Shown here in pieces: positions 1 through 64,000 of a stretch of 64,000 nucleotides of DNA. The notes under the pieces were generated by a model. That model had not been told where the DNA came from. It worked only from the letters and a program-made list of their open reading frames with translations, and made no database searches. Numbering within the stretch: position 1 is the stretch's first letter; each line of letters begins with the position of its first letter. The stretch is from Sphingobacterium daejeonense (GTDB taxonomy: Bacteria; Bacteroidota; Bacteroidia; Sphingobacteriales; Sphingobacteriaceae). Location: positions 1,984,001-2,048,000 of the forward strand of contig NZ_LR590470.1 in the NCBI RefSeq assembly GCF_901472535.1. The letters are read 5' to 3'. A program made the translations under genes and the position numbers.

Positions 1-2
1 GA

Positions 3-918
3 AAAGGTATTCTGATGCGTGGGTTGGATATTCCTTACATTTCTGGTTATAACTCTAACAATGTGCCTTTTTTAAACATTGGAGAAACCGCTAATAAGGG
101 TATTGATCTGACTTTGGAATATAACAAACAAATGGTCAATGGATTCTTTATGGCAAGAGGGACAATGAATTACAATTCAAATAGAGCAGTTCGTGACAAT
201 TTACCACCTTGGGCATATCCTTATTTAGATCGTGAGGGCCACCGAATTTCTCAACGATTTGGTTATATAGCTGAAGGATTGTTTAAATCTGATGATCAAA
301 TTGCCAATTCACCCACTCAGTCTGGAGATGTAAGGGTAGGTGATATTCAATATAAGGATCTAAATGGTGATGGAATTATTAATTCTATGGATCAAACAGC
401 GATTGGGTATGGTGACACCCCTTTGTTAACTTATGGACTTACCCTAGGGGGAGGATACAAAGGATTTGAATTGAGTTTGTTTTTCCAAGGTGTAGGTATG
501 GTTGACATGAACTATGCTTCAGGATATGCAGTCACTCCTTTCTCACAAGGAGCTACATATGGTAATATGTATGAATATGTATTGGATAGGTGGGATCCTG
601 AAAACCCAGATAAGGAAACCTTATATCCTAGGTTATCCACAAATGAAACAATTACTACCAATTATTACCAAAGTACTTGGTGGATTAAGCGAGCTGATTT
701 CTTAAGGTTGAAACAAGCCGAGCTTGGCTACAATTTTCAAGATAAACCTTTCTTAGACAGACTCAGCATTAATAATTTGAGATTATATGTAAATGGAACG
801 AATCTATTTACGGTATCGCCATGGAAATTCTGGGATCCAGAACTTGGTGATGGAAGAGGAACAGTAATATCCTAATACAAGAGTATTCAACTTAGGACTA
901 AGAATTAACTTTAAATAA
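3..918 (+). CDS. SusC/RagA-type TonB-dependent outer membrane receptor, C-terminal part
   Basis: This is the C-terminal part of a SusC-like outer membrane barrel that imports glycans or other ligands together with its SusD partner. The gene runs off the left edge. The visible part has the DLNGDGIINSMDQT loop, aromatic-rich barrel strands, and the typical end: a DPEL motif, then Y-P-N-T-R-V-F-N-L-G-L-R-I-N-F-K and a stop at 916-918. In the raw frame a stop falls at 873-875; a 1-base indel near 860-868 restores the expected C-terminus. The SusD gene starts 9 bases later, so the two form the usual operon. The substrate cannot be told from this part. Confidence 0.9.
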
Positions 919-927
919 TAGACTAAA

Positions 928-2747
928 ATGAAATTTCGATATAATAAATTAAAGTTTTTAGCATTATTTGCAGGAATGAGTTTATTTACTCAAAGCTGTA
1001 ATGATGATTTTTTTGATGCACAACCTGATAATTTGCTGAACATTGAGAGTATTTTCTCAAATCGTAGTCAAACTGAAAACTACTGGGGATCTTTATATAA
1101 TGAGATTCCAGACATTTGGAATCAACCCTATTCTTTTTATTATTCAGCAATAACGGATGAAATTGATGCTTCAAATTGGGTTGATGGTACATTGAATAAT
1201 TTCAATTCAGGGGGCTATTTCTTCAGATAATGTACCTACACCATATGTTAGAATTTATAGAAAAATCAGACAGTGTGGGATATTCATTAATAATGTGGAT
1301 AAAATGTCAGGAATTAAGAGATGCTGAAAATGGTGAAACCTTAATTAAACAATATAAAGCGGAGGCAAAGTATTTACGTGCATATTATTATTGGTTGATG
1401 ATGAAATCATTTGGACCAGTAGTTATTTTACCTGTCAATGAAGAGGAAGCTGCTGGCGATAATTATCAAAATACCTAGAAGTAGCTGGGACGAGTGTGTA
1501 GCTTTTATCATCAAAGAAATGGACGAAGCTGCTGCCGATATGCCTGATGAACATACTGATACTCAACTTGGTCGGATTGGTAAAATAGTTGTTGAAGCGG
1601 TAAAATCAGAGATAACCTTATTTACAGCCAGTCCACTTTACAATGGGAATTCAGACTTAGCTAATTGGAGAAACCCTGACGGTAAACAACTAATTAGTTC
1701 AACATTCGATGCTTCCAAATGGCAAAAAGCAGCGACAGCTGCAAAATCAGCAATAGATTTTGCGGAGAAAAATGGAAAATCACTTTTTGTTAAAAATGGA
1801 AAAGATGATTTTGAAACTGCATTCTTATCAACTCGTAATGTTTATTGGGAAGGATATCAAACGGAAGGAGTTTGGATCAGACCATCCACCAAATAGATAC
1901 CAGTGGGAAACTCATGCTGCCCCAAGAGCGGTAACCGGAACACCATATAACGGATTGGCGTTGGTTCAAGAATTAGTTGATGACTTCAGGATGGCTAATG
2001 GCCAATCAATTCATCAAAGTTCTTCTTACAATGAAAATACATATGTTCAAGAAAGTACACCTTATTATGTTGAAGGAACGAATAACATGTATGTTAATAG
2101 AGAACCTAGATTCTATTCATCAGTAACTTTTAATGGATCTATTATTCCTGGCGCAGCAAAAGCTGGGATGACAAGAGTAGAATTTTACCCATCAGGTAAT
2201 TCTGGAAGAAATGGTGCTCCTCGTGATTGGCCAAAAACAGGATATACAGCTAGAAAAAACATTCACCCTACCTATAGCTTAAATCCTTCAGTGGCAGTTA
2301 ACCGTGCTGCAATGTTTAATTAGACTTTCTGAACTTTACCTAAACTACGCTGAAGCTCTAAATGAATATCAGCCAAACCATCCAGATATTACGACTTATT
2401 TGAATAAAGTCAGAAATAGAGCTGGTTTACCTAACATTGCAACTGGACTTTCCCAAGCCAGAATGCGTGAAGAAATTCGTTTAGAGAGAAGAATAGAGCT
2501 TGCATTTGAAGGCAAAAGATATTTCGATGTAAGAAGGTGGAAAGTAGCAGATTCAGAAGGTTATAAACAAGGAGGAAACTATTATGGAATGGATATGACT
2601 AAAGGGTCTTCATTAAGCGATCCAAACTTCCATAAAAGAGTAGTTGCAGTAAGACGTGCGGAGTGGAATGATAGATTCTATTTTATGCCTTGGCACCAAA
2701 TGGAAATCGATAGAAACAAACAATTAGTTCAAGTACCTGGCTATTAA
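928..2747 (+). CDS. SusD/RagB family glycan-binding lipoprotein (five frameshifts)
   Basis: Surface lipoprotein that caps the SusC barrel and binds its ligand. The N-terminus has a signal peptide ending in a lipobox (LFTQSC), giving a lipidated Cys at about residue 24. The C-terminal third carries the SusD signature IRLSELYLNYAEALNEY, then RREEIRLERRIELAFEGKR-like sequence and a family-typical end. The span would encode about 606 residues, normal for the family. The frame breaks near 1212 (in a five-G run), 1305, 1465, 1888 (ACCAAA) and 2315, yet each neighbouring fragment continues the family alignment. Sequence error is therefore more likely than a decayed gene. It follows susC by 9 bases and precedes the DUF1735 gene by 13. 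Confidence 0.9.
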
Positions 2748-2760
2748 AATTGTTTAAAAC

Positions 2761-3731
2761 ATGAAATTTATAAAAAAATCAACTATAGTATTGGCGTTAA
2801 GTGCATTCGCATTTATAAGTTGTCAAAAAGAAGAAGCCTCATATGAGGAGTTGACAGATACAAAAGACGGGGTATTTTTGAGTGTTCAAAAAGCAGTAAA
2901 TGGTTATCAAGATTTGCAATTATTTCCCCAAATTGCAGAAAGAAAGACTTGTTTAGCGTTAATTATGGAGGTTTGGGATTACCATCCTCAGATATACAAG
3001 TTGTTTTCGAAGAAGACAAGGCGGCTATGGATAGTGTCAATTTGGCTCGGAAAAATAGAGGTGAAGAAGAATATTTGTCTTTTCCTGCGGGCAGTTATTG
3101 CCATTGATAAAAATTCAGCTACCATTAAATCAGGGCAGCTATCATCTGAATTTTTGACTTTTGACTTATAATCCTGAGAAATTTGATCTTGAGAAGAAAT
3201 ATCTTTTTGGCCTTAAAAGCCTCTAATTCTCAAGGATTCCAATTCAAAAACAATGGTTCCACTATCTTTTATGTTGCCGAAGTAGTCGAAAAATCACATT
3301 TAAAATCTGAGTGGACAGCCACAGCATCGTCTATTCAAGAATCTGGAGAAGGTGAAGGAAATGGTATAGCCAGAGCATTAATAGATGGAAATACTTCGAC
3401 ATTTTGGCACTCGATGTGGTCACCAAGTAGTCCGCCATTTCCCTCATTGGATTCAGATTGATTTTAAGAACGAAATATATGTACTCAAATTGGACTTACA
3501 AGAAGACAAAATAATTCTAATGGATTCAAAACTTTTGATATCGAAGGATCGAAAGATGGAAAAACATGGGTTACACTTCTTAAAGATCAAGAAATGGATA
3601 GAGAGGAACTGGAAAGTCAGATATTTCCAATCCAACCGCAATATCTAAAGCAAATTAAAATTACCATGAAAGATAATTTCAATAATCAAGCTTCAACCCA
3701 TTTAGCGGAAATAGATGTTTTTGGATATTAA
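2761..3731 (+). CDS. DUF1735 / F5/8-type C (discoidin) domain lipoprotein (several frameshifts)
   Basis: Third gene of the SusC/D operon, a predicted surface carbohydrate-binding lipoprotein. Residues 1-21 are a lipoprotein signal with the lipobox AFISC. A DUF1735 domain follows (VNYGGLGLPSSDIQVVFEED in one frame, IDKNSATIKSGQLSSEFLTF in another). The C-terminal half is an F5/8C domain: W-T-A-T-A-S-S, ALIDGN-STFWHS, HWIQIDF, then FDIEGSKDGKTWVTL and a terminal HLAEIDVFGY. At least four or five indels, near 2950, 3105, 3165, 3215, 3445 and 3510, split the coding sequence. The whole span gives about 323 residues. Such proteins often bind the polysaccharide taken up by the adjacent SusCD pair; that role is inferred from context. 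Confidence 0.82.
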
Positions 3732-3776
3732 GAAAGAAGTAACAAGTTATCATATTTTTAAAAAGTAAAAATTTAT

Positions 3777-3798
3777 AAGGCCGCTTTTTAGCGGCCTT
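3777..3798. terminator. Hairpin between convergent genes
   Basis: A perfect 8-bp stem, AAGGCCGC / GCGGCCTT, with a TTTTTA loop lies between the end of the Sus operon and the convergent monooxygenase gene. The minus-strand side is followed by a T/A-rich stretch, so it probably stops transcription from both directions. Confidence 0.75.
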
Positions 3799-3819
3799 AC
3801 TTATTAGTAGTTTATTACT

Positions 3820-5668
<1,849 letters not shown>

Positions 5669-6543
5669 ATGGCATCAGGAATATTCGCGGTTTTGGATGA
5701 TATCGCCGCTCTAATGGACGACGTTGCAGTAGCCAGTAAGATTGCTACTCGAAAAACTGCAGGTATCTTAGGTGATGATTTAGCTGTAAATGCAGAAAAA
5801 GCAACAGGCTTTTCTTGCTTCTCGGGAACTCCCTGTATTATGGGCTATCACTAAAGGGTCATTTGTCAACAAGCTTATCATTGTCCCAATTGCATTATTG
5901 TTGAATGCCTTTCTTCCCATGTTAATAAAATATATTTTGATTCTTGGGGGGAGCCTATCTGGCTTACGAGGGGGCTGAAAAAGTAATTCACTATTTATTT
6001 CACAGGAAAAAAGAAGGACATGAAGTTATAGAGGAACAGGCTTTGGAGGGTGAGGAAGCTGAAAAGGTAAAAATTAGATCAGCAATTACGACTGATTTTA
6101 TTCTTTCTGTGGAAATCGTGATTATTGCTCTTGGTACTGTACTTGAGGAAACTTTAGCACTTCAAATTTTAACGGTTTCAGTAGTTGCCATTTTAGCAAC
6201 GGTTGGAGTTTATGGCATTGTTGCTTTAATCGTTAGGATGGACGATGCTGGTCATTCATTGATAAAACGTTCAGGAGACAAAGGTTTCGCTTCTACAATA
6301 GGGCATTTATTGGTTAAATCTTTGCCAATTGTTATTAAAGCTTTGGGTATAATCGGAACTATTGCATTATTGTTGGTTGCAGGAGGTATTTTTGTGCACA
6401 ATATTGATTATTTGCATCATTTGTTGCCGAATATACCATCGATTGTAAAAGAATTTGCAATTGGGCTTATTGCTGGGATGTTAGTTTTAGGGATAGTTCT
6501 TTTAGTGAAAAAGGTTTTTGGATTGGGAAAGGATAAACACTAA
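5669..6543 (+). CDS. DUF808 (YedI-like) inner membrane protein (two frameshifts)
   Basis: A multi-pass inner membrane protein of the DUF808 family, of unknown function. The family N-terminus is clear: residues 1-45 read FAVLDDIAALMDDVAV, then KIATRKTAGILGDDLAVNA, followed by ELPVLWAITKGSFVNKL. Four or more hydrophobic segments follow, with a charged loop (GHEVIEEQALEGEE) in the middle. Indels near 5810 and 5950 break the frame; the joined product is about 291 residues against roughly 305 for E. coli YedI. It stands alone upstream of two small lipoprotein genes; no functional link to them is visible. Confidence 0.88.
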
Positions 6544-6624
6544 TAATTTGTAATACGATCAAAAATTTAGCAAATTGTGCCAAATGAATTTGCGAGAGTA
6601 CTTAATGATTTTTAAATGATACTT

Positions 6625-7143
6625 ATGAGTAAAATAAAAAATACGCTTTATATTTTGGTTTTAGCAATTGGTATTTCATCTTGTACAAAGGATGATGTTG
6701 AAGTTGTAAGAAATCCATTGGATACGACAGAACTCATTGGAAAATGGGCAAAAATTGAAAGAAATATCACTGCTGAGACGGTTGTTGATGAAACAACAAA
6801 TTTAGATAGTATTAAATTATTGGAGTTTACTGCTGAAAATAGTTTAACGGTTACACGAGGAATTTTTTGTAATCTCAGTTCTGTTCATAATGACCCTAAA
6901 AGTGGCTCATTTGAATATTATTCTACCAGCACAAATGTTAACGGTACCATGGACAGGATTAAATTTGAGCACTGTGGCAATGGGATGCCCGTAACTTTGC
7001 AGGGTGATATTCTCACATTGGGATTTGGCGGAGATGCTTCTGAACGTTACAAGCGAGTTTCCGTAACACCACCAGTTGATCCTGAAGTACCAGAAGAACC
7101 TGAGAACCCTGAAGAGCCAACGGATCCTGGCACTGGAGGTTAA
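6625..7143 (+). CDS. Small lipoprotein with LIGxW domain and proline-rich tail
   Basis: Predicted lipoprotein of unknown function, about 172 residues. The signal peptide ends in the lipobox GISSC, so Cys is the likely lipidation site. A compact beta-rich domain follows (ELIGKWAKIE, LLEFTAEN, GSFEYYST, FEHCGNGMPV) containing two conserved-looking cysteines. The last 25 residues are a P/E-rich tail (PEVPEEPENPEEPTDPGTGG), perhaps a flexible surface segment. An in-frame ATG at 6616 is an alternative start; ATG 6625 gives a more standard signal peptide. The next gene at 7261 is a paralogue with the same motif order. The domain vaguely resembles lipocalin-like or META-like folds, but I do not recognise a named family. 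Confidence 0.75.
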   Translation: MSKIKNTLYILVLAIGISSCTKDDVEVVRNPLDTTELIGKWAKIERNITAETVVDETTNLDSIKLLEFTAENSLTVTRGIFCNLSSVHNDPKSGSFEYYSTSTNVNGTMDRIKFEHCGNGMPVTLQGDILTLGFGGDASERYKRVSVTPPVDPEVPEEPENPEEPTDPGTGG

Positions 7144-7164
7144 TTATATAGAAGAAATTATTAG

Positions 7165-7200
7165 AGCCTGATTCATTGGAGTCAGGCTTTTATTATTATT
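7165..7200 (+). terminator. Rho-independent terminator
   Basis: Stem AGCCTGA / TCAGGCT with a 10-base loop, followed by TTTATTATTATT. It directly follows the first small lipoprotein gene and separates it from its paralogue. Confidence 0.85.
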
Positions 7201-7260
7201 GTAGCTTTTTCACAATGCTACTCGTTTAAGTAAATTATAACCTTTTAAAAAGCAAATCCT

Positions 7261-7686
7261 ATGAAACAGATTCTAAATTCCGTAATCATCCTTGTGTTGT
7301 CAGTCTTTATTATTTCATGTGATAAAGATGAAGATAATGAAAAAGTCATGCTTGATAATAAAGATTTAATTGGTTATTGGGTACTTAATTTTAAGGATGA
7401 CTCGAATGAGCAGAAGGCCAAAATAATGCACTTTACGGAGGATGGAAAAGTGACAATAGAAAATGGGGAACTCTGTTCGAATAATAATAAATTAGGAAAT
7501 ACTGAATCTTCCTCATACGAATATTACACCTATCGCGGTTCTCCATCTGAACTGATGCCTGTAAATCTCAAATTTGCTAGTTGTGGCAAGGAATACTCCG
7601 TTGGTGTGAAAGATTTAAAATTATTCTTGAAACGACCAGGTCTTGAAGAAGAGGTTTTTGAAAAATCAGAATTTACAACAGATTAA
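7261..7686 (+). CDS. Small lipoprotein, paralogue of the preceding gene
   Basis: Predicted lipoprotein of 141 residues and unknown function. The signal peptide ends in a lipobox (FIISC). The mature part repeats the motif order of the upstream lipoprotein: DLIGYWVL, MHFTEDGKVTIENGELC, SSSYEYYTYRG, then MPVNLKFASCGKEY. The two cysteines sit at matching places, but the proline-rich tail is missing. The two genes therefore probably arose by tandem duplication and diverged. A terminator on each side suggests separate transcription. Confidence 0.78.
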   Translation: MKQILNSVIILVLSVFIISCDKDEDNEKVMLDNKDLIGYWVLNFKDDSNEQKAKIMHFTEDGKVTIENGELCSNNNKLGNTESSSYEYYTYRGSPSELMPVNLKFASCGKEYSVGVKDLKLFLKRPGLEEEVFEKSEFTTD

Positions 7687-7717
7687 TTTTCTATTCTCTA
7701 TATATTTATAAGTTTGG

Positions 7718-7743
7718 GCCTCAATTTAAATTGGGGCTTTTTT
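7718..7743 (+). terminator. Rho-independent terminator
   Basis: Stem GCCTCAATTT / AAATTGGGGC (with a G-T pair) followed by six T residues, just after the second lipoprotein gene. Confidence 0.8.
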
Positions 7744-7825
7744 ATAGAATAAGACTTAGAAACTTCCTTGCTTATGCCTTAACTATTCCTTACCTTACTC
7801 TACATAATCATTTACCTCTGCATAT

Positions 7826-8578
7826 ATGATCTGGGAAATCATGTTCTTCTTTCTAGTAATTTCATTTGTTTATTCTTCAGTAGGATTTGGTGGAGGTTCC
7901 AGTTATTTAGCCTTATTGGCCGTCTATGGTTTACCTTTCCAAGAATTACGGTTAATTGCTCTACTATGTAATGTTATTGTGGTTACAGGAGGAGTTGTTG
8001 TTTATGTAAGAAATAAGCAGTTGAATTGGGAAAAAACAATACCCTTAGTTTTGGTAAGCGTTCCTATGGCTTTCTTAGGGGCGATTCTCAAAATCAGTCA
8101 ATCAACCTTTTTTGTTATTTTAGGGATAAGCTTGATTGTTGCTTCTGTACTTTTATGGATTGAGAAGACGAGAAAGAATAATTTCAAAAACTCTGAGCAT
8201 CAATCGATTTTAAAAGATGCTGGTATTGGCGCTGGCATTGGTTTTCTATCTGGATTAGTAGGAATAGGAGGTGGTATTTTTCTTTCACCGATTCTGAACT
8301 TGATGCGTTGGGATTCTGCAAAGAAAATTGCAGCCACTGCGAGTTTGTTTATTTTGTTGAACTCTATTTCTGGGATATTGGGACAAGTGAAAACCATAAA
8401 TTCTGATATAGACTATCAAAGATTGATATTACTATGTTTGGCAGTTTTTATTGGGGGGCAAATAGGTTCGAGAGTCTCCATAAAATGGAGTCCAGTTATT
8501 ATAAAGAGGATCACTGCTGTATTGGTCTTTATAGCAGGAGTAAATGTATTGATTAAATATGTACCACAATTATTTTAA
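7826..8578 (+). CDS. TauE/SafE (TSUP) family membrane permease
   Basis: A 250-residue integral membrane protein of the TauE/SafE anion transporter family, thought to move sulfite, sulfonates or other sulfur-containing anions. About seven to eight hydrophobic helices are visible. The two half-repeats each carry the family glycine motif: SSVGFGGGSSYLAL near residue 15 and SGLVGIGGGIFLSPIL near residue 145. The gene starts a run of tightly spaced molybdenum-cofactor genes (moaD begins 2 bases after its stop). Co-transcription hints at transport of an oxyanion used by, or toxic to, the cofactor pathway; molybdate or sulfite are only guesses. Confidence 0.88.
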   Translation: MIWEIMFFFLVISFVYSSVGFGGGSSYLALLAVYGLPFQELRLIALLCNVIVVTGGVVVYVRNKQLNWEKTIPLVLVSVPMAFLGAILKISQSTFFVILGISLIVASVLLWIEKTRKNNFKNSEHQSILKDAGIGAGIGFLSGLVGIGGGIFLSPILNLMRWDSAKKIAATASLFILLNSISGILGQVKTINSDIDYQRLILLCLAVFIGGQIGSRVSIKWSPVIIKRITAVLVFIAGVNVLIKYVPQLF

Positions 8579-8580
8579 GT

Positions 8581-8823
8581 ATGAGAATTAAGCTATTGGC
8601 ATTTGGTATAGTGAAGGAAATTTTTTCTTCTTCAGAACTTGAGCTAGAAGTTGTGGATGGGATTAAACTTGAAGAATTAAAATCTAGAATTGAGCAACTT
8701 TATCCAGAATTGGCTAGGTTGAAGTCATATTTTATTGCTATAAATGAAGAATATGGGCAATGCGATCAAGTGATAGAGAGTGATGATGAAATAGCGGTTA
8801 TTCCGCCTGTTAGTGGAGGTTAA
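8581..8823 (+). CDS. moaD: Molybdopterin synthase small subunit MoaD
   Basis: Ubiquitin-fold sulfur carrier of 80 residues that donates the dithiolene sulfurs to cyclic pyranopterin monophosphate (cPMP). It ends in the required Gly-Gly after the family motif AVIPPVSGG. Start and stop are tightly packed: 2 bases after the permease stop and 2 bases before moaE. No MoeB, the enzyme that adenylates MoaD, is seen in either molybdenum cluster of this window. Confidence 0.93.
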   Translation: MRIKLLAFGIVKEIFSSSELELEVVDGIKLEELKSRIEQLYPELARLKSYFIAINEEYGQCDQVIESDDEIAVIPPVSGG

Positions 8824-8825
8824 AT

Positions 8826-9242
8826 ATGATTGATATCAAGATTTCAAATTTTCATTTAGATCCGGAACTATGTTTGGATATTCAAGCAGATGATAGCTGT
8901 GGAGGGACAGTAAGTTTTGTTGGAACCGTTCGAAATGAGACAAAAGGGAAAAAGGTGCTTCGATTAGAGTTCGAATGCTATGAATCTATGGCGGTTAAAG
9001 AGATGAAAAAAATTGCTGAGCATTGTGTGAATAATTTAGGAGTAAAGCATGCTGTGCTCCATCATCGGGTTGGGATACTAAGTCCAGGGGAGGCTGCCGT
9101 TGTTATTGTTGTTTCATCTCCTCATAGAGACGCTGCATTCAAAGCTTGTGAATATGCCATAAATACATTGAAAGAAACTGTTCCGATTTGGAAAAAAGAA
9201 GTCTTTGAGGATGGCGAACAATGGGTTTCAGCTCATCCTTAG
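8826..9242 (+). CDS. moaE: Molybdopterin synthase catalytic subunit MoaE
   Basis: Large subunit of molybdopterin synthase, 138 residues. It pairs with MoaD thiocarboxylate to convert cPMP to molybdopterin. Family motifs are clear: GGTVSFVGTVRNETKGKKV, then LEFECYESMAVKEM, the HHRVGILSPGEAAVVIVVSS core, HRDAAFKAC and the C-terminal VPIWKKEVFEDGEQW with the active-site lysines. It is located directly behind moaD in the same operon. Confidence 0.95.
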   Translation: MIDIKISNFHLDPELCLDIQADDSCGGTVSFVGTVRNETKGKKVLRLEFECYESMAVKEMKKIAEHCVNNLGVKHAVLHHRVGILSPGEAAVVIVVSSPHRDAAFKACEYAINTLKETVPIWKKEVFEDGEQWVSAHP

Positions 9243-9307
9243 TTATTTAAGGCGAGATTTACATTTTTAATGAGTATATTTAATAGTATTACCGAAGAAA
9301 ACATATC

Positions 9308-10177
9308 ATGACCCAATTAATTGATTCTTCCATCCAAAAAGTCCAAATTCAGCGTTTCTCAGACTTGGATTCTGATTCACGTGAGGATTTACTCGCTGTA
9401 GAGGAGCCATTAGAAATTAGGATTTCTTTTTCTTATGCAAATCAAGTGGGAATGAAAAGCATTTCAGTTACCATGCGTACGCCAGGAAATGATAAAGACC
9501 TGGCATTGGGTTTTTTGTTTACTGAAGGGATAATTGATTCTTTTGATCAGGTCAAATCTGTTTCATATTTAAAGGTTGACTGTTCCAATAATAAAGAAAA
9601 CATTGTTGTTGTTGAGCTTAATGAGGGTGTTGAGCCTAATCTTGGTACGGCAGACCGGAATTTTTATACAACTTCGAGTTGTGGAGTATGCGGTAAAGGT
9701 TCGATCCAGTCGATAAAAACGGTTAGTAAATTTCAGGGGATGGTTCCTGAAATACAATCATTTGGAGCAAAAGTTCTTTTTGACCTACCTGAAAAATTGA
9801 GGTCAGCACAGGATAATTTTGAAGTTTCGGGAGGTATACACGCTTCGGGAATATTTACGAGTGATGGGGAATTGATGTTTTTGAGGGAAGATGTTGGTAG
9901 GCATAATGCTTTAGATAAGCTGATAGGTCATGCTTTGCAAGAAGGATTATTACCATTGAACCGATTTGTTTTATTGTTAAGTGGAAGAGCTAGTTTTGAA
10001 CTGATTCAGAAAGCAGCTATGGCCGGTATTTCAATTGTTGCTGCTATTGGTGCTCCATCCAGTCTTGCCTTGGAACTGGCCAAAGAATTTAACATCACTT
10101 TGATAGGATTCTTAAAAAATAATCGTTTTAATATTTACAACCAGAATGAAAACATTCACATTGATGGTATGTTATGA
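9308..10177 (+). CDS. fdhD: Formate dehydrogenase accessory sulfurtransferase FdhD
   Basis: 289 residues. In the family, FdhD carries sulfur from a cysteine desulfurase to the molybdenum cofactor of FdhF-type enzymes. Diagnostic parts are RTPGNDKDLALGFLFTEGII and the cysteine motif TSSCGVCGKGS (near residue 123), which holds the two functional cysteines. HNALDKLIG and the SGRASFELIQKA motif follow. The next small gene starts inside its stop codon (ATGA overlap at 10174-10177), and the YdeP-type molybdoenzyme follows, so this FdhD most likely matures that enzyme. Confidence 0.94.
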   Translation: MTQLIDSSIQKVQIQRFSDLDSDSREDLLAVEEPLEIRISFSYANQVGMKSISVTMRTPGNDKDLALGFLFTEGIIDSFDQVKSVSYLKVDCSNNKENIVVVELNEGVEPNLGTADRNFYTTSSCGVCGKGSIQSIKTVSKFQGMVPEIQSFGAKVLFDLPEKLRSAQDNFEVSGGIHASGIFTSDGELMFLREDVGRHNALDKLIGHALQEGLLPLNRFVLLLSGRASFELIQKAAMAGISIVAAIGAPSSLALELAKEFNITLIGFLKNNRFNIYNQNENIHIDGML

Positions 10178-10525
10178 AAATAAGAATTAAAGATAATACA
10201 GTAAGGATCAGATTGACAAAATCCGAAGTAGCATCGCTGTCGGAAAATGGTAGAATTATCAGCAAGACAGAGTTTTTTAAACAAGGATTTTGTCTATGGA
10301 ATTGAAATACTTTACCAAGATGGTCTTTCTATAAGTTTTGAAGATGAGGAAATGATGGTTCAGATGCCGAAATCCTATGTTGAAGAGTGGGTAAATACTG
10401 ATCGAGTAACTTTTGAAGAAACCCATAATAAAATTTTGATATTGCTAGAGAAGGATTTTGTTTGCATTGATCGTCCTGAAGAGGATCAAAGCGATAATTA
10501 TCCAAATCCAAATTTAGTTTGCTAA
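10174..10525 (+). CDS. Small uncharacterised protein of the molybdoenzyme operon (one frameshift)
   Basis: About 117 residues once an indel in the T run at 10271-10277 is bridged. It begins MKIRIKDNTVRIRLTKSEV, continues with an acidic FEDEE segment and ends in PNPNLVC. The start overlaps the fdhD stop as ATGA, which implies coupled translation. I believe similar small proteins (possibly the DUF7009 group) sit beside fdhD or moa genes in other Bacteroidota, but I cannot confirm this here. No catalytic or metal motif is apparent. Position between the sulfurtransferase and its likely client suggests a maturation or regulatory role, which is inference. Confidence 0.68.
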
Positions 10526-10542
10526 CATAAACCATTGCTGCC

Positions 10543-12941
10543 ATGAAAGAGGAAAAGTCAATAGAGGAAATCAAATCAGAGATCAAGCATTTTCCTGATG
10601 CTGAAAACCCATATAAGTTATTGGATCTTAAGCTGACTCCTGTTGAAAAATGGGCAGCTGGAGTTCCGGCAGTTATAGCTGCTATTTCAGATCTATTTGA
10701 AGAAAAGACTGTGATCCGTGGTACACGTGCATTGTTTAAGATGAATCAATTTGGCGGTTTTGACTGTCCAAGTTGTGCTTGGCCGGATCCTGATGATGAG
10801 CGGTCACCTTTGGGTGAATATTGTGAAAATGGAGCAAAAGCACTTGCAGAAGAAGCAACTACAAAAAGAGTGACACCTGAATTTTTGCTAAAAACTCGGT
10901 TTATGATTTAGCAAAGATGAATGACTACCAAATTGGTAAGTTAGGGCGATTAACAGATCCCATGTATCTCCCAAAAGGAGGAACTCATTATCAAAAAATT
11001 TCTTGGGATGATGCTTTTAAAAAAATTGCTGAACACCTAAATAAGTTGGATTCGCCTAATGAGGCGGCTTTTTACACTTCTGGGCGTACTAGCAATGAGG
11101 CATCATTTGTATATCAACTTTTTGCAAAAGAATTTGGGACCAATAATATGCCTGATTGTTCTAATATGTGCCATGAAACGTCAGGGACAGCCCTTATTCC
11201 TGTGATAGGTATTGGTAAAGGAACGGTGAAGCTCGAGGATTTTGATGATGCGGATGTGGTGGTGATTATTGGTCAGAATCCAGGGACAAATGCTCCGAGG
11301 ATGATGTCGGCATTAGAGAAAACCAAAAACAATGGCGGTAAAATTATTGCTATCAACCCTTTGCCGGAGGCAGGTCTTATGGGCTTTCATAATCCACAGC
11401 AATTAAATGGAGTGATAGGAAATGGTGTGAAACTAGCCGACCTTTATCTGCCAGTGAAAATAAATGGTGATATGGCTTTGCTGAAGGCTTTAGAAAGACT
11501 TTTATTAGAAATGGAAGCCAAATTTCCCGGTCAAGTTTTGGATATGGATTTTATTTCTGAAAAAACTATGGGTTTTGAGGCATTTGCTGAACAATTTGAA
11601 AACCCTTCATTCCATATCGATGCACTTGCACGTGAGTGCGGGGTTAGGAGAGAGGATTTGGATGAAGCTGCGTCGATGCTAGCTTTTAAGAAAAAAATAA
11701 TTGTCTGTTGGGGAATGGGCTTGACCCAACAACCTAATGGTGTAGATATGATCCGTGAGATTGTCAATATCCTATTGTTAAAAGGAAGTATTGGTATAAA
11801 AGGTGGTGGTGTTTGCCCTGTCAGAGGGCATAGTAACGTCCAAGGTAATAGGACGATGCTTATCAATGAGAAGCCAACCGAAGCTCAATTGGACCGTCTC
11901 CAAGAGTATTTTGGTTTTCAGGTTCCTAGAGCACATGGATATGATGTAGTTCGTGCCATCAAAGCAATTCACGAAGGAAAAATTAAGTTCATGTTTTGTA
12001 TGGGTGGAAATTTTCTGTCTGCTACACCTGATACTACGTATACCGCCAATGCCATGCGGAAATTGGAACTATTGGTATGTGTATCTACTAAATTGAATAG
12101 AGGACATCTAATTCATGGTAAGGAAGCGATTATCCTTCCAACATATGGACGAAGTGATAAGGATATCGTAAATGGAGAAGTTCAAATAGTGACAGCAGAG
12201 AATTCAATGGGTGTGGTTCAATATTCTAAAGGTATGTTGGACGCAGTTTCGGATAATTTGATCAATGAAACTCAGATCGCTTGTAGAATGGCTATGGAAA
12301 CGCTTAAAGATAGGTCTGTGGTGGATTGGCAGCGGTATCATGATAGTTATGATGCGGTTAGGGACGATATTGAACAATGTATTCCAGGGTTTGAAAATTT
12401 CAATGTCCGGGTGAGAGAGAAAGGTGGGTTCTATCTTCCAAACAGAGCGAGAGATGAACAATATTTCGTTCCTCAATTGGATGGAAAAGCTCCTTTTACA
12501 TTAACTGAACTACCGGTTAACTCACTTGAAGCTGATGAATTTATGATGGCCACAACTCGAACTCATGATCAATTCAATACGACCATATATGGTTTGGATG
12601 ATCGATATCGTGGTATTAAAAATGAAAGAAGGGTTATCTTTATGAATCAGAAAGACATTGATTCTCTTGGATTCAAGGCTGGCGATAAAGTGGATCTCTA
12701 TAACTTTGATGATGGTATTGAACGTGTTGCTCCATTATTTGTTATTGTTTCTTATCAAATACCAGAAAAAAATACCATGACATATTTTCCTGAAACCAAT
12801 GTTTTGGTATCAGTAAATAATGTTGTAAAAGACAGTAATATGCCGGCATCTAAGTATGTCAAGATTCAAATAAAAAAGCATGATCCAGCTGTTTATAAGA
12901 AAGTGGATGAAATGTTGATTCAAGGAGAAATTGATAGTTGA
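10543..12941 (+). CDS. YdeP/FdhF family molybdopterin oxidoreductase (one frameshift)
   Basis: A molybdopterin-dependent oxidoreductase of the YdeP branch, about 799 residues (E. coli YdeP is close to 760). The N-terminal part has FDCPSCAWPDPDDE and FCENG/TTKRVTPEF-type motifs. After the break come FYTSGRTSNEASFVYQLFA, the PDCSNMCHE motif, VIIGQNPGTNAPRM, CPVRGHSNVQGNRT and, near the C-terminus, RTHDQFNTTIYGLDDRYRG in the cofactor-binding region. A single indel in the A run near 10888-10893 splits the gene; the other frame reads K-N-S-V-Y-D-L-A-K-M across the gap. E. coli YdeP has been linked to acid resistance, but the substrate of the family is unclear to me. FdhD directly upstream agrees with a sulfurated cofactor. 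Confidence 0.92.
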
Positions 12942-12971
12942 AAATTTAAATTATAATAATCTGATTATAAG

Positions 12972-12999
12972 AGTCATTGGCATCGCTAATGACTTTTTT
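12972..12999 (+). terminator. Rho-independent terminator of the molybdoenzyme operon
   Basis: Stem AGTCATT / AATGACT around a GGCATCGCT loop, followed by six T residues, 30 bases after the YdeP-type gene. Confidence 0.85.
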
Positions 13000-13013
13000 A
13001 ATTAAATTAACCT

Positions 13014-13021
13014 TACTTTTG
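13014..13021 (+). promoter_or_regulatory. Candidate Bacteroidota -7 element
   Basis: TACTTTTG matches the Bacteroidota -7 consensus TAnnTTTG and lies 37 bases before the bestrophin-like start codon, just after a terminator. No clear -33 TTG was identified, so support is moderate. Confidence 0.4.
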
Positions 13022-13057
13022 TTCAAAGTAGTTTCAATTACTCATATTATCTGATTT

Positions 13058-13975
13058 ATGATTATTCGTAAGAAGGAAAACTGGTTCAGGATGCTATTTG
13101 TTTGGCATGGTTCGGTTTTGCCTCAAGTCCTTCCACGGCTGATGTTGTTAACCGTGCTTTCCATTGCAGTAGTATATTTTCATGGTACCTTATTGTCTTA
13201 CAAAGTACCACTGAATCCTGCACCATTTACTTTATTTGGATTTGTGCTAGCATTGTTTCTTGGCTTTAGGAATAGTGCAAGTTATGATAGGTTTTGGGAG
13301 GGCAGGAAATTATGGGGATCATTATTGAACGTATCGAGGTCATTGACTCGACAAGTCCTAACATTAAATCGTAATATTGATCGAGAATCGATTAAAGAAT
13401 TTATTAATTTATTGTCCGCTTTTGTCTATGCTTTAAATCATCAGTTACGAAAAACAGATTCTAGTGATGATTTAAAAGAAAAGTTGTCTAGTGCTGATTA
13501 CCAATTAGTAATAAATTCTAAATATAAGCCTGCGCTTATTTTAAATCTGATAGGTGATTGGGTAGGAAAGCAAAAATTGAAAGGTAATTTAGATTCAATT
13601 CAACAAGCTAGTATAGATCAGAATTTGAATACTTTATCGGATGTCTTAGGTGGTTGTGAACGAATAGTTTCTACGCCAATTCCATATAGTTATCAGGTTT
13701 TGCTTCATAGGACTATTTACATTTATTGTTTTCTTTTACCATTCGGTTTGGTGGATAGCTTAAGTTGGTTCACTCCATTTATTGTCGCTTTTATTGCTTA
13801 TACATTTGTTGCATTCGAGGCTATTGCTGATGAAATAGAAGAACCCTTTGGTCAAGAAGCAAATGACTTGGCATTAAATAGTATGAGCTTAATGATTGAA
13901 GAGTCAATTAAAGAATTGGCTGGTATGGAGATTGATACAGTTACAATTAGCAAGGGTCAAAAGATAGTAGATTAA
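13058..13975 (+). CDS. Bestrophin-like (YneE/UPF0187) ion channel
   Basis: A 305-residue membrane protein of the bacterial bestrophin family, which forms pentameric anion or cation channels. Signature parts are LNPAPFTLFGFVLALFLGFR followed by N-S-A-S-Y-D-R-F-W-E-G-R-K-L-W-G, and PIPYSYQVLLHRTIYIYC in the second half. An acidic segment (AIADEIEEPFGQEANDLALN) corresponds to the conserved bestrophin cytosolic motif. It lies between a terminator and the convergent mobA gene, so it is probably its own transcription unit. A link to the molybdenum genes is not evident. Confidence 0.9.
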   Translation: MIIRKKENWFRMLFVWHGSVLPQVLPRLMLLTVLSIAVVYFHGTLLSYKVPLNPAPFTLFGFVLALFLGFRNSASYDRFWEGRKLWGSLLNVSRSLTRQVLTLNRNIDRESIKEFINLLSAFVYALNHQLRKTDSSDDLKEKLSSADYQLVINSKYKPALILNLIGDWVGKQKLKGNLDSIQQASIDQNLNTLSDVLGGCERIVSTPIPYSYQVLLHRTIYIYCFLLPFGLVDSLSWFTPFIVAFIAYTFVAFEAIADEIEEPFGQEANDLALNSMSLMIEESIKELAGMEIDTVTISKGQKIVD

Positions 13976-13993
13976 CGAGTTTTTTGATTTATT

Positions 13994-14606
13994 CTAAAGC
14001 ATTTTTTTCGATAGATATTGTTTTGCTTCTTCAAGATCTTGAGGAGTGTTTACATTCATAAGCTTTTGAGGCTGTTCAGGCTCGAGGATAAGGCAGTCCG
14101 TATTGATCAGGACTTTTCTGGGACAAGTTTTTCCTTTGCCAAGATATTCTAAGAGTATCGGATAGCTATCAGGTTCCCAAATAGTAATTAATGGTTCTGG
14201 AAGACCATCAAAAGGACTTTTGTAAGTAGTTGCAATTTTTTCAGGATTTCGATTTTCAACTAGGTTTTTTTAAGATTGGTTCATCCACTAGCGGAAGATC
14301 ACATGCAATCACTAACCAAGCTACTTCACGATCAGACCTCAATGCTGTCAATATTCCTCCAGTAGGTCCCATACCAATAAAATTATCGCTCAGACCCTTG
14401 TACCCCTCGGCAATATGCTGTAATTGGTCCTGGCGGCAGGAAATATAAACTTCAGAACAAAATTGAGATAACAAGTCCGCTGCATAATATTTCTGTTCTT
14501 TACCATGCCATGCTATCTGTTCTTTATTATGTCCCATACGGGAACTTTTACCGCCTGCTAGGATTAATCCTTTTAATTTTGGCACCTCATTTCCTTTCGA
14601 AATCAT
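13994..14606 (-). CDS. mobA: Molybdenum cofactor guanylyltransferase MobA (one frameshift)
   Basis: Attaches GMP to molybdenum-molybdopterin to give the guanine dinucleotide cofactor. The nucleotide-binding signature LILAGGKSSRMGHNK is near residue 13, with GPTGGILTAL and WLVIACDLPLVDE following. A 1-base indel in the A/T run near 14268 breaks the frame; beyond it the product continues with a family-like C-terminus ending in LMNVNTPQDLEEAKQYL. The joined length is about 204 residues. ATG 14606 overlaps the moaC end by 20 bases; a GTG at 14585 behind an AGGAAA sequence is an alternative start. It is last in the moaA-moeA-moaC-mobA operon. Confidence 0.88.
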
Positions 14607-15063
14607 TCTTTCCTCCCGACTTTTGGATTAACTTGGTTTCTTTGATGATAATATCATGGCTCAAGGCTTTGCACATATCATAAATAGTGAGAGCCGCAAT
14701 AGAGGCTCCGGTCAATGCTTCCATTTCAACTCCTGTTTTTGCTGTGACGGTTGCCGTGCAAAGGATGAGTAGTTCGTTCTCTGACGCCATTTCGATGCTC
14801 ACATTGCAGTTTTCTAAAAAGAGGGGATGACATAAGGGAATCAGTTCAGAAGTTCGCTTAGAAGCCATTATGCCTGCTAAAATGGCCGTTTGAAATACAG
14901 ATCCTTTCTTGCTGTTAAAATCAGACTTCTCTAATTGATCCATTACTTCTTGAGGTAAATAAACAATACTTTGAGCTGTTGCTGTTCTTTTAGTCACTTC
15001 TTTGCCACTTACATCAACAATGATTGGCTGTGACTTATCATTTAAATGTGAGAAACTTCCCAT
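14587..15063 (-). CDS. moaC: Cyclic pyranopterin monophosphate synthase MoaC
   Basis: Second enzyme of molybdenum cofactor synthesis; it converts the MoaA product to cPMP. Core motifs: SHLNDKSQPIIVDVSGKE at the N-terminus, AGIMASKRTSELIPLCHPL, and TAKTGVEMEALTGAS with the active-site region, then LTIYDMCKALSHDI. I choose ATG 15063 because MGSFSHLND aligns with the usual family start; an in-frame ATG at 15108 would overlap moeA by 32 bases. The C-terminal KSGG motif and length (158 residues) fit the family. Confidence 0.93.
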   Translation of the reverse strand: MGSFSHLNDKSQPIIVDVSGKEVTKRTATAQSIVYLPQEVMDQLEKSDFNSKKGSVFQTAILAGIMASKRTSELIPLCHPLFLENCNVSIEMASENELLILCTATVTAKTGVEMEALTGASIAALTIYDMCKALSHDIIIKETKLIQKSGGKNDFERK

Positions 15064-15076
15064 ATTGATTTTCTGA

Positions 15077-16270
15077 TTAATTATATCTCCATATCCTAAA
15101 TGCTTCACCTTTCTTAAATGTATCCTGATTGGCTGGTAATTCTATAAACGCATTTGTTTCAGCAAGATGAGAGAAATCACCTGAACCATTTGTATTGTGG
15201 TATGAAGCAATTGTTTGTCCATCTTCATTTGTTTGGAGTTCTACTTGTGCAAATAACTGCAGTTCAATTGGGAATTCGAAATCATTCCCTAAAATGGCAT
15301 ATTCTTTAGTTTCTTTGAGTCCCATGCTTTTTCTAAGCCAAGGGACAAAATATCGATGTAAGCACATAAAAACAGATACTGGATTTCCGGGGAATGCAAA
15401 AACAAATTTGTTTTTAGCTTTTTTCCCAAACCAAAATAGCTTTCCAGGTCTTTGCTTCACTTTGTGGAACATTTTTTTCACTTTTAGCCTTTGTAGTACA
15501 TCAGGAATAAAATCATATTTCCCCATTGATACTCCTCCGGTCAACAAAATGACATCGTATTCTTCAAAAGATTTTTTCAATGTTAATTCAATATTTTTCT
15601 TGTCATCCTTTAGATGGATTTTGTGGGCTCTGATCTTATATTTTTGGAGCGTAGCCAGAATTGTCAACCCATTAGACTGTCGGATTTGATAGGGGTTAGG
15701 TGTTTCATCTATTCTAACTAATTCGTCTCCGGTCGAGACTACCAGCACTCTTGGAAGCTTTCTTACTAAAAGATTGGTTTTACCAATCGATGCAGAAATT
15801 CCTATGATAGCGGGATTAATCACCTTGTTTTTCTCAACAAGAATTTCACCTTGCAGTTTATCTTTTCCACGTAAGTGAATATTCTGATATGGTTTGAATG
15901 TTCCTTGATTAATTGTTGCGCATGAATTTTCTATAGATAAGTCTTCGTACCTTATAACGGTGTTAAAGCATTCATGAATTGCTGCACCGGTCATAATTTC
16001 AATACAGGAGTTTTTATCTGTAACACTGATTGGGTTATCCCCAGCAGCTTGGGTTCCTTTGATCAAAAAGTTTCTATTTCCTGCGTGGTATGCTTCTATA
16101 TTTATGGCTATTCCATCTACCGTTGCTCGATTAAAGGGTGGTAGATCACGGTCAGAAAATAGGTCTTCAGCCAATATTCTACCCAATGATTTTACTAATG
16201 GCACCATTTCAGTGCCGTAATCAAAAGATTCATTGAGAATGATTTTTTCCGCCTCTTCTACTGTAATCAT
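15077..16270 (-). CDS. moeA: Molybdopterin molybdenumtransferase MoeA
   Basis: 397 residues. It inserts molybdate into adenylylated molybdopterin. Motifs include RILAEDLFSDRDLPPFNRATVDG near residue 30-55 (PPFNRATVDG being the classic element), IMTGAAI, VVSTGDELV, LTGGVSMGKYDF and VFAFPGNPVSVF. It begins 2 bases after moaA and runs into moaC in the same operon. A Mog/MoaB adenylyltransferase, which normally precedes MoeA action, is not encoded in this window. Confidence 0.95.
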   Translation of the reverse strand: MITVEEAEKIILNESFDYGTEMVPLVKSLGRILAEDLFSDRDLPPFNRATVDGIAINIEAYHAGNRNFLIKGTQAAGDNPISVTDKNSCIEIMTGAAIHECFNTVIRYEDLSIENSCATINQGTFKPYQNIHLRGKDKLQGEILVEKNKVINPAIIGISASIGKTNLLVRKLPRVLVVSTGDELVRIDETPNPYQIRQSNGLTILATLQKYKIRAHKIHLKDDKKNIELTLKKSFEEYDVILLTGGVSMGKYDFIPDVLQRLKVKKMFHKVKQRPGKLFWFGKKAKNKFVFAFPGNPVSVFMCLHRYFVPWLRKSMGLKETKEYAILGNDFEFPIELQLFAQVELQTNEDGQTIASYHNTNGSGDFSHLAETNAFIELPANQDTFKKGEAFRIWRYN

Positions 16271-16272
16271 GA

Positions 16273-17263
16273 CTATCCTCCTATACTTGCCATTGATTGA
16301 TGGGTTTCATCCATTGAAAAATATTGTTTTTCAGCTTCCCATCCATCTTTAGGTTTATGAATTAAGGCTAATTCAATAAATTCTTTAATCTCTTGGTCTG
16401 AATTACCTTGTCGCATTAGATCTCTAAGATTTATACCTTTTGACTGATATAAGCATGTCCTCAGTTCTCCAACGGAAGTCAATCTCAGTCGATTGCAAGA
16501 ACCACAGAAATTACGTGTATATGCAGCAATAATTCCTATATTCCCTTGATATCCTGGAATATTAAAATTAACAGCCGTAGAATTTCTTTCATCTTCAATT
16601 TTATCTAGTTTAGGATAAGCTGATTGAATATGCTTTATGATATAATTGGCATCCCATTTTAATGATATTTCATGAGTTCCACCGTTAAAAGGCATTTCTT
16701 CAATAAAACGGACACTTATAGGTTTATTTTTGGTCAGTTCAACCAAGGGATAAATATCTGCTGTATTGACACCATCCATCACCACGGTATTGATCTTTAC
16801 TTCGAATTGATTTTCAATTAATTGATCTAATGTGTCAAGTACTTTGCTAAGTTCATCACGCCTTGTTATTTGGAAAAACCTTTTCTCTATCCAAACTATC
16901 TAGGCTAAGGTTAATAGATTTTATTCCAAGATTTTTCAGTTTCTGAATGTTTTTAAAAGTATTTAGTCCATTTGTCGTTATGGCAATATTTTTTAATCCA
17001 TTGAGTTGGGTTAAATCATTTAAAAAAGGCATAATTCCTTTCCTCAAGAAGGGTTCTCCACCGGTAATTCGGATTTTAGATACTCCCATTTCTGTGAAAA
17101 TCCTGCAAATTCTGAGCATTTCCTCATTTGACATGAGCTCATTCTTACTTAACCAATTTAGGCCTTCTGCTGGCATACAATAGGTACAGCGTAAATTACA
17201 GCGGTCTATTACCGCAAGCCTCAGATAATCTATTTCTCTCCCAAACTTATCCTTCAACATCAT
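16273..17263 (-). CDS. moaA: GTP 3',8-cyclase MoaA, radical SAM (one frameshift)
   Basis: First enzyme of the molybdenum cofactor pathway. The N-terminal radical-SAM cluster motif is CNLRCTYCMPAEG (about residue 22-30), followed by RITGGEPFLRKG. The C-terminal second cluster site shows NFCGSCNRLRLTSVGELRTC, and the protein ends in a Gly-Gly (MASIGG), as MoaA should. An indel near 16865-16880 shifts the frame; the joined product is about 330 residues. It heads the minus-strand operon moaA-moeA-moaC-mobA with only 2 bases to moeA. Confidence 0.93.
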
Positions 17264-17341
17264 AGGTGTTTTAATAATGTTTAAATTAAGGAAAAAATGG
17301 GATACTTTGGTGAGGATTTGAGTTTTAAAAAGTTAAGAATC

Positions 17342-17794
17342 TTATAAATGAAGCTTCATTCCTTCATGAGTTGAGTTAAAACCGAGTTTTTCATAAAATT
17401 TTAAGGCTTCGGGTCTCACTTTATCTGTTGTTAATTGCAATAAATGCGCTCCTCGGTCTTTTGCCCTTTGAATGGCATATTTGATCATTCTTTTCCCCAA
17501 CCCTTTAGACCTTTCACTTTTATCAATTCTCACACCTTCCAGTTGTGCTCTAATACCACCTCTATAAGTTAAATATTGTATAAATGATAGTTGCATACAA
17601 CCTAAAATTTTTCCGTTTCCATCATCCAATACAATCAATTCTTGGTTTTTATCTTCGCAGATTTTATTAAAAGCAGTGAAATATTCAGGTGGAAGTGGAA
17701 TTCGGAAGGCTTCTCGCATTGTTCCCAATTTATCATCTGACAATAGTTCAATGATTCTTTCTAGGTCTTGAATTTCAGCTTTTCTAAACTTCAT
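17342..17794 (-). CDS. GNAT family N-acetyltransferase
   Basis: A 150-residue acetyl-CoA dependent N-acetyltransferase. Starts with the common MKFRKAEIQDLERIIEL and has the acetyl-CoA loop in VRIDKSERSKGLGKRMIKYA, then a C-terminal EALKFYEKLGF. This resembles small-molecule acetyltransferases that act on amines, but the substrate is not predictable. It lies between moaA and the phosphoesterase on the same strand, with gaps of about 80 bases on both sides. Confidence 0.88.
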   Translation of the reverse strand: MKFRKAEIQDLERIIELLSDDKLGTMREAFRIPLPPEYFTAFNKICEDKNQELIVLDDGNGKILGCMQLSFIQYLTYRGGIRAQLEGVRIDKSERSKGLGKRMIKYAIQRAKDRGAHLLQLTTDKVRPEALKFYEKLGFNSTHEGMKLHL

Positions 17795-17877
17795 GATTTT
17801 GTTTATTATGTTGGCATAGTAAATATATGGAAAAATGTCCTAAGAATAAAGAGGGTTAGTGCTTAATAGAATAGAGT

Positions 17878-18600
17878 TTAATTTTCCCAGAATTTTGCAT
17901 AAAAATCGGGAATACCACTGTTTGCAATTGCCTCGATGACTTTTTGTTTGTCAAATGGTATTTGGATGATTTCGGGTTTGATTTCCGTTTCATTTATTTC
18001 TAAGATTAAATAGGATGCCAATCTATTACTTTCTTTTGATCGTCCCACTGCACCTGGGTTTATAGCCCAGTTATTATTTATTCTTCTAATGTAAGAATAG
18101 TGTGTATGTCCCATGATGAGGCAATCAATCTGTTCTCTATTTATTAATCCTTCAACTACTGTTTCCTCCTCATCTTCAAATATGTACTGATCATTACTAT
18201 CTGGGTGAGCATGAACTAAAAGAATGTTCCAATGTTTTTGACCTATTTTATAATTAAGTTTTAATGAAAATGGTAGGTTTTTTAAATAATTCCTATTGAT
18301 CAAAGTAATATGTTTTTTAGAATGATTTATTGCAATTTCCCTAGCCACAGTTTCCTCGGGGGAGTGCTTTTTTTTACGATTTATTGGCTGGTCAAAAGCT
18401 ACTCTTTCATCATGATTTCCCAAAAGGGTTGGGATTCTAGAAGATCGAAACAAGTCAATAATTTCGTTAGTCCAAGGAGCAAAATCTATCAGATCGCCGA
18501 GACAGTAAATCTGGTCAATATTCCTAGTGCTTATATCATTTAGCACAGAGTCTAATGCGGGTAAATTTCCATGTATATCACTTATGACTGCGATTTTCAT
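17878..18600 (-). CDS. YfcE/MJ0936-like metallophosphoesterase
   Basis: 240-residue calcineurin-like phosphoesterase. The metal-binding motifs appear in order: SDIHGN (residues 7-12), CLGDLIDF, LLGNHDE, LVHAHP, and MGHTHYSY, followed by NPGAVGRSK. This is the pattern of the MJ0936/YfcE group, which hydrolyses phosphodiesters in vitro; the cellular substrate is unknown. It begins 18 bases after the aldo/keto reductase stop, so the two are probably co-transcribed. Confidence 0.9.
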   Translation of the reverse strand: MKIAVISDIHGNLPALDSVLNDISTRNIDQIYCLGDLIDFAPWTNEIIDLFRSSRIPTLLGNHDERVAFDQPINRKKKHSPEETVAREIAINHSKKHITLINRNYLKNLPFSLKLNYKIGQKHWNILLVHAHPDSNDQYIFEDEEETVVEGLINREQIDCLIMGHTHYSYIRRINNNWAINPGAVGRSKESNRLASYLILEINETEIKPEIIQIPFDKQKVIEAIANSGIPDFYAKFWEN

Positions 18601-18618
18601 TATCGGTTCATTTTCACA

Positions 18619-19566
18619 TTAATATTGAGAGGCATTATTTAAAATAGAGATGTCTTCATCGTCTAATATTAAATTTGGTGCTTCAGCAATTGCTTTCAAT
18701 TGATTTTCATTTGTAGCACTTGCAATCGGTGCAGTAATTAATGGATTGTTAATCAACCATGCCAATGCTATTGAAGCTTGGGTTGTATTATGTTTGTTGG
18801 CAACGATGTCCAATGCACCTAAAACCGCTGTTCCTTTTTCATTGAGATATTTTTCAGCGGCCCAACCACGTTGTGATTTTGAGAGATCATCTTTGGTTCT
18901 ATATTTTCCAGTTAGAAATCCAGATGCCAACGACCAGTATGGAAATACGCTTAAGTTAAATTGGCTCACTAGTGGAGCATAGTTGGATTCGAAGTTTTCT
19001 CTTTCCATTAAATTATAATGCGGCTGTAGAGCAACATATTTGGGAAGGTTATTCTGTTCAGCTATATTAAAGCTCTGCATTAATCTTTCAGGTGTAAGAT
19101 TAGATGCTGCTATGTGTTTTATTTTACCAGCCTCAATTAATTCTTGATAAGCTGCGAGTGTTTCTTCAATTGGTGTTCTATTGTCATCAAAATGGGTATA
19201 ATATAGGTCTATCTGTTCTACACCCAATCTTTTTAATGATTCATCTGCTGATTTTAGGATATGATTTTTGCTAATATCGAATCCGTGTTCTTTGGTTTCA
19301 GAACCGACCTTTGTGGCAATTATTATTTTATCTCTACTATTTCTTGATTTGATCCATTTTCCGATAATTTCTTCAGACTGTCCTCCGGTTCCATTGACCC
19401 ACCAAACATAAGTATCGGCCGTATCAATAAAATTAAATCCAAGGTCTATGTATTTGTCAAGTATATCAAATGATTGATTTTCATCCAAGGTCCATCCAAA
19501 AACATTTCCACCAAAACAAACCGGTGCTATTTCTAAATCTGTATTGTTGATTGTTATTTTTTTCAT
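18619..19566 (-). CDS. Aldo/keto reductase
   Basis: 315-residue NADPH-dependent oxidoreductase of the aldo/keto reductase superfamily. The catalytic tetrad is visible: Asp in FIDTADTY, the Tyr of the same motif, Lys in IATKVG, and His in YYTHFDD. HIAASNLTPERL and the C-terminal IAPIASATNENQL are the cofactor-binding region. It is the first gene of a probable operon with the phosphoesterase. The physiological substrate cannot be named. Confidence 0.92.
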   Translation of the reverse strand: MKKITINNTDLEIAPVCFGGNVFGWTLDENQSFDILDKYIDLGFNFIDTADTYVWWVNGTGGQSEEIIGKWIKSRNSRDKIIIATKVGSETKEHGFDISKNHILKSADESLKRLGVEQIDLYYTHFDDNRTPIEETLAAYQELIEAGKIKHIAASNLTPERLMQSFNIAEQNNLPKYVALQPHYNLMERENFESNYAPLVSQFNLSVFPYWSLASGFLTGKYRTKDDLSKSQRGWAAEKYLNEKGTAVLGALDIVANKHNTTQASIALAWLINNPLITAPIASATNENQLKAIAEAPNLILDDEDISILNNASQY

Positions 19567-19871
19567 AGTGAATTTGCTTGTTTTTAAATTTAAGAAAAGG
19601 AGTGTATAGTTCAGGTCTTTACAATGTCAATAAGTTTTATATTTCTTAGATCATTTGCTAAATCTTTAATGCAAACTCATTTTAAATAATGAATATTTAG
19701 AGAAAAGTGTTTCCTACTAATAATTTCAAAAATCTGCTTGTTTGAAATGATATAATTTTGTAACTTGTTGAGAGCTAGCCGGTTGGTGGATAATAATTTA
19801 TCCTTTCAATTCAGAATTATTAACAATTTAATTAACATTTTCGATAATAAAATAAAAATAGGAGGCATATC
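19567..19871. other. Intergenic region with candidate promoter
   Basis: 305 bases between the divergent aldo/keto reductase and the HMA-like small gene. TAATTTTG at 19753-19760 matches the Bacteroidota -7 consensus in the plus direction. A strong AGGAGG ribosome-binding site lies at about 19860-19865, just before the small gene. Nothing else is recognised. Confidence 0.45.
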
Positions 19872-20090
19872 ATGGACAGTTTAAAATTTGAAATTGGGAA
19901 AGTAACCTTGCATCAATTAAATAGAGTTAAAGATGCTATGAATGATATCGCGAATATCAATGACTGGCAAATTGCTCCCTATATCAATGGATATTTATTG
20001 TCAGTTGAGGGCATTAATATCGCGAGTTATTCCATTATTTCATCAATTACGGCATTAGGGATCAATGCTGAACAATTGTACGAAGAATAA
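19872..20090 (+). CDS. Small HMA-like fold protein lacking the metal-binding cysteines
   Basis: 72 residues. The pattern beta-alpha-beta-beta-alpha-beta (LKFEIGKV; LHQLNRVKDAMNDIANI; WQIAPY; YLLSVEGINI; SIISSITALGI; AEQLYEE) and the IN-x-W and LSVEG positions match the small heavy-metal-associated domain proteins of Bacteroidota. The usual CxxC between strand 1 and helix 1 is absent (V-T-L-H-Q-L there); the protein has no Cys at all. It is preceded by a strong AGGAGG and followed by a terminator, so it is a real gene. The HMA assignment is by pattern only and its role is unknown. Confidence 0.65.
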   Translation: MDSLKFEIGKVTLHQLNRVKDAMNDIANINDWQIAPYINGYLLSVEGINIASYSIISSITALGINAEQLYEE

Positions 20091-20161
20091 TGGCCAACAT
20101 TAGGTTTTTCAATTATGATTTAGGTTTTGAAAAGCTTGATAAGAAATTAAATCTTTCCCAT

Positions 20162-20192
20162 AGTGGTTGTACTTGACACAACCACTTTTTTT
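20162..20192. terminator. Rho-independent terminator between convergent genes
   Basis: Stem AGTGGTTGT / ACAACCACT with a short ACTTGAC loop and a following T7 run. It ends the HMA-like gene; the convergent sigma factor gene stops 18 bases further on. Confidence 0.88.
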
Positions 20193-20209
20193 ATAACCAT
20201 ATTTTGCTA

Positions 20210-20704
20210 TTAATTAGGCATATAAGCTGTAAGTTTTTTGCGTAATATCTTGCGTATGGTATGTATTCTTGTTTTAATTGTTCCTTCTTTAATATTGGTA
20301 TATTCTGCTATTTCATGATATTTAAATCCTTCCAAATACATGTTTATAATCGTATAGTTTTCTTCTGAAAGAGATTTAATAGAATTTTCAATGTCATTCA
20401 GGATAAACTTTGATTCGGCTTTATTCCTAGAGTTACTGTTTTGGCCATTTAGTGTTAACTCTTTTTCAGCAGTTCGGTGTAAAGCTTTCCTTCTATATTT
20501 GTTAAGATATACATTTTTCATGATGACATAGAGCCATGAGACTATTTTTGGATGATTAACGAACTTCTCAAGACTCTTGAGTGATCTAATAAAAGTTTCT
20601 TGCACAAGATCATCTTTCTCATTTGGGTCTGTTGTGAAATTATTTGCGAGCCGTTTTAAAATAGGTGAATTTTTTTCGATTGTGGCATTGATTAAATTTT
20701 TCAT
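20210..20704 (-). CDS. ECF-type RNA polymerase sigma factor
   Basis: 164-residue extracytoplasmic-function sigma factor. Region 2 shows EKDDLVQETFIRSLKSL and SWLYVIMKNVYLNKYRR (core binding and -10 recognition). Region 4 shows LSEENYTIINMYLEGFKYHEIAEYT and KEGTIKTRIHTIRKILRKKL, a helix-turn-helix for -35 recognition. No anti-sigma gene is adjacent, unusual for FecI-type systems; the divergent neighbour is a histidine kinase gene. Target genes are unknown. Confidence 0.92.
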   Translation of the reverse strand: MKNLINATIEKNSPILKRLANNFTTDPNEKDDLVQETFIRSLKSLEKFVNHPKIVSWLYVIMKNVYLNKYRRKALHRTAEKELTLNGQNSNSRNKAESKFILNDIENSIKSLSEENYTIINMYLEGFKYHEIAEYTNIKEGTIKTRIHTIRKILRKKLTAYMPN

Positions 20705-21168
20705 GGTTATGCGATTATATGTTAACAGTCTAAATATAACGCCTTGTTTATGAGTATGTTTTGAAATTTTATTGAATTGGATTAAAACGGGTATTAATAC
20801 TTTTAACAGGTATTTTTTTCACAAAGTAACAAATAGGTGAATTATGTGTTTAATGATATAGTAATCATTTATTTAAAAATATCTATCAATTAAGTATAAT
20901 TTGTTAAAATTTATAATAAATATATCAGGGTAATTTTGTAGCTGAATTGCGACAAATACGTGAATTGAATTATTTAATACTTAATTGTGTTTATTGATAT
21001 TCATGAAAGAAGATAGAGCAATATTTTTTAACTAATTTTAATAGCTTCTTTAAAAAACCTAGAATCTAGTCGTTTGTTTAATGTTTTTCAAAAAGAAGTA
21101 TAATACAACAATCACGCATAAAATAGGGGTACACTAATTAAAAAAATAGGAGATGGGATTAATTAGTC
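20705..21168. other. AT-rich intergenic region between divergent regulators
   Basis: 464 bases separating the sigma factor (-) and the sensor kinase (+). TAATTTTG at 20931-20938 fits a -7 element in the plus direction, though it lies about 230 bases from the kinase start. No ORF or stable hairpin of note was found. Confidence 0.4.
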
Positions 21169-22246
21169 ATGCTAGCTTCAAACAACAAATTATTTAAAAT
21201 CAACCCTTATAAGAGGAGTTATACACTTTTGGAAGAAATCAACAAGAGCGATTTTTTATGCTTTGATGTTTTCTTCAATGAAGGTCCCTTTGCTATTGTT
21301 GTTTTGGACAAAAACTTCCACGTAAAGCGGTTAAATGGTCGTTTTGATTATATTTTGGACTTAAGGGGGGTGATCTGGTCGGTCGAGATATTTTTGAGTT
21401 TTGAATACCGAAGATGCCTATAGGTTACGTGGGATTTTTGAGAACCGCCAAACTTCTAAAAAGCCTTTATTGATTGAATTAGGTTTTAAGCATACAGATA
21501 AAAAATACTTGAAAATTGAAACCTTTGTTAAAAAATACATCAATCAATTCAAGGAGCAGCAGTACTGTTTGTTATTGTTTGACAAAGAGTTCTATCCGCA
21601 TGAGCATTGGGTTGAACTGCAAAAGGAGGTGTTTCAGGCCATTGTTGATACCCAAGAACAGGAAAGACACCGGATTGGTACTCAATTGCATGATAGTGTT
21701 GCACAGATACTGTATGCTATAAAATTAAACATACATCATCTTGAGCAAAATCATACTTGTGATGAAGAGGTTCATTCAATCAAAAAATTGCTCAATGAAG
21801 CTATTTTGCAAATTAGGCATATTTCAACGGATTTAGTTCCTGCAGTTCTTCATGATTTCGGTTTGAAAGCTGCAATTCAATTTATGATCAATAGGATATC
21901 ATTGCCTGATTTCCAAGTGAAAAGCAAGATTCCGGCTAAAGTTGAGGAATTAGATGAAAATTTAAAGCTGGTAATTTATCGCATTATTCAAGAATTGTTG
22001 AATAATTGCCTGAAACATTCGGATGCGACAAAGGTTCAAGTTAAAATTGTAAAAAACACAAGGTTATTGAAAATAGAGGTTATTGATAATGGTATTGGAT
22101 TTAATGAGGATTTTATAATAAATAATAAGAAGGGTACAGGATTGAGAAGCATAAAAAATAGGATTGATTTATACCAAGGAGAGATAAAAGTTTTGAATTT
22201 GGACGAGGAAACTAAAGTGGAAGTAAAAACTAAACCTTTTAAATAA
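21169..22246 (+). CDS. NarL-type sensor histidine kinase, cytosolic, PAS-like N-terminus (one frameshift)
   Basis: Sensor kinase of about 359 residues. An N-terminal PAS-like domain (FNEGPFAIVVLDKNFHVKRLNG) is followed by a HisKA_3 dimerisation segment with the phospho-acceptor His in QERHRIGTQLHDSVAQILYA. The ATPase part has RIIQELLNNCLKHSDA (N box), DNGIGF and KGTGLRSIKNRI. No transmembrane segment is seen, so it senses a cytosolic cue. The frame breaks in a six-G run near 21365-21370. Its stop overlaps the start of the response regulator (TAATG at 22244-22248). Confidence 0.88.
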
Positions 22247-22906
22247 TGAATGAGATAAGAATACTGTTGGCCGAAGATCATTTGGTAGTTAGAAATGGTA
22301 TCAAACTTCTTTTGAACTCTCAATCTGATTTAAATGTTGTTGCAGATGTTAACAGTGGTAAGGAAGCTTTGGAGATTTTAAATTCCGGTCTTGAAGTTGA
22401 TGTCGTGATTACGGATCTGGGATGCATAATATCGATGGTTTGCAATTAATTCAAGAAGTATCTGACCGTTTTCCTAAGTTGAAGGTTATTGTACTGACCA
22501 ATGTTAGATTGTGAGCAGCATGTCATCAAGGCATTTGAGTATGGTGCGAAGGGTTATTTAGTTAAGAATGTTGGTTCTGATGAACTTATTTTCAGTATCA
22601 AGCATGTATCTAAGGGAGGACGATATCTGTGCGAAGATCTTACGATGTCTTTTATCCAAAGTGGAATTGAAAGGCTGAAGGGTAAAAATTTCGAGGTTGA
22701 ACCCATAGAACTTGATTTGACTTCAAGAGAGCTAGAAGTGCTGGAATTGTTAGGCGAAGGCTATACCAATCTCGAGATTTCGAAGAAATTATTTTTGTCG
22801 AAACGGACTGTTGAAGGTCATCGTCAAAATTTAATTGATAAAACAAAATCCAAAAAATACGCCGGCATTGATCAAATTTGCGGTGTTGAATGGATTGATT
22901 CATTAA
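22246..22906 (+). CDS. NarL/LuxR-family response regulator (frameshifts)
   Basis: Partner of the upstream kinase. The receiver domain starts IRILLAEDHLVVRNGIKLLL, has VVITDL with the phosphorylated Asp, and GYLVKNVGSDEL with the conserved Lys. The LuxR-type DNA-binding domain reads LTSRELEVLELLGEGYTNLE followed by LSKRTVEGHRQNL. Indels near 22420, 22500 and 22853 (A run) disturb the frame. The corrected C-terminus reads N-T-P-A-L-I-K-F-A-V-L-N-G-L-I-H with a stop at 22904-22906, the usual end of the family. Length is about 220 residues. Confidence 0.88.
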
Positions 22907-22937
22907 ATAAAACTATTCTATGATTCGGTTTGTTCTC

Positions 22938-25425
22938 ATGAAAAAGGACATGCCGAATCTAGAAACATATAATAAAAAACGTGATTTTACCCAGACTTCA
23001 GAACCGAAGGCTCAGGGTAAAGGTTTAAATAAGACTACCCATAGTTTTTGTTGTTCAACGACACCATGCCAGTAGGCTTCATTATGATTTCAGATTAGAA
23101 ATTGATGGTGCATTAAAGAGTTGGGCCGTTCCAAAAGGCCCTTCCATGAATCCAAAAGATAAAAGATTAGCAGTTCAAGTAGAAGATCACCCTTTAAGTT
23201 ACGGGTCATTTGAAGGTAGTATACCTCAGGGAAATTATGGAGCTGGTACTGTATCCATTTTTGATGAAGGTCAATATTCACCTCTTGAGGGTAAAGTCAG
23301 ATAAGGAGTTTTTGAAAAGTTGGAAAGAAGGGTCCATAAAATTCAGGCTAGAGGGCAAGATTTTAAAAGGAGATTTTGCGTTAGTTCGAATGCAAGGAGA
23401 TAGCTCGGAAAATTGGCTATTGATAAAGCATAAAGATGATTACTCGACAGACAAGCCTTATGACTCAGAAAAATTGGTCTCAGATGCTGTAAAAAAAGAA
23501 GGTAAGGAATTCAAAAAATCATCCTCAAAAAAAAAAAGTAAAAACACCTAGTTCAGGTAATAATGAAGATACCGAACTCGAAGGTGATGCTATGTTGGCC
23601 AAATTGAGTCAATCTGTCCCTGATTCTGACGATTGGATCTATGAAAAGAAATTCGATGGGTTTAGGGCAATTGCTAAAATAAAGAATACTGAAGCCGACC
23701 TTATATCTAGGAATGGTAATAAATTAAACAAAAAATTCCCCTCCATAGTCAATGAATTAAGTAGTATCAAAACCAATTGCATTCTTGATGGTGAAATCGT
23801 AATTGAGGATAAAAATGAAAAATCTTATTTTCAACTATTACAATCGGGAGAGCCAATTCCTAAAAACCTTAAAACTAAAATATTATGTTTTTGATATTAT
23901 TCAGCTAGATGGTAATGATTTACGTTTATTTCCATTAACAGAAAGGAAGGAACTTTTAGAGTTATTAATAAAAAAATATAAGGTTCAGTCCATTGAATTT
24001 GTGCCCAATTTAAAGCAAGATCAAAATAAGGTTTTAGGTTTTGCTGAGGATAATAAATGGGAAGGGATAATTGCCAAATTAAAAAGAAAGCACCTACCAA
24101 GAAGGGAAGAGAAATGGAAATTGGTTAAAAATAAAACTACGAAATACTCAAGAAGCGATTATTTGTGGCTTCACGAAACCAGAAGGGGGGAGATCACATT
24201 TTGGAGCTTTGGTTTTAGGTTTAATGTCCAATGGCAAACTTAAATATATCGGTAACTGTGGAACAGGTTTCAACGAAAAGACATTAAAAGAATTATATGA
24301 TGAGTTTGCACCTTTGATTCAAAAAACAAAACCATTTGATAGCGGCGAAGATGTTGCAAAAGAAAGAAATGTCACTTGGTTAAGGCCAGAATTGGTATGT
24401 GATGTGTATTATTCTGAATGGACAAGAGATGAGCATTTAAGGCATCCTGTATTTAAGGGATTGAGGGAGGACAAATCTGCTGAAGACACTAAAATTGAAG
24501 ATAAGGAGGCACTTGCTATGGAAAATGATAAAGAATTGAAGTTTGGTAAAAAGACTGTTAATCTTACTAATTTAAATAAGATTTATTGGCCGAATGATAA
24601 TATCACCAAAGGTGATTTGCTTGCCTATTATGAAAAAATGGGAGATTTTATATTACCCTATTTGAAGGATAAGCCCATTTCGATGAACCGTTTTCCAAAT
24701 GGTATCGAAGGACAGAGTTTTTTTCAAAAAGATGTGGATCCTTCAAAGATACCAAGTTATTTAAAAACTACTGAAGTTTATTCCGAAAGCACTGGTAAAA
24801 CTATTGACTATTTATTGTGCAATGATTTGCCGAGTTTATTATATATTGCCAATTTGGGATCAATTGAAATAAATCCTTGGCTGTCTACTTATAAAAAACC
24901 TGAGAAACCCGAATTTGTTGTTCTTGATCTAGATCCTAATGGTGCACAGTGGGAGGATGTAATTGCAGTGGCGCATACAGCAAAGGCGGTATTAGATCGA
25001 GGTGAGGTTGAAGCTTTTATAAAAACTTCAGGCTCTACGGGTTTACATATTGTTATCAATGTTGGAGCTAAGTATGATTATGAAATTGCAAGGAGCTTTG
25101 TGCAATTCATTGCAGAGTTGGTTCAACAAGAACATCCTGATACGACCAGTATGGTAAGGGGATCCAAAAAAGAGAAAGGGTTTAATATATTTGGATTATT
25201 TACAAAATAAAGAAGGCCAAACTATTGCAGCACCTTATTCTGCACGTCCCAAAGCCTATGGCAACAGTCAGTACCCCCATATCTTGGGATGAAGTTGATA
25301 ATGATCTGTCTATTCAAGATTTTACAATATTCAATATCTATGACAGGGTTACAACCATCAATGATCCTTGGGAAAAAATATTCAGTAGCAAAGTAGATAT
25401 CAAGAAAGCTCTAGCTAAATATTAA
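22938..25425 (+). CDS. ligD: Multifunctional DNA ligase D for non-homologous end joining (multiple frameshifts)
   Basis: NHEJ enzyme with domains in the order phosphoesterase, ligase, polymerase; about 829 residues. Phosphoesterase: [20 protein letters not shown] and [28 protein letters not shown]. Ligase: [10 protein letters not shown] with the AMP-accepting Lys (about residue 238), LDGEIVIE, and a C-terminal [12 protein letters not shown]. Polymerase (from about residue 540): [29 protein letters not shown] with the metal Asp pair, and SGSTGLHI. Shifts lie near 23050, 23300, 23545, 23890, 24150, 25190 and 25255. The stop overlaps that of the convergent ku gene by four bases. Confidence 0.92.
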
Positions 25426-26180
25426 GCTAGAGATGCTTTCAGTTTTTCCAGTAAATCTGAGGCTTTCGTATTTTCCACATTGATTTTACGGATTGTAGCT
25501 CGTTTTCCTTTGCTTTTTTGATTAATAATTTTCATCAACTCTTTGGAATATTCATTCTTGAAGGCTGAGATGTCAAATTCCTTACTGTTTGCTTTGATAA
25601 GTTGTAATGCCATATCCATTTCTGCTTTAGATATTTTACTTGATTTAGGAATTTTCAAATCTTCGGTATCTCTGATTTCTTCTTCAAACCTAATTTTATT
25701 GAGGACTAAAATATTATTATATGGTTTGATGATTGCAAGATTTTCTACCACTTCGCATAACAAAAGTCCCTAAACCTGCAGTTTTGCTTTTTTCCAAGGC
25801 TTGCATAAGTAATTGATATGCTTTTTCTCCCGATTTTTGTGGTTCGAGATAATAAGGTGTGTCGAAATATATACTGTCTACTTCTTGAAGTTTTACGAAA
25901 GTCTGCAAATTGATCATTTTTATTCTTTTCAGGCATAGCATCTTCAAAGTCAGCATCTTCAAGAACAACATATTTATCTTTTAACATATAGCCTTTGACG
26001 ATATTATCCCAACTTACTTCTTTCCCTGTATTTTTCGTTTACTCTTTTATATTTTATGTTGGCGTGATCTTTACGATCTAACATATCTAGGTCGAGGCTA
26101 CTTGATTGTGTAGCCGAATAAATTTTTATAGGTATATTAACAAGTCCAAATCCTATTGCTCCAGTCCAAATTGCTCTCAT
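25422..26180 (-). CDS. ku: Ku DNA end-binding protein (frameshifts)
   Basis: Homodimeric Ku that binds double-strand ends and recruits LigD. The N-terminus [20 protein letters not shown] and the following [19 protein letters not shown] are diagnostic. The middle has [14 protein letters not shown] and [13 protein letters not shown]. The C-terminal helical part is [20 protein letters not shown]. Indels near 26010, 25915 and 25752 split the gene; joined length is about 252 residues. Convergent with ligD, their stop codons overlapping, which is compact for an NHEJ pair. An AGTTCGGT motif is 39 bases upstream of the start. Confidence 0.9.
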
Positions 26181-26295
26181 AAATTAACTTTTCTCTAAAA
26201 ACAATTTATGGTAGATATAGTTCGGTAAAATGAAATTTTAAACGTTTTATCAGATAAGTTGTTTTAGGATAAATGAATTTGAAGGATTTTGATTT

Positions 26296-26795
26296 ATGAA
26301 TATCAATGAAGAAAAATTAAATAGGTTAGGTGAATTCATGTCTGATCGAGGCTATAAACTTTCTTTGGCGGAAAAGTATGCCTGCTGGATTTTTTACAAG
26401 TATATGGAGTTTACAGACCGAGGCTGGTAATTATTTACAAGGTTCAATCGTCTGCTATGCTGAAGATGTAAAAATCAATGTTTTAAATGTTCCAAATTCT
26501 TTTGATAAAACAGTATTCAGCCGAATCTATTGAAGTAACTGAGTCTATGCTCGAAGGTTTGAAAATTCTTATTCCTGCAGAAATACACATAGCTGTAACA
26601 GGGAAAGCATTCTCAGGTTGTGAAGATAACAACAATACCTCGGCAGGAGATGTATTTCTATGCATCTCTTTTCAGAATGTATTAAAATCTCTTAAAATTC
26701 ATTGTAATTCTAGGAATGCTGCTGAGGTATTTATTGAATCTTTTAATGCAAGTTTAGACTTGTTAGAATCTATATTAAAGGCTGACTCTAAATAG
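26296..26795 (+). CDS. CinA C-terminal-like (nicotinamide-nucleotide amidase) domain protein (frameshifts)
   Basis: About 166 residues resembling the stand-alone CinA C-terminal domain, which deamidates NMN in pyridine nucleotide recycling. Evidence is the order LSLAEKMPAGFF, TEAGNYLQGSIVCYAEDVKI, then a NVLNVPNSLIKQYSAES-type segment and IHIAVTGKAFSG. The family Ser in the LAESxTGG motif is not present in the same form (LAEKMPAGFF here), so activity is uncertain. Indels near 26377 and 26505 break the frame. It overlaps the convergent SDR gene by 8 bases at its end. Confidence 0.7.
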
Positions 26796-27678
26796 TTATT
26801 CTACCACCTGTTGCTGGAATTGTTGCTCCTGAGATGTATGATGCTGCATCAGAGGCAAGAAAGACATAGATTGGTGCTATTTCAGCAGGTTGTCCTGGCC
26901 TTCCAATTGGCGTATTGTCTCCAAATTTGTCATGATCAGGAATTGTGCTGGGGATTAATGGAGTCCATATTGGACCAGGTGCTACAGCATTTACGCGAAT
27001 TCCAGTACCATCTTGGAGAAGTTTTTCTGCTAAACTTGCTGTAAAGTTTTGAATTGCAGCTTTACTTGCAGCGTAAGGTAGCAGCGTAGGATTTGGATCA
27101 TATGCATTAACTGATGTCGTGTTAATGATGCTTCCACCAGCTGGAATATATTTTTTACCATATTTTACCAAATAAAACATGGCACTCAAGTTTACTTCAA
27201 AAGTTTTGTTCCATTCTTCCGCTGTGATGTCTTCGATTTCTTTGTAGGTCATTTGATATGCCGCATTATTGATGAGTACATCAATTTTTTCAAATTGAGT
27301 AACTGTCTCCTCGATTAATTTTTTACAGTTTAACTCATCACGTAAATCACCTTTAAATAAAATGACTTGACTACCAGCTTGTTTTACCCATTCGGCAGTA
27401 TCATAAGCATCTTCATTTTCGATTTCATCTTTATAGGCAATGACGATGTTTGCTCCTTCGCGTGCCATGGCGATTGCAGTTGCTTTTCCAATACCAGAAT
27501 CTCCACCCGTTATAATTACCGTCTTTCCTTCCAATAAATTATGCCCAACATAACTTTCTTCACCATGATCCGGCAGGGGATCCATTAATTTCGTTTCTCC
27601 TGGAGGAGATTGAGGTTGTTTTTTGAATGGAGGTTTAGGATATTTTGTTTCTGGGTTTTCTGAATTATTGTTGTTCAT
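26788..27678 (-). CDS. SDR family oxidoreductase, YhdF/general-stress type
   Basis: 296 residues. After a proline/lysine-rich leader (PKPPFKKQPQSPPGETKLM) comes the NAD(P)-binding TGGDSGIGKATA motif, NNAAYQ, and the catalytic YAASK with Ser in INTTSV. The end ISGATIPATGGR is typical. The long N-terminal leader and DPLPDHGEESYVG motif are found in the YhdF/GS39 group of general-stress dehydrogenases. ATG 27678 (MNNNNSENPETK) is the likely start; upstream in-frame ATGs at 27714 and 27744 would add an unusual extension. Confidence 0.9.
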   Translation of the reverse strand: MNNNNSENPETKYPKPPFKKQPQSPPGETKLMDPLPDHGEESYVGHNLLEGKTVIITGGDSGIGKATAIAMAREGANIVIAYKDEIENEDAYDTAEWVKQAGSQVILFKGDLRDELNCKKLIEETVTQFEKIDVLINNAAYQMTYKEIEDITAEEWNKTFEVNLSAMFYLVKYGKKYIPAGGSIINTTSVNAYDPNPTLLPYAASKAAIQNFTASLAEKLLQDGTGIRVNAVAPGPIWTPLIPSTIPDHDKFGDNTPIGRPGQPAEIAPIYVFLASDAASYISGATIPATGGRITI

Positions 27679-27767
27679 AAGAATATATTTAATTGAAACT
27701 CTATTTGTCTTCATATAGAACAAATTCGATGAATAATCGTTCAACTAAATAATAAATAGAAATAGAA

Positions 27768-28451
27768 ATGGACAAAAGTTTATATGAAATATTATTCGAT
27801 GGTGCTAGTCCTAGTTTATTGACAGAAATAGTATTAAGAACCCTCATAATGTTTTTGTTAATATTGGCGATTCTTAGGATTTCTGGTAGAAGAGGGGTCA
27901 GGCAATTGACGTTATTTGAAGTTGCTATTATTTTAGGCCTTGGTTCAGCTGCAGGCGACCCTATGTTTCAAGATGATATTCCTATTTTCCATGCACTCTT
28001 GGTTTTCCTTACTGTTATTTTGTTGTATAAATTAATCACTTGGTTAGTAGCCAGATTTGATACCGTAAACAAATTATTGGAAGGTGAGCCTTTAGTGGTC
28101 GTTAGGGATGGTGAATTTGCTGTAACGGATAACAATACGAGTAGTTTCAATAAAATGGAGTTTTTTTCTGAATTGAGGAATGTCTCCATTGAACATTTAG
28201 GTCAAGTTAGAATGGCTGTTTTGGAAACAGACGGAACCATGAGTGTATTAAAATATAAAAATGAAGATGTAAAATATGGCCTTCCATTATTTCCTGATCT
28301 CTATAAAGAAATAGCCCCCACAGAAAATGTTAAAGGACCATTTGCATGTATGTTTTGTGGAAATATAAAGGAATTTTTACCTCATAATATTGTTTGCCCA
28401 AAATGTAAGAAGGATAGGTGGACAATTGCTATAAATACTCCTTATCCATAG
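27768..28451 (+). CDS. DUF421 (YetF/YcaP-like) membrane protein with C-terminal zinc ribbon
   Basis: 227 residues with three transmembrane helices (about residues 20-40, 48-65, 72-90), then the DUF421 domain: GRRGVRQLTLFEVAIILGLG, VVRDGEF, and the small cytosolic fold MEFFSELRNVSIEHLGQVRM. The last 40 residues carry CMFCGN and CPKCKK, a four-cysteine pattern that looks like a zinc ribbon, an addition not seen in most family members I recall. The family has no firm biochemical role but occurs often in spore and stress contexts. It is divergent from the SDR gene and overlaps the end of the convergent kinase by 23 bases. Confidence 0.87.
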   Translation: MDKSLYEILFDGASPSLLTEIVLRTLIMFLLILAILRISGRRGVRQLTLFEVAIILGLGSAAGDPMFQDDIPIFHALLVFLTVILLYKLITWLVARFDTVNKLLEGEPLVVVRDGEFAVTDNNTSSFNKMEFFSELRNVSIEHLGQVRMAVLETDGTMSVLKYKNEDVKYGLPLFPDLYKEIAPTENVKGPFACMFCGNIKEFLPHNIVCPKCKKDRWTIAINTPYP

Positions 28452-29548
28452 GTTTATAGTCCGGAAAATATATTTTCACTCTAGTTCCTTCGCCTAAATT
28501 ACTTGCTATTTCAATTCGACCATCTAATCGATTTATTATTGATTTAACAATGTAAAGACCTATACCATTTCCTTGATGATCTAATGTGTTGGATCCCCTT
28601 TGAAGATTTGAAAAGATTTTATCAATTTCATCTTTAGGAATTCCAATGCCATTATCTTCAATTGTATAAACTATTTGATCGTTTTGTTTTTCGCTGAATA
28701 CGGTTAATGTTGGATTAATATTTACTGAAGAATATTTAATTGCATTTCCAATTATATTAGCAAATATTTGATATACACCACTTCTTTCAGAATAAAGTGG
28801 AAGAAGTTCGCCAAAAATAACTTTTACGTTATCAACTTTATTTATAAGTTTTGACTCTTTAATCCAAAAGTGGATTTTTTCATCCATATAAATAGTTTCT
28901 TTTGAAATTTTAAAAGTTTTGGCTTCACTAATTTGAGTTGTCTTATCAATAATTTGATTAAGGCTTAAAATTGCTTCATCAATAATTGTAAGCCAATTAT
29001 TTCTTTCGATTTGATTCATTTGCGCATTTGCCTTAATAGTTTCGATCCCAATTTTTGCTATGGAGAGTGGATTTTTAGCATCATGAGCTAAAGTATGAGT
29101 TAATTAGTTCCAATTCATTATTTAGGGATAGATTCTGTTCATGAGTTTTTATGGTTTGAAGGGCAAGATTCCTCTCTGTAACTTCGATTCCTGTATGAAG
29201 AATTGCATAGGTCTCATTATTTTCATTGAGGAGCGCCTTGTATTCAAAATCAAAAAAACGGCTGTGATTTAAATCTGTATTTAAAATTCTAGCTGGGCAA
29301 TTTGTCGCTTTGTAGGTAATTCCTGTTCTCCAAACTTTTTCAAGGATTTTTGAAAACCCCTGTTCTTTTAATATTGGAAAGGATTCTCCGAAAGGTTTTC
29401 CAATGTAATTCTCATGGGTACCAAACACTTTCCTCATTTCATGATTGACAAAAGCGAACCGAATGTCAGGACCAACATAGATTGCTGTTGCTAAGGGTGA
29501 ATGATAGAGTATGTCTATTAAAAACTTAATATTTTCAGAAGATGGCAT
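28429..29548 (-). CDS. PAS sensor histidine kinase, cytosolic (one frameshift)
   Basis: About 373 residues. A PAS domain at residues 10-125 (LATAIYVGPDIRFAFVNHEM, YKALLNENNETYAILHTGIE) is followed by the phosphoacceptor segment T-H-T-L-A-H-D-A-K-N-P-L-S. The ATPase has FANIIGNAIKYS, EDNGIGIPKDEI and GNGIGLYIVKS. An indel near 29098 splits the H box from the PAS part. No transmembrane helices are seen. No response regulator gene is adjacent, so it is an orphan kinase; its position in the stress island suggests a role there (inference). Confidence 0.88.
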
Positions 29549-29847
29549 AAATAGTTTGTGTGTTTAACCGGCCTCTAAAATTAATAATTTTGATAAAAAA
29601 AGGAAATGACTTTAATCAATAGTTATTGTTCATATTATTGTATTGGTTAATAATTTTATCCTTTCTGTATTTTAATTGTTCAATAATTAGCAGGAGAAAC
29701 TTTCATATAAAAAGATATCCCCAAACGGATAGTTTGGGGATTTTTGGAAAATGAAGGTTTTATAAAAAAACGATTACAGATTATATATATACTTTAAATT
29801 TTACCCAATATAATTTGAATTACAGTGTTTTATATTTTTCGAATTAT
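29549..29847. other. Intergenic region containing a terminator
   Basis: AT-rich 299-base stretch upstream of the PAS kinase and downstream of the small membrane gene. Apart from the hairpin at 29717-29745 nothing is recognised. Confidence 0.4.
29717..29745. terminator. Rho-independent terminator-like hairpin
   Basis: A perfect 10-bp stem, ATCCCCAAAC / GTTTGGGGAT, with GGATA loop; T runs follow on both strands. It probably ends the small minus-strand membrane-protein gene at 29848-29958. Confidence 0.8.
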
Positions 29848-29958
29848 TTATTCTTTCTTTTTATTTTTTATTCTTTTCGTTCTTATCCCATAAACAGTAA
29901 ATCCAATTACTAAAATGATAATTATGAAAAAAAGAATATTTAAAACGCTTGAATCCAT
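29848..29958 (-). CDS. Small single-pass membrane protein (36 residues)
   Basis: Encodes 36 residues: a short N-terminus MDSSVLN, one long hydrophobic helix (ILFFIIIILVIGFTVYGI) and a very basic tail (RTKRIKNKKKE). A GAAGAAACG purine-rich stretch is upstream, and a strong hairpin terminator lies downstream on the same strand. Two 14-base direct repeats 20 bases apart lie 36-69 bases upstream. Composition and context support a real small membrane gene, but homology is unknown. Confidence 0.5.
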   Translation of the reverse strand: MDSSVLNILFFIIIILVIGFTVYGIRTKRIKNKKKE

Positions 29959-29993
29959 TGTTTCGTTTCTTCAATAAATTTAATTTTTAATTA

Positions 29994-30027
29994 GATAAAA
30001 ACCATATAGATATGATAAAAACCGTAT
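29994..30027. repeat. Tandem direct repeat, 20-base period
   Basis: GATAAAAACC(A/G)TAT occurs at 29994-30007 and again at 30014-30027 (13 of 14 identical). A partial third copy, CCGTAT, follows near 30042. The 20-base spacing (two helical turns) upstream of the small membrane gene suggests a binding site. Confidence 0.45.
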
Positions 30028-30145
30028 ATTTCTTCTCAAATTCCGTATATTTTTTAAAACTACTTAACTGTTTTAAGAATCCAGGCAAAAGATGTTTTGG
30101 GATACCTCTCGCCTGGCATATGGAAATGGGCTATTTGAAGCTTAT

Positions 30146-30604
30146 TTATTGTAGATCCCTAAGCTCTTTAATTTTCTGATGTGCTTCCAATTGTTGCGAT
30201 AATTGATCTTGTAAGAGATCAACTAAACTGGGATATTCATTTAAACTGTCGCTCAATATATTTTTATAGGTTTCTTTGAATTCATCTTCACCTTTTTCAC
30301 AGCTCTCCAATAGTGCATTTGAAATAGATGGCGAGATAGCAGATTTAATATCCATCCAAATTCTGAAGATTTGCCTGAGAATTTTGTTCCTTCTTCTGGT
30401 TCCTCAGATGTTTGATTTACCAAAGGTTTTAATTCCGCTAGGAATTGTCTTGATTGATCGATATAACCATTGAAAAGGACCACCAATTCATTTAAATTAA
30501 GCATCTTTTGCTATTTCGATTGCTTTTTCATACCCTTTAATACGGTCATTGTTTATTTCGATTGCGTCATTGACTAAGTCAATTTGCTTATTTGTGTTTT
30601 CCAT
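30146..30604 (-). CDS. PA2169/DUF2383 four-helix-bundle protein (two frameshifts)
   Basis: About 152 residues when joined. The start MENTNKQIDLVNDAIEINND is followed by a ferritin-like helical layout: RIKGYEKAIEIAKDA, LNELVVLFNGYIDQSRQF, WMDIKSAISP, ALLESCEKGEDEFKETYK and EYPSLVDLLQDQLSQQLEAH. This matches DUF2383, a family I recall as associated with stress and with no proven activity. Indels near 30500 and 30365 break the frame. Downstream of topoisomerase IB on the same strand, separated by an inverted repeat at 30661-30684. Confidence 0.78.
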
Positions 30605-30660
30605 AATATTTTGTTTTTATGTAGTTAGAACTAACAGCAATATGTTTTAGTTGAATTAAA

Positions 30661-30684
30661 ATGATAATTAAGTATAATTATCAT
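30661..30684. repeat. 24-base inverted repeat, terminator or operator
   Basis: ATGATAATTA and TAATTATCAT form 10-base arms around four bases, between the topoisomerase stop and the DUF2383 start. In the minus direction a TTTT run follows, so it could terminate the topoisomerase transcript; a regulator site is the other reading. Confidence 0.5.
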
Positions 30685-30705
30685 AAGAAAACAGTAGAAA
30701 TACAC

Positions 30706-31738
30706 TTATCCCTCAGTAATAATTTTTAATAATTTTTTATGAATCCTATTCTTGGAGACAGGATTTTTTGCTGTCTTATGGATCCAGGCATTTAAGTTTC
30801 CGTTAATATATTCAGATATTATTTTGGGTAAAATATAATTTTTTCTAGCTACAGCAACGGTATTTCCTAAGTCATGTGCAACCTTTTCGACTAATTTTTT
30901 GGATATCTTCTCCCTTTCTTTCTCGGATTCAACTGCACCCTGTTTTATTAAGAATTCCAAACTTAAATAACAAGCATTCCAAGTTCTGAAAGTTTTGCAG
31001 GAAATATCATTTTTAAAATATTTTTGTAAAAACGCATTGAGTTGAGAGGCATCCAGTTTATGTATTTTATTTTCAGCGTCATAATATTTGAAGAGTCTTT
31101 TTCCAGGAATTGATTTCAATTCTTCTAGGTATTTGGAGAGATTTTTCTTCTTGAGTTCTTTTACCTGTTCAACTCCTTTTTTGCCTTTATATTTGAAAGA
31201 AATTGAACTTTGATCAAGGATGAGGTGTTTTTTTTCTAGAGTGGTAAGTCCATAAGAACCATTTTGTTTTTGATAAAAACTATTTCCCGGTCGCATGGAG
31301 GTTAGATCAATAATCTTAAGCGCCAAAGCGGAGACTTTTTGAAGATCAAATTTATCTCTTTTGATTTCCCTATTAATCTTATTTCTAAGTTTGGGTAGAT
31401 TTCTTCCGAAAGGTAGCAAAGTGGAAAATTTATCAACATTTCTGACGTTAGTCCAGTTCTCATGATAGATGTATTGCTTTCTTCCCTTAATGTCTACACC
31501 TGTAACCTGGATGTGGTCCAGATGGGTAGGGGCAAATCCAAACATTTTTCCAGTTAGGAGGAATAACAAGAGATTTTATGCGCTCAATAATTTTCAGGTC
31601 TGATATTTTCTTCTTTTGCTGATCAAAATAGGAAAACCCTTTACCTTTTTTTAATCTCGAAAAACCAGCTTTGCTACTGTCAACATATTTAATGCCTTTA
31701 ATTTTCCGTGAAGAATCAAGGGTAAAGGGTTTTGCCAT
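30706..31738 (-). CDS. DNA topoisomerase IB, poxvirus-like bacterial type (one frameshift)
   Basis: About 344 residues. Relaxes supercoils through a 3'-phosphotyrosine intermediate. N-terminal domain: GIKYVDSSKAGFSRLKKGKG, SLVIPPNWKNVWI, then HIQVTGVDIKGRKQY. Catalytic domain: LTSMRPGN and NGSYGLTTLEKKH (Arg and surrounding), TFRTWNACY, and the nucleophile Tyr in AVARKNYILPK. An indel near 31535 breaks the frame between the PYPSG and HIQVTG elements. Its start ATG overlaps the stop of the small upstream gene as TAATG. Confidence 0.92.
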
Positions 31739-31948
31739 TATTTTAAATTATTTCTAATGGATAAGATTAATTGGTCCTTTCTCATTTTATGCCTTCCTTT
31801 GATGCCTGCACTGTGAGCTTCAGCAAGTAATTCTGTTTTTGTTTTTATTTGCAAGCATATCTACCGGATGTTCTTTCCTTTTTTTTGAGCTAGACTGAAT
31901 TTCTTCGTTCTTATCCATTGGGAAATTTGGTTTATCTTCATTTTTCAT
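31738..31948 (-). CDS. Small Rho-N/SAP-like domain protein (one frameshift)
   Basis: About 70 residues, too broken to show as an open frame. It begins MKNEDKPNFPMDKNEEIQ, then a Lys-rich linker, then the motif K-T-K-T-E-L-L-A-E-A-H-S-A-G-I-K-G-R-H-K-M-R-K-D-Q-L-I, which resembles the Rho N-terminal / SAP-like nucleic-acid-binding helix pair. An indel in the AACAAAAACAG run near 31840 separates the parts. A strong AGGAG ribosome site precedes ATG 31948. Its TAA overlaps the topoisomerase ATG (TAATG), which implies translational coupling and a shared job with DNA (inference). Confidence 0.7.
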
Positions 31949-32033
31949 AGAAATCTCCTTTTGTTTATATTATTAACCACGTTGATAATTAAAAAAGTTC
32001 GGTTAATCTCAATATAGATTTTAAAAAAGAATA

Positions 32034-33107
32034 TTATTTACAATATGATTTTGCATGTAAATATGACATCCAAAAAGCAATGTTACTTTCTGCGCCCATA
32101 TTTTTATTGACACCATAAGGTTCAAGTCCATCAAAGCACGCCATATTTTCTAAATCAAATAAAGATTCGTTATGATCATTGACTCCAAGAAACCATGCGA
32201 AAGAAAGTCTTATTTTTTCAGAAGCATTTACATCAATATTAAGTTTTGACAACTCCTTATACCAAAGTATGATACTAGCAACTTCAATAGGCTGTTGTCC
32301 CTGAGTATTGTTTTGGTTTTCTTTTGTAAGCCAGCCATTATTTCCAATCAATGATAAATGACCATTTCTGAAAAGAATTTGATCGAGGAAAATTGAGCTT
32401 TTTAGGCCGATTTCTTTTACTTCATCATTATTTAGAAAGCTCCCAGCTTTGAGTATACTTAATGGGATAATTGCATTGTCATAAGATAATATTCCTTCAT
32501 ACCACGGCCAATTATCCGAAGATGCAGATTCAAATTCATTGACCAAAAATTCTACTAAAACAGACAACTGCTCCAATTGTGATTTTTGATTCGGATATTT
32601 TTCCAGGAAATATAATATTCCAAGTATACTATATGCTACTGCACGAATTGACTTAAAGGTTACGACATGATTAATTATTCTATCGAAGGTTTCTTTAGCA
32701 ATTGGGTGATATTTCAAGAAAGGTTTGTGTGCTATTAGATAACCTAAAGTCCATATTGTTCGACCCATAGAGTCTTCTGAACCTATGGACTCTAAAAACT
32801 TTAAATCATAAGACATAAAATTCCTGAACCACCCGTTTTCTTCCTGAGAATAATAGATATAAGATAGATATGTTTTGATCAATCCATTCTCTATGGGTTT
32901 ATTTTCCTCTACTGAAAACATTAGCAATAACAATAATGCTCTTGAATTATCGTCGAGACAATATCCATGATGATAGTCTGGGATATTGAATTTTGCGTGT
33001 TGGTAAATTCCAGTTTCGCTTGTGAAACCTTTTATGTATCCTAAATTGATCTGTGGTACATCTTCAAAAAAATGCTTTACAATTTTATTATAGTCTGTTA
33101 AATCCAA
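32034..33107 (-). CDS. Predicted (alpha/alpha)-barrel carbohydrate-active protein of the GT4/GH130 cluster
   Basis: 357 residues without signal peptide. Repeated paired helices with aromatic and acidic motifs (HHGYCLDDNSRALLLLLM, EENGWFRNFMSYDLKFLES, DNWPWYEGILSYDNAIIPL, GQQPIEVASIILWYKE) look like an (alpha/alpha)6 toroid as in many glycoside-acting enzymes. Final motif: CFDGLEPYGVNKNMGAESN. It lies 17 bases behind the GT4 gene and divergent from GH130. I do not know a named family; the context points to making or breaking of a mannose-type glycan. Confidence 0.7.
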   Translation of the reverse strand: MDLTDYNKIVKHFFEDVPQINLGYIKGFTSETGIYQHAKFNIPDYHHGYCLDDNSRALLLLLMFSVEENKPIENGLIKTYLSYIYYSQEENGWFRNFMSYDLKFLESIGSEDSMGRTIWTLGYLIAHKPFLKYHPIAKETFDRIINHVVTFKSIRAVAYSILGILYFLEKYPNQKSQLEQLSVLVEFLVNEFESASSDNWPWYEGILSYDNAIIPLSILKAGSFLNNDEVKEIGLKSSIFLDQILFRNGHLSLIGNNGWLTKENQNNTQGQQPIEVASIILWYKELSKLNIDVNASEKIRLSFAWFLGVNDHNESLFDLENMACFDGLEPYGVNKNMGAESNIAFWMSYLHAKSYCK

Positions 33108-33124
33108 TCTTATTTCTTTTTATA

Positions 33125-34327
33125 TTATGATGAAATTAAATTGTTTGATTTTCCAGGGTTCAAGAATTTAATATTCATATTCAAGCTTTTAAATTCCTGA
33201 ATTTTATTTTTAGGTTGGATAATCTTTGAAATTAGCTTTAAATGAGATTTTCCAACGTTTTGCCAAGACATTGATTTACCAAATTCTTCAGCATTATTCA
33301 TGTATTTCTTCATGATTACTGGATTTTCCAATAATTCATTAATAATATAGGCTAGTCCATCCGAATCGTTAAAATCAAATAATCTTCCTCTATCATTAGC
33401 TAGTAGATCCTTCGCATACCAATATGGAGTTGAAAGTACAGCTGCACCGGCGCCTAATGCAAATGAAAGTGTGCCACTACTCATCTGATTGACATTTGGA
33501 TATGGGGTTACATAAATATCACAAGCTTTAAGATAAATCTGAAGCAATTCATCGCTTACAAAATGATCTACGAAAAAGACTTTCCCAGATAGCTTAAGTT
33601 CAGCAGCTGCATGAATTAAACTATTTTTATAAGTATCGCCTTCTTCTTTTAAAACATTCGGGTGAGTTGCACCAACTATAATGTAAACAAATTCTTCATC
33701 CCTAATTTTTGAACAAGCTTTGATAGCCACTTCATAACCTTTGCTTCGTCCCAATAAACCAAATGAAAGCATGACTTTCTTTCCTTCCAACCCTAATCTG
33801 GCTTTTGCATTTTCACGGCTGATTTTAAAATTTGGAACTCCATGAGGAATTAATTCTAACTTATCAGAATCTATTTTATATACGTTTTTAAGCATCTCAA
33901 TTCCACGTTGAGTCATCACAGTAATTCTATCACTCAATGCGGAAAGTTTTTGGATTACATCCAATTCATCTTTGCTTGGTTCTTGTAGGATTGTGTGAAG
34001 ATTTGTGATCAAAGGAACATTCATTCTCAAAACTAAGTCGAGGATGAAATTTCCAGCTTCGCCACCAAAAATTCCAAATTCATGTTGTAGGATACAACAA
34101 TCATAATTCTGTTTATTGATCCAATCAGCGGCTTTTAAATAATCTGATTTATCATTCCTGTCGATTGTATTGACAACCTCTGGAGGGTATGTGGATTCTG
34201 TACCATCAGAAATGGCGATGATTTCGACCTCATTGGTAATGTCTTCAATAGATTGAAATAAATCGTGTGTGAATGTAGCTATGCCGCATTTTCGAGGCAT
34301 ATAAGTTCCGATGATTAAAATTTTCAT
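33125..34327 (-). CDS. GT4-type glycosyltransferase
   Basis: 400-residue GT-B-fold glycosyltransferase. The N-terminus is MKILIIGTYMPRKCGIATFT with a glycine-rich acceptor-side loop; LLQHEFGIFGGEAGNF-like sequence and the LSFGLLGRSKGYEVAI element follow. The C-terminal donor-binding part has VTPYPNVNQMSSGTLSFALG. I choose ATG 34327, behind an AAAGGAT site, since the 18 residues before it look like readthrough. Most relatives transfer mannose or glucose from a nucleotide sugar; together with GH130 next door, mannose is the best guess. Confidence 0.87.
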   Translation of the reverse strand: MKILIIGTYMPRKCGIATFTHDLFQSIEDITNEVEIIAISDGTESTYPPEVVNTIDRNDKSDYLKAADWINKQNYDCCILQHEFGIFGGEAGNFILDLVLRMNVPLITNLHTILQEPSKDELDVIQKLSALSDRITVMTQRGIEMLKNVYKIDSDKLELIPHGVPNFKISRENAKARLGLEGKKVMLSFGLLGRSKGYEVAIKACSKIRDEEFVYIIVGATHPNVLKEEGDTYKNSLIHAAAELKLSGKVFFVDHFVSDELLQIYLKACDIYVTPYPNVNQMSSGTLSFALGAGAAVLSTPYWYAKDLLANDRGRLFDFNDSDGLAYIINELLENPVIMKKYMNNAEEFGKSMSWQNVGKSHLKLISKIIQPKNKIQEFKSLNMNIKFLNPGKSNNLISS

Positions 34328-34498
34328 AGATATCCTTTTGCAATATGTTAGTACAAAAATCTTGTAGTACCTTATGAACAATGCTTTATTCTAAATTGTT
34401 CGACGCTCATCGACAAATAAATTAAATATGACAAAGAATAAACAAGAATGCCTTTTATACGTTTTATAATTTGACATGTCTGTCAAAACATCGTTTTT

Positions 34499-35976
34499 AT
34501 GGGAATTACAGTTAATAGAAAGAATATATTATTTAAGCCAAAATTGGATAGAGTTCTGGCTCGGAGATTCAATTTGTCGCCTGAGAGATCGAAAAGGATC
34601 ATTCAAAGAGTACTGGCTTTGTCGGATGAACAGAAAAATAGTTTAATTACTCAGATATTGAGGAATTATGCCCGCAGGCACCGTAGCGTGTTAAATGTAT
34701 TAGAAAGAAATTTTAAGTTCAAAGAACAAGAATTAAAGGATCTTAAAATAGACTCAAAAAAACTGAGTGATGTGGAGAAATTGTTAATCGGTTCCTTTTT
34801 TACAATGGAATATTCAATTGAAGCCGCAGCTTATTTTAATCCATCAATCGTAATTTCTCCTGACCAATCGCAAACCACATGAGGGTGAAAAAAGAGTAAT
34901 ATTAAGTTTTAGGGCAGTAGGGGAAGGGCACTTGTCATCAATTGTATTCCGATCAGGAATCATTGATAAAAATTTAAACATTGAATTAGATGAGGTAGGA
35001 ATATTATTAGATAAACCTAAACATGTAAAAAACTATCGATATAAAAAGGATGACTTTATGGAGAAGTTATTGCTGCTCCATAATCCAGAGAAGAAAATCC
35101 TAAAAATTGTAGAAGAGAAAATAGCGGATACTTTTATTTATGATGAGCTCGTCCGGTTTATAAAAGAAATTGAAGAGGAGAATGAGTTAAGTCACGACAG
35201 TCAGATCCTGATGCAACAAATGCTTTGGTTGGCATCTTCTCATTATGAAATTGCTTATTCCTTAGACACCTCTATTTCGGAACGCGTCATATTTCCTATC
35301 AGTGATACAGAGAAGAATGGAATTGAAGATGCTCGATTTGTGGCATATAAAGACAGCAAAGGTAGAATAACATATTATGCAACTTATACAGCCTATGATG
35401 GGCACTCAATTTTACCCAAGCTTCTTTCAACTAAAGATTTTTTACACTTTAAAATTCAACCTATAAATGGAAAGATCGCAAACAAAGGCGCGGCATTATT
35501 TCCAAGAAAAGTGAATGGTAAGTATGCCATGTTATGTAGAGTGGATGGCGAAAACAGTTATGTTTCATTTTCAGATTCCTTGACGAATTGGCATGAAGAA
35601 ATTCATTTGGTTGCAGAGCCGGAATTTCCATGGGAATTTATTCAGGTTGGAAACTGTGGGTCACCGTTAGAAACAGAAAAAGGTTGGCTGGTTATTACTC
35701 ATTCTGTTGGTCCTATGCGAGAATATGTAAATAGGAGCGATGTTGTTGGATTTAAAAGATCCAACCAAAGTATTGGGAAAATTAAAGGAACCCTTGTTGT
35801 TTGCAAATGAAGAAGAAAGAAATGGATATGTTCCCAATGTTCTTTATTCATGTGGTCAAATAATTCATAATAACAATTTGATTTTACCATATGCATATTC
35901 AGACCATGAATCTACATATGCAACAATCTGTATTGATGAATTATTGGATACCTTATTGGGAAATGGAGACCTTTAA
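34499..35976 (+). CDS. GH130 family glycoside phosphorylase/hydrolase (two frameshifts)
   Basis: About 492 residues. Members act on beta-mannosides, usually by phosphorolysis. Motifs: EAAAYFNPSIV, KPHEGEKRVILSFRAVGEG across the first break, then GIEDARFVAY with the likely catalytic Asp, GHSILPKLLS, and GNCGSPLETEKGWLVITHSVG. The C-terminal part has LLDLKDPTKVLG and NGYVPNVLYSCG. Indels near 34870 and 35730 break the frame. The N-terminal helical extension (residues 1-110) is longer than in plain GH130 enzymes and is found in a subset I have seen next to GT4 genes. Confidence 0.88.
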
Positions 35977-35977
35977 G

Positions 35978-36577
35978 TTAGGTTTTTAAAATACCTTTAA
36001 TTAGAGCTTTCCACTGTGGAAAAGATGCCCCCATTTTGGCACCAAGTGCTACGAATAGGTTTCTTAATCTATCCATAAAGGAATCTAGTTGTAGGTTCAT
36101 CATTTCATTTCGACCATAATAGTTTGCTTCTACAGATTTACCATCTCTTTTGACTTGGAAAGTTGAGCTAGCCATATTTTTGAAGAAATGTTTGGTTTCA
36201 TGATCGTCTTCGGCATTTGGTTTTGAACTGGGACGTACGGTTATGGTAATGAGGTCATGTCCTGGATCTGACGATTCACTGATTTGTTCTATTTGAACAT
36301 AGTCATATCCGCCCGTACTTTTTAAACCTGGTCCAGGAATATCAATTTTTATATAATCACCTTCTTGAGGTTCTTCATTACTACGTTTACCAAAGACATC
36401 AAGATGCTCAAATGTCGAAGCCGGTAATTCAGCTATTTCATACCAACTGTTGATGTTGATCAAACGACCTTTGGCCTCCAAGAAAAAGTTTTTAGCAAGG
36501 ATTTCATTTTCAAATTCTACTGAATCCTCAATATCCATTTTTTTGCCGTCATGTTGGGCTGGTATGTTGTGTTCCAT
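35978..36577 (-). CDS. Conserved hypothetical protein
   Basis: 199 residues, cytoplasmic, no signal peptide. It contains W-Y-E-I-A-E-L-P-A-S-T-F, EGDYIKIDIPGPGLKSTGGY and DYVQIEQISE, which look like a beta-barrel or OB-like core, then a helical C-terminus (LDSFMDRLRNLFVALGAKMG). I have a sense of similar proteins in other Sphingobacteriaceae, but no function. It is convergent with GH130, whose stop is 2 bases away, and lies just downstream of the efflux operon terminator. In-frame ATG 36538 is an alternative start. Confidence 0.7.
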   Translation of the reverse strand: MEHNIPAQHDGKKMDIEDSVEFENEILAKNFFLEAKGRLININSWYEIAELPASTFEHLDVFGKRSNEEPQEGDYIKIDIPGPGLKSTGGYDYVQIEQISESSDPGHDLITITVRPSSKPNAEDDHETKHFFKNMASSTFQVKRDGKSVEANYYGRNEMMNLQLDSFMDRLRNLFVALGAKMGASFPQWKALIKGILKT

Positions 36578-36618
36578 AATGTGTTTTTTAATAGAACAAT
36601 TTATGGACTGAAAAGGTT

Positions 36619-36647
36619 GAAAAAAATGTCCTCATTATTGAGGACAT
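36619..36647 (-). terminator. Terminator of the metal efflux operon
   Basis: Perfect 9-bp stem ATGTCCTCA / TGAGGACAT with a TTAT loop; in the minus direction a T6 run follows. Lies 13 bases beyond the stop of the membrane fusion protein gene. Confidence 0.88.
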
Positions 36648-36659
36648 CTTTTGATTTAA

Positions 36660-37993
36660 TTAATGACTGTGTCCAACCGTCCCGCTCATCTTAGCATTGA
36701 TAAAGAAAGCATTTTTTATTACTATTCTCGTGTTAGCAGGGATTTCAACAATTGGATTAATTGCTGTATATCCTAAGTGTGAAACACCTTTTATAACTTC
36801 AATTTTTTCAAAATTGATATTTTTAGAATCAGCTGTACTATCGTGTTCATGTTCATGTTCTTCACCATCGTTATGCTCATGAACATGAGGTTCTTGCTGT
36901 AGTGTTTCATCAGAACCATGATTATGATTTTCTTGTTCCTCAGCAGGTTGTTTATTAGTTTCTATGAAAATATAATTCTTTCCATCAGCCTCTACAATTG
37001 CTGTATTTGGTACAGCAGTAGAAGTAACATTGTCAACACTAATTGAGCCTGAAGTATTCATGCCATCGATTAGGCCCGTTTTATCGCCTACAACCAAACA
37101 ATGGATAGCAATAGTTTTACTTTCATTCTCAAACGAAGCTCCGATTCTGGATATTTTAGCCGTAAATACTTTTGTTGGATTATTTGTAGTGGTAAAATTT
37201 ATTTCCTGACCGAGTTTTAATTTTGGCAAATCTCTTTCAAAAAACTTGAAGGTCTAAATGGATCATACTATTGTCCACGACTTCCACAATTGGCGACGAT
37301 ACATCCACATAAGATCCTAATTTTGCATACACGTTAGAAACTACTCCATTGATAGGGCTTGTTATTGTAAGTGCAGATCTCAAGGTTGAGCTAGTGATAC
37401 TATTTGGGTTTATTCCCAACAACTGAAGTTTGTTTCGCTGTAGCTGCTTTTCTCGTTCTTAAAACATTCAAATTGCTTGCTGCGTTTTGCAAGTTTCTCT
37501 TTACGCCTGCATTTCCAGCATTTAATTCTTGTTGTCTTTGCAATTCTTGTTCAGCAGCTACAATTTCATTGTTTGCATTTAAGTAATCTTCTTGAATTTG
37601 AATGAATTGCGGATTAATGATGGTTGCAATTGCTTGACCTTTTCTTACATGATCTCCCAATTGAACATTTAATTTTTGAATCACACCACCATAAAGAGGA
37701 GTAACATTTGACCTATTGTTATTTGGAACATTCAACACGCCATTTGCTGTAATATTTGCAGTCAAATTTTTCTGCTCAATATGGCCAAATTCAATTCCAA
37801 CTTCTTTAATCTGTTCTTGTGTCAGCGAAGTTATAGTTATCTTCTCGGTAGGACCAGAAGGATGTTCATGTTCATGATTTTCAGTATGTTCTTCAGTTTG
37901 CTCATTAGTTTTTTTATCGGAATTGCAAGCCGATAAAGAAAGGATAAGACCAAATCCGAAGAGCAATAATTTATTGTTATATATTGAGCACAT
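36660..37993 (-). CDS. CusB/CzcB-type efflux membrane fusion protein with His-rich stretches (two frameshifts)
   Basis: Periplasmic adaptor linking the RND pump to the outer membrane channel; about 445 residues. The signal peptide ends in a lipobox (LSLSAC). Early after it comes the His-rich EHTENHEHEHPSGP. The fusion-protein core has YGGVIQKLNVQLGDHVRKGQ (biotinyl-lipoyl part), a coiled coil (QEDYLNANNEIVAAEQELQR), INGVVSNVYAKLGSYVDVSS and IVEVVDNSMIHLDLQVFE. A second His-rich stretch lies at HNHGSDETLQQEPHVHEHND, and the C-terminus ends GHSH. Indels near 37420 and 37235. ATG 37993 starts one base after the channel gene's stop. Confidence 0.88.
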
Positions 37994-37994
37994 A

Positions 37995-39233
37995 TTATTG
38001 ATTGATAAGAGAATTAATAGAAATGACTGATTCATTTACGCTTTGAATACTGCGTAAGTAATTCAAGTAAATATCTGTTGTCGTTTGAAGTGCAAAGAGG
38101 TATTCCACATAGGAGATGTCTCCTGCAGAATAACCTAATTTCGCTGCATTGATGATTTCATTGGCATTTGGCAGCGCATTTTCTTTGAAATAATTAAATT
38201 GAGCAATATTTTGCTCATACTGGTTCATTAAGTTTTGATAAACATTCTGCAATTGTTGTTTTTTCCAATCTGCAGCCATCTCTGAGGCTTGTTTTTCAAA
38301 ATCCAAGGATCTTAATTTAGCTTTTGTGGAACCATAAGTCAAAGGAATTGCAATTCCAACATCAAAAGAGCTAAATCGTTGCCCACGGCCATAATACTTT
38401 TCGATACCATTACGTTCATGAATCCCCATTAAGGAAGCATTTGTGTACCCAATGTTGAATTCAGGTAGTCCAGCGGATTTTTCTACTTTTTTGCTAGCTT
38501 CAGCAATTCTAGCTTGTTGGTAGAGAGCTTGTATTTGAGGATGATTATTGATTTTACTTGAATCTATAATCTCTGAGATTTTTATTGGTTCAAAAACTTC
38601 AGGAGTTTCAATATTAAAATCATGTTGAACCTGCATTAAAGTCTTTAAATTATTGTAGGCGTTTTTCTTGAATATATCATTCTGCTTCAATAATAAATTT
38701 ATTTCGCCTCTTTTTGCTTGTGCAGTATTGATGTCTACTTTTTTTGTATCCCCAGCATTGTACCGAACCTCAGCAATCCTTAAAAAATCCATGTAAATAC
38801 TGTCCAAAGACTTTAACTCCTTTTCATTATTTTCCAAATAGACAATTTGATAGAAGAATGTCCTTACTTTGCTGTTTCAATTCAATGATTTCCAACGTCT
38901 TTAGCAATGCTTTTTTCTTTGATCTGTTCTTTTATTAATTCTCTTTTTGAATTAAATAAAGTTGGAAAAGGAATGTTTTGAGCAATTGAAATTGCATCAT
39001 TTTGTTCAAAACCATCATTCTGACCATATTGGAAATTCAATTCTGTTTTTGGGAGTTCGGGAAGCGGTCTTCAATAAACTTTCTGTTGCTAGAATTTCAA
39101 GCTCATTTGATTTTATCCCTTTATTATTCTCTAACGTTATTTGTATAGCTTCATCGATTGATATTTTTTGTTGAGCATTTAATGATGAAATGCTCATAAA
39201 AATCAAAGTGATGATAGATGCTGTTGTTTTCAT
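37995..39233 (-). CDS. CusC/CzcC-type outer membrane efflux channel (TolC family, frameshifts)
   Basis: TolC-family channel of about 413 residues. It starts with a signal peptide (MKTTASIITLIFMSISSLNA) and the first repeat ISIDEAIQITLENNKGIK. The corrected middle has NFQYGQNDGFEQNDAISIA and IPFPTLFNSKREL. The second half repeats long helices (EVRYNAGDTKKVDINTAQAK) and ends KLGYSAGDISYVEYLFALQ, then a conserved Q-S-V-N segment. Indels near 39060, 38895 and 38855 split it. The gene sits between the RND pump and the fusion protein in the order cusA-cusC-cusB. Confidence 0.88.
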
Positions 39234-39237
39234 GGTT

Positions 39238-42200
39238 CTACTCTTGAAGTTTAGTTTTGAGTTGAAAATGATATACAATAATGGAAGGACGAACAATGTT
39301 AAAACAGTAGCTGTTGTTAATCCTCCAATCACTACAGTTGCCAAAGTTTTTGAACCTCCGCACCAGCACTAGTGCTGATTGCCATAGGAAGAAACCCAAT
39401 GAAGCCACTGTAGCAGTCATTAAAACCGGCCGCAACCTAACTTCTGTACCTTCTTTAACTCTTTTAATAATGTCCGTTACTCCTTCTTTTTCCAATTGAT
39501 TGAATTTACCTATCAATACAATTCCATTTAATACCGCTACACCGAATAAGGCGATGAAACCAACTCCTGCACTTATACTGAAAGGCATGTCGCGTATTAA
39601 AAGAGCAAATACACCACCAATGGCACTCATTGGAATTGCCGTAAAAATTAATAATGCCTGTTTGAAGGAATGGAATGTGAAGTATAATAACAAGAATATC
39701 AGGAACAAAGAAATGGGAACTGCTATCATTAACCTTGCACTTGCCATTTGAAGGTTTTCAAATTGTCCTCCATAAGTAAAGTAATACCCTGAAGGAAGTT
39801 TCACCTGTCCATTGAGTTTATTTTGAATCTCTTCCACTACGGACTGTACATCTCGTCCTGAAACATTGAATCCTACAACAATTCTTCTTTTTCCTTCTTC
39901 CCGACTTATCTGTGCTGGCCCAACGCTGAAATCTATCTGTGCCACCTGTGACAGAGGAATCTGTTGATGGTCCCTTGTAGGAATTAATAATTCACTAACA
40001 TCATCAATGTTATTCCTATGCTCATCATGCAACCGTACGACAAGATCGAACCTTCTTTCATTTCATATACCAAACCCGAACTTTTACCAGCAAACGCTGT
40101 ACTGACCATGTCATTTACATCTTGTATGGTAAGGCCATAATTTGCCATCCTGACGCGGTCATATTTTATATTGATTTGCGGAAGTCCAGTTACCTGTTCT
40201 ACTTGTGGTGCGGTGGTACCTTCTACAGACTGGATTACAGAGTTTACTTGATCTGCATAAATCATTAAACTGTCCAGATTTTCACCAAATATTTTGACGG
40301 CAACATCCTGACGTATTCCTGTCATCAATTCATTAAACCTCATTTGAATAGGTTGATTTTTTTCGAAGAATACCCCCGGAATAACTTGAAGTTTGTCCAT
40401 TATTGCATTCCCTAATTCTTCATACGACCTACCCGTTGTCCATTCCTCTTGAGGTTTTAATATTACCATCATGTCAGTAGCTTCAGGGGGCATGGGGGTC
40501 TGTTGGAACTTCAGCAGAGCCTGTTTTTCCAACTACCATTTTTACTTCTTCAAATTGTTTGATAATTCTGGAAGCTTGCATTGAAGTTTCAATACTTTGG
40601 CTCAAAGATGTACCTGGTGGAAGTATACAGTGAAATGCATAATCCCCTTCTTGAAGTTGAGGAATAAATTCTCCGCCCATTCTGCTGAAAATAAAAATGG
40701 TAAATAAGAATATTGCTACAGCAATGGAAACAATAATATATTTAATACGAATGGCCTTGTCCAACAATGGTGAATATATATCATGTAATTTTTCGATGAA
40801 TTTATCACTGAATGTTTTCTTATCATGACCTTCCCTAGGCAAGAAAAGAGCGCACATCATTGGGATATAAGTCAATGAAAGGATAAGTGCTCCAAAGATT
40901 GCAAAACCCACTGTTTTAGCCATAGGAGTAAACATTTTTCCTTCAACACCAACCAGAGTTAAGATGGGGATATATACGATTAGAATGATTATTTCACCGA
41001 AGGCAGCCTGTGTTCTTATTTTTGAAGCCGAATCAAATACTTCTTGATCCATTTCTTTTTGACTCAATTTGTGTGTGGATTTACGAAGTCCAAGGTGATG
41101 TAAGGTCGCTTCCACAACAATTACAGCACCATCTACAATCAATCCAAAATCTATTGCACCCAAACTCATTAGGTTAGCACTCACACCAAATACATTCATC
41201 ATGCCCAGTGCAAACAGCAAGGATAGGGGAATGGCTGATGCAACAATGAGCCCCGCTCTAAGATTTCCTAAGAAAAGAACCAACACAAAAATAACAATTA
41301 AAGCACCTTCAATTAGATTCTTTTCAACAGTACTAATTGCTCTGTCAATAAGGTCTGTCCGATCCAAATAGGGCTCGATGACAACATCTTCAGGCAATGT
41401 TTTTTGAATGGTAGGTAGTTTTTCCTTGATGCGGTTTACAACTTCATTGCTGTTTTCTCCCTTTAACATCATAACAACACCTCCTACAGCATCAACTTCA
41501 CCATTGTATGTCAAAGCGCCATAACGAACAGCACTACCCAACCTGACATCTGCCACGTCTTTGATAAATATTGGAACCAGACCATCGGTTTTAACAGGAA
41601 TATTGCCAACATCTTCTAAGGAACTAACTAAGCCAATTCCCCGAATGAAATATGCATTTGGTTTTTTATCGATATAGGCTCCACCCGTATTTTGGTTGTT
41701 CTTTTCCAGAGCATCGAATATCTCGGGAACACTTACGCCCATTGCTCTTAATTGATCTGGATGAACAGCGACTTCATATTGTTTTAGTTGGCCCCCAAAA
41801 CTATTCACTTCGGCGACACCAGGAGTGCCATAAAGTTGTCTGGCCACAATCCAATCTTGCATCTCCCGCAAATCCATGGAGCTGTATTTCTTCTCACTGC
41901 CTTTTTTTGGATGTATAATATATTGGTATACTTCGCCAAGGCCGGTACTTACTGGCGCCATTTCAGGAGTTCCGATTCCGTTAGGAATGTCCTCGGAAGC
42001 TTCACCTAATTTTTCGTTGATTAATTGACGAGCAAAATATATATCAACATTTTCTTTGAAAACTACGGTAATTACAGAAAGTCCAAATCTAGAAATAGAA
42101 CGGATTTCTTCGATATCAGGTATATTAGCAATACTCTGTTCTATGGGAAAAGTAACCAACCGCTCAACTTCTTGACCCGCTAAAGTTGGTGTACTTGTAA

Positions 42201-42348
42201 AAATCTGCACCTGATTATTGGTAATATCAGGAACGGCATCTATCGGAAGCTTAGTTGCTGACCAAACTCCCCAAATAATTAGTACCAAGGTCATTATGCC
42301 TATAATGATCTTGTTCTTGATACTAAATTTTATAATATTATCTAGCAC
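39238..42348 (-). CDS. CusA/CzcA-type heavy-metal RND efflux pump (frameshifts)
   Basis: Inner membrane proton-driven pump of about 1037 residues. N-terminal TM1 (IIGIMTLVLIIWGVWSA), then LPIDAVPDITNNQVQIFT. The proton-relay motif in TM4 reads LGAIDFGLIVDGAVIVVEA, with the two acidic residues typical of the divalent (Zn/Co/Cd) CzcA type. The periplasmic part has GGAYIDKKPNAYFIRG. The C-terminal half has FIALFGVAVLNGIVLIGKFN and VRLRPVLMTATVASLGFF. Breaks fall near 40500, 40025, 39365 and close to the end near 39255. Metal range is inferred: the motif favours Zn/Co/Cd over Cu/Ag. Confidence 0.92.
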
Positions 42349-42458
42349 ATGAAAGGAATTAAATTCAACATATAATAATGATTATTGAATAGGGGAAAAT
42401 CCATATTCAATAAAAGGAATCATGAGCAATATGTTCATGAAATAATAAATAGTTGAAT

Positions 42459-42815
42459 TTACACCTGTGGCGGTTGCCAAATGTTTTCTTGGTATTTGCT
42501 TACTAAAGGATAGAATTTTATAGGTAATTCATTAAGTGAATATGCCTCAAACGGTTTTTCTAGCTTGAATAAATGGAAGTCAGCTGCATTCAGTGCTATT
42601 CCACAGCATGAACATGTGCAGAATGGAGTGCAGGTGTCCTTACTGCAATCATGGTTTTCGTGTTCATGATCATGTTTTTCTGAAGTGTCGTGAGAGTGAC
42701 TGGCTGAGGTTTGAAAAGAGTGTTTGTGGGAATGAGAATCAGCAAAATGATCACTGCAAGGTATAAACGTCAATACCAAGACATAAATCATTAATAGTGT
42801 GGATGTAAATCTCAT
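42459..42815 (-). CDS. DUF6660-like His/Cys-rich exported protein
   Basis: 118 residues with an N-terminal signal sequence (LLMIYVLVLTFIPCSD). The next section is very rich in His (HSHKHSFQTSASHSHDTSEK, HDHEHENHDC), then a Cys cluster CSKDTCTPFCTCSCCG, and an amphipathic C-terminus ending WQPPQV. Such small proteins lie first in CzcA-type operons of Bacteroidota and are thought to bind metal at the envelope. On the minus strand TATATTTG at 42828-42821, just before the start, fits a -7 element and would give a very short leader. Confidence 0.78.
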   Translation of the reverse strand: MRFTSTLLMIYVLVLTFIPCSDHFADSHSHKHSFQTSASHSHDTSEKHDHEHENHDCSKDTCTPFCTCSCCGIALNAADFHLFKLEKPFEAYSLNELPIKFYPLVSKYQENIWQPPQV

Positions 42816-42877
42816 TATGACAAATATAGGAATTTTAGTCTATCTTGTAGGGAGTTTCGATCCAAACAAATCTTTAT

Positions 42878-43666
42878 ATGCAAAAATACGTAGATCGTTC
42901 GCAACAATCATCGGACAAAATCTTTGATAGTAGGACATTGCAGAATGATTTTAAGACAATTGTACCAATTATAAAACCTGGATTAAGAGTTCTCGATGTA
43001 GGCTGCGGCACAGGAGCAATCAGCAAAGATATAGCAGAGTTAGTTGGAAATGAGGGAGTGGTCATTGGGATAGATAATACTTTAGATTTTATTGATAGCG
43101 GAAAAAAATCTTATTCAAGTTATAAAAATTTAGACCTACAACATGCTGATCTAATGAATTATGAGACTGAATTAAAATTTGATCTGATAGTCTCTGCAAG
43201 AACTTTTCAATGGTTATCAAACCCAACATTTGCAATTTCTAAATTGAAAAGTTTCTTAGCTGATGGTGGAACACTTTCTATTCTAGATTATAATCATGAA
43301 GAAATAGCGTGGAAGCCCAATATTCCTTCAAGTATGCTGGAGTTTTATAATAAATGGTTGGAATGGCGAAAGGATGCCGGAATGAATAATAGAATGGCAG
43401 AGGATCTTTCAACATTGTTTGAAAAAGCAGGTTTGAAAAACATTGAAGTGAGAAATTCTAATGAATTTTATAGTTGTGAAAACTCCAACTTCACTGATAA
43501 AATAGGAATTTGGAAAAAAGTTGCTAGTTCAACTCAATTAGTAAAAGATGGATATGTTTCAGAGTCACTAAGAACTAGAGCAATTCAGGACTACCAAAAT
43601 TGGATTGAGACCGAAGCTGATTCTATGTTGATGGTTTTGAAAGAGGTTAGAGGGCAAAATTTGTGA
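42878..43666 (+). CDS. SAM-dependent class I methyltransferase
   Basis: 262 residues. SAM-binding motif I is RVLDVGCGTGAISKDIAELV at about residues 38-57, with VIGIDN (motif post-I) and LQHADLMNYETELKFDLIVS (motif II and III area). The C-terminal half is variable (LSTLFEKAGLKNIEVRN). It belongs to the broad Methyltransf_11/31 group, so the substrate cannot be named. It is divergent from the metal-accessory gene and may be a separate unit. Confidence 0.88.
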   Translation: MQKYVDRSQQSSDKIFDSRTLQNDFKTIVPIIKPGLRVLDVGCGTGAISKDIAELVGNEGVVIGIDNTLDFIDSGKKSYSSYKNLDLQHADLMNYETELKFDLIVSARTFQWLSNPTFAISKLKSFLADGGTLSILDYNHEEIAWKPNIPSSMLEFYNKWLEWRKDAGMNNRMAEDLSTLFEKAGLKNIEVRNSNEFYSCENSNFTDKIGIWKKVASSTQLVKDGYVSESLRTRAIQDYQNWIETEADSMLMVLKEVRGQNL

Positions 43667-43701
43667 TATTTTTTTTCAAATTTCTTCTCATAATTGGATA
43701 T

Positions 43702-44112
43702 TTAAGAAATCCTATGTATTGTTTTGTTCAGGGCACTAAATAGTTGTTGATGGGAAATGGGTTTAGTTAAATATTCAATTGAATTTATTTGTTGTTTGCT
43801 GTTATTAAAGTCAGCTTTGCTTATGGAAGAAGAAATAATGTACATTTTAACTTTTTCATTCCCGAAAAGATTTTCTTCATTGATGGCTTTAATCAATTCC
43901 CAGCCATTCATTAAAGGCATATTGATGTCTATAAAAAGTACTTCAGGATAACTAATTTTATTGTTTTTATTTTCTCTAAAGAATTCCACAGCATTATATC
44001 CGTCTGGAAAATTTTCGAATTCTAAATCAACATCAGGATATTGTTCCAATAACTTCTGAAACAAAAATGTAAAAATAGGATCGTCATCAACCAACATAAC
44101 TTTCATCATCAA
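43702..44112 (-). CDS. Single-domain response regulator (CheY-like)
   Basis: 136 residues with only a receiver domain. MLVDDDPIFTFLF carries the acidic pocket, VLFIDINMPLMNGWELI carries the phosphorylated Asp, and EYLTKPISHQQL has the conserved Lys. There is no output domain. It starts 4 bases after the upstream kinase stop, so the two form one operon; the regulator probably acts by protein contact. Confidence 0.9.
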   Translation of the reverse strand: MMMKVMLVDDDPIFTFLFQKLLEQYPDVDLEFENFPDGYNAVEFFRENKNNKISYPEVLFIDINMPLMNGWELIKAINEENLFGNEKVKMYIISSSISKADFNNSKQQINSIEYLTKPISHQQLFSALNKTIHRIS

Positions 44113-44116
44113 TATT

Positions 44117-45620
44117 TTAGTTGTTTAAGGGTAGGCTAATAGTAACGATATTTCCCATATTCTCTTTACGGTATATTTTATAAGAACCGCCGAAGTAATG
44201 AATCTGTTGTTTAGCCATATGTAATTCCATTAGTACGCTATCATCAATTTTTTCACTGTCCTTCAAGATTTGAGAAGCTATTTCAAAACAATGTTGAGAG
44301 TTACAGTTGTTTTCAATTGAGATATAAAATGTCGATTCATTTATCCAACTTTTAATTACAATGTAAATCGGAAAACCATTTTTATAAGTTCCGATAGATT
44401 CGTTGATCAAATATTTGTAAATGCATAAAATATATTCCAATGGAAATGAGATGGTGTTCACTGAAATTTCACTTTGAATTTCCAAAACATTAGTTTCAAT
44501 TTCATTTTTGAAATGTATTTTCAACTTATCTATCAGGACTGATATGAATGAAGTTTCTAAGAGAGACTTGCTAGAATTTTGACCTTCTACAGTTTCGATT
44601 AATTTATCGAATAAGTTCAAGAACTTTTTATTGCTGGTTTTTAAGATGTTTAAAAGTTGTTCTTTTTGACTTGGTTCAGTTTCGATAGACAATTGGTTGA
44701 TTATCATTTCAATATTACTAATCGGCGTTCTAAGGTTATGAGCCAATATTTGATTGAATGCTTCTAATTGATTTACCTTTACCTTGAGCTCATAATTGAT
44801 TTTTTCCAATAACTCGTTTTGCAAGTTGAGTTTATTTTCATTGCTCTTAAAGAGCGAGAGGTCTTGAATTTGACAGATAAAATAAATTACTTTTCCAGAG
44901 GTGTCTCTAACTGAGGATATGTTTATTAAACACCATAAGATCTTATTTTCGTTTGCAATACATTGTGCCTCAATTATTGCATTTTCTCTGATTCCATTTT
45001 TTACATCATCAAACGGCCGCTTGAACATTATCTGAATGACTTTCATGGATGAATTCAGGGACTTTACGCGCTAACATCTCCTCAACATCAGTATAGCCTA
45101 AAATTTTCTGAAGAGCGAGATTATATTCTATTACATTGAGAGATCGATCTAGCAAGAGCATACCAATGGATGAATTTTGGAATGCTCGATTGAATTTTTC
45201 TTCCTTTAACTGAATTTTGGACAATAGCTTCTGCTCCCGAGTAATATTGGTCACTACGGCAGTAAGTTTATCGTCTCTATTTCCGATGATTTTAGTTTGT
45301 AGCCTATATAACTGTTCCGGGTTTTCATAAAATGGAGATTTATATTTTATGACATAGCCTTTTTTCTTTTTGAATGATTTCTCTAAGATATAGCTGAAAG
45401 AAGTTGCTAATTCAGAAGGGAATATTTCATGGATAGTCTTATTTATGAAATGTTCCTTGTCATAAAACAATAGCTTGGGATCAGATGTCCAGCAATTTAA
45501 AATTACTCCATCCCGACTGACCTCAAAAATAATATCATCAATTGATTCTACTAAGGAATCAAAATCCTTGATCTTCTGTTTTAGCTGGATGATTTCATCA
45601 AGCTTCTGGAGCGTTTCCAT
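44117..45620 (-). CDS. Multi-PAS histidine kinase-like protein with degenerate ATPase (one frameshift)
   Basis: About 500 residues with three PAS-type units: EVSRDGVILNCWTSD, FQNSSIGMLLLDRSLNVIEY and a PAS/PAC half with CLINISSVRDTSGKVIYF. A coiled coil follows, then the H box AHNLRTPISNIEMIINQL. The ATP lid region is abnormal: the N box keeps YKYLINESIGTYK, but the G1 DxGxG motif is replaced by ENNCNSQHCF and no GxGLGL is visible. It may therefore not bind ATP normally. An indel near 45020 breaks the second PAS. Soluble, with no membrane segment; partner is the receiver downstream. Confidence 0.82.
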
Positions 45621-45827
45621 AATATAATAAAACTACCGCTTTATCAATCTTCTAGTGTGAAGGTGTTAGCGTGTGATAAATGTTTTTATCTAGGTAATAA
45701 GTAAATCAAATATAAGTATAATTACCCAAAATGAGTTAATTACCTCAGTAAACTAATAAAATACCTAATATCGATACTTTATGGTTTAAATACTATTTAA
45801 TAAAATTAAAAAAAAGTTGTAACTTGC

Positions 45828-45851
45828 TGCTATTAACCTAATAGCATTTTT
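45828..45851 (+). terminator. Terminator-like hairpin without an upstream gene
   Basis: Stem TGCTATT / AATAGCA with a five-base loop, followed by five T residues. No plus-strand gene ends nearby, so it could end a small RNA or act as an attenuator. Confidence 0.45.
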
Positions 45852-46180
45852 GAATGTGAAACATACTATTAATAAAACACAATTAAATAATCTAAATGAT
45901 GGGTAATAGTTTCTTTATTAACAGTTTATGATTTATAAATCATATATTTTAATTAAGAATTGCCAGTAAATAGATTGTAAAAAACTTCATGTATAAATTA
46001 AAAAACACGAAGAAATTGAACTGCTAAAATGTTTCTGTGAAATAAAATATTAAAAGTGGTTTAATTAAGTTAACTGAAATTTTGAAGTTGTTTTTTTTAT
46101 CACAAAACAATAAATCCTAAAGTTGACTTTGTGTTAAATTATCTGAATTGATTTTATACATGTTAACCAGGCCATACGTG

Positions 46181-46207
46181 TTAATTGTTGCCGTGCCGGA
46201 CAATTAA
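46181..46207. promoter_or_regulatory. Inverted repeat, candidate operator
   Basis: TTAATTGT and ACAATTAA form 8-base perfect arms around 11 bases (GC-rich, TGCCGTGCCGG), about 165 bases before the acyltransferase start. The symmetry and GC-rich core stand out in this AT-rich region. Confidence 0.45.
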
Positions 46208-46371
46208 TATGAAAAGAATTAAGGTGATTTTTCAATTGATAAAAATTGGTGGAGATGAAACTAAATTATTACGTTTTTAACTAATAAGGTGGTGGTTCTT
46301 TTAAGCGAGAATTTGAAATATTAGTTTTAAACTAAATTTTAATTTATTTATTAAAATTAGCGACGAGAAAA

Positions 46372-47178
46372 GTGACTTTAATTTTAAAAAATGGAAGGCC
46401 AACAGTTAGGTTACGAGCATTTAGAGCGATAGATGATCCTGAAACTTGCTTACGATTTATAAAGGGACACGAACATGTTTTGACTTCCATAGGCGTCAAA
46501 AAGGTTACCTCTTCTAAAGACGAATGGATGTTCAATCCAGCGGCTTTTGTGTTAATTGTGGAATCAATGGACGGGTCGCATGTTTATGGCGGTGCCAGAA
46601 TACATGTAGCTGGCGGAACTCAAGCATTGCCCATTGAGGAAGCTACAGGGATGATGGATAGTAAAATATTTGACCTTGTATGGTCTTACGCTCAACAAGG
46701 GACAGGAGAAGGTTGTGGACTTTGGAATTCAAGGGAAATTGCAGGCTATGGAATAGGAAGTATTTTTCTCACTAGAGCAGCAATTGCAATTGCTCCTAGA
46801 ATTGGACTCAAAACATTATTTGCCTTATGCGCTCCATATACTATCAATCTTACTAAGGCCGTTGGTTACAGGCAAGAAACTGGGGTAGGAAACAATGGCA
46901 CTTTTTATTATCCTAAGTTAGATTTACTTGCAACAACCATGATTTTGGATGATGTAGAGAATTTACCAACAGCTTCTGACGAAGATAAAGAAGCTATATT
47001 CTCCCTAAGAAAAATGGCTGAGGGTCCTCGAATTGAGGTGCTTAGGTCTAAAGAAATTGAAATCTTTTATGATTTAACGCTAAATAATCTCAAGGACTTG
47101 GGACTTAAATGCGATCATAAAAATGGCCAGTGGTCCGCGGAAAGTGGATTAATAATACCAATCCAAATGATATCCTAA
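46372..47178 (+). CDS. GNAT/FeeM-LuxI-like N-acyltransferase, predicted
   Basis: 268 residues. I read it as the GNAT branch that includes N-acyl amino acid and LuxI-type synthases: an N-terminal RAFRAIDDPETCLRFIKGHE, the beta-strand YGGARIHV before PIEEA, then the acceptor/CoA side (WNSREIAGYGIGSIFLTRAA) and LFALCAPYTINLTKAVGY. It starts with GTG at 46372, no upstream in-frame ATG being available, and it lies 11 bases before the E1-like gene. Substrate and product are unknown; an acylated small-molecule product is inference from fold and neighbours. Confidence 0.68.
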   Translation: MTLILKNGRPTVRLRAFRAIDDPETCLRFIKGHEHVLTSIGVKKVTSSKDEWMFNPAAFVLIVESMDGSHVYGGARIHVAGGTQALPIEEATGMMDSKIFDLVWSYAQQGTGEGCGLWNSREIAGYGIGSIFLTRAAIAIAPRIGLKTLFALCAPYTINLTKAVGYRQETGVGNNGTFYYPKLDLLATTMILDDVENLPTASDEDKEAIFSLRKMAEGPRIEVLRSKEIEIFYDLTLNNLKDLGLKCDHKNGQWSAESGLIIPIQMIS

Positions 47179-47189
47179 TTATATAAGAC

Positions 47190-48276
47190 ATGGAAGTACA
47201 TAACCAAAATTCAACATATACTTTTAAGCCGATATTTTTTAACAAATCCTATGTCCATGATAAAAATAAAATCCAAATCTTGAAGGATAGTGGAGAAATT
47301 TTATATGAGATTGATGAATATACAAGACAATTAAAAGACTTGTTTGTCAGCAGGTTTCCTAGTTTATCAACAAATGAAGAACAATTTCTAGATTTTTTCT
47401 AGTTTATTAGCTGAAGGCAAATCAATGGAAGAATTAGGGGAGTGGGTCTACTATCCATGGCGCAAAACATTAGTACACATCCTAAGCCGTGAACATTATA
47501 TCGAAGTTCGAACAAATCGGAATAAGCAGAAAATAACTCAACAGGAACAAGAGTTGCTTTCTACTAAAACTATTGGAGTCATTGGGCTTTCAGTTGGGCA
47601 ATCTGTCGCGCTATGTATTGCTATGGAAAGAATATGTGGGAAATTAAAACTCGCGGATTTTGATACAGTAGATTTGAGCAATCTCAACAGACTTCGTGCA
47701 GGTGTCATTGATTTGGGGATGCCAAAGGTAGTTTTAGCCGCTCGAGAAATTGCCGAGATTGATCCTTATATAGATGTAGAAATTTATCCGGAAGGTATAA
47801 AAGCAGAAAATTATAATGATTTCCTTATCGGTTCTGCAAAATTGGATTTGTTGGTTGAGGTTTGTGATAGCTTCGAAGTAAAGGTTGAAAGTAGATTAAA
47901 AGCTAGAGAAAATAGGATTCCGGTGATTATGGAAACAAATGATAGAGGTATGTTGGACGTGGAAAGATTTGATCTAGATTCTTCAATGGACATATTTCAC
48001 GGTTTAGCAGGAGATCTTTCAATGGAAAAGGTTAAAAATTTAGACCCTGTTTCAAAGATGGGAATGTTAATGAAAATTGTTAATGCAGATCATTTATCTG
48101 ATCGGATGAAATCTTCTTTGCCCGAAATTGGTAAAACATTAAAATCATGGCCTCAATTAGCGTCTGAAGTTGTTTTGGGAGGAGCAGTTGTGGCTTGGGC
48201 CTCTAGGAAATTATTGCTCAATAAGGAAATTCCATCCGGTCGGTATTACATTGACCTGGAAAAAATTATTAGTTAA
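47190..48276 (+). CDS. ThiF/E1-like adenylyltransferase (one frameshift)
   Basis: About 361 residues. The N-terminal 95 residues are unassigned. The E1 Rossmann part has TIGVIGLSVGQSVAL in place of GxGGxGS, then LADFDTVDLSNLNRLRAG, the standard D-x-D-x-V-x-x-S-N-L-N-R element that binds ATP and the substrate C-terminus. DLLVEVCDSFEVKVESR matches the segment after it. No zinc Cys pairs are seen, unlike MoeB/ThiF. An indel near 47397 breaks the frame. Related proteins often have a C-terminal nitroreductase domain, absent here. Probably activates a carboxylate as an adenylate for the preceding acyltransferase's product (inference). Confidence 0.8.
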
Positions 48277-48296
48277 CTCATTGACGGTGAATTCAA

Positions 48297-50468
48297 ATGT
48301 TTAGATATATACTTTTTCTATTAATTCTATTCCAATGCCTATTCACGAATAGTGGACTCGCATCAGTAGATAGTGTTATTTATTTTAAAGGAAAAGATCT
48401 TCAAAATATTGGTAGACATTTGTTTATCCTAAAAGATGGCGCTGTCATAAAAAAATTCCAAGATGTTCAGCAACATCCAGAATGGTTTGTACCTAGTAAA
48501 TCTGAAGTTCCCAATTTGGGGAGTGTGCGATCGCCACAATGGATAAAATTTATCGTGGTCAATGATTCAGATGAGGATAAGGTAATAGTTAATTTGTCAC
48601 ATCCAAATCTGGATATAGTGAAATTTTATTCTGTTGTAAATTCTGAGATAGACAGTGTAAAGTATGCAGTTGGATCATCTTATGTAGATCGGGAATATAA
48701 TCATCAGTTTTATTTGTTTGATTTGAACCTTAAGAAAGGTGAGCGGGCGGAATGTTACCTACAGATAAAAAATGAAACCCAAGTTATAGTCCCAATTTCA
48801 TTACATTCTCAAAAAGGATTATTTAAAACCTTACAGCAAGAGGATATTTTATCGGCTATTTATATTGGCCTAATGCTATCTATGCTGCTGTACAATGCCT
48901 TTTTATATTTTTCAACCAAAGAGAAACATTATTTAACCTATGTAAATTATATTTTTTGGGTTTTTGTTGCCCAAATGGCGGTCTTAGGATTATTTGAACG
49001 TGTTTTTCATATTAGAAGTGAATGGTTATCAAGTCGAATATTAACATTTTCAGGGGCAATGTCAGGGATTACAGCCATATTATTTGTAAAATCATTTCTG
49101 CATACCGCTGTAGATGCTAAAAACTTCAATAGATTGTTGAATGTCTTTTTGTTTTTTTATTTGATTGCTATCATTCTCTTAATCATTGGATATATTCTTC
49201 CTGCGTATCGTATAGTCAATTTAGTAGCAGGTGGAGGCGCAGCTATTGTATTGCTTTTGGCATTTGAGCTCTCAAGAAAAAAATATAGTCAGACCAAATT
49301 TTTCTTGTTTGCGTGGTGTGTTTTTCTTATCAGTGTCTTGGTTTTTGTGTTGAAAGATTACGGTGTGCTGCCTACAAACGTTTTCACTACACGTTCTGTC
49401 CAAATAGGCTCTGTTATTGAAGCATTACTGCTATCTTTTGCTTTAGCTGACAAAATAAATACTTATCGAAAAGAAATGTTAGATCTTCAGGTCAGAGAGC
49501 TCGCAATTTCTCAAGAAAACGAAAAATTGATCCGAGAACAGAATGTTGTATTGGAACAAAAAGTAAAGGAAAGAACCGAGGAACTTCAAGAATCTAATAA
49601 ATCTTTAAGCTTAACTCTTGAGAATTTAAAAGACGCGCAAGCGCAGTTAGTGGAGTCTGAAAAAATGGCTTCCTTAGGACAACTGACTGCAGGTGTCGCT
49701 CATGAGATAAATAACCCGATAAATTTCGTTACCTCGAATGTTTCTCCTTTGCGAAGAGACGTGGGTATTCTATGGAATATTATAGATGAAATGGAAGCCA
49801 TCGCTTTAAATCCAGATATAGATCTTTCTGAAAAAGAACAAAGAATTCTTGCTCTTAAAAAACAACATGACGTAGGATACTTGAATTCAGAAATCAACTT
49901 TCTGCTAAAGGGTATTCAAGAAGGAGCGGAGCGTACTGCAGAAATTGTCAAAAGCTTACGAATTTTCTCGAGGATTGATGAAGATATTTTGAAAGAAGCA
50001 GACCTAAATGAAGGTTTAGATTCTACACTTGTTATTTTGAACAGCATGACGAAGGAAAGAATTGAAGTTGTGAAAAGGTATGAGGACATTCCTTTAGTAG
50101 AGAGTTATGCCGGTAAGGTGAATCAGGTATTTATGAATGTGCTTTCAAATGCAATCTATGCAGTAGAGAAAAAATTTAACGGAAATCCAGGGGGTGAATT
50201 GGTGATTGAAACTAAACTGAATGAAGATAAGTCTAAAGTTAAAATTATTATAAATGATAATGGGGTGGGTATACCTGAGGAAATTAAAAATCGTATATTC
50301 GAACCTTTTTTTACTACCAAAGAAGTCGGAGAAGGCACTGGTCTAGGGATGTCAATCGCATACAAAACTATTGATAAGCATAATGGTAAGATTTTAGTCG
50401 AATCTGAAGTGGGAATAGGGACATCCTTCACCATTATTTTGCCAATCCGACAACACGTTAAAAACTAA
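48297..50468 (+). CDS. 7TMR-DISM sensor histidine kinase
   Basis: 723 residues. A signal peptide is followed by a periplasmic DISMED2 carbohydrate-binding-like domain (about 25-170: SPQWIKFIVVNDSDEDKVIV, YLFDLNLKKGERAECYLQI). Seven transmembrane helices at about 180-385 (the DISM 7TM module) lead into a coiled coil and the kinase: H box SLGQLTAGVAHEINNPINFV, N box NQVFMNVLSNAIYAV, NDNGVGIPEEI, FFTTKEVGEGTGLGMSIAYK. It starts 20 bases after the E1-like gene. It should sense an external or membrane-borne ligand; the obvious candidate is the product of the two upstream enzymes. Confidence 0.92.
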   Translation: MFRYILFLLILFQCLFTNSGLASVDSVIYFKGKDLQNIGRHLFILKDGAVIKKFQDVQQHPEWFVPSKSEVPNLGSVRSPQWIKFIVVNDSDEDKVIVNLSHPNLDIVKFYSVVNSEIDSVKYAVGSSYVDREYNHQFYLFDLNLKKGERAECYLQIKNETQVIVPISLHSQKGLFKTLQQEDILSAIYIGLMLSMLLYNAFLYFSTKEKHYLTYVNYIFWVFVAQMAVLGLFERVFHIRSEWLSSRILTFSGAMSGITAILFVKSFLHTAVDAKNFNRLLNVFLFFYLIAIILLIIGYILPAYRIVNLVAGGGAAIVLLLAFELSRKKYSQTKFFLFAWCVFLISVLVFVLKDYGVLPTNVFTTRSVQIGSVIEALLLSFALADKINTYRKEMLDLQVRELAISQENEKLIREQNVVLEQKVKERTEELQESNKSLSLTLENLKDAQAQLVESEKMASLGQLTAGVAHEINNPINFVTSNVSPLRRDVGILWNIIDEMEAIALNPDIDLSEKEQRILALKKQHDVGYLNSEINFLLKGIQEGAERTAEIVKSLRIFSRIDEDILKEADLNEGLDSTLVILNSMTKERIEVVKRYEDIPLVESYAGKVNQVFMNVLSNAIYAVEKKFNGNPGGELVIETKLNEDKSKVKIIINDNGVGIPEEIKNRIFEPFFTTKEVGEGTGLGMSIAYKTIDKHNGKILVESEVGIGTSFTIILPIRQHVKN

Positions 50469-50529
50469 GGGATAAGTTTTTAATACACACTAATGAAACT
50501 TGGTTCACACTAACTAATAAGGTAATAGT

Positions 50530-51615
50530 ATGGATAATAATATTGAGATTTTATACATCGATGATGAATACAACAATTTAGTTGGTTTTAAAGCTGCTCT
50601 TAGGATGCAGTATAATATTCATATTGCTAGCAATACAACAGATGCTGAGAATATATTGATGACAAATCCGAACATCCGGATAATATTTTGTGATCAAAAA
50701 ATGCCAGGTGAAAATGGGATAGATTTCTTCAGTAGGATAAAGAAAGAGTATCCAAGACCAATAAGAATTCTGATTACTGCTTATGCTGATATGGATACTG
50801 TTATTGATTCAATCAATAGAGGACATATATTTAGGTTTATCAGAAAACCATGGGAAGAGGCAGAAGTTATTTCATGTATTGAGGAAGCCAATAAGTTTTT
50901 TGTAACCAATTCTCTTCTTGAAACCCGGAATATGGAACTTCAAAAAGCTTACGAAGAATTGGATAAGTTTGCCTATAGTGTAAGCCATGATTTAAGAGAC
51001 CCATTGTCTGGAGTATTAGGAGCTATTCGAATCGCACTCGACTTTAAAAGTGTTGAACAGGTTCACGAAATCTTATTTTTAATGAAAGCTTCCATTGTTA
51101 AATTGGAAGATTATATCAATAGCTTAAGAGATTATTATTTATTAAGAAGAGGAGAGCTGAACTTGTCAAAAATAGATTTCAATCTATTATTTGAGGACAT
51201 TCTCGATTTTTATAAAGTTTATACTCAAAATAGTGGAATTGACTTCAATATTAAGGTAGATCAAAGCAAAACTTTTATAAATGATAAATCAATCTTAGAA
51301 TTGATCCTTCACAATTTGGTGTCAAATGCCATAAAGTATCAGAAAATAGATTCTAGCGACAAGAGAATAAACCTGTCTGTAGAAACTCACAATGGAGATG
51401 TTAGAATATTAGTTTCTGATAATGGAATTGGTATTCCAAAAGAAGCAATCCAAGATATTTTCAGACTATTTTTCAGGGCTAGTGACCAAGCTGAGGGTAT
51501 GGGGTTTGGACTTTATAATGTAAAAACCGCGATCCAAAAGTTGAAAGGGAAAATTGAAGTAGAATCAGAAATAGATAATGGTTCAACATTTATAGTCACC
51601 ATACCATCGAAATAA
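50530..51615 (+). CDS. Receiver-histidine kinase hybrid (REC-HisKA-HATPase)
   Basis: 361 residues. The N-terminal receiver has ILYIDDEYNNLVGFKAALRM, IIFCDQKMPGENGIDFF with the phosphorylated Asp, and FRFIRKPWEEAEV. A coiled coil leads into the kinase: AYSVSHDLRDPLSGVLGAIR (H box), ILHNLVSNAIKYQ (N box), VSDNGIGIPKEAI, and a GxGFGL element in EGMGFGLYNVKTA. No transmembrane segment. Reversed order (receiver first) suggests it is a relay: phosphorylated by the upstream 7TM kinase, it then passes the signal on. Its receiver is close in sequence to the lone receiver at 51632-52099. Confidence 0.9.
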   Translation: MDNNIEILYIDDEYNNLVGFKAALRMQYNIHIASNTTDAENILMTNPNIRIIFCDQKMPGENGIDFFSRIKKEYPRPIRILITAYADMDTVIDSINRGHIFRFIRKPWEEAEVISCIEEANKFFVTNSLLETRNMELQKAYEELDKFAYSVSHDLRDPLSGVLGAIRIALDFKSVEQVHEILFLMKASIVKLEDYINSLRDYYLLRRGELNLSKIDFNLLFEDILDFYKVYTQNSGIDFNIKVDQSKTFINDKSILELILHNLVSNAIKYQKIDSSDKRINLSVETHNGDVRILVSDNGIGIPKEAIQDIFRLFFRASDQAEGMGFGLYNVKTAIQKLKGKIEVESEIDNGSTFIVTIPSK

Positions 51616-51631
51616 ACAATAATTCAGGAGG

Positions 51632-52099
51632 TTAAGACAATAGTTTCTGGCGTAAAAGAAACTCCAATTGTTCGTTGGAAATTTCGAGCTGTGAATTCTG
51701 GTCAATGATATTTTTCTTCTTTTCGTAAATTTCAAAGGCTCGGCTCACAGTTTCGCTTATTTCTTCCTCCTTCCAAGGCTTGTTAAGGTAATGAAATATC
51801 TTGCCTTTATTGATGGCATCTACTACAGCAGCCATATCAGTATATCCTGTTAAAAGAATTCTGATGGGTTCAGGTTTTATTTTTATCACCTCCTCCAAAA
51901 ATTCGACACCTGTCATTTCAGGCATTCTTTGGTCCGTAATAATGACATGGATTTCATTATCACGAATGATATCTAATGCTTCAGCACCCTTTGATGCTAT
52001 AAAGACATTATACTTAATCCTAAAGGTGGCTTTAAAAGAAAATAAATTGTTCTCTTCATCATCCAAATACAACACGTTTATTTTATTTTCTGAATTCAT
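51632..52099 (-). CDS. Response regulator, receiver domain with coiled-coil tail
   Basis: 155 residues, convergent with the hybrid kinase. Receiver motifs: VLYLDDEENNLFSFKATFRI, VIITDQRMPEMTGVEFLEEV, RILLTGYTDMAAVVDAINKG and FHYLNKPWKEEE. The last 35 residues are a helix rich in E/Q/K (coiled coil). There is no DNA-binding domain. It mirrors the neighbouring hybrid's receiver at nearly every motif, so the two are probably paralogues in one phosphorelay. Confidence 0.9.
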   Translation of the reverse strand: MNSENKINVLYLDDEENNLFSFKATFRIKYNVFIASKGAEALDIIRDNEIHVIITDQRMPEMTGVEFLEEVIKIKPEPIRILLTGYTDMAAVVDAINKGKIFHYLNKPWKEEEISETVSRAFEIYEKKKNIIDQNSQLEISNEQLEFLLRQKLLS

Positions 52100-52353
52100 T
52101 CTTTTTTAACTTGAAAAACTGTTTCAAAATTAGCAATAATTTGTGTTCTATGATAATAGATTTCAATATAATGAGAAATTTGAAAATATCCGTTTAATTA
52201 ATCCTAAAAACCCGTCAATTCCTTAATATCAAGAGTTGTTTACCTAGGATTATTTCTTTAATAATGGCTTATTATTTACTCTAATAATGTATTACCTTGA
52301 TAGTCTTCATTTCGTTAATTTTATAGATATAAAGCAAAAAGATTGATATTTCT

Positions 52354-52361
52354 TAATTTTG
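52354..52361 (+). promoter_or_regulatory. Candidate -7 element
   Basis: TAATTTTG fits TAnnTTTG, 24 bases before the AraC-type regulator start. A matching -33 element was not clear. Confidence 0.35.
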
Positions 52362-52384
52362 TTTTTATAGAGTGACACTAAGCC

Positions 52385-53254
52385 ATGGAAAAGAATAAAA
52401 TCAATGCGGATGAGTTTGTAGAAAAGTTTATGGACGGAAGTCTGAAACATTTGACTTATATCCAGACTCCGATAAAGATTTTTCCATTGCGGGATATTGC
52501 ACCTTATCTTAAGACACCGATACCTCCCATTTTCTTCGGATATAATTTATTGATCTATATAAATAAGGGATATTTCAGGCATCAGATAGAATCAACCTCT
52601 TTTATGGTTCAAGCACCCGCAGTCCTGATTTCAAATTATGGAAATATTTCTGCCATTGATTCAGTTGACAAATCCGCTCAAGGCTATTGCATACTCATAA
52701 AAGAACAGGCAATGACCTCGCTTTTCCGGGAACAAGAAATTTTGAATATTTTCACCATTTCTCCTTTGATTAATCTGAATACAGTTGATAATTCTGAATT
52801 GAATACTTTATTTGATTTACTGTACCAAGAGATCTATACGCAAAAGCCGTATAAAGAATACTATGAAAGTATCTTTAAAACAGCTATGCTTAAAATCATT
52901 AAGATTTCAGATTCAAATAAATCATTAGCAAGACGTCAAGAAATCGCAATTGCCTTTAAACAGTTGGTTCACCTGCATTATGGAACCGAAAAATCCGTGA
53001 ATTTCTATGCAGATAAACTAGCAGTCTCTGTCAATTATTTAAATAGGTGTGTGTCTTCTGTTTTTAAAAAGACATCAAAGCAGCTTATATTGGAAGTTGC
53101 AATCATTCATAGTCAATTGCTATTGTTGGAAACAAATAAAAGCGTAGCCTCAATTGCATACGAATTGGAGTTTGATGATCCTTCTTATTTCACCAGGCTT
53201 TTCAAAAAAATCGTGGGTATTTCTCCAACGGAATATCGAAAAACAGTTAATTAA
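52385..53254 (+). CDS. AraC family transcriptional regulator
   Basis: 289 residues. The N-terminal 170 form a cupin-like sensing domain (YLKTPIPPIFFGYNLLIYIN, VQAPAVLISNYGNI). The C-terminal 100 are the double helix-turn-helix: SVNFYADKLAVSVNYLNRCV and a second one in SVASIAYELEFDDPSYFTRL followed by FKKIVGISPTEYRKT. It lies 180 bases upstream of an acyl-CoA dehydrogenase gene on the same strand, which it may control. A fatty-acid or aromatic ligand is a guess only. Confidence 0.92.
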   Translation: MEKNKINADEFVEKFMDGSLKHLTYIQTPIKIFPLRDIAPYLKTPIPPIFFGYNLLIYINKGYFRHQIESTSFMVQAPAVLISNYGNISAIDSVDKSAQGYCILIKEQAMTSLFREQEILNIFTISPLINLNTVDNSELNTLFDLLYQEIYTQKPYKEYYESIFKTAMLKIIKISDSNKSLARRQEIAIAFKQLVHLHYGTEKSVNFYADKLAVSVNYLNRCVSSVFKKTSKQLILEVAIIHSQLLLLETNKSVASIAYELEFDDPSYFTRLFKKIVGISPTEYRKTVN

Positions 53255-53434
53255 TAATTTTTAACATCCATGCACGATTTGTCCTAACTATTATCGTATT
53301 CATCATAGTCAAATTGTCGATATCATCCTAATTTTACAATTGGAGTTTGGAAATAAACCATTTTGTAAGAACTCCACACGGCAATAGTTTAAATGCCATT
53401 TATAAATTGTAAAAAATAATAGATTAGAATAGAT

Positions 53435-54938
53435 ATGAACGGAGTAGTAGAAAAATTAGATTTTGAAACCTATATCTCATCTTTCAGAAAACATTTATTT
53501 CATTTGTTCAGAGAGGAATTTGATTATGGAGCAATCAGCTTGAAGCGTGATTTCCCTGCGGAATTTTTGTCTGAGATCATGAAGAAAAAGCCTTTGGCAG
53601 TAGCTATCCCAGAATTGCATGGTGGTAGAGGAGTTTCTGTAAAAGAATGTTTAGGTGTTCTTTCTGCAGCATCCTATGAATCATTGGCTTTATCCTTAAT
53701 GTTTGGGATAAATATTGCTTTGTTTTTGGAGCCATTAGCGAAATACGGCAATTTCTCAGTACAGGAAAGGGTTTTTAAAGAGTTCATGGAAAACAATGCC
53801 ATGGGTGGTTTGATGATTACGGAGAAAGCGTATGGAAGTGATGCCCTAAATATGAAGACAGGCTATGAGCAGATTGGAGATAGTTATAAAATAAAGGGAG
53901 AAAAACACTGGCAGGGACTTAGTGGAGCAGCCGATTTTTGGCTTGTAACCGCGAGAAAATATACACCGACAGGTGAACTGACCAGAGATATAGATTTCTT
54001 TGTAACAGAAAACAAAAAATCTGAACAGCATATCCCTATGGTGGAACGCTATAACAACTTAGGATTGTATGCCATTCCATATGGTATCAATCCAATAGAT
54101 GTTGTCGTTCCGGGTGATCAAAAATTAAATCCTGAAAGTACCGGGATAAAACTGATGTTGGACATGCTTCACAGAAGTAGGCTACAATTTCCAGGTATGG
54201 GTCTAGGTTTTATTAAAAGACTAATGGATGAATCATTGGAACATTGTCAAACCAGAATAGTAGGGGGGTAATCCATTAATCAACATTGATTCTGTAAAAT
54301 ACCAATTAGCAAGAATTCAAGCGGCATTCACCATTTGTTCAGGAATGTGTGCGTACAGTGTTGAAGCAAGTGGTATTGAGCATGATGTTTCTGGATTAAG
54401 CATTGAAGCAAATACCCTTAAAGCATTGGTGACGGATTTAATGCAAGAATCTGCACAAATTAGTCTTCAACTTGCTGGAGCAAACGGCTATAGATTAGAT
54501 CATATCGCCGGAAGATCTGTGGTAGATAGTAGGCCATTCCAAATTTTTGAAGGCTCAAATGAAATGCTTTATTCTCAGATTGCTGAAGGGGTATTAAAGT
54601 TAATGCGAAAAGCAAAAGAAACAAATTTATATGAATTCTTAAAAGGCTACAGCAATGCTAATTTAAGTGCTCCATATTTCCAAAATCAATTGAATTTTAG
54701 TTTAGAAACTGGACTAAACCAAAGAGATATGGTTACTTTGGGAAGAATGATCGCTCGTGTTATCAGCTTCCAGTTTGTTCTGCAAATTAATGGATTTAAC
54801 TCAGAGCTAGTGGAAATTACACGTCAACATATTTTAATGGACCTAACGATGTTCCAAGGTCAGTTTGCAAGCCGAAACATTGCGAACCCACTTGTAGAAT
54901 ATAATGACAATTCAGATTGGATGAGTTTCCTATCTTAA
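53435..54938 (+). CDS. Acyl-CoA dehydrogenase family protein (one frameshift)
   Basis: About 501 residues, FAD-dependent. The N-terminal helical domain contains VAIPELHGGRGVSVKECLGV; the middle beta domain has MITEKAYGSDALNMKTGYEQ and IKGEKHWQGLSGAADFWLVT, FAD-contacting elements. The frame breaks in a six-G run near 54265. The C-terminal half has SVKYQLARIQAAFTICSGMC, LAGANGYR and FQIFEGSNEMLYSQIAEGVL, the usual cofactor-binding end of the family. No electron-transfer flavoprotein or thiolase genes are nearby, so its pathway is unclear. Confidence 0.88.
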
Positions 54939-54962
54939 AGATTGGTTCTTATATAATATAAC

Positions 54963-54994
54963 AAGAAGGCTATTAAAATTTTAATAGCCTTCTT
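54963..54994. terminator. Bidirectional terminator
   Basis: A perfect long palindrome, AAGAAGGCTATTAAAA and its complement, stands between the acyl-CoA dehydrogenase and the convergent XRE gene. T-rich flanks on both sides fit termination in both directions. Confidence 0.88.
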
Positions 54995-54996
54995 TG

Positions 54997-55656
54997 TTAA
55001 TGTACCTTTTCATATTTGGAATGTAATTTCCAAAAATGCTCGATTTCATTCAATTGGAATTTTTTCTCTTTCCAATCATTCAAAATTAATTTGATCTCTT
55101 TTCCATCAACATGGAAACGCCCGAAAAATATTTCATTCAAATTCATGTAAAATCCAATGTTATCTTGAAGGGTATGAAGGATTTCGACTTTTACTTTTTC
55201 AAAAAATAAAATTGAAGATTCCTCAAAATTAAAATCAATAGGATTAGGGATCAATGAATTGTTTTCAATAGCTAATAAATTAGCATTATAAATGTTGGGC
55301 ATATAAAATGTGGGGAAATCATTGATTTCAAAATTCTCGGGATTTTCTTGGATATAGGATTTACTTAAAAATGGAATCTCTAATAAATTTTTGGTGTTAA
55401 CCTTTTCCGAACCTTCCTTAAAATAATCTTCGAAATTCAATATTTCATTTACTGTAAGTTTTTTTTCTAGTAAACTAGAAATGGGAATGCCAAAATATTT
55501 AGCCATTTGAAGTATAACAGAAATCTTTGGCTCAGCACGAAATTCTTCGTATGATGAAATATTTCCTCTAGTAAGGTTAAATAGGTCTGCAAATGCTTGT
55601 TGGCTTAAACCTTTGACCGTTCTGAGTTTTTTAATATTTGATCCAATTTGCGTCAT
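54997..55656 (-). CDS. XRE-family transcriptional regulator
   Basis: 219 residues. The helix-turn-helix domain occupies residues 1-65: IGSNIKKLRTVKGLSQQAFA, LFNLTRGNISSYEEFRAEPK and ILQMAKYFGIPISSLL. The C-terminal 150 residues show no recognised domain (one stretch FFEKVKVEILHTLQDNIGFY). It is divergent from the YbjN/PspA/flotillin operon and has four TGCAAA-type half-sites in the shared intergenic region, so it most likely represses that operon and itself. Confidence 0.9.
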   Translation of the reverse strand: MTQIGSNIKKLRTVKGLSQQAFADLFNLTRGNISSYEEFRAEPKISVILQMAKYFGIPISSLLEKKLTVNEILNFEDYFKEGSEKVNTKNLLEIPFLSKSYIQENPENFEINDFPTFYMPNIYNANLLAIENNSLIPNPIDFNFEESSILFFEKVKVEILHTLQDNIGFYMNLNEIFFGRFHVDGKEIKLILNDWKEKKFQLNEIEHFWKLHSKYEKVH

Positions 55657-55680
55657 TACTAAAAATTTTTTGTCTTAAAA

Positions 55681-55743
55681 TGCAAAAATAATTTGCAAAA
55701 ATAGTTTGCAATAATTATTTTTATGCAAACATTATTAGCAAAT
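55681..55743. promoter_or_regulatory. Cluster of TGCAAA/TTTGCA half-sites
   Basis: TGCAAA at 55681-55686 and TTTGCA at 55692-55697 form an inverted pair with 5 bases between them. TTTGCA at 55705-55710 and TGCAAA at 55724-55729 form a second, outward pair, and an AGCAAA lies at 55737-55742. They fill the divergent region between the XRE gene and the membrane operon, a natural operator array. Confidence 0.6.
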
Positions 55744-55761
55744 ATATAAAATTATTAGCCA

Positions 55762-56153
55762 ATGCCATTTGCAAAAGTTGAAAAATACTTATCCGATGTT
55801 GGATATAGGGTTGTAACCAGAAATAGAAAGGAGGGATTTTTCATCGTCGAAAGCGAAGATGAAGGAATCCGAAACCTCATTATTGGTGTTACTCCGCCGA
55901 TTATAATTTTCGAACAATTTCTATTTTCTCTCCATAAAGACAACATGGAAATTTTCAAAACTCTATTAATAAAAACAGAGATATTATTCATGGAGGATTT
56001 GCTTTAACTGAAGATGGTAAGAATGTTCTATTTCGATATACGCTTCAAGTACATAATCTGGATCAGAATGAATTCGGGGCAGCATTAAATTCACTTTCTT
56101 TTTTGTTGAGTGAATATTATGAACAAATTATTCAATTTTCAAACCAAAAGTAA
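55762..56153 (+). CDS. YbjN/type III chaperone-like protein (one frameshift)
   Basis: About 130 residues joined across an indel near 55965. The first part is VEKYLSDVGYRVVTRNRKEG and FIVESEDEG, and the second is the family-like N-R-D-I-I-H-G-G-F-A-L-T-E-D-G-K, FRYTLQVHNLDQNEF and LNSLSFLLSEYYEQI. This is the YbjN / secretion-chaperone fold seen next to PspA genes in many bacteria. It starts the membrane operon; the pspA gene begins 3 bases after its stop. A chaperone or PspA-partner role is inferred. Confidence 0.75.
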
Positions 56154-56155
56154 TC

Positions 56156-56847
56156 ATGAATATTTTTAAAAGATTATTAAAAATTGGACAAGCAGAAATC
56201 CATGCATTAGTAGAAAAAATGGAAGATCCAATTTCTTTAACAGAACAGGGATTGAAGATATGAAGGCACAACTTTCAGAAACCAAAGAAGCCTACATAAT
56301 TGCGAAAGCATTGGTCATTAAAAGGGAAAATGCTATCAAGGATAAACAGCTAGGGGCTCAAGACTATGAAAGAAAAGCCCATTTGATTTTAAATAAGGTT
56401 AAAACTAATGAATTGTCGATTGAGAGAGCTGAGAAATTAGCACTTGAAGCATTAGAACTTAAAAGCAATTTGTTACTTGAAGTTAAGTCAATCGAAAATG
56501 AAGTGTTAATTCACAAGGAATTGGTTGATGAAATTAACAATAAAATTGAAGTGTTGAAATTTAATATCACTAATTGGGAAAAAGAATTGACATCTTTAAA
56601 AGCCAAAAGTAGAATTATTTCTGCCTCTGAGTTTGCTAACCGTCAGATCGCCAATATTGACTCGAACAGTACAATTGATATGCTAAAAAAAATGAAAGCA
56701 AAAATTGAAGATGAAAATGCTGTGAATGAAGCTTTGAATCAAATTGTTCAAGATAAAATAGATAAAGATATTGATTTAGCTCTAAAAGAAGATAGTAATT
56801 CAAAAACCGAATTATTGGAACTAAAAAAAAGATTGGGGTTAGAATAA
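56156..56847 (+). CDS. PspA/IM30 family membrane-remodelling protein (one frameshift)
   Basis: About 230 residues. The N-terminal amphipathic helix M-N-I-F-K-R-L-L-K-I-G-Q-A-E-I-H and the following VEKMEDPISLTEQGIEDMKAQ are typical PspA. A long, uninterrupted coiled coil with charged residues makes up the rest (ERAEKLALEALELKSNLLLE, EKELTSLKAKSRIISASEFA). One missing base near 56255 breaks the frame. PspA proteins form ESCRT-III-like assemblies on stressed membranes; here its partners are the YqiJ-like protein, flotillin and AAA ATPase downstream. Confidence 0.88.
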
Positions 56848-56881
56848 GCACCATCAATAAAACTATTAAAACCAATTACTA

Positions 56882-57568
56882 ATGACTGAAATTATTAACC
56901 TTTTGTTCAATCCCTTGCCAAATGCAATTATGACAGTGTTAACTGGTCTATCATTGCTTTATTGGTTGTTCACAATGCTGATGGGTGATGGGTTTGATTT
57001 TGGACCGGATGCTGATATCCAGATCGAAGGGGCCGATATCCAAGATGTAGAACTAAATGTCGATCAAGAATTGGACTCTGAAATAAGTCATGAACCTTCT
57101 TTTTTTTCGAAAGCGATGGATTTTATTTACGTAGGTAAAGCCCCGTTAATGGTAATTGTCACCATGTTCAAATTTATCAGTTGGATTTTAACTATAGTAT
57201 CCTCGATAATCCTCAATTTAACTGCTTACGGTTGGAAATCAGTTTTAATATTGGTTCCAATATTTATCCTTAGTTTTTTATTGCTTCATTTTGTCGCAAA
57301 GCCAGTAGTCAAACTGTATAAAAATGTTGGATATATGGGAGAGGAAGCAAGAGAATTTATTGGCCGCGAAGGAAAGATGAGGTCATCTATTCAAGGGGAT
57401 CAATTGGGATCGGTAGAAATAATCATACAATCTGATGTATTAAGATTAAATGTAAAAAGCCTAAATGGCGAGCCTTTAAATTACGGAGATGATGTATTGA
57501 TCATTAACGAAGATGCTGGCAAGAAATTCTATATCGTACAAAAGGATATTAATCTAAATAATATTTAA
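56882..57568 (+). CDS. YqiJ/NfeD-like OB-fold membrane protein
   Basis: 228 residues. A membrane helix at about residues 14-33 is followed by an acidic loop (GFDFGPDADIQIEGADIQDV) and two or three more helices (LTIVSSIILNLTAYGW; LILVPIFILSFLLLHFV). The C-terminal 80 residues are a beta-barrel OB-type domain (IGREGKMRSSIQGDQLGSVE, LKSLNGEPLNYGDDVLII). This is the form that pairs with YqiK flotillins, and it is directly upstream of one. Together they would form a membrane scaffold. Confidence 0.85.
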   Translation: MTEIINLLFNPLPNAIMTVLTGLSLLYWLFTMLMGDGFDFGPDADIQIEGADIQDVELNVDQELDSEISHEPSFFSKAMDFIYVGKAPLMVIVTMFKFISWILTIVSSIILNLTAYGWKSVLILVPIFILSFLLLHFVAKPVVKLYKNVGYMGEEAREFIGREGKMRSSIQGDQLGSVEIIIQSDVLRLNVKSLNGEPLNYGDDVLIINEDAGKKFYIVQKDINLNNI

Positions 57569-57591
57569 CCTAATTTTTAAAATTATATTTT

Positions 57592-59709
57592 ATGAGCAAG
57601 ACGTTGTTATTTGTAGATGGCATAACAGGAGTAGTGTTAATTGCTATTGGAGCCATTGTTTTTATAATCTTCGCATTTTTTGTGATACTCAGTATGTTTT
57701 ACAAGAAAATTCCTCAGGGAAAAGCGATTGTAAGATCTGGTGTAGGAGGTACAAAGGTTGCCTTCAATAAAGGAATGTATGTAATTCCGGTATTCCATAA
57801 AATGGAAATTATGGATATATCCGTTAAGAAAATTGAAATCAATAGAATGCAGGGAGATGGGTTGATCTGTAAGGACAATATCCGTGCAGATATAAAAGTA
57901 GCATTCTTCGTCAGGGTAAATAAGTCTGTAGATGATGTTATTAATGTTGCACAGAATTTAGGCTGTGACAGAGCTTCTGATCCAGAAACTTTGAAAAGTA
58001 TCTTCGAAGCTAAATTTTCTGAAGCATTGAAAACCGTAGGCAAGAAATTTGATTTTACCGAATTATATGAGGCACGTCGTGAATTCAGAGATGAAATCTT
58101 GAATATCATCGGAACAGATTTAAATGGATATATCTTGGATGACTGTGCTATTGATTATCTCGAACAGACCGAACTGAAGTTCTTAAGTACTGAGAACATT
58201 TTAGATTCTGAAGGGATCAAAAAGATTACAGAATTGACAGCTAGGCAAAACATGAATGCTAACTTAATTCGTCGAGAAGAAGAGAAAGTTATCAAAAAGC
58301 AAGATGTTGAGGCTAGAGAAGCAATTTTGGAATTAGAAAGACAATTAGCTGAGAAGGAAGAGAAACAGCGTCGTGAAGTCGACAATATCAAAGCTCGCGA
58401 AGAGGCTGAAATTGTAAAGGTTCGTGAAGAGGAGCGTTTGAAGTCAGAAACTGTTAGAATTTCAACTGAAGAAGCATTGGCTATTCAAGAAGAGAACAAG
58501 TTAAGACAAATCATTATTGCAGAAAAGAGCAAATTACGAACTGATGCGGTAGAAACTGAAAGAGTGGAGAAAGATCGCGCTTTGGAAGCTACTGAAAGGG
58601 AGCGTATTGTTGCATTGGCACAAATAGACAAGCAACGTTCTATAGAAACCGAACAGAAGAGCATTCAGGGAGTTATTAAGGAAAGAGTTCAATTGGAGAA
58701 GGGGGTTATTGAAGAGCAACAAGCTGTCAAGGATATTGAGGTGTTCCGTGATGTGGAGAGAAAGAAACAGGCAGGTGTTATAGCAGCATCTCAGGAGGCA
58801 GAGGAGCGTCTAATTGCTACAGTGAAAGCTGCTGAAGCAGCTAAAATTGCGGCTGAACAAGAAGCTGAGAAAAAAGTTATTGATGCCGAAGCGGCACGTA
58901 AAATTGCAGAGAAGAAAGCACAAGAGTTATTGATAGATGCTGAAGCGAAAAAAGAGGCTTCATCAAAAGAAGCTGAAGCAAGAAAAATCATTGCTGAAGC
59001 TCAAGCGAAGGAAGAAGCTGCAATTGGATTGTCAGAAGCTGAAGTAATGGTAGCAAAAGCAGAAGCACAAGAAATTCAAGGAACCAAAGAAGCTTCTGTT
59101 ATCGAGAAAAAAGCTGAAGCATTACGTAAAGAAGGTTTAGCTGAGGCTGAAGTAGTTCGTGAAAAAGCACTAGCTGAAGCAAAAGGAATCGAAGAAAAAG
59201 CTGCGGCAATGAAACAACTGGATAGTGTGGGCAAAGAACACGAAGAATTCAAATTGCACTTACAGAAAGAGCGCGATATTGATCTAGCTCAAATTAATAT
59301 CCAAAAAGATATTGCAAATGCTCAATCAGCAGTATTGGCCGAAGCCTTGAAATCTGCTAAGATTGACATCGTTGGTGGAGAAACTATGTTCTTTGAGAAT
59401 ATCGTGCGTCAAGTTTCTAATGCTAAAGGTTTTGACCATTTGATTAATAATTCAACACATGCAACTGATATTAAGAATTCCCTGATTGGTGAAGATGGGA
59501 ATGGTGATTTAGGGGAGAAAATAAAATCCTTAGCAGACAAATATGGTGTTTCATCAAATGATATTAAGAATTTAACGATTTCTGCAGCACTAGTAAAACT
59601 GCAAAATGCAGCTACAGCAAAGGAAGATGTTGAAGATTCTAATTTTATCAATTCATTATTTGGAATGGCAAAAAATCTAGGGATTTCTAACAAGAAAATC
59701 AATTTATAG
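57592..59709 (+). CDS. Flotillin family protein, YqiK type
   Basis: 705 residues. One N-terminal membrane helix (GVVLIAIGAIVFIIFAFFVI) is followed by the SPFH domain at about 45-230 (QGKAIVRSGVGGTKVAFNKG, EINRMQGDGLICKDNIRADI). A long Ala/Glu/Lys-rich coiled coil (about 230-620) contains repeated EAE/AEA motifs and then a conserved region SAVLAEALKSAKIDIVGGET. The C-terminal 60 residues look helical and amphipathic. Flotillins of this kind assemble into membrane microdomains. The gene follows the YqiJ-like gene by 23 bases and precedes the giant AAA gene by 16. Confidence 0.92.
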   Translation: MSKTLLFVDGITGVVLIAIGAIVFIIFAFFVILSMFYKKIPQGKAIVRSGVGGTKVAFNKGMYVIPVFHKMEIMDISVKKIEINRMQGDGLICKDNIRADIKVAFFVRVNKSVDDVINVAQNLGCDRASDPETLKSIFEAKFSEALKTVGKKFDFTELYEARREFRDEILNIIGTDLNGYILDDCAIDYLEQTELKFLSTENILDSEGIKKITELTARQNMNANLIRREEEKVIKKQDVEAREAILELERQLAEKEEKQRREVDNIKAREEAEIVKVREEERLKSETVRISTEEALAIQEENKLRQIIIAEKSKLRTDAVETERVEKDRALEATERERIVALAQIDKQRSIETEQKSIQGVIKERVQLEKGVIEEQQAVKDIEVFRDVERKKQAGVIAASQEAEERLIATVKAAEAAKIAAEQEAEKKVIDAEAARKIAEKKAQELLIDAEAKKEASSKEAEARKIIAEAQAKEEAAIGLSEAEVMVAKAEAQEIQGTKEASVIEKKAEALRKEGLAEAEVVREKALAEAKGIEEKAAAMKQLDSVGKEHEEFKLHLQKERDIDLAQINIQKDIANAQSAVLAEALKSAKIDIVGGETMFFENIVRQVSNAKGFDHLINNSTHATDIKNSLIGEDGNGDLGEKIKSLADKYGVSSNDIKNLTISAALVKLQNAATAKEDVEDSNFINSLFGMAKNLGISNKKINL

Positions 59710-59725
59710 CTCAGTTTATTGACGG

Positions 59726-62700
59726 ATGGTAGAGAACAATGAAACTTTAGACGCTGGAGCGTACGAAATTATTAAAAAGCGTTTATCAACGCAGAAGGAA
59801 ACACTTACAAGGAAACTGAATGAACTCAATAATGCCCGTAAAGAAGTTTTCAATTCTACAAATTTCGTGCTTAAAGCGAACCAAAGGATTACAACTGAAA
59901 ATAACTGCGTTGCCAGAGGTATTCATGCCTTAGACAATATCTGTATTTTTGGGTATAATGTTCACTTTGGATTAAGGACAGAGATCAAATTAGAAGATGT
60001 ATTCAGTATCTATCAATATGAAGAGGGTCAGTTTATTCCTCAACCTTTAAACCTAATTGAGGATGCGAATTTCTTGAATGACTATCAAAATCTTTATAAG
60101 TATTATCGAGATTCTATCTTTTCAAAATTCCGGAGAACAGAGAACTATATTTATTTTATTTTTCAAACCAGCAAAAATCCTGAAGATCTTAAGGCTTTCA
60201 AGTGGTTGATAAAAGATGGAAAACTGATTTATGAAAATGATCGCAGTATTCATGAAGTCAAAACACCGATTCAATTTGAGTTTGATTGGGTAAAAACAAA
60301 CCTGGAGGACAGGAGGCTTGGTAAATTTCCACATATCTCTATTCTAGACAAGGTTTTTATTGAAGCATTGCATGGCGATATTACTTTTAAAATCGAAGAT
60401 AATACGGATTCAGGCAAAGGAATATATTCAGAGAAAGTTTTTAATACTGATCAGCAATTAGATGATGCAGAATATTATTATGCCGATTTAGGAAATCTAA
60501 TAGCCATTAGAATAAAACCATATCAAGAGGATTTTAGAGCTTACATATTCAACCTGCGGACCAAAGAAGTTGTAAATATTAAATCCTTAAATAATTCAGT
60601 TGTTCTACTTCCGGATAATCAAGGAGTAATTTTTTCAAACGGGTATTACCTTCAAAATGGTTCTTATAAAATATTTGACAGTTTATTGGAAAATGTAACT
60701 TTCCTCAAAAAAGTTGCATCTCCTAATGGGGAGGATTATCTATATGTTTATTGTCATGTAGAGTCTAATACCTATATTTTGATGTCTTATAATATCATTC
60801 AACAAGTTGTTGAAACTCCGATAATTTGTAATGGATTTACAATATTCAAAAATGGAGATTTAATTTATTTTAGAACTGAGGCTGAAGCTACTAGACATCA
60901 TCAGGTTCAAATTTGGGATACTCCTTATGCTACTATTTTTGAGGAAAAAGAAGAAAAACAGGATGATCCCGTCTATAAAGTTGGGAATAGACAAATCGTT
61001 CAAGCAATGGCCGAATCCCAAGAGGTTATCCAATTAATCAATAAGGAGGATAGTTATGAAGGGTTGTATGAAGACATTCAAAAGAAGACTAGGTCAATAA
61101 TAGACAGTTATTTCTGGATAAATAATACTGAACTCAATAATTTAGGTGAATCGCTGCAACAAATTGAAGAAATTGCCAATTCAGCTATTGATGAGTTCGT
61201 TAAAGTCCAATCTCAAAGGAAGTTTGCGGTAGAACAGGTCGAACATTCAAATAAGAAACTAGTCAACCTCAATTTTCAGATTAACAGTACCCAAATTGAA
61301 AATTTAGAACAATTAGTGCATCAACTTGCTGAGGCTAGAAGTTTGCAAGGGGAAGTCATTGATCTGAAAAATGTAAGATATGTTAATGTTGATTCCGTCG
61401 ATAAACTTTTGGAAGAGTTAAAAAATATTACAGCCAATCTTTCAGACAAAACAATCGAATATCTACTAAAGGATGAAGCTTTAAATATTTATGAACAAAA
61501 AGTTCTTGAACAAAAAGAAAGCGTTGAAAAAATTGAAAAAGTTTTCGATTCCAAAGTAATTGAGGAAAGAAATATAGAAATTTCTGCAGAGCTGGAGTTG
61601 CTGATTGATATTTTAAATAGTTTAAAAATCAATGACTCTACTCAAACAACGAAGATTGTCGAAAAGATTTCATTGATTTTCTCTTCATTGAATGAAGTTA
61701 AAGCTCAATTGACCAGAAAATTAGACTCTTTAAAGAGTACTGAAGCAGTAGCAGAATTTTCCGCACAATTAAGGTTGTTGGAACAGTCTGTGACTAATTT
61801 TTTAGAACTTTCAACAACAGAAGATAAAGTAGATGAATATTATACCAAGATTATTGTTCAATTAGAAGAGATTGAAAGTAAATTTTCGGATTTTACAGAT
61901 TTTGTACTGAAGATTTCTGAAAAGAGAGATGAAATAATCAAAGCATTCAACTCAAGAAGAGAGCAAATATTAGAGCAGGTCAACAAACGTTCAGCTTCTT
62001 TAGAGCAAATAGGGTTGAGGGTTTTGAAAAATATCGAGAATAAAGCTGGAACCTTTAAATCTAGAGAAGAAATACTAAGCTTTTATGCTTCAGACCTAAT
62101 GATTGATAAAATCCGACAGCTGGTTACTCAGCTGAGAGAAATTTCAGATGTGTCTAAAGCAGAGAACTTAGAGAATTTGCTGAAAAAATCTCAAGAAGAT
62201 GCGCTAAGAGTGCTGAGGGATAAAAGTGAGTTGTTTGTAGATGGTGAAAATGTTATTTCTTTAGGCAAACATAAATTTTCAGTAAATAAACAGGCGTTGA
62301 ACCTTACTTTGGTAAGAAGGAATAACGAATTATTCTTCCATCTCACTGGAACTAGCTTTTATCAAAAGGTCAAATCTGAAGAGTTATTGAACTACCAAGA
62401 TATATGGGAACAAGAACTTGTCTCAGAAAACAACGAGGTTTATAGAAGCGAATATTTAGCTTATAAAACTTTATTGGAAGCAGATAATCTTGATTTTAAT
62501 GCTGAATCTTTCATTAATCAAACAGCAGAAAAAAACTATTCCGAGAATTATGTGAAAGGAGTTCATAATTATGATGCCCTATTGATATTTGAAGATTTAA
62601 AGCAGGTTCATGATAAATTGGAACTTTTGAGGTATGATTCCAATTTAAGAGCTACAGCGCAATTATTTTGGCATAGCCTGCAATCCAATGAACAAAAGAG

Positions 62701-64000
62701 GCTTTCTTCTATGGTTCAGACAATGGCATCCGTGTTGAAATTTTTCCCAACTTCACAAGAATATAAATCAGTTGTCAAAGAAATTGAAAATTCTCTTGTT
62801 AAGTGGATACCTACAGTACCTTTAGGCAATTTTAATACGAATGATGCTGCTAATTATCTTTTTCAAACTTTTATAAAATTCAATAAGTTCACCATAAGTG
62901 AAAATGCGGATCACCTAAAACAAGAGTTTGTCAGATTTTTGGAAAGTAAAAAGGCAACCCAAGAATTTGAAAAAAATATCAATGAAGAACTATTTAATTG
63001 GATCGATAGATTTTATTTAGTCACCAATTGGATTAAAGCCTTCATTGAGGAAACACAGCAAAAAGGTTTATATGAAAGAGTAGTAGAAGAAACAGCAACT
63101 TTGTTATTGTTTCCTGAGGATAAATACGAAATTTCGTTTGGAAAAGACCTGCTTGATGTACAGGGCTTAAAAGGAAACCATCCTGTTTTAAAACAAGGTC
63201 ATTTGCAAATTGGGTATCATGATTTTATGAAAAAAATGAATGACTTTGTTGAAAATAAGGTTCCAAATTTTAATTCATTTAATATGATAAAAGATTCGAT
63301 TATCAAGAATTATAACAAAGAGTTAAAAGTAAATGAGCTAGAACCTAAGGTCTTAACATCATTTGTTCGAAATAAACTGATTAATGAAGTATACTTTCCT
63401 TTGATTGGTCGAAATCTGTCAAAACAAATCGGTGAAGCTGGAGATAATAAGCGAACTGCTAGAATGGGCATGCTATTGTTAATTTCTCCACCAGGATATG
63501 GTAAAACTACCTTAATGGAATATCTGGCAAAGATTGTTGGATTTCATTTTGTGAAAGTAAATGGCCCTACAATAGGACATTCGATTACATCGATCGATCC
63601 GATAGAAGCAAAAACCTCAGGAGCAAGAGAAGAACTGAAAAAAATAAATTTAGCATTTGAAATGGCAGATAATGTGATGTTATATCTGGATGATATTCAA
63701 CATCTATCCGCTGAGTTTCTTCAGAAATTTATCTCCTTGGCAGATGGACAAAGAAAGATAGATGGAATCTTCGACGGAGAAAGCAAAACATATGATCTGC
63801 GTGGCAAACGTTTTTGTGTCGTAATGGCCGGCAACCCGTATACTGAAAGTGGTTCGAAATTTCAAATTCCAGATATGCTTGCCAATAGAGCAGATGTTTA
63901 CAATCTAGGTGATGTCATTGGAGACACCGAGGATTTATTCAATTTAAGTCTTATCGAAAATGCAGCTATTGAAAACAAATATCTAGAGGTTATAGCTAGC
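59726..64000 (+). CDS. Giant AAA ATPase of the flotillin/PspA operon, 5' part
   Basis: At least 1425 residues, open to the window edge. The first 50 residues form a coiled coil; residues 55-430 look like a beta-rich, possibly propeller-type region (GNLIAIRIKPYQEDFRAYIF; NTYILMSYNIIQQVVETPII). Residues about 450-840 are mostly coiled coil. The AAA domain starts near 1215: Walker A is in LLLISPPGYGKTTLMEYLAK (about residue 1255), Walker B-like hydrophobic-Asp-Asp is in VMLYLDDIQHLS (about 1320). Similar long proteins are often annotated 'DNA repair ATPase' without experimental basis. The operon argues for membrane remodelling together with PspA and flotillin. Confidence 0.88.
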   Translation, partial: MVENNETLDAGAYEIIKKRLSTQKETLTRKLNELNNARKEVFNSTNFVLKANQRITTENNCVARGIHALDNICIFGYNVHFGLRTEIKLEDVFSIYQYEEGQFIPQPLNLIEDANFLNDYQNLYKYYRDSIFSKFRRTENYIYFIFQTSKNPEDLKAFKWLIKDGKLIYENDRSIHEVKTPIQFEFDWVKTNLEDRRLGKFPHISILDKVFIEALHGDITFKIEDNTDSGKGIYSEKVFNTDQQLDDAEYYYADLGNLIAIRIKPYQEDFRAYIFNLRTKEVVNIKSLNNSVVLLPDNQGVIFSNGYYLQNGSYKIFDSLLENVTFLKKVASPNGEDYLYVYCHVESNTYILMSYNIIQQVVETPIICNGFTIFKNGDLIYFRTEAEATRHHQVQIWDTPYATIFEEKEEKQDDPVYKVGNRQIVQAMAESQEVIQLINKEDSYEGLYEDIQKKTRSIIDSYFWINNTELNNLGESLQQIEEIANSAIDEFVKVQSQRKFAVEQVEHSNKKLVNLNFQINSTQIENLEQLVHQLAEARSLQGEVIDLKNVRYVNVDSVDKLLEELKNITANLSDKTIEYLLKDEALNIYEQKVLEQKESVEKIEKVFDSKVIEERNIEISAELELLIDILNSLKINDSTQTTKIVEKISLIFSSLNEVKAQLTRKLDSLKSTEAVAEFSAQLRLLEQSVTNFLELSTTEDKVDEYYTKIIVQLEEIESKFSDFTDFVLKISEKRDEIIKAFNSRREQILEQVNKRSASLEQIGLRVLKNIENKAGTFKSREEILSFYASDLMIDKIRQLVTQLREISDVSKAENLENLLKKSQEDALRVLRDKSELFVDGENVISLGKHKFSVNKQALNLTLVRRNNELFFHLTGTSFYQKVKSEELLNYQDIWEQELVSENNEVYRSEYLAYKTLLEADNLDFNAESFINQTAEKNYSENYVKGVHNYDALLIFEDLKQVHDKLELLRYDSNLRATAQLFWHSLQSNEQKRLSSMVQTMASVLKFFPTSQEYKSVVKEIENSLVKWIPTVPLGNFNTNDAANYLFQTFIKFNKFTISENADHLKQEFVRFLESKKATQEFEKNINEELFNWIDRFYLVTNWIKAFIEETQQKGLYERVVEETATLLLFPEDKYEISFGKDLLDVQGLKGNHPVLKQGHLQIGYHDFMKKMNDFVENKVPNFNSFNMIKDSIIKNYNKELKVNELEPKVLTSFVRNKLINEVYFPLIGRNLSKQIGEAGDNKRTARMGMLLLISPPGYGKTTLMEYLAKIVGFHFVKVNGPTIGHSITSIDPIEAKTSGAREELKKINLAFEMADNVMLYLDDIQHLSAEFLQKFISLADGQRKIDGIFDGESKTYDLRGKRFCVVMAGNPYTESGSKFQIPDMLANRADVYNLGDVIGDTEDLFNLSLIENAAIENKYLEVIAS

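Follow-up and report, generated by a model that had tools for sequence, protein, structure and literature searches.

What joins an acyltransferase, an E1-like enzyme, a membrane-bound sensor kinase and a receiver-kinase in a single run of genes of Sphingobacterium daejeonense? The genes lie in a window of 64,000 nucleotides (G000:C1:1984001-2048000; the whole stretch of DNA that was analyzed, to which the positions given below refer) of a 4.73 Mb genome available as a single contig. They were originally predicted to form an operon that makes and senses a signal.

The locus and its reading frames

The features of the locus are as follows:

46372-47178, plus strand: AT1 (gene 1), a GNAT-fold N-acyltransferase with a predicted FeeM/AHL-synthase-like fold and a GTG start
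47190-48276, plus strand: E1 (gene 2), a predicted stand-alone ThiF-type adenylating cyclase matching NF005901, with a broken frame
48297-50468, plus strand: 7TMR-DISM sensor histidine kinase (gene 3), with PF07696, PF07695 (3.6e-41), PF00512 and PF02518
48297-49454, plus strand: the exchangeable sensor half of that kinase (extracellular DISMED2 and 7TM), delimited by 7TM identities, trees and exchange breakpoints
50530-51615, plus strand: RRHK (gene 4), receiver and histidine kinase, with PF00072, PF00512 and PF02518
51632-52099, minus strand: RR5, a lone receiver (PF00072, 1.3e-18), convergent with genes 1-4

The four genes on one strand, separated by gaps of 11, 20 and 61 bases, were re-found in the window together with the motifs attributed to them (YGGARIHV, LCAPYTINLTKAVGY and DFDTVDLSNLNR), and domain searches agree with the ThiF (PF00899, 4e-18), 7TMR-DISM kinase and receiver-kinase assignments. 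The operon thus stands in its genes, order and gaps but not in the continuity of gene 2, which is not one open frame; likewise, the four genes proposed as a cassette are present but the conserved unit has a fifth, RR5, lying beyond them. Chance adjacency is of no concern, because the only 7TMR-DISM gene of the genome is located here and about 150 genomes share the arrangement.

From its start at 47190, gene 2 stays in frame only as far as a run of six T (47393-47398), which is why the ORF caller begins it only at 47425; its relatives are unbroken and 355-375 aa long. The final ~20 residues of AT1 also appear shifted with respect to its relatives, probably by an indel. Two further genes within 10 kb, neither of them a member of the module, are broken likewise when compared to their relatives: a PAS kinase (44117-45620, minus strand) and an acyl-CoA dehydrogenase (53435-54938, plus strand), each in two pieces. 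Since these nearby genes share the defect, we favor indel errors of the assembly over gene decay as the cause. A CusA-like efflux pump (39238-42348, minus strand) is split into three pieces, and the broken pump, PAS kinase and dehydrogenase along with genes 1 and 2 point to many small indels in the assembly. A programmed frameshift in gene 2 was rejected as the default explanation, given the unbroken relatives and the breakage of the two neighboring non-module genes. Our functional statements on genes 1 and 2 rest on their intact relatives as well.

AT1, an acyltransferase of predicted FeeM-like fold

The first gene product had been read as close to the FeeM/LuxI-type N-acyltransferases. The best match of its AF2 model (pLDDT 83.5, pTM 0.83) in a Foldseek search of the PDB is FeeM (2g0b; E 2.1e-8, TMt 0.75), an N-acyl amino acid synthase, and the next are BjaI, RpaI and MesI. 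VIA-align returns Z-scores of 16.6 to FeeM and 15.4 to RpaI, with the AHL synthases RpaI, BjaI and LasI coming after FeeM at Z of ~14-15, among general GNATs. Judged by this model, AT1 has the FeeM/AHL-synthase fold, so that the reading holds for fold by both structural searches but not for sequence profiles. Profile searches placed AT1 in no Pfam or NCBIfam family, and no family was found for it among PDB sequences. When 17 AT1 members were compared against Pfam at E 0.1, none matched apart from one spurious match, in a test where the acyltransferase of the Moorena locus L011, used as positive control, matches PF21926 at 8.8e-17.

Searches for AT1 on plasmids and, with the AT1 profile, among the genes beside the ThiF-oxidase genes of Moorena, Actinomycetota and Polyangium matched nothing. 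The Moorena ThiF-oxidase gene is adjoined by a FeeM-family enzyme instead of AT1: at L011 5582-8859 the PF21926 acyltransferase directly precedes the ThiF-oxidase fusion gene, and a DISM kinase is absent in the sequence stretch examined. This pair is likely a cyanobacterial oxazolone cluster. A further architectural variant is seen in L184, which has two AT1 genes in tandem alongside one ThiF-oxidase and one DISM kinase.

The tailoring enzyme and its replacements

E1 matches NF005901, the Rv1355c family, at 1.8e-128 (429.8 bits) across model positions 61-339 of 722, and misses the whole-family cut-off of 476 due to the absence of the oxidase half. On sequence grounds, it is predicted to correspond to the cyclase half of the Rv1355c/TrzS oxazolone synthase as a stand-alone protein, lacking the fused nitroreductase/oxidase. 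The ThiF ATP-site residues G129, D156, D158, N166, R167, K179 and D226 are kept in at least 97% of 119 relatives, and D226, from its position in the ThiF domain, appears to be the counterpart of D217 of TrzS, the Asp whose change abolishes the TrzS cyclase. Neither a flavin-dependent oxidase partner in the operon nor a second NF005901 half in the genome was found, and the only two nitroreductase-family genes of the genome are ordinary ones, far from the locus.

Rv1355c, i.e. TrzS, cyclizes N-acyl tryptophan with ATP and then desaturates the product, while a related pathway has TyzB as its stand-alone cyclase; TyzB and TrzS both cyclize N-acyl amino acids (PMC12856293, PMC10404671). Disabling the oxidase of TrzS leads to the saturated oxazolone (PMC10404671, PMC12856293), and expression of TyzA and TyzB without TyzC left the cyclized product undetected (PMC12856293). 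By analogy, a saturated oxazolone is proposed, with uncertainty, as the product of E1 in S. daejeonense; the stand-alone ThiF may make something else, because it has no oxidase partner here and TyzA with TyzB gave no detected cyclized product in the absence of TyzC.

The slot held by gene 2 is variable. Across 158 Bacteroidota loci, taken one per genome for all our neighborhood counts, it is occupied by a stand-alone ThiF cyclase in 54, a ThiF protein of ~770 aa with a fused oxidase-like half in 62, a class I SAM methyltransferase in 37 and a membrane methyltransferase of the ICMT family (the carboxyl methyltransferase family PF04140) in 2. A recognized tailoring enzyme is thereby present in 155 of the 158, and two of the remaining three loci are at contig ends. 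The E1-like gene of the original prediction is therefore only one of three alternative capping enzymes. The enzyme types that alternate in the slot are unrelated, and each plausibly acts on a carboxylate: adenylation of carboxylates is the reaction of ThiF enzymes, and methylation of a carboxylate that of ICMT. Hence the simplest common denominator is an AT1 product with a free carboxylate to be capped; the parallel with ThiF and ICMT suggests a carboxylate as the substrate of the soluble methyltransferase too. In L181 (3187-8154), AT1, the DISM kinase and the receivers are present with no recognizable tailoring enzyme, and this module may use an uncapped product or an enzyme encoded elsewhere.

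The kinases and receivers

The DISM kinase comprises a sensor half (residues 1-386) and a kinase half (residues 387-723), with the DISM extracellular domain (7TMR-DISMED2), 7TMR-DISM_7TM, HisKA and HATPase all present, and is the sole product of a PF07695 gene in the genome. Its phospho-acceptor H469 is found in 150 of 150 relatives. In RRHK, the receiver D55 is kept in 139/139 relatives and H153 in 138/139. Neither RRHK nor RR5 has a DNA-binding domain. On plasmids, the search with RRHK recovered only generic hybrid kinases of 26-30% identity. Many loci encode an extra small receiver of ~130 aa after the receiver-kinase (e.g. L156 12226-12636, L193, L194), which is a candidate for a further output element.

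Distribution and co-occurrence

AT1 is found in 66 of the 94 genomes with the genus code of Sphingobacterium. The corresponding counts are 125 of 251 genomes for the family, 76 of 395 for the class and 13 of 395 in a sample of the phylum. Co-occurrence of the enzymes with the kinases across genomes, a test put forward with the proposed cassette, was strongly positive: a DISM kinase adjoins AT1 in 151 of the 158 loci, contig ends account for four of the seven exceptions, and just three loci (L215, L216, L261) have AT1 without the kinase away from such ends. A receiver-kinase is near AT1 in 140 and a lone receiver in 138 of these loci. Within the genus, AT1 and RRHK occur in the identical 66 of 94 genomes. 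In L106 (genome G021) the receiver-kinase has moved 37 kb away, yet is retained. As for other components, we found no transporter, DNA-binding output regulator, exporter or immunity gene as part of the module, and no other biosynthetic gene recurring with it among the 158 loci.

The sensor half co-varies with the tailoring enzyme

When loci are classed by their tailoring enzyme, the 7TM regions within the genus show at least 42% identity inside a class and at most 39% between classes. The kinase halves in the genus reach 95-98% identity between classes, and the kinase halves, AT1, RRHK and the receiver as a set up to 95-100%. On trees of 150 loci from related genomes, with three tailoring classes, the sensor half requires 2 class changes, which is the minimum, as against 18 for the kinase half, 18 for AT1 and 19 for RRHK; if only changes enforced by well-supported branches are counted, there are at least 4 within the genus and, with all loci taken together, 13-14 for the methyltransferase class. 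When 63 loci were re-analyzed under a mixture model, the sensor half again required 2 changes, against 13, and the methyltransferase-class sensors came together in one group (97% SH-aLRT). Placing all methyltransferase loci in a single clade is rejected both for the kinase half (p-AU 5.9e-6) and for AT1 (9.7e-44). The nearest neighbor belongs to the same class for 149 of 150 7TM regions and 125 of 150 kinase halves, and none of the 150 loci combines an E1-class sensor with a methyltransferase or the reverse. Unsupervised clustering by 7TM identity yields a few groups that do not correspond one-to-one with the three classes, which are recovered by trees and nearest neighbors only; at eight clusters, 10 ThiF-oxidase sensors fall into the methyltransferase group.

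The exchange can be traced at the DNA level. Between L114 (E1) and L125 (methyltransferase), which come from sister genomes, sequences of 93-99% identity flank a non-matching block that opens 12 bases after AT1 ends and closes near residue 346 of the kinase, and the comparisons of L142 with L141 and of L110 with L141 display the same pattern. Enzyme and sensor half are adjacent within Sphingobacterium, so that some of their linkage in the genus could be mechanical. Adjacency does not fully account for their match, however, because loci of the order E1-AT1-kinase and those of the order AT1-E1-kinase both carry E1-class sensors.

The co-variation of a sensor half with an enzyme is the genetic mark of a sender matched to a receiver. 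What is expected of a pherotype locus is what we observe here: the putative signal-making gene and the sensor half vary together, and the kinase core and the flanks are conserved. Together with the co-occurrence, this tracking of the tailoring enzyme by the sensor half lends support to the prediction that the enzymes make a signal which the kinase reads, the signal itself being what we infer.

A proposed mechanism and its alternatives

We consider it quite probable that the locus is a sender-receiver module, i.e. a pherotype-like small-molecule signaling locus in which an acylated amino acid is capped and read by a matched sensor. AT1 would link an amino acid to an acyl group supplied by acyl-CoA or acyl-ACP, and E1 would adenylate the carboxylate of the product and close the ring to give a (saturated) oxazolone. 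In other genomes, the methyltransferase would produce a methyl ester in its place and the fused oxidase would additionally desaturate the oxazolone. The neutral capped product, a small lipid-like molecule, is predicted to exit the cell or to remain in the membrane, and to bind the sensor half (DISMED2 and 7TM) of the DISM kinase, which would then phosphorylate the receiver of RRHK and/or RR5; these may relay the signal onward by means other than a DNA-binding domain of their own. Under this proposal, the enzyme and the sensor half are exchanged together while AT1 and the kinase core stay, because the tailoring enzyme sets the ligand.

Several alternatives also account for some of these observations. 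An unlikely one, though the most serious, is a lipid or secondary-metabolite operon with product feedback, in which the kinase monitors an acyl amino acid lipid or antimicrobial for homeostasis or self-protection with no intercellular message. Both N-acyl amino acids and oxazolones have been described as lipids and antimicrobials (PMC12479983, PMC12856293), a membrane lipid would fit the absence of an exporter or immunity gene, and co-variation of enzyme and sensor would be expected there too. Nevertheless, the module has no further biosynthetic genes as recurrent companions, it devotes two kinases and a lone receiver to just one or two small enzymes in nearly every genome, and swapping the chemistry while keeping the rest would be unusual for a structural lipid. 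Alternatively, the strictness of the match could reflect a sensor half that touches the tailoring enzyme through a protein-protein contact and senses the state of the enzyme rather than its product. This we deem highly improbable, as the enzymes belong to three unrelated types that are not found in the same place (ThiF and one methyltransferase are soluble, ICMT is in the membrane), and the region in which the kinases diverge takes in the extracellular DISMED2, which is out of reach of a cytosolic enzyme.

Equally slight are the chances that adjacent genes merely hitch-hike in homologous recombination between conserved flanks, the enzymes and kinases being functionally unrelated. The exchange of enzyme and sensor half as one contiguous block in loci of the AT1-enzyme-kinase order is what such a process would generate; however, the module is kept together across the phylum despite different gene orders, the sensors are of the E1 class even where AT1 separates E1 from the kinase, and RRHK both persists when displaced by 37 kb and has a presence profile identical to that of AT1.

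Returning to the sender-receiver module, its extension to the phylum also seems reasonably likely: a quorum-sensing-like system of Bacteroidota with one acyltransferase and interchangeable cappings (oxazolone with or without desaturation, and soluble or membrane methylation), each with its own sensor half, wherein oxazolones would be signals and related species would belong to different communication groups.

Significance and comparison with known systems

The enzyme families, the sensor family and the idea of a matched sender and receiver are each already known. In the open-access literature we found neither the module nor exchangeable capping chemistries described before, and no account of oxazolone-type enzymes paired with a receptor of their own. 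The physiological role of oxazolones is regarded as a major unresolved question by the authors who studied them, who merely suggested signaling (PMC12856293). The location of an oxazolone enzyme family beside a dedicated receptor, whose ligand-binding half changes with the enzyme, makes that role directly testable in culturable soil bacteria. If our proposal is true, the 7TMR-DISM sensor family gains a ligand class and many Bacteroidota gain a native small-molecule signaling system.

The FeeM/LuxI-type synthases are like AT1 in fold, but share only 10-15% identity with it, and their Pfam families (FeeM and autoinducer synthase) do not match it. A close enzymatic parallel is with the oxazolone loci, namely TyzACB/TrzAS of Mycobacterium tuberculosis and OxzAB of Pseudoalteromonas rubra, where an N-acyltransferase likewise lies beside a Rv1355c-family ThiF cyclase. 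In 62 of the relatives the fused oxidase-like half is shared as well, whereas E1 of the present locus lacks it and has no counterpart for it in the genome. AT1 is, moreover, not a recognizable sequence relative of the FeeM-type enzymes, the cyclase is replaced by methyltransferases in sister genomes, and the module has dedicated sensor kinases, with which the known oxazolone loci have not been reported.

The likenesses to two further systems are best taken as comparisons of design rather than as indications of membership. The PhcBSRQ locus of Ralstonia, whose signal is a methyl 3-hydroxy fatty acid, resembles the module in layout by combining a methyltransferase, a sensor kinase, a receiver-kinase without a DNA-binding domain and a lone receiver, and the type of signal is said to accompany the PhcB and PhcS sequence (PMC8578825). 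The module differs in having an acyltransferase ahead of the capping enzyme, a 7TMR-DISM protein as its sensor, a capping enzyme that can be swapped for a cyclase, and no phcA-like target. The ComQXPA locus of Bacillus subtilis similarly combines polymorphic genes for making the signal with a sensor that matches them (PMC4408185). Its signal, however, is a peptide pheromone rather than the acyl-amino-acid derivative predicted here, and the module, in contrast, swaps unrelated enzymes and does so across a phylum.
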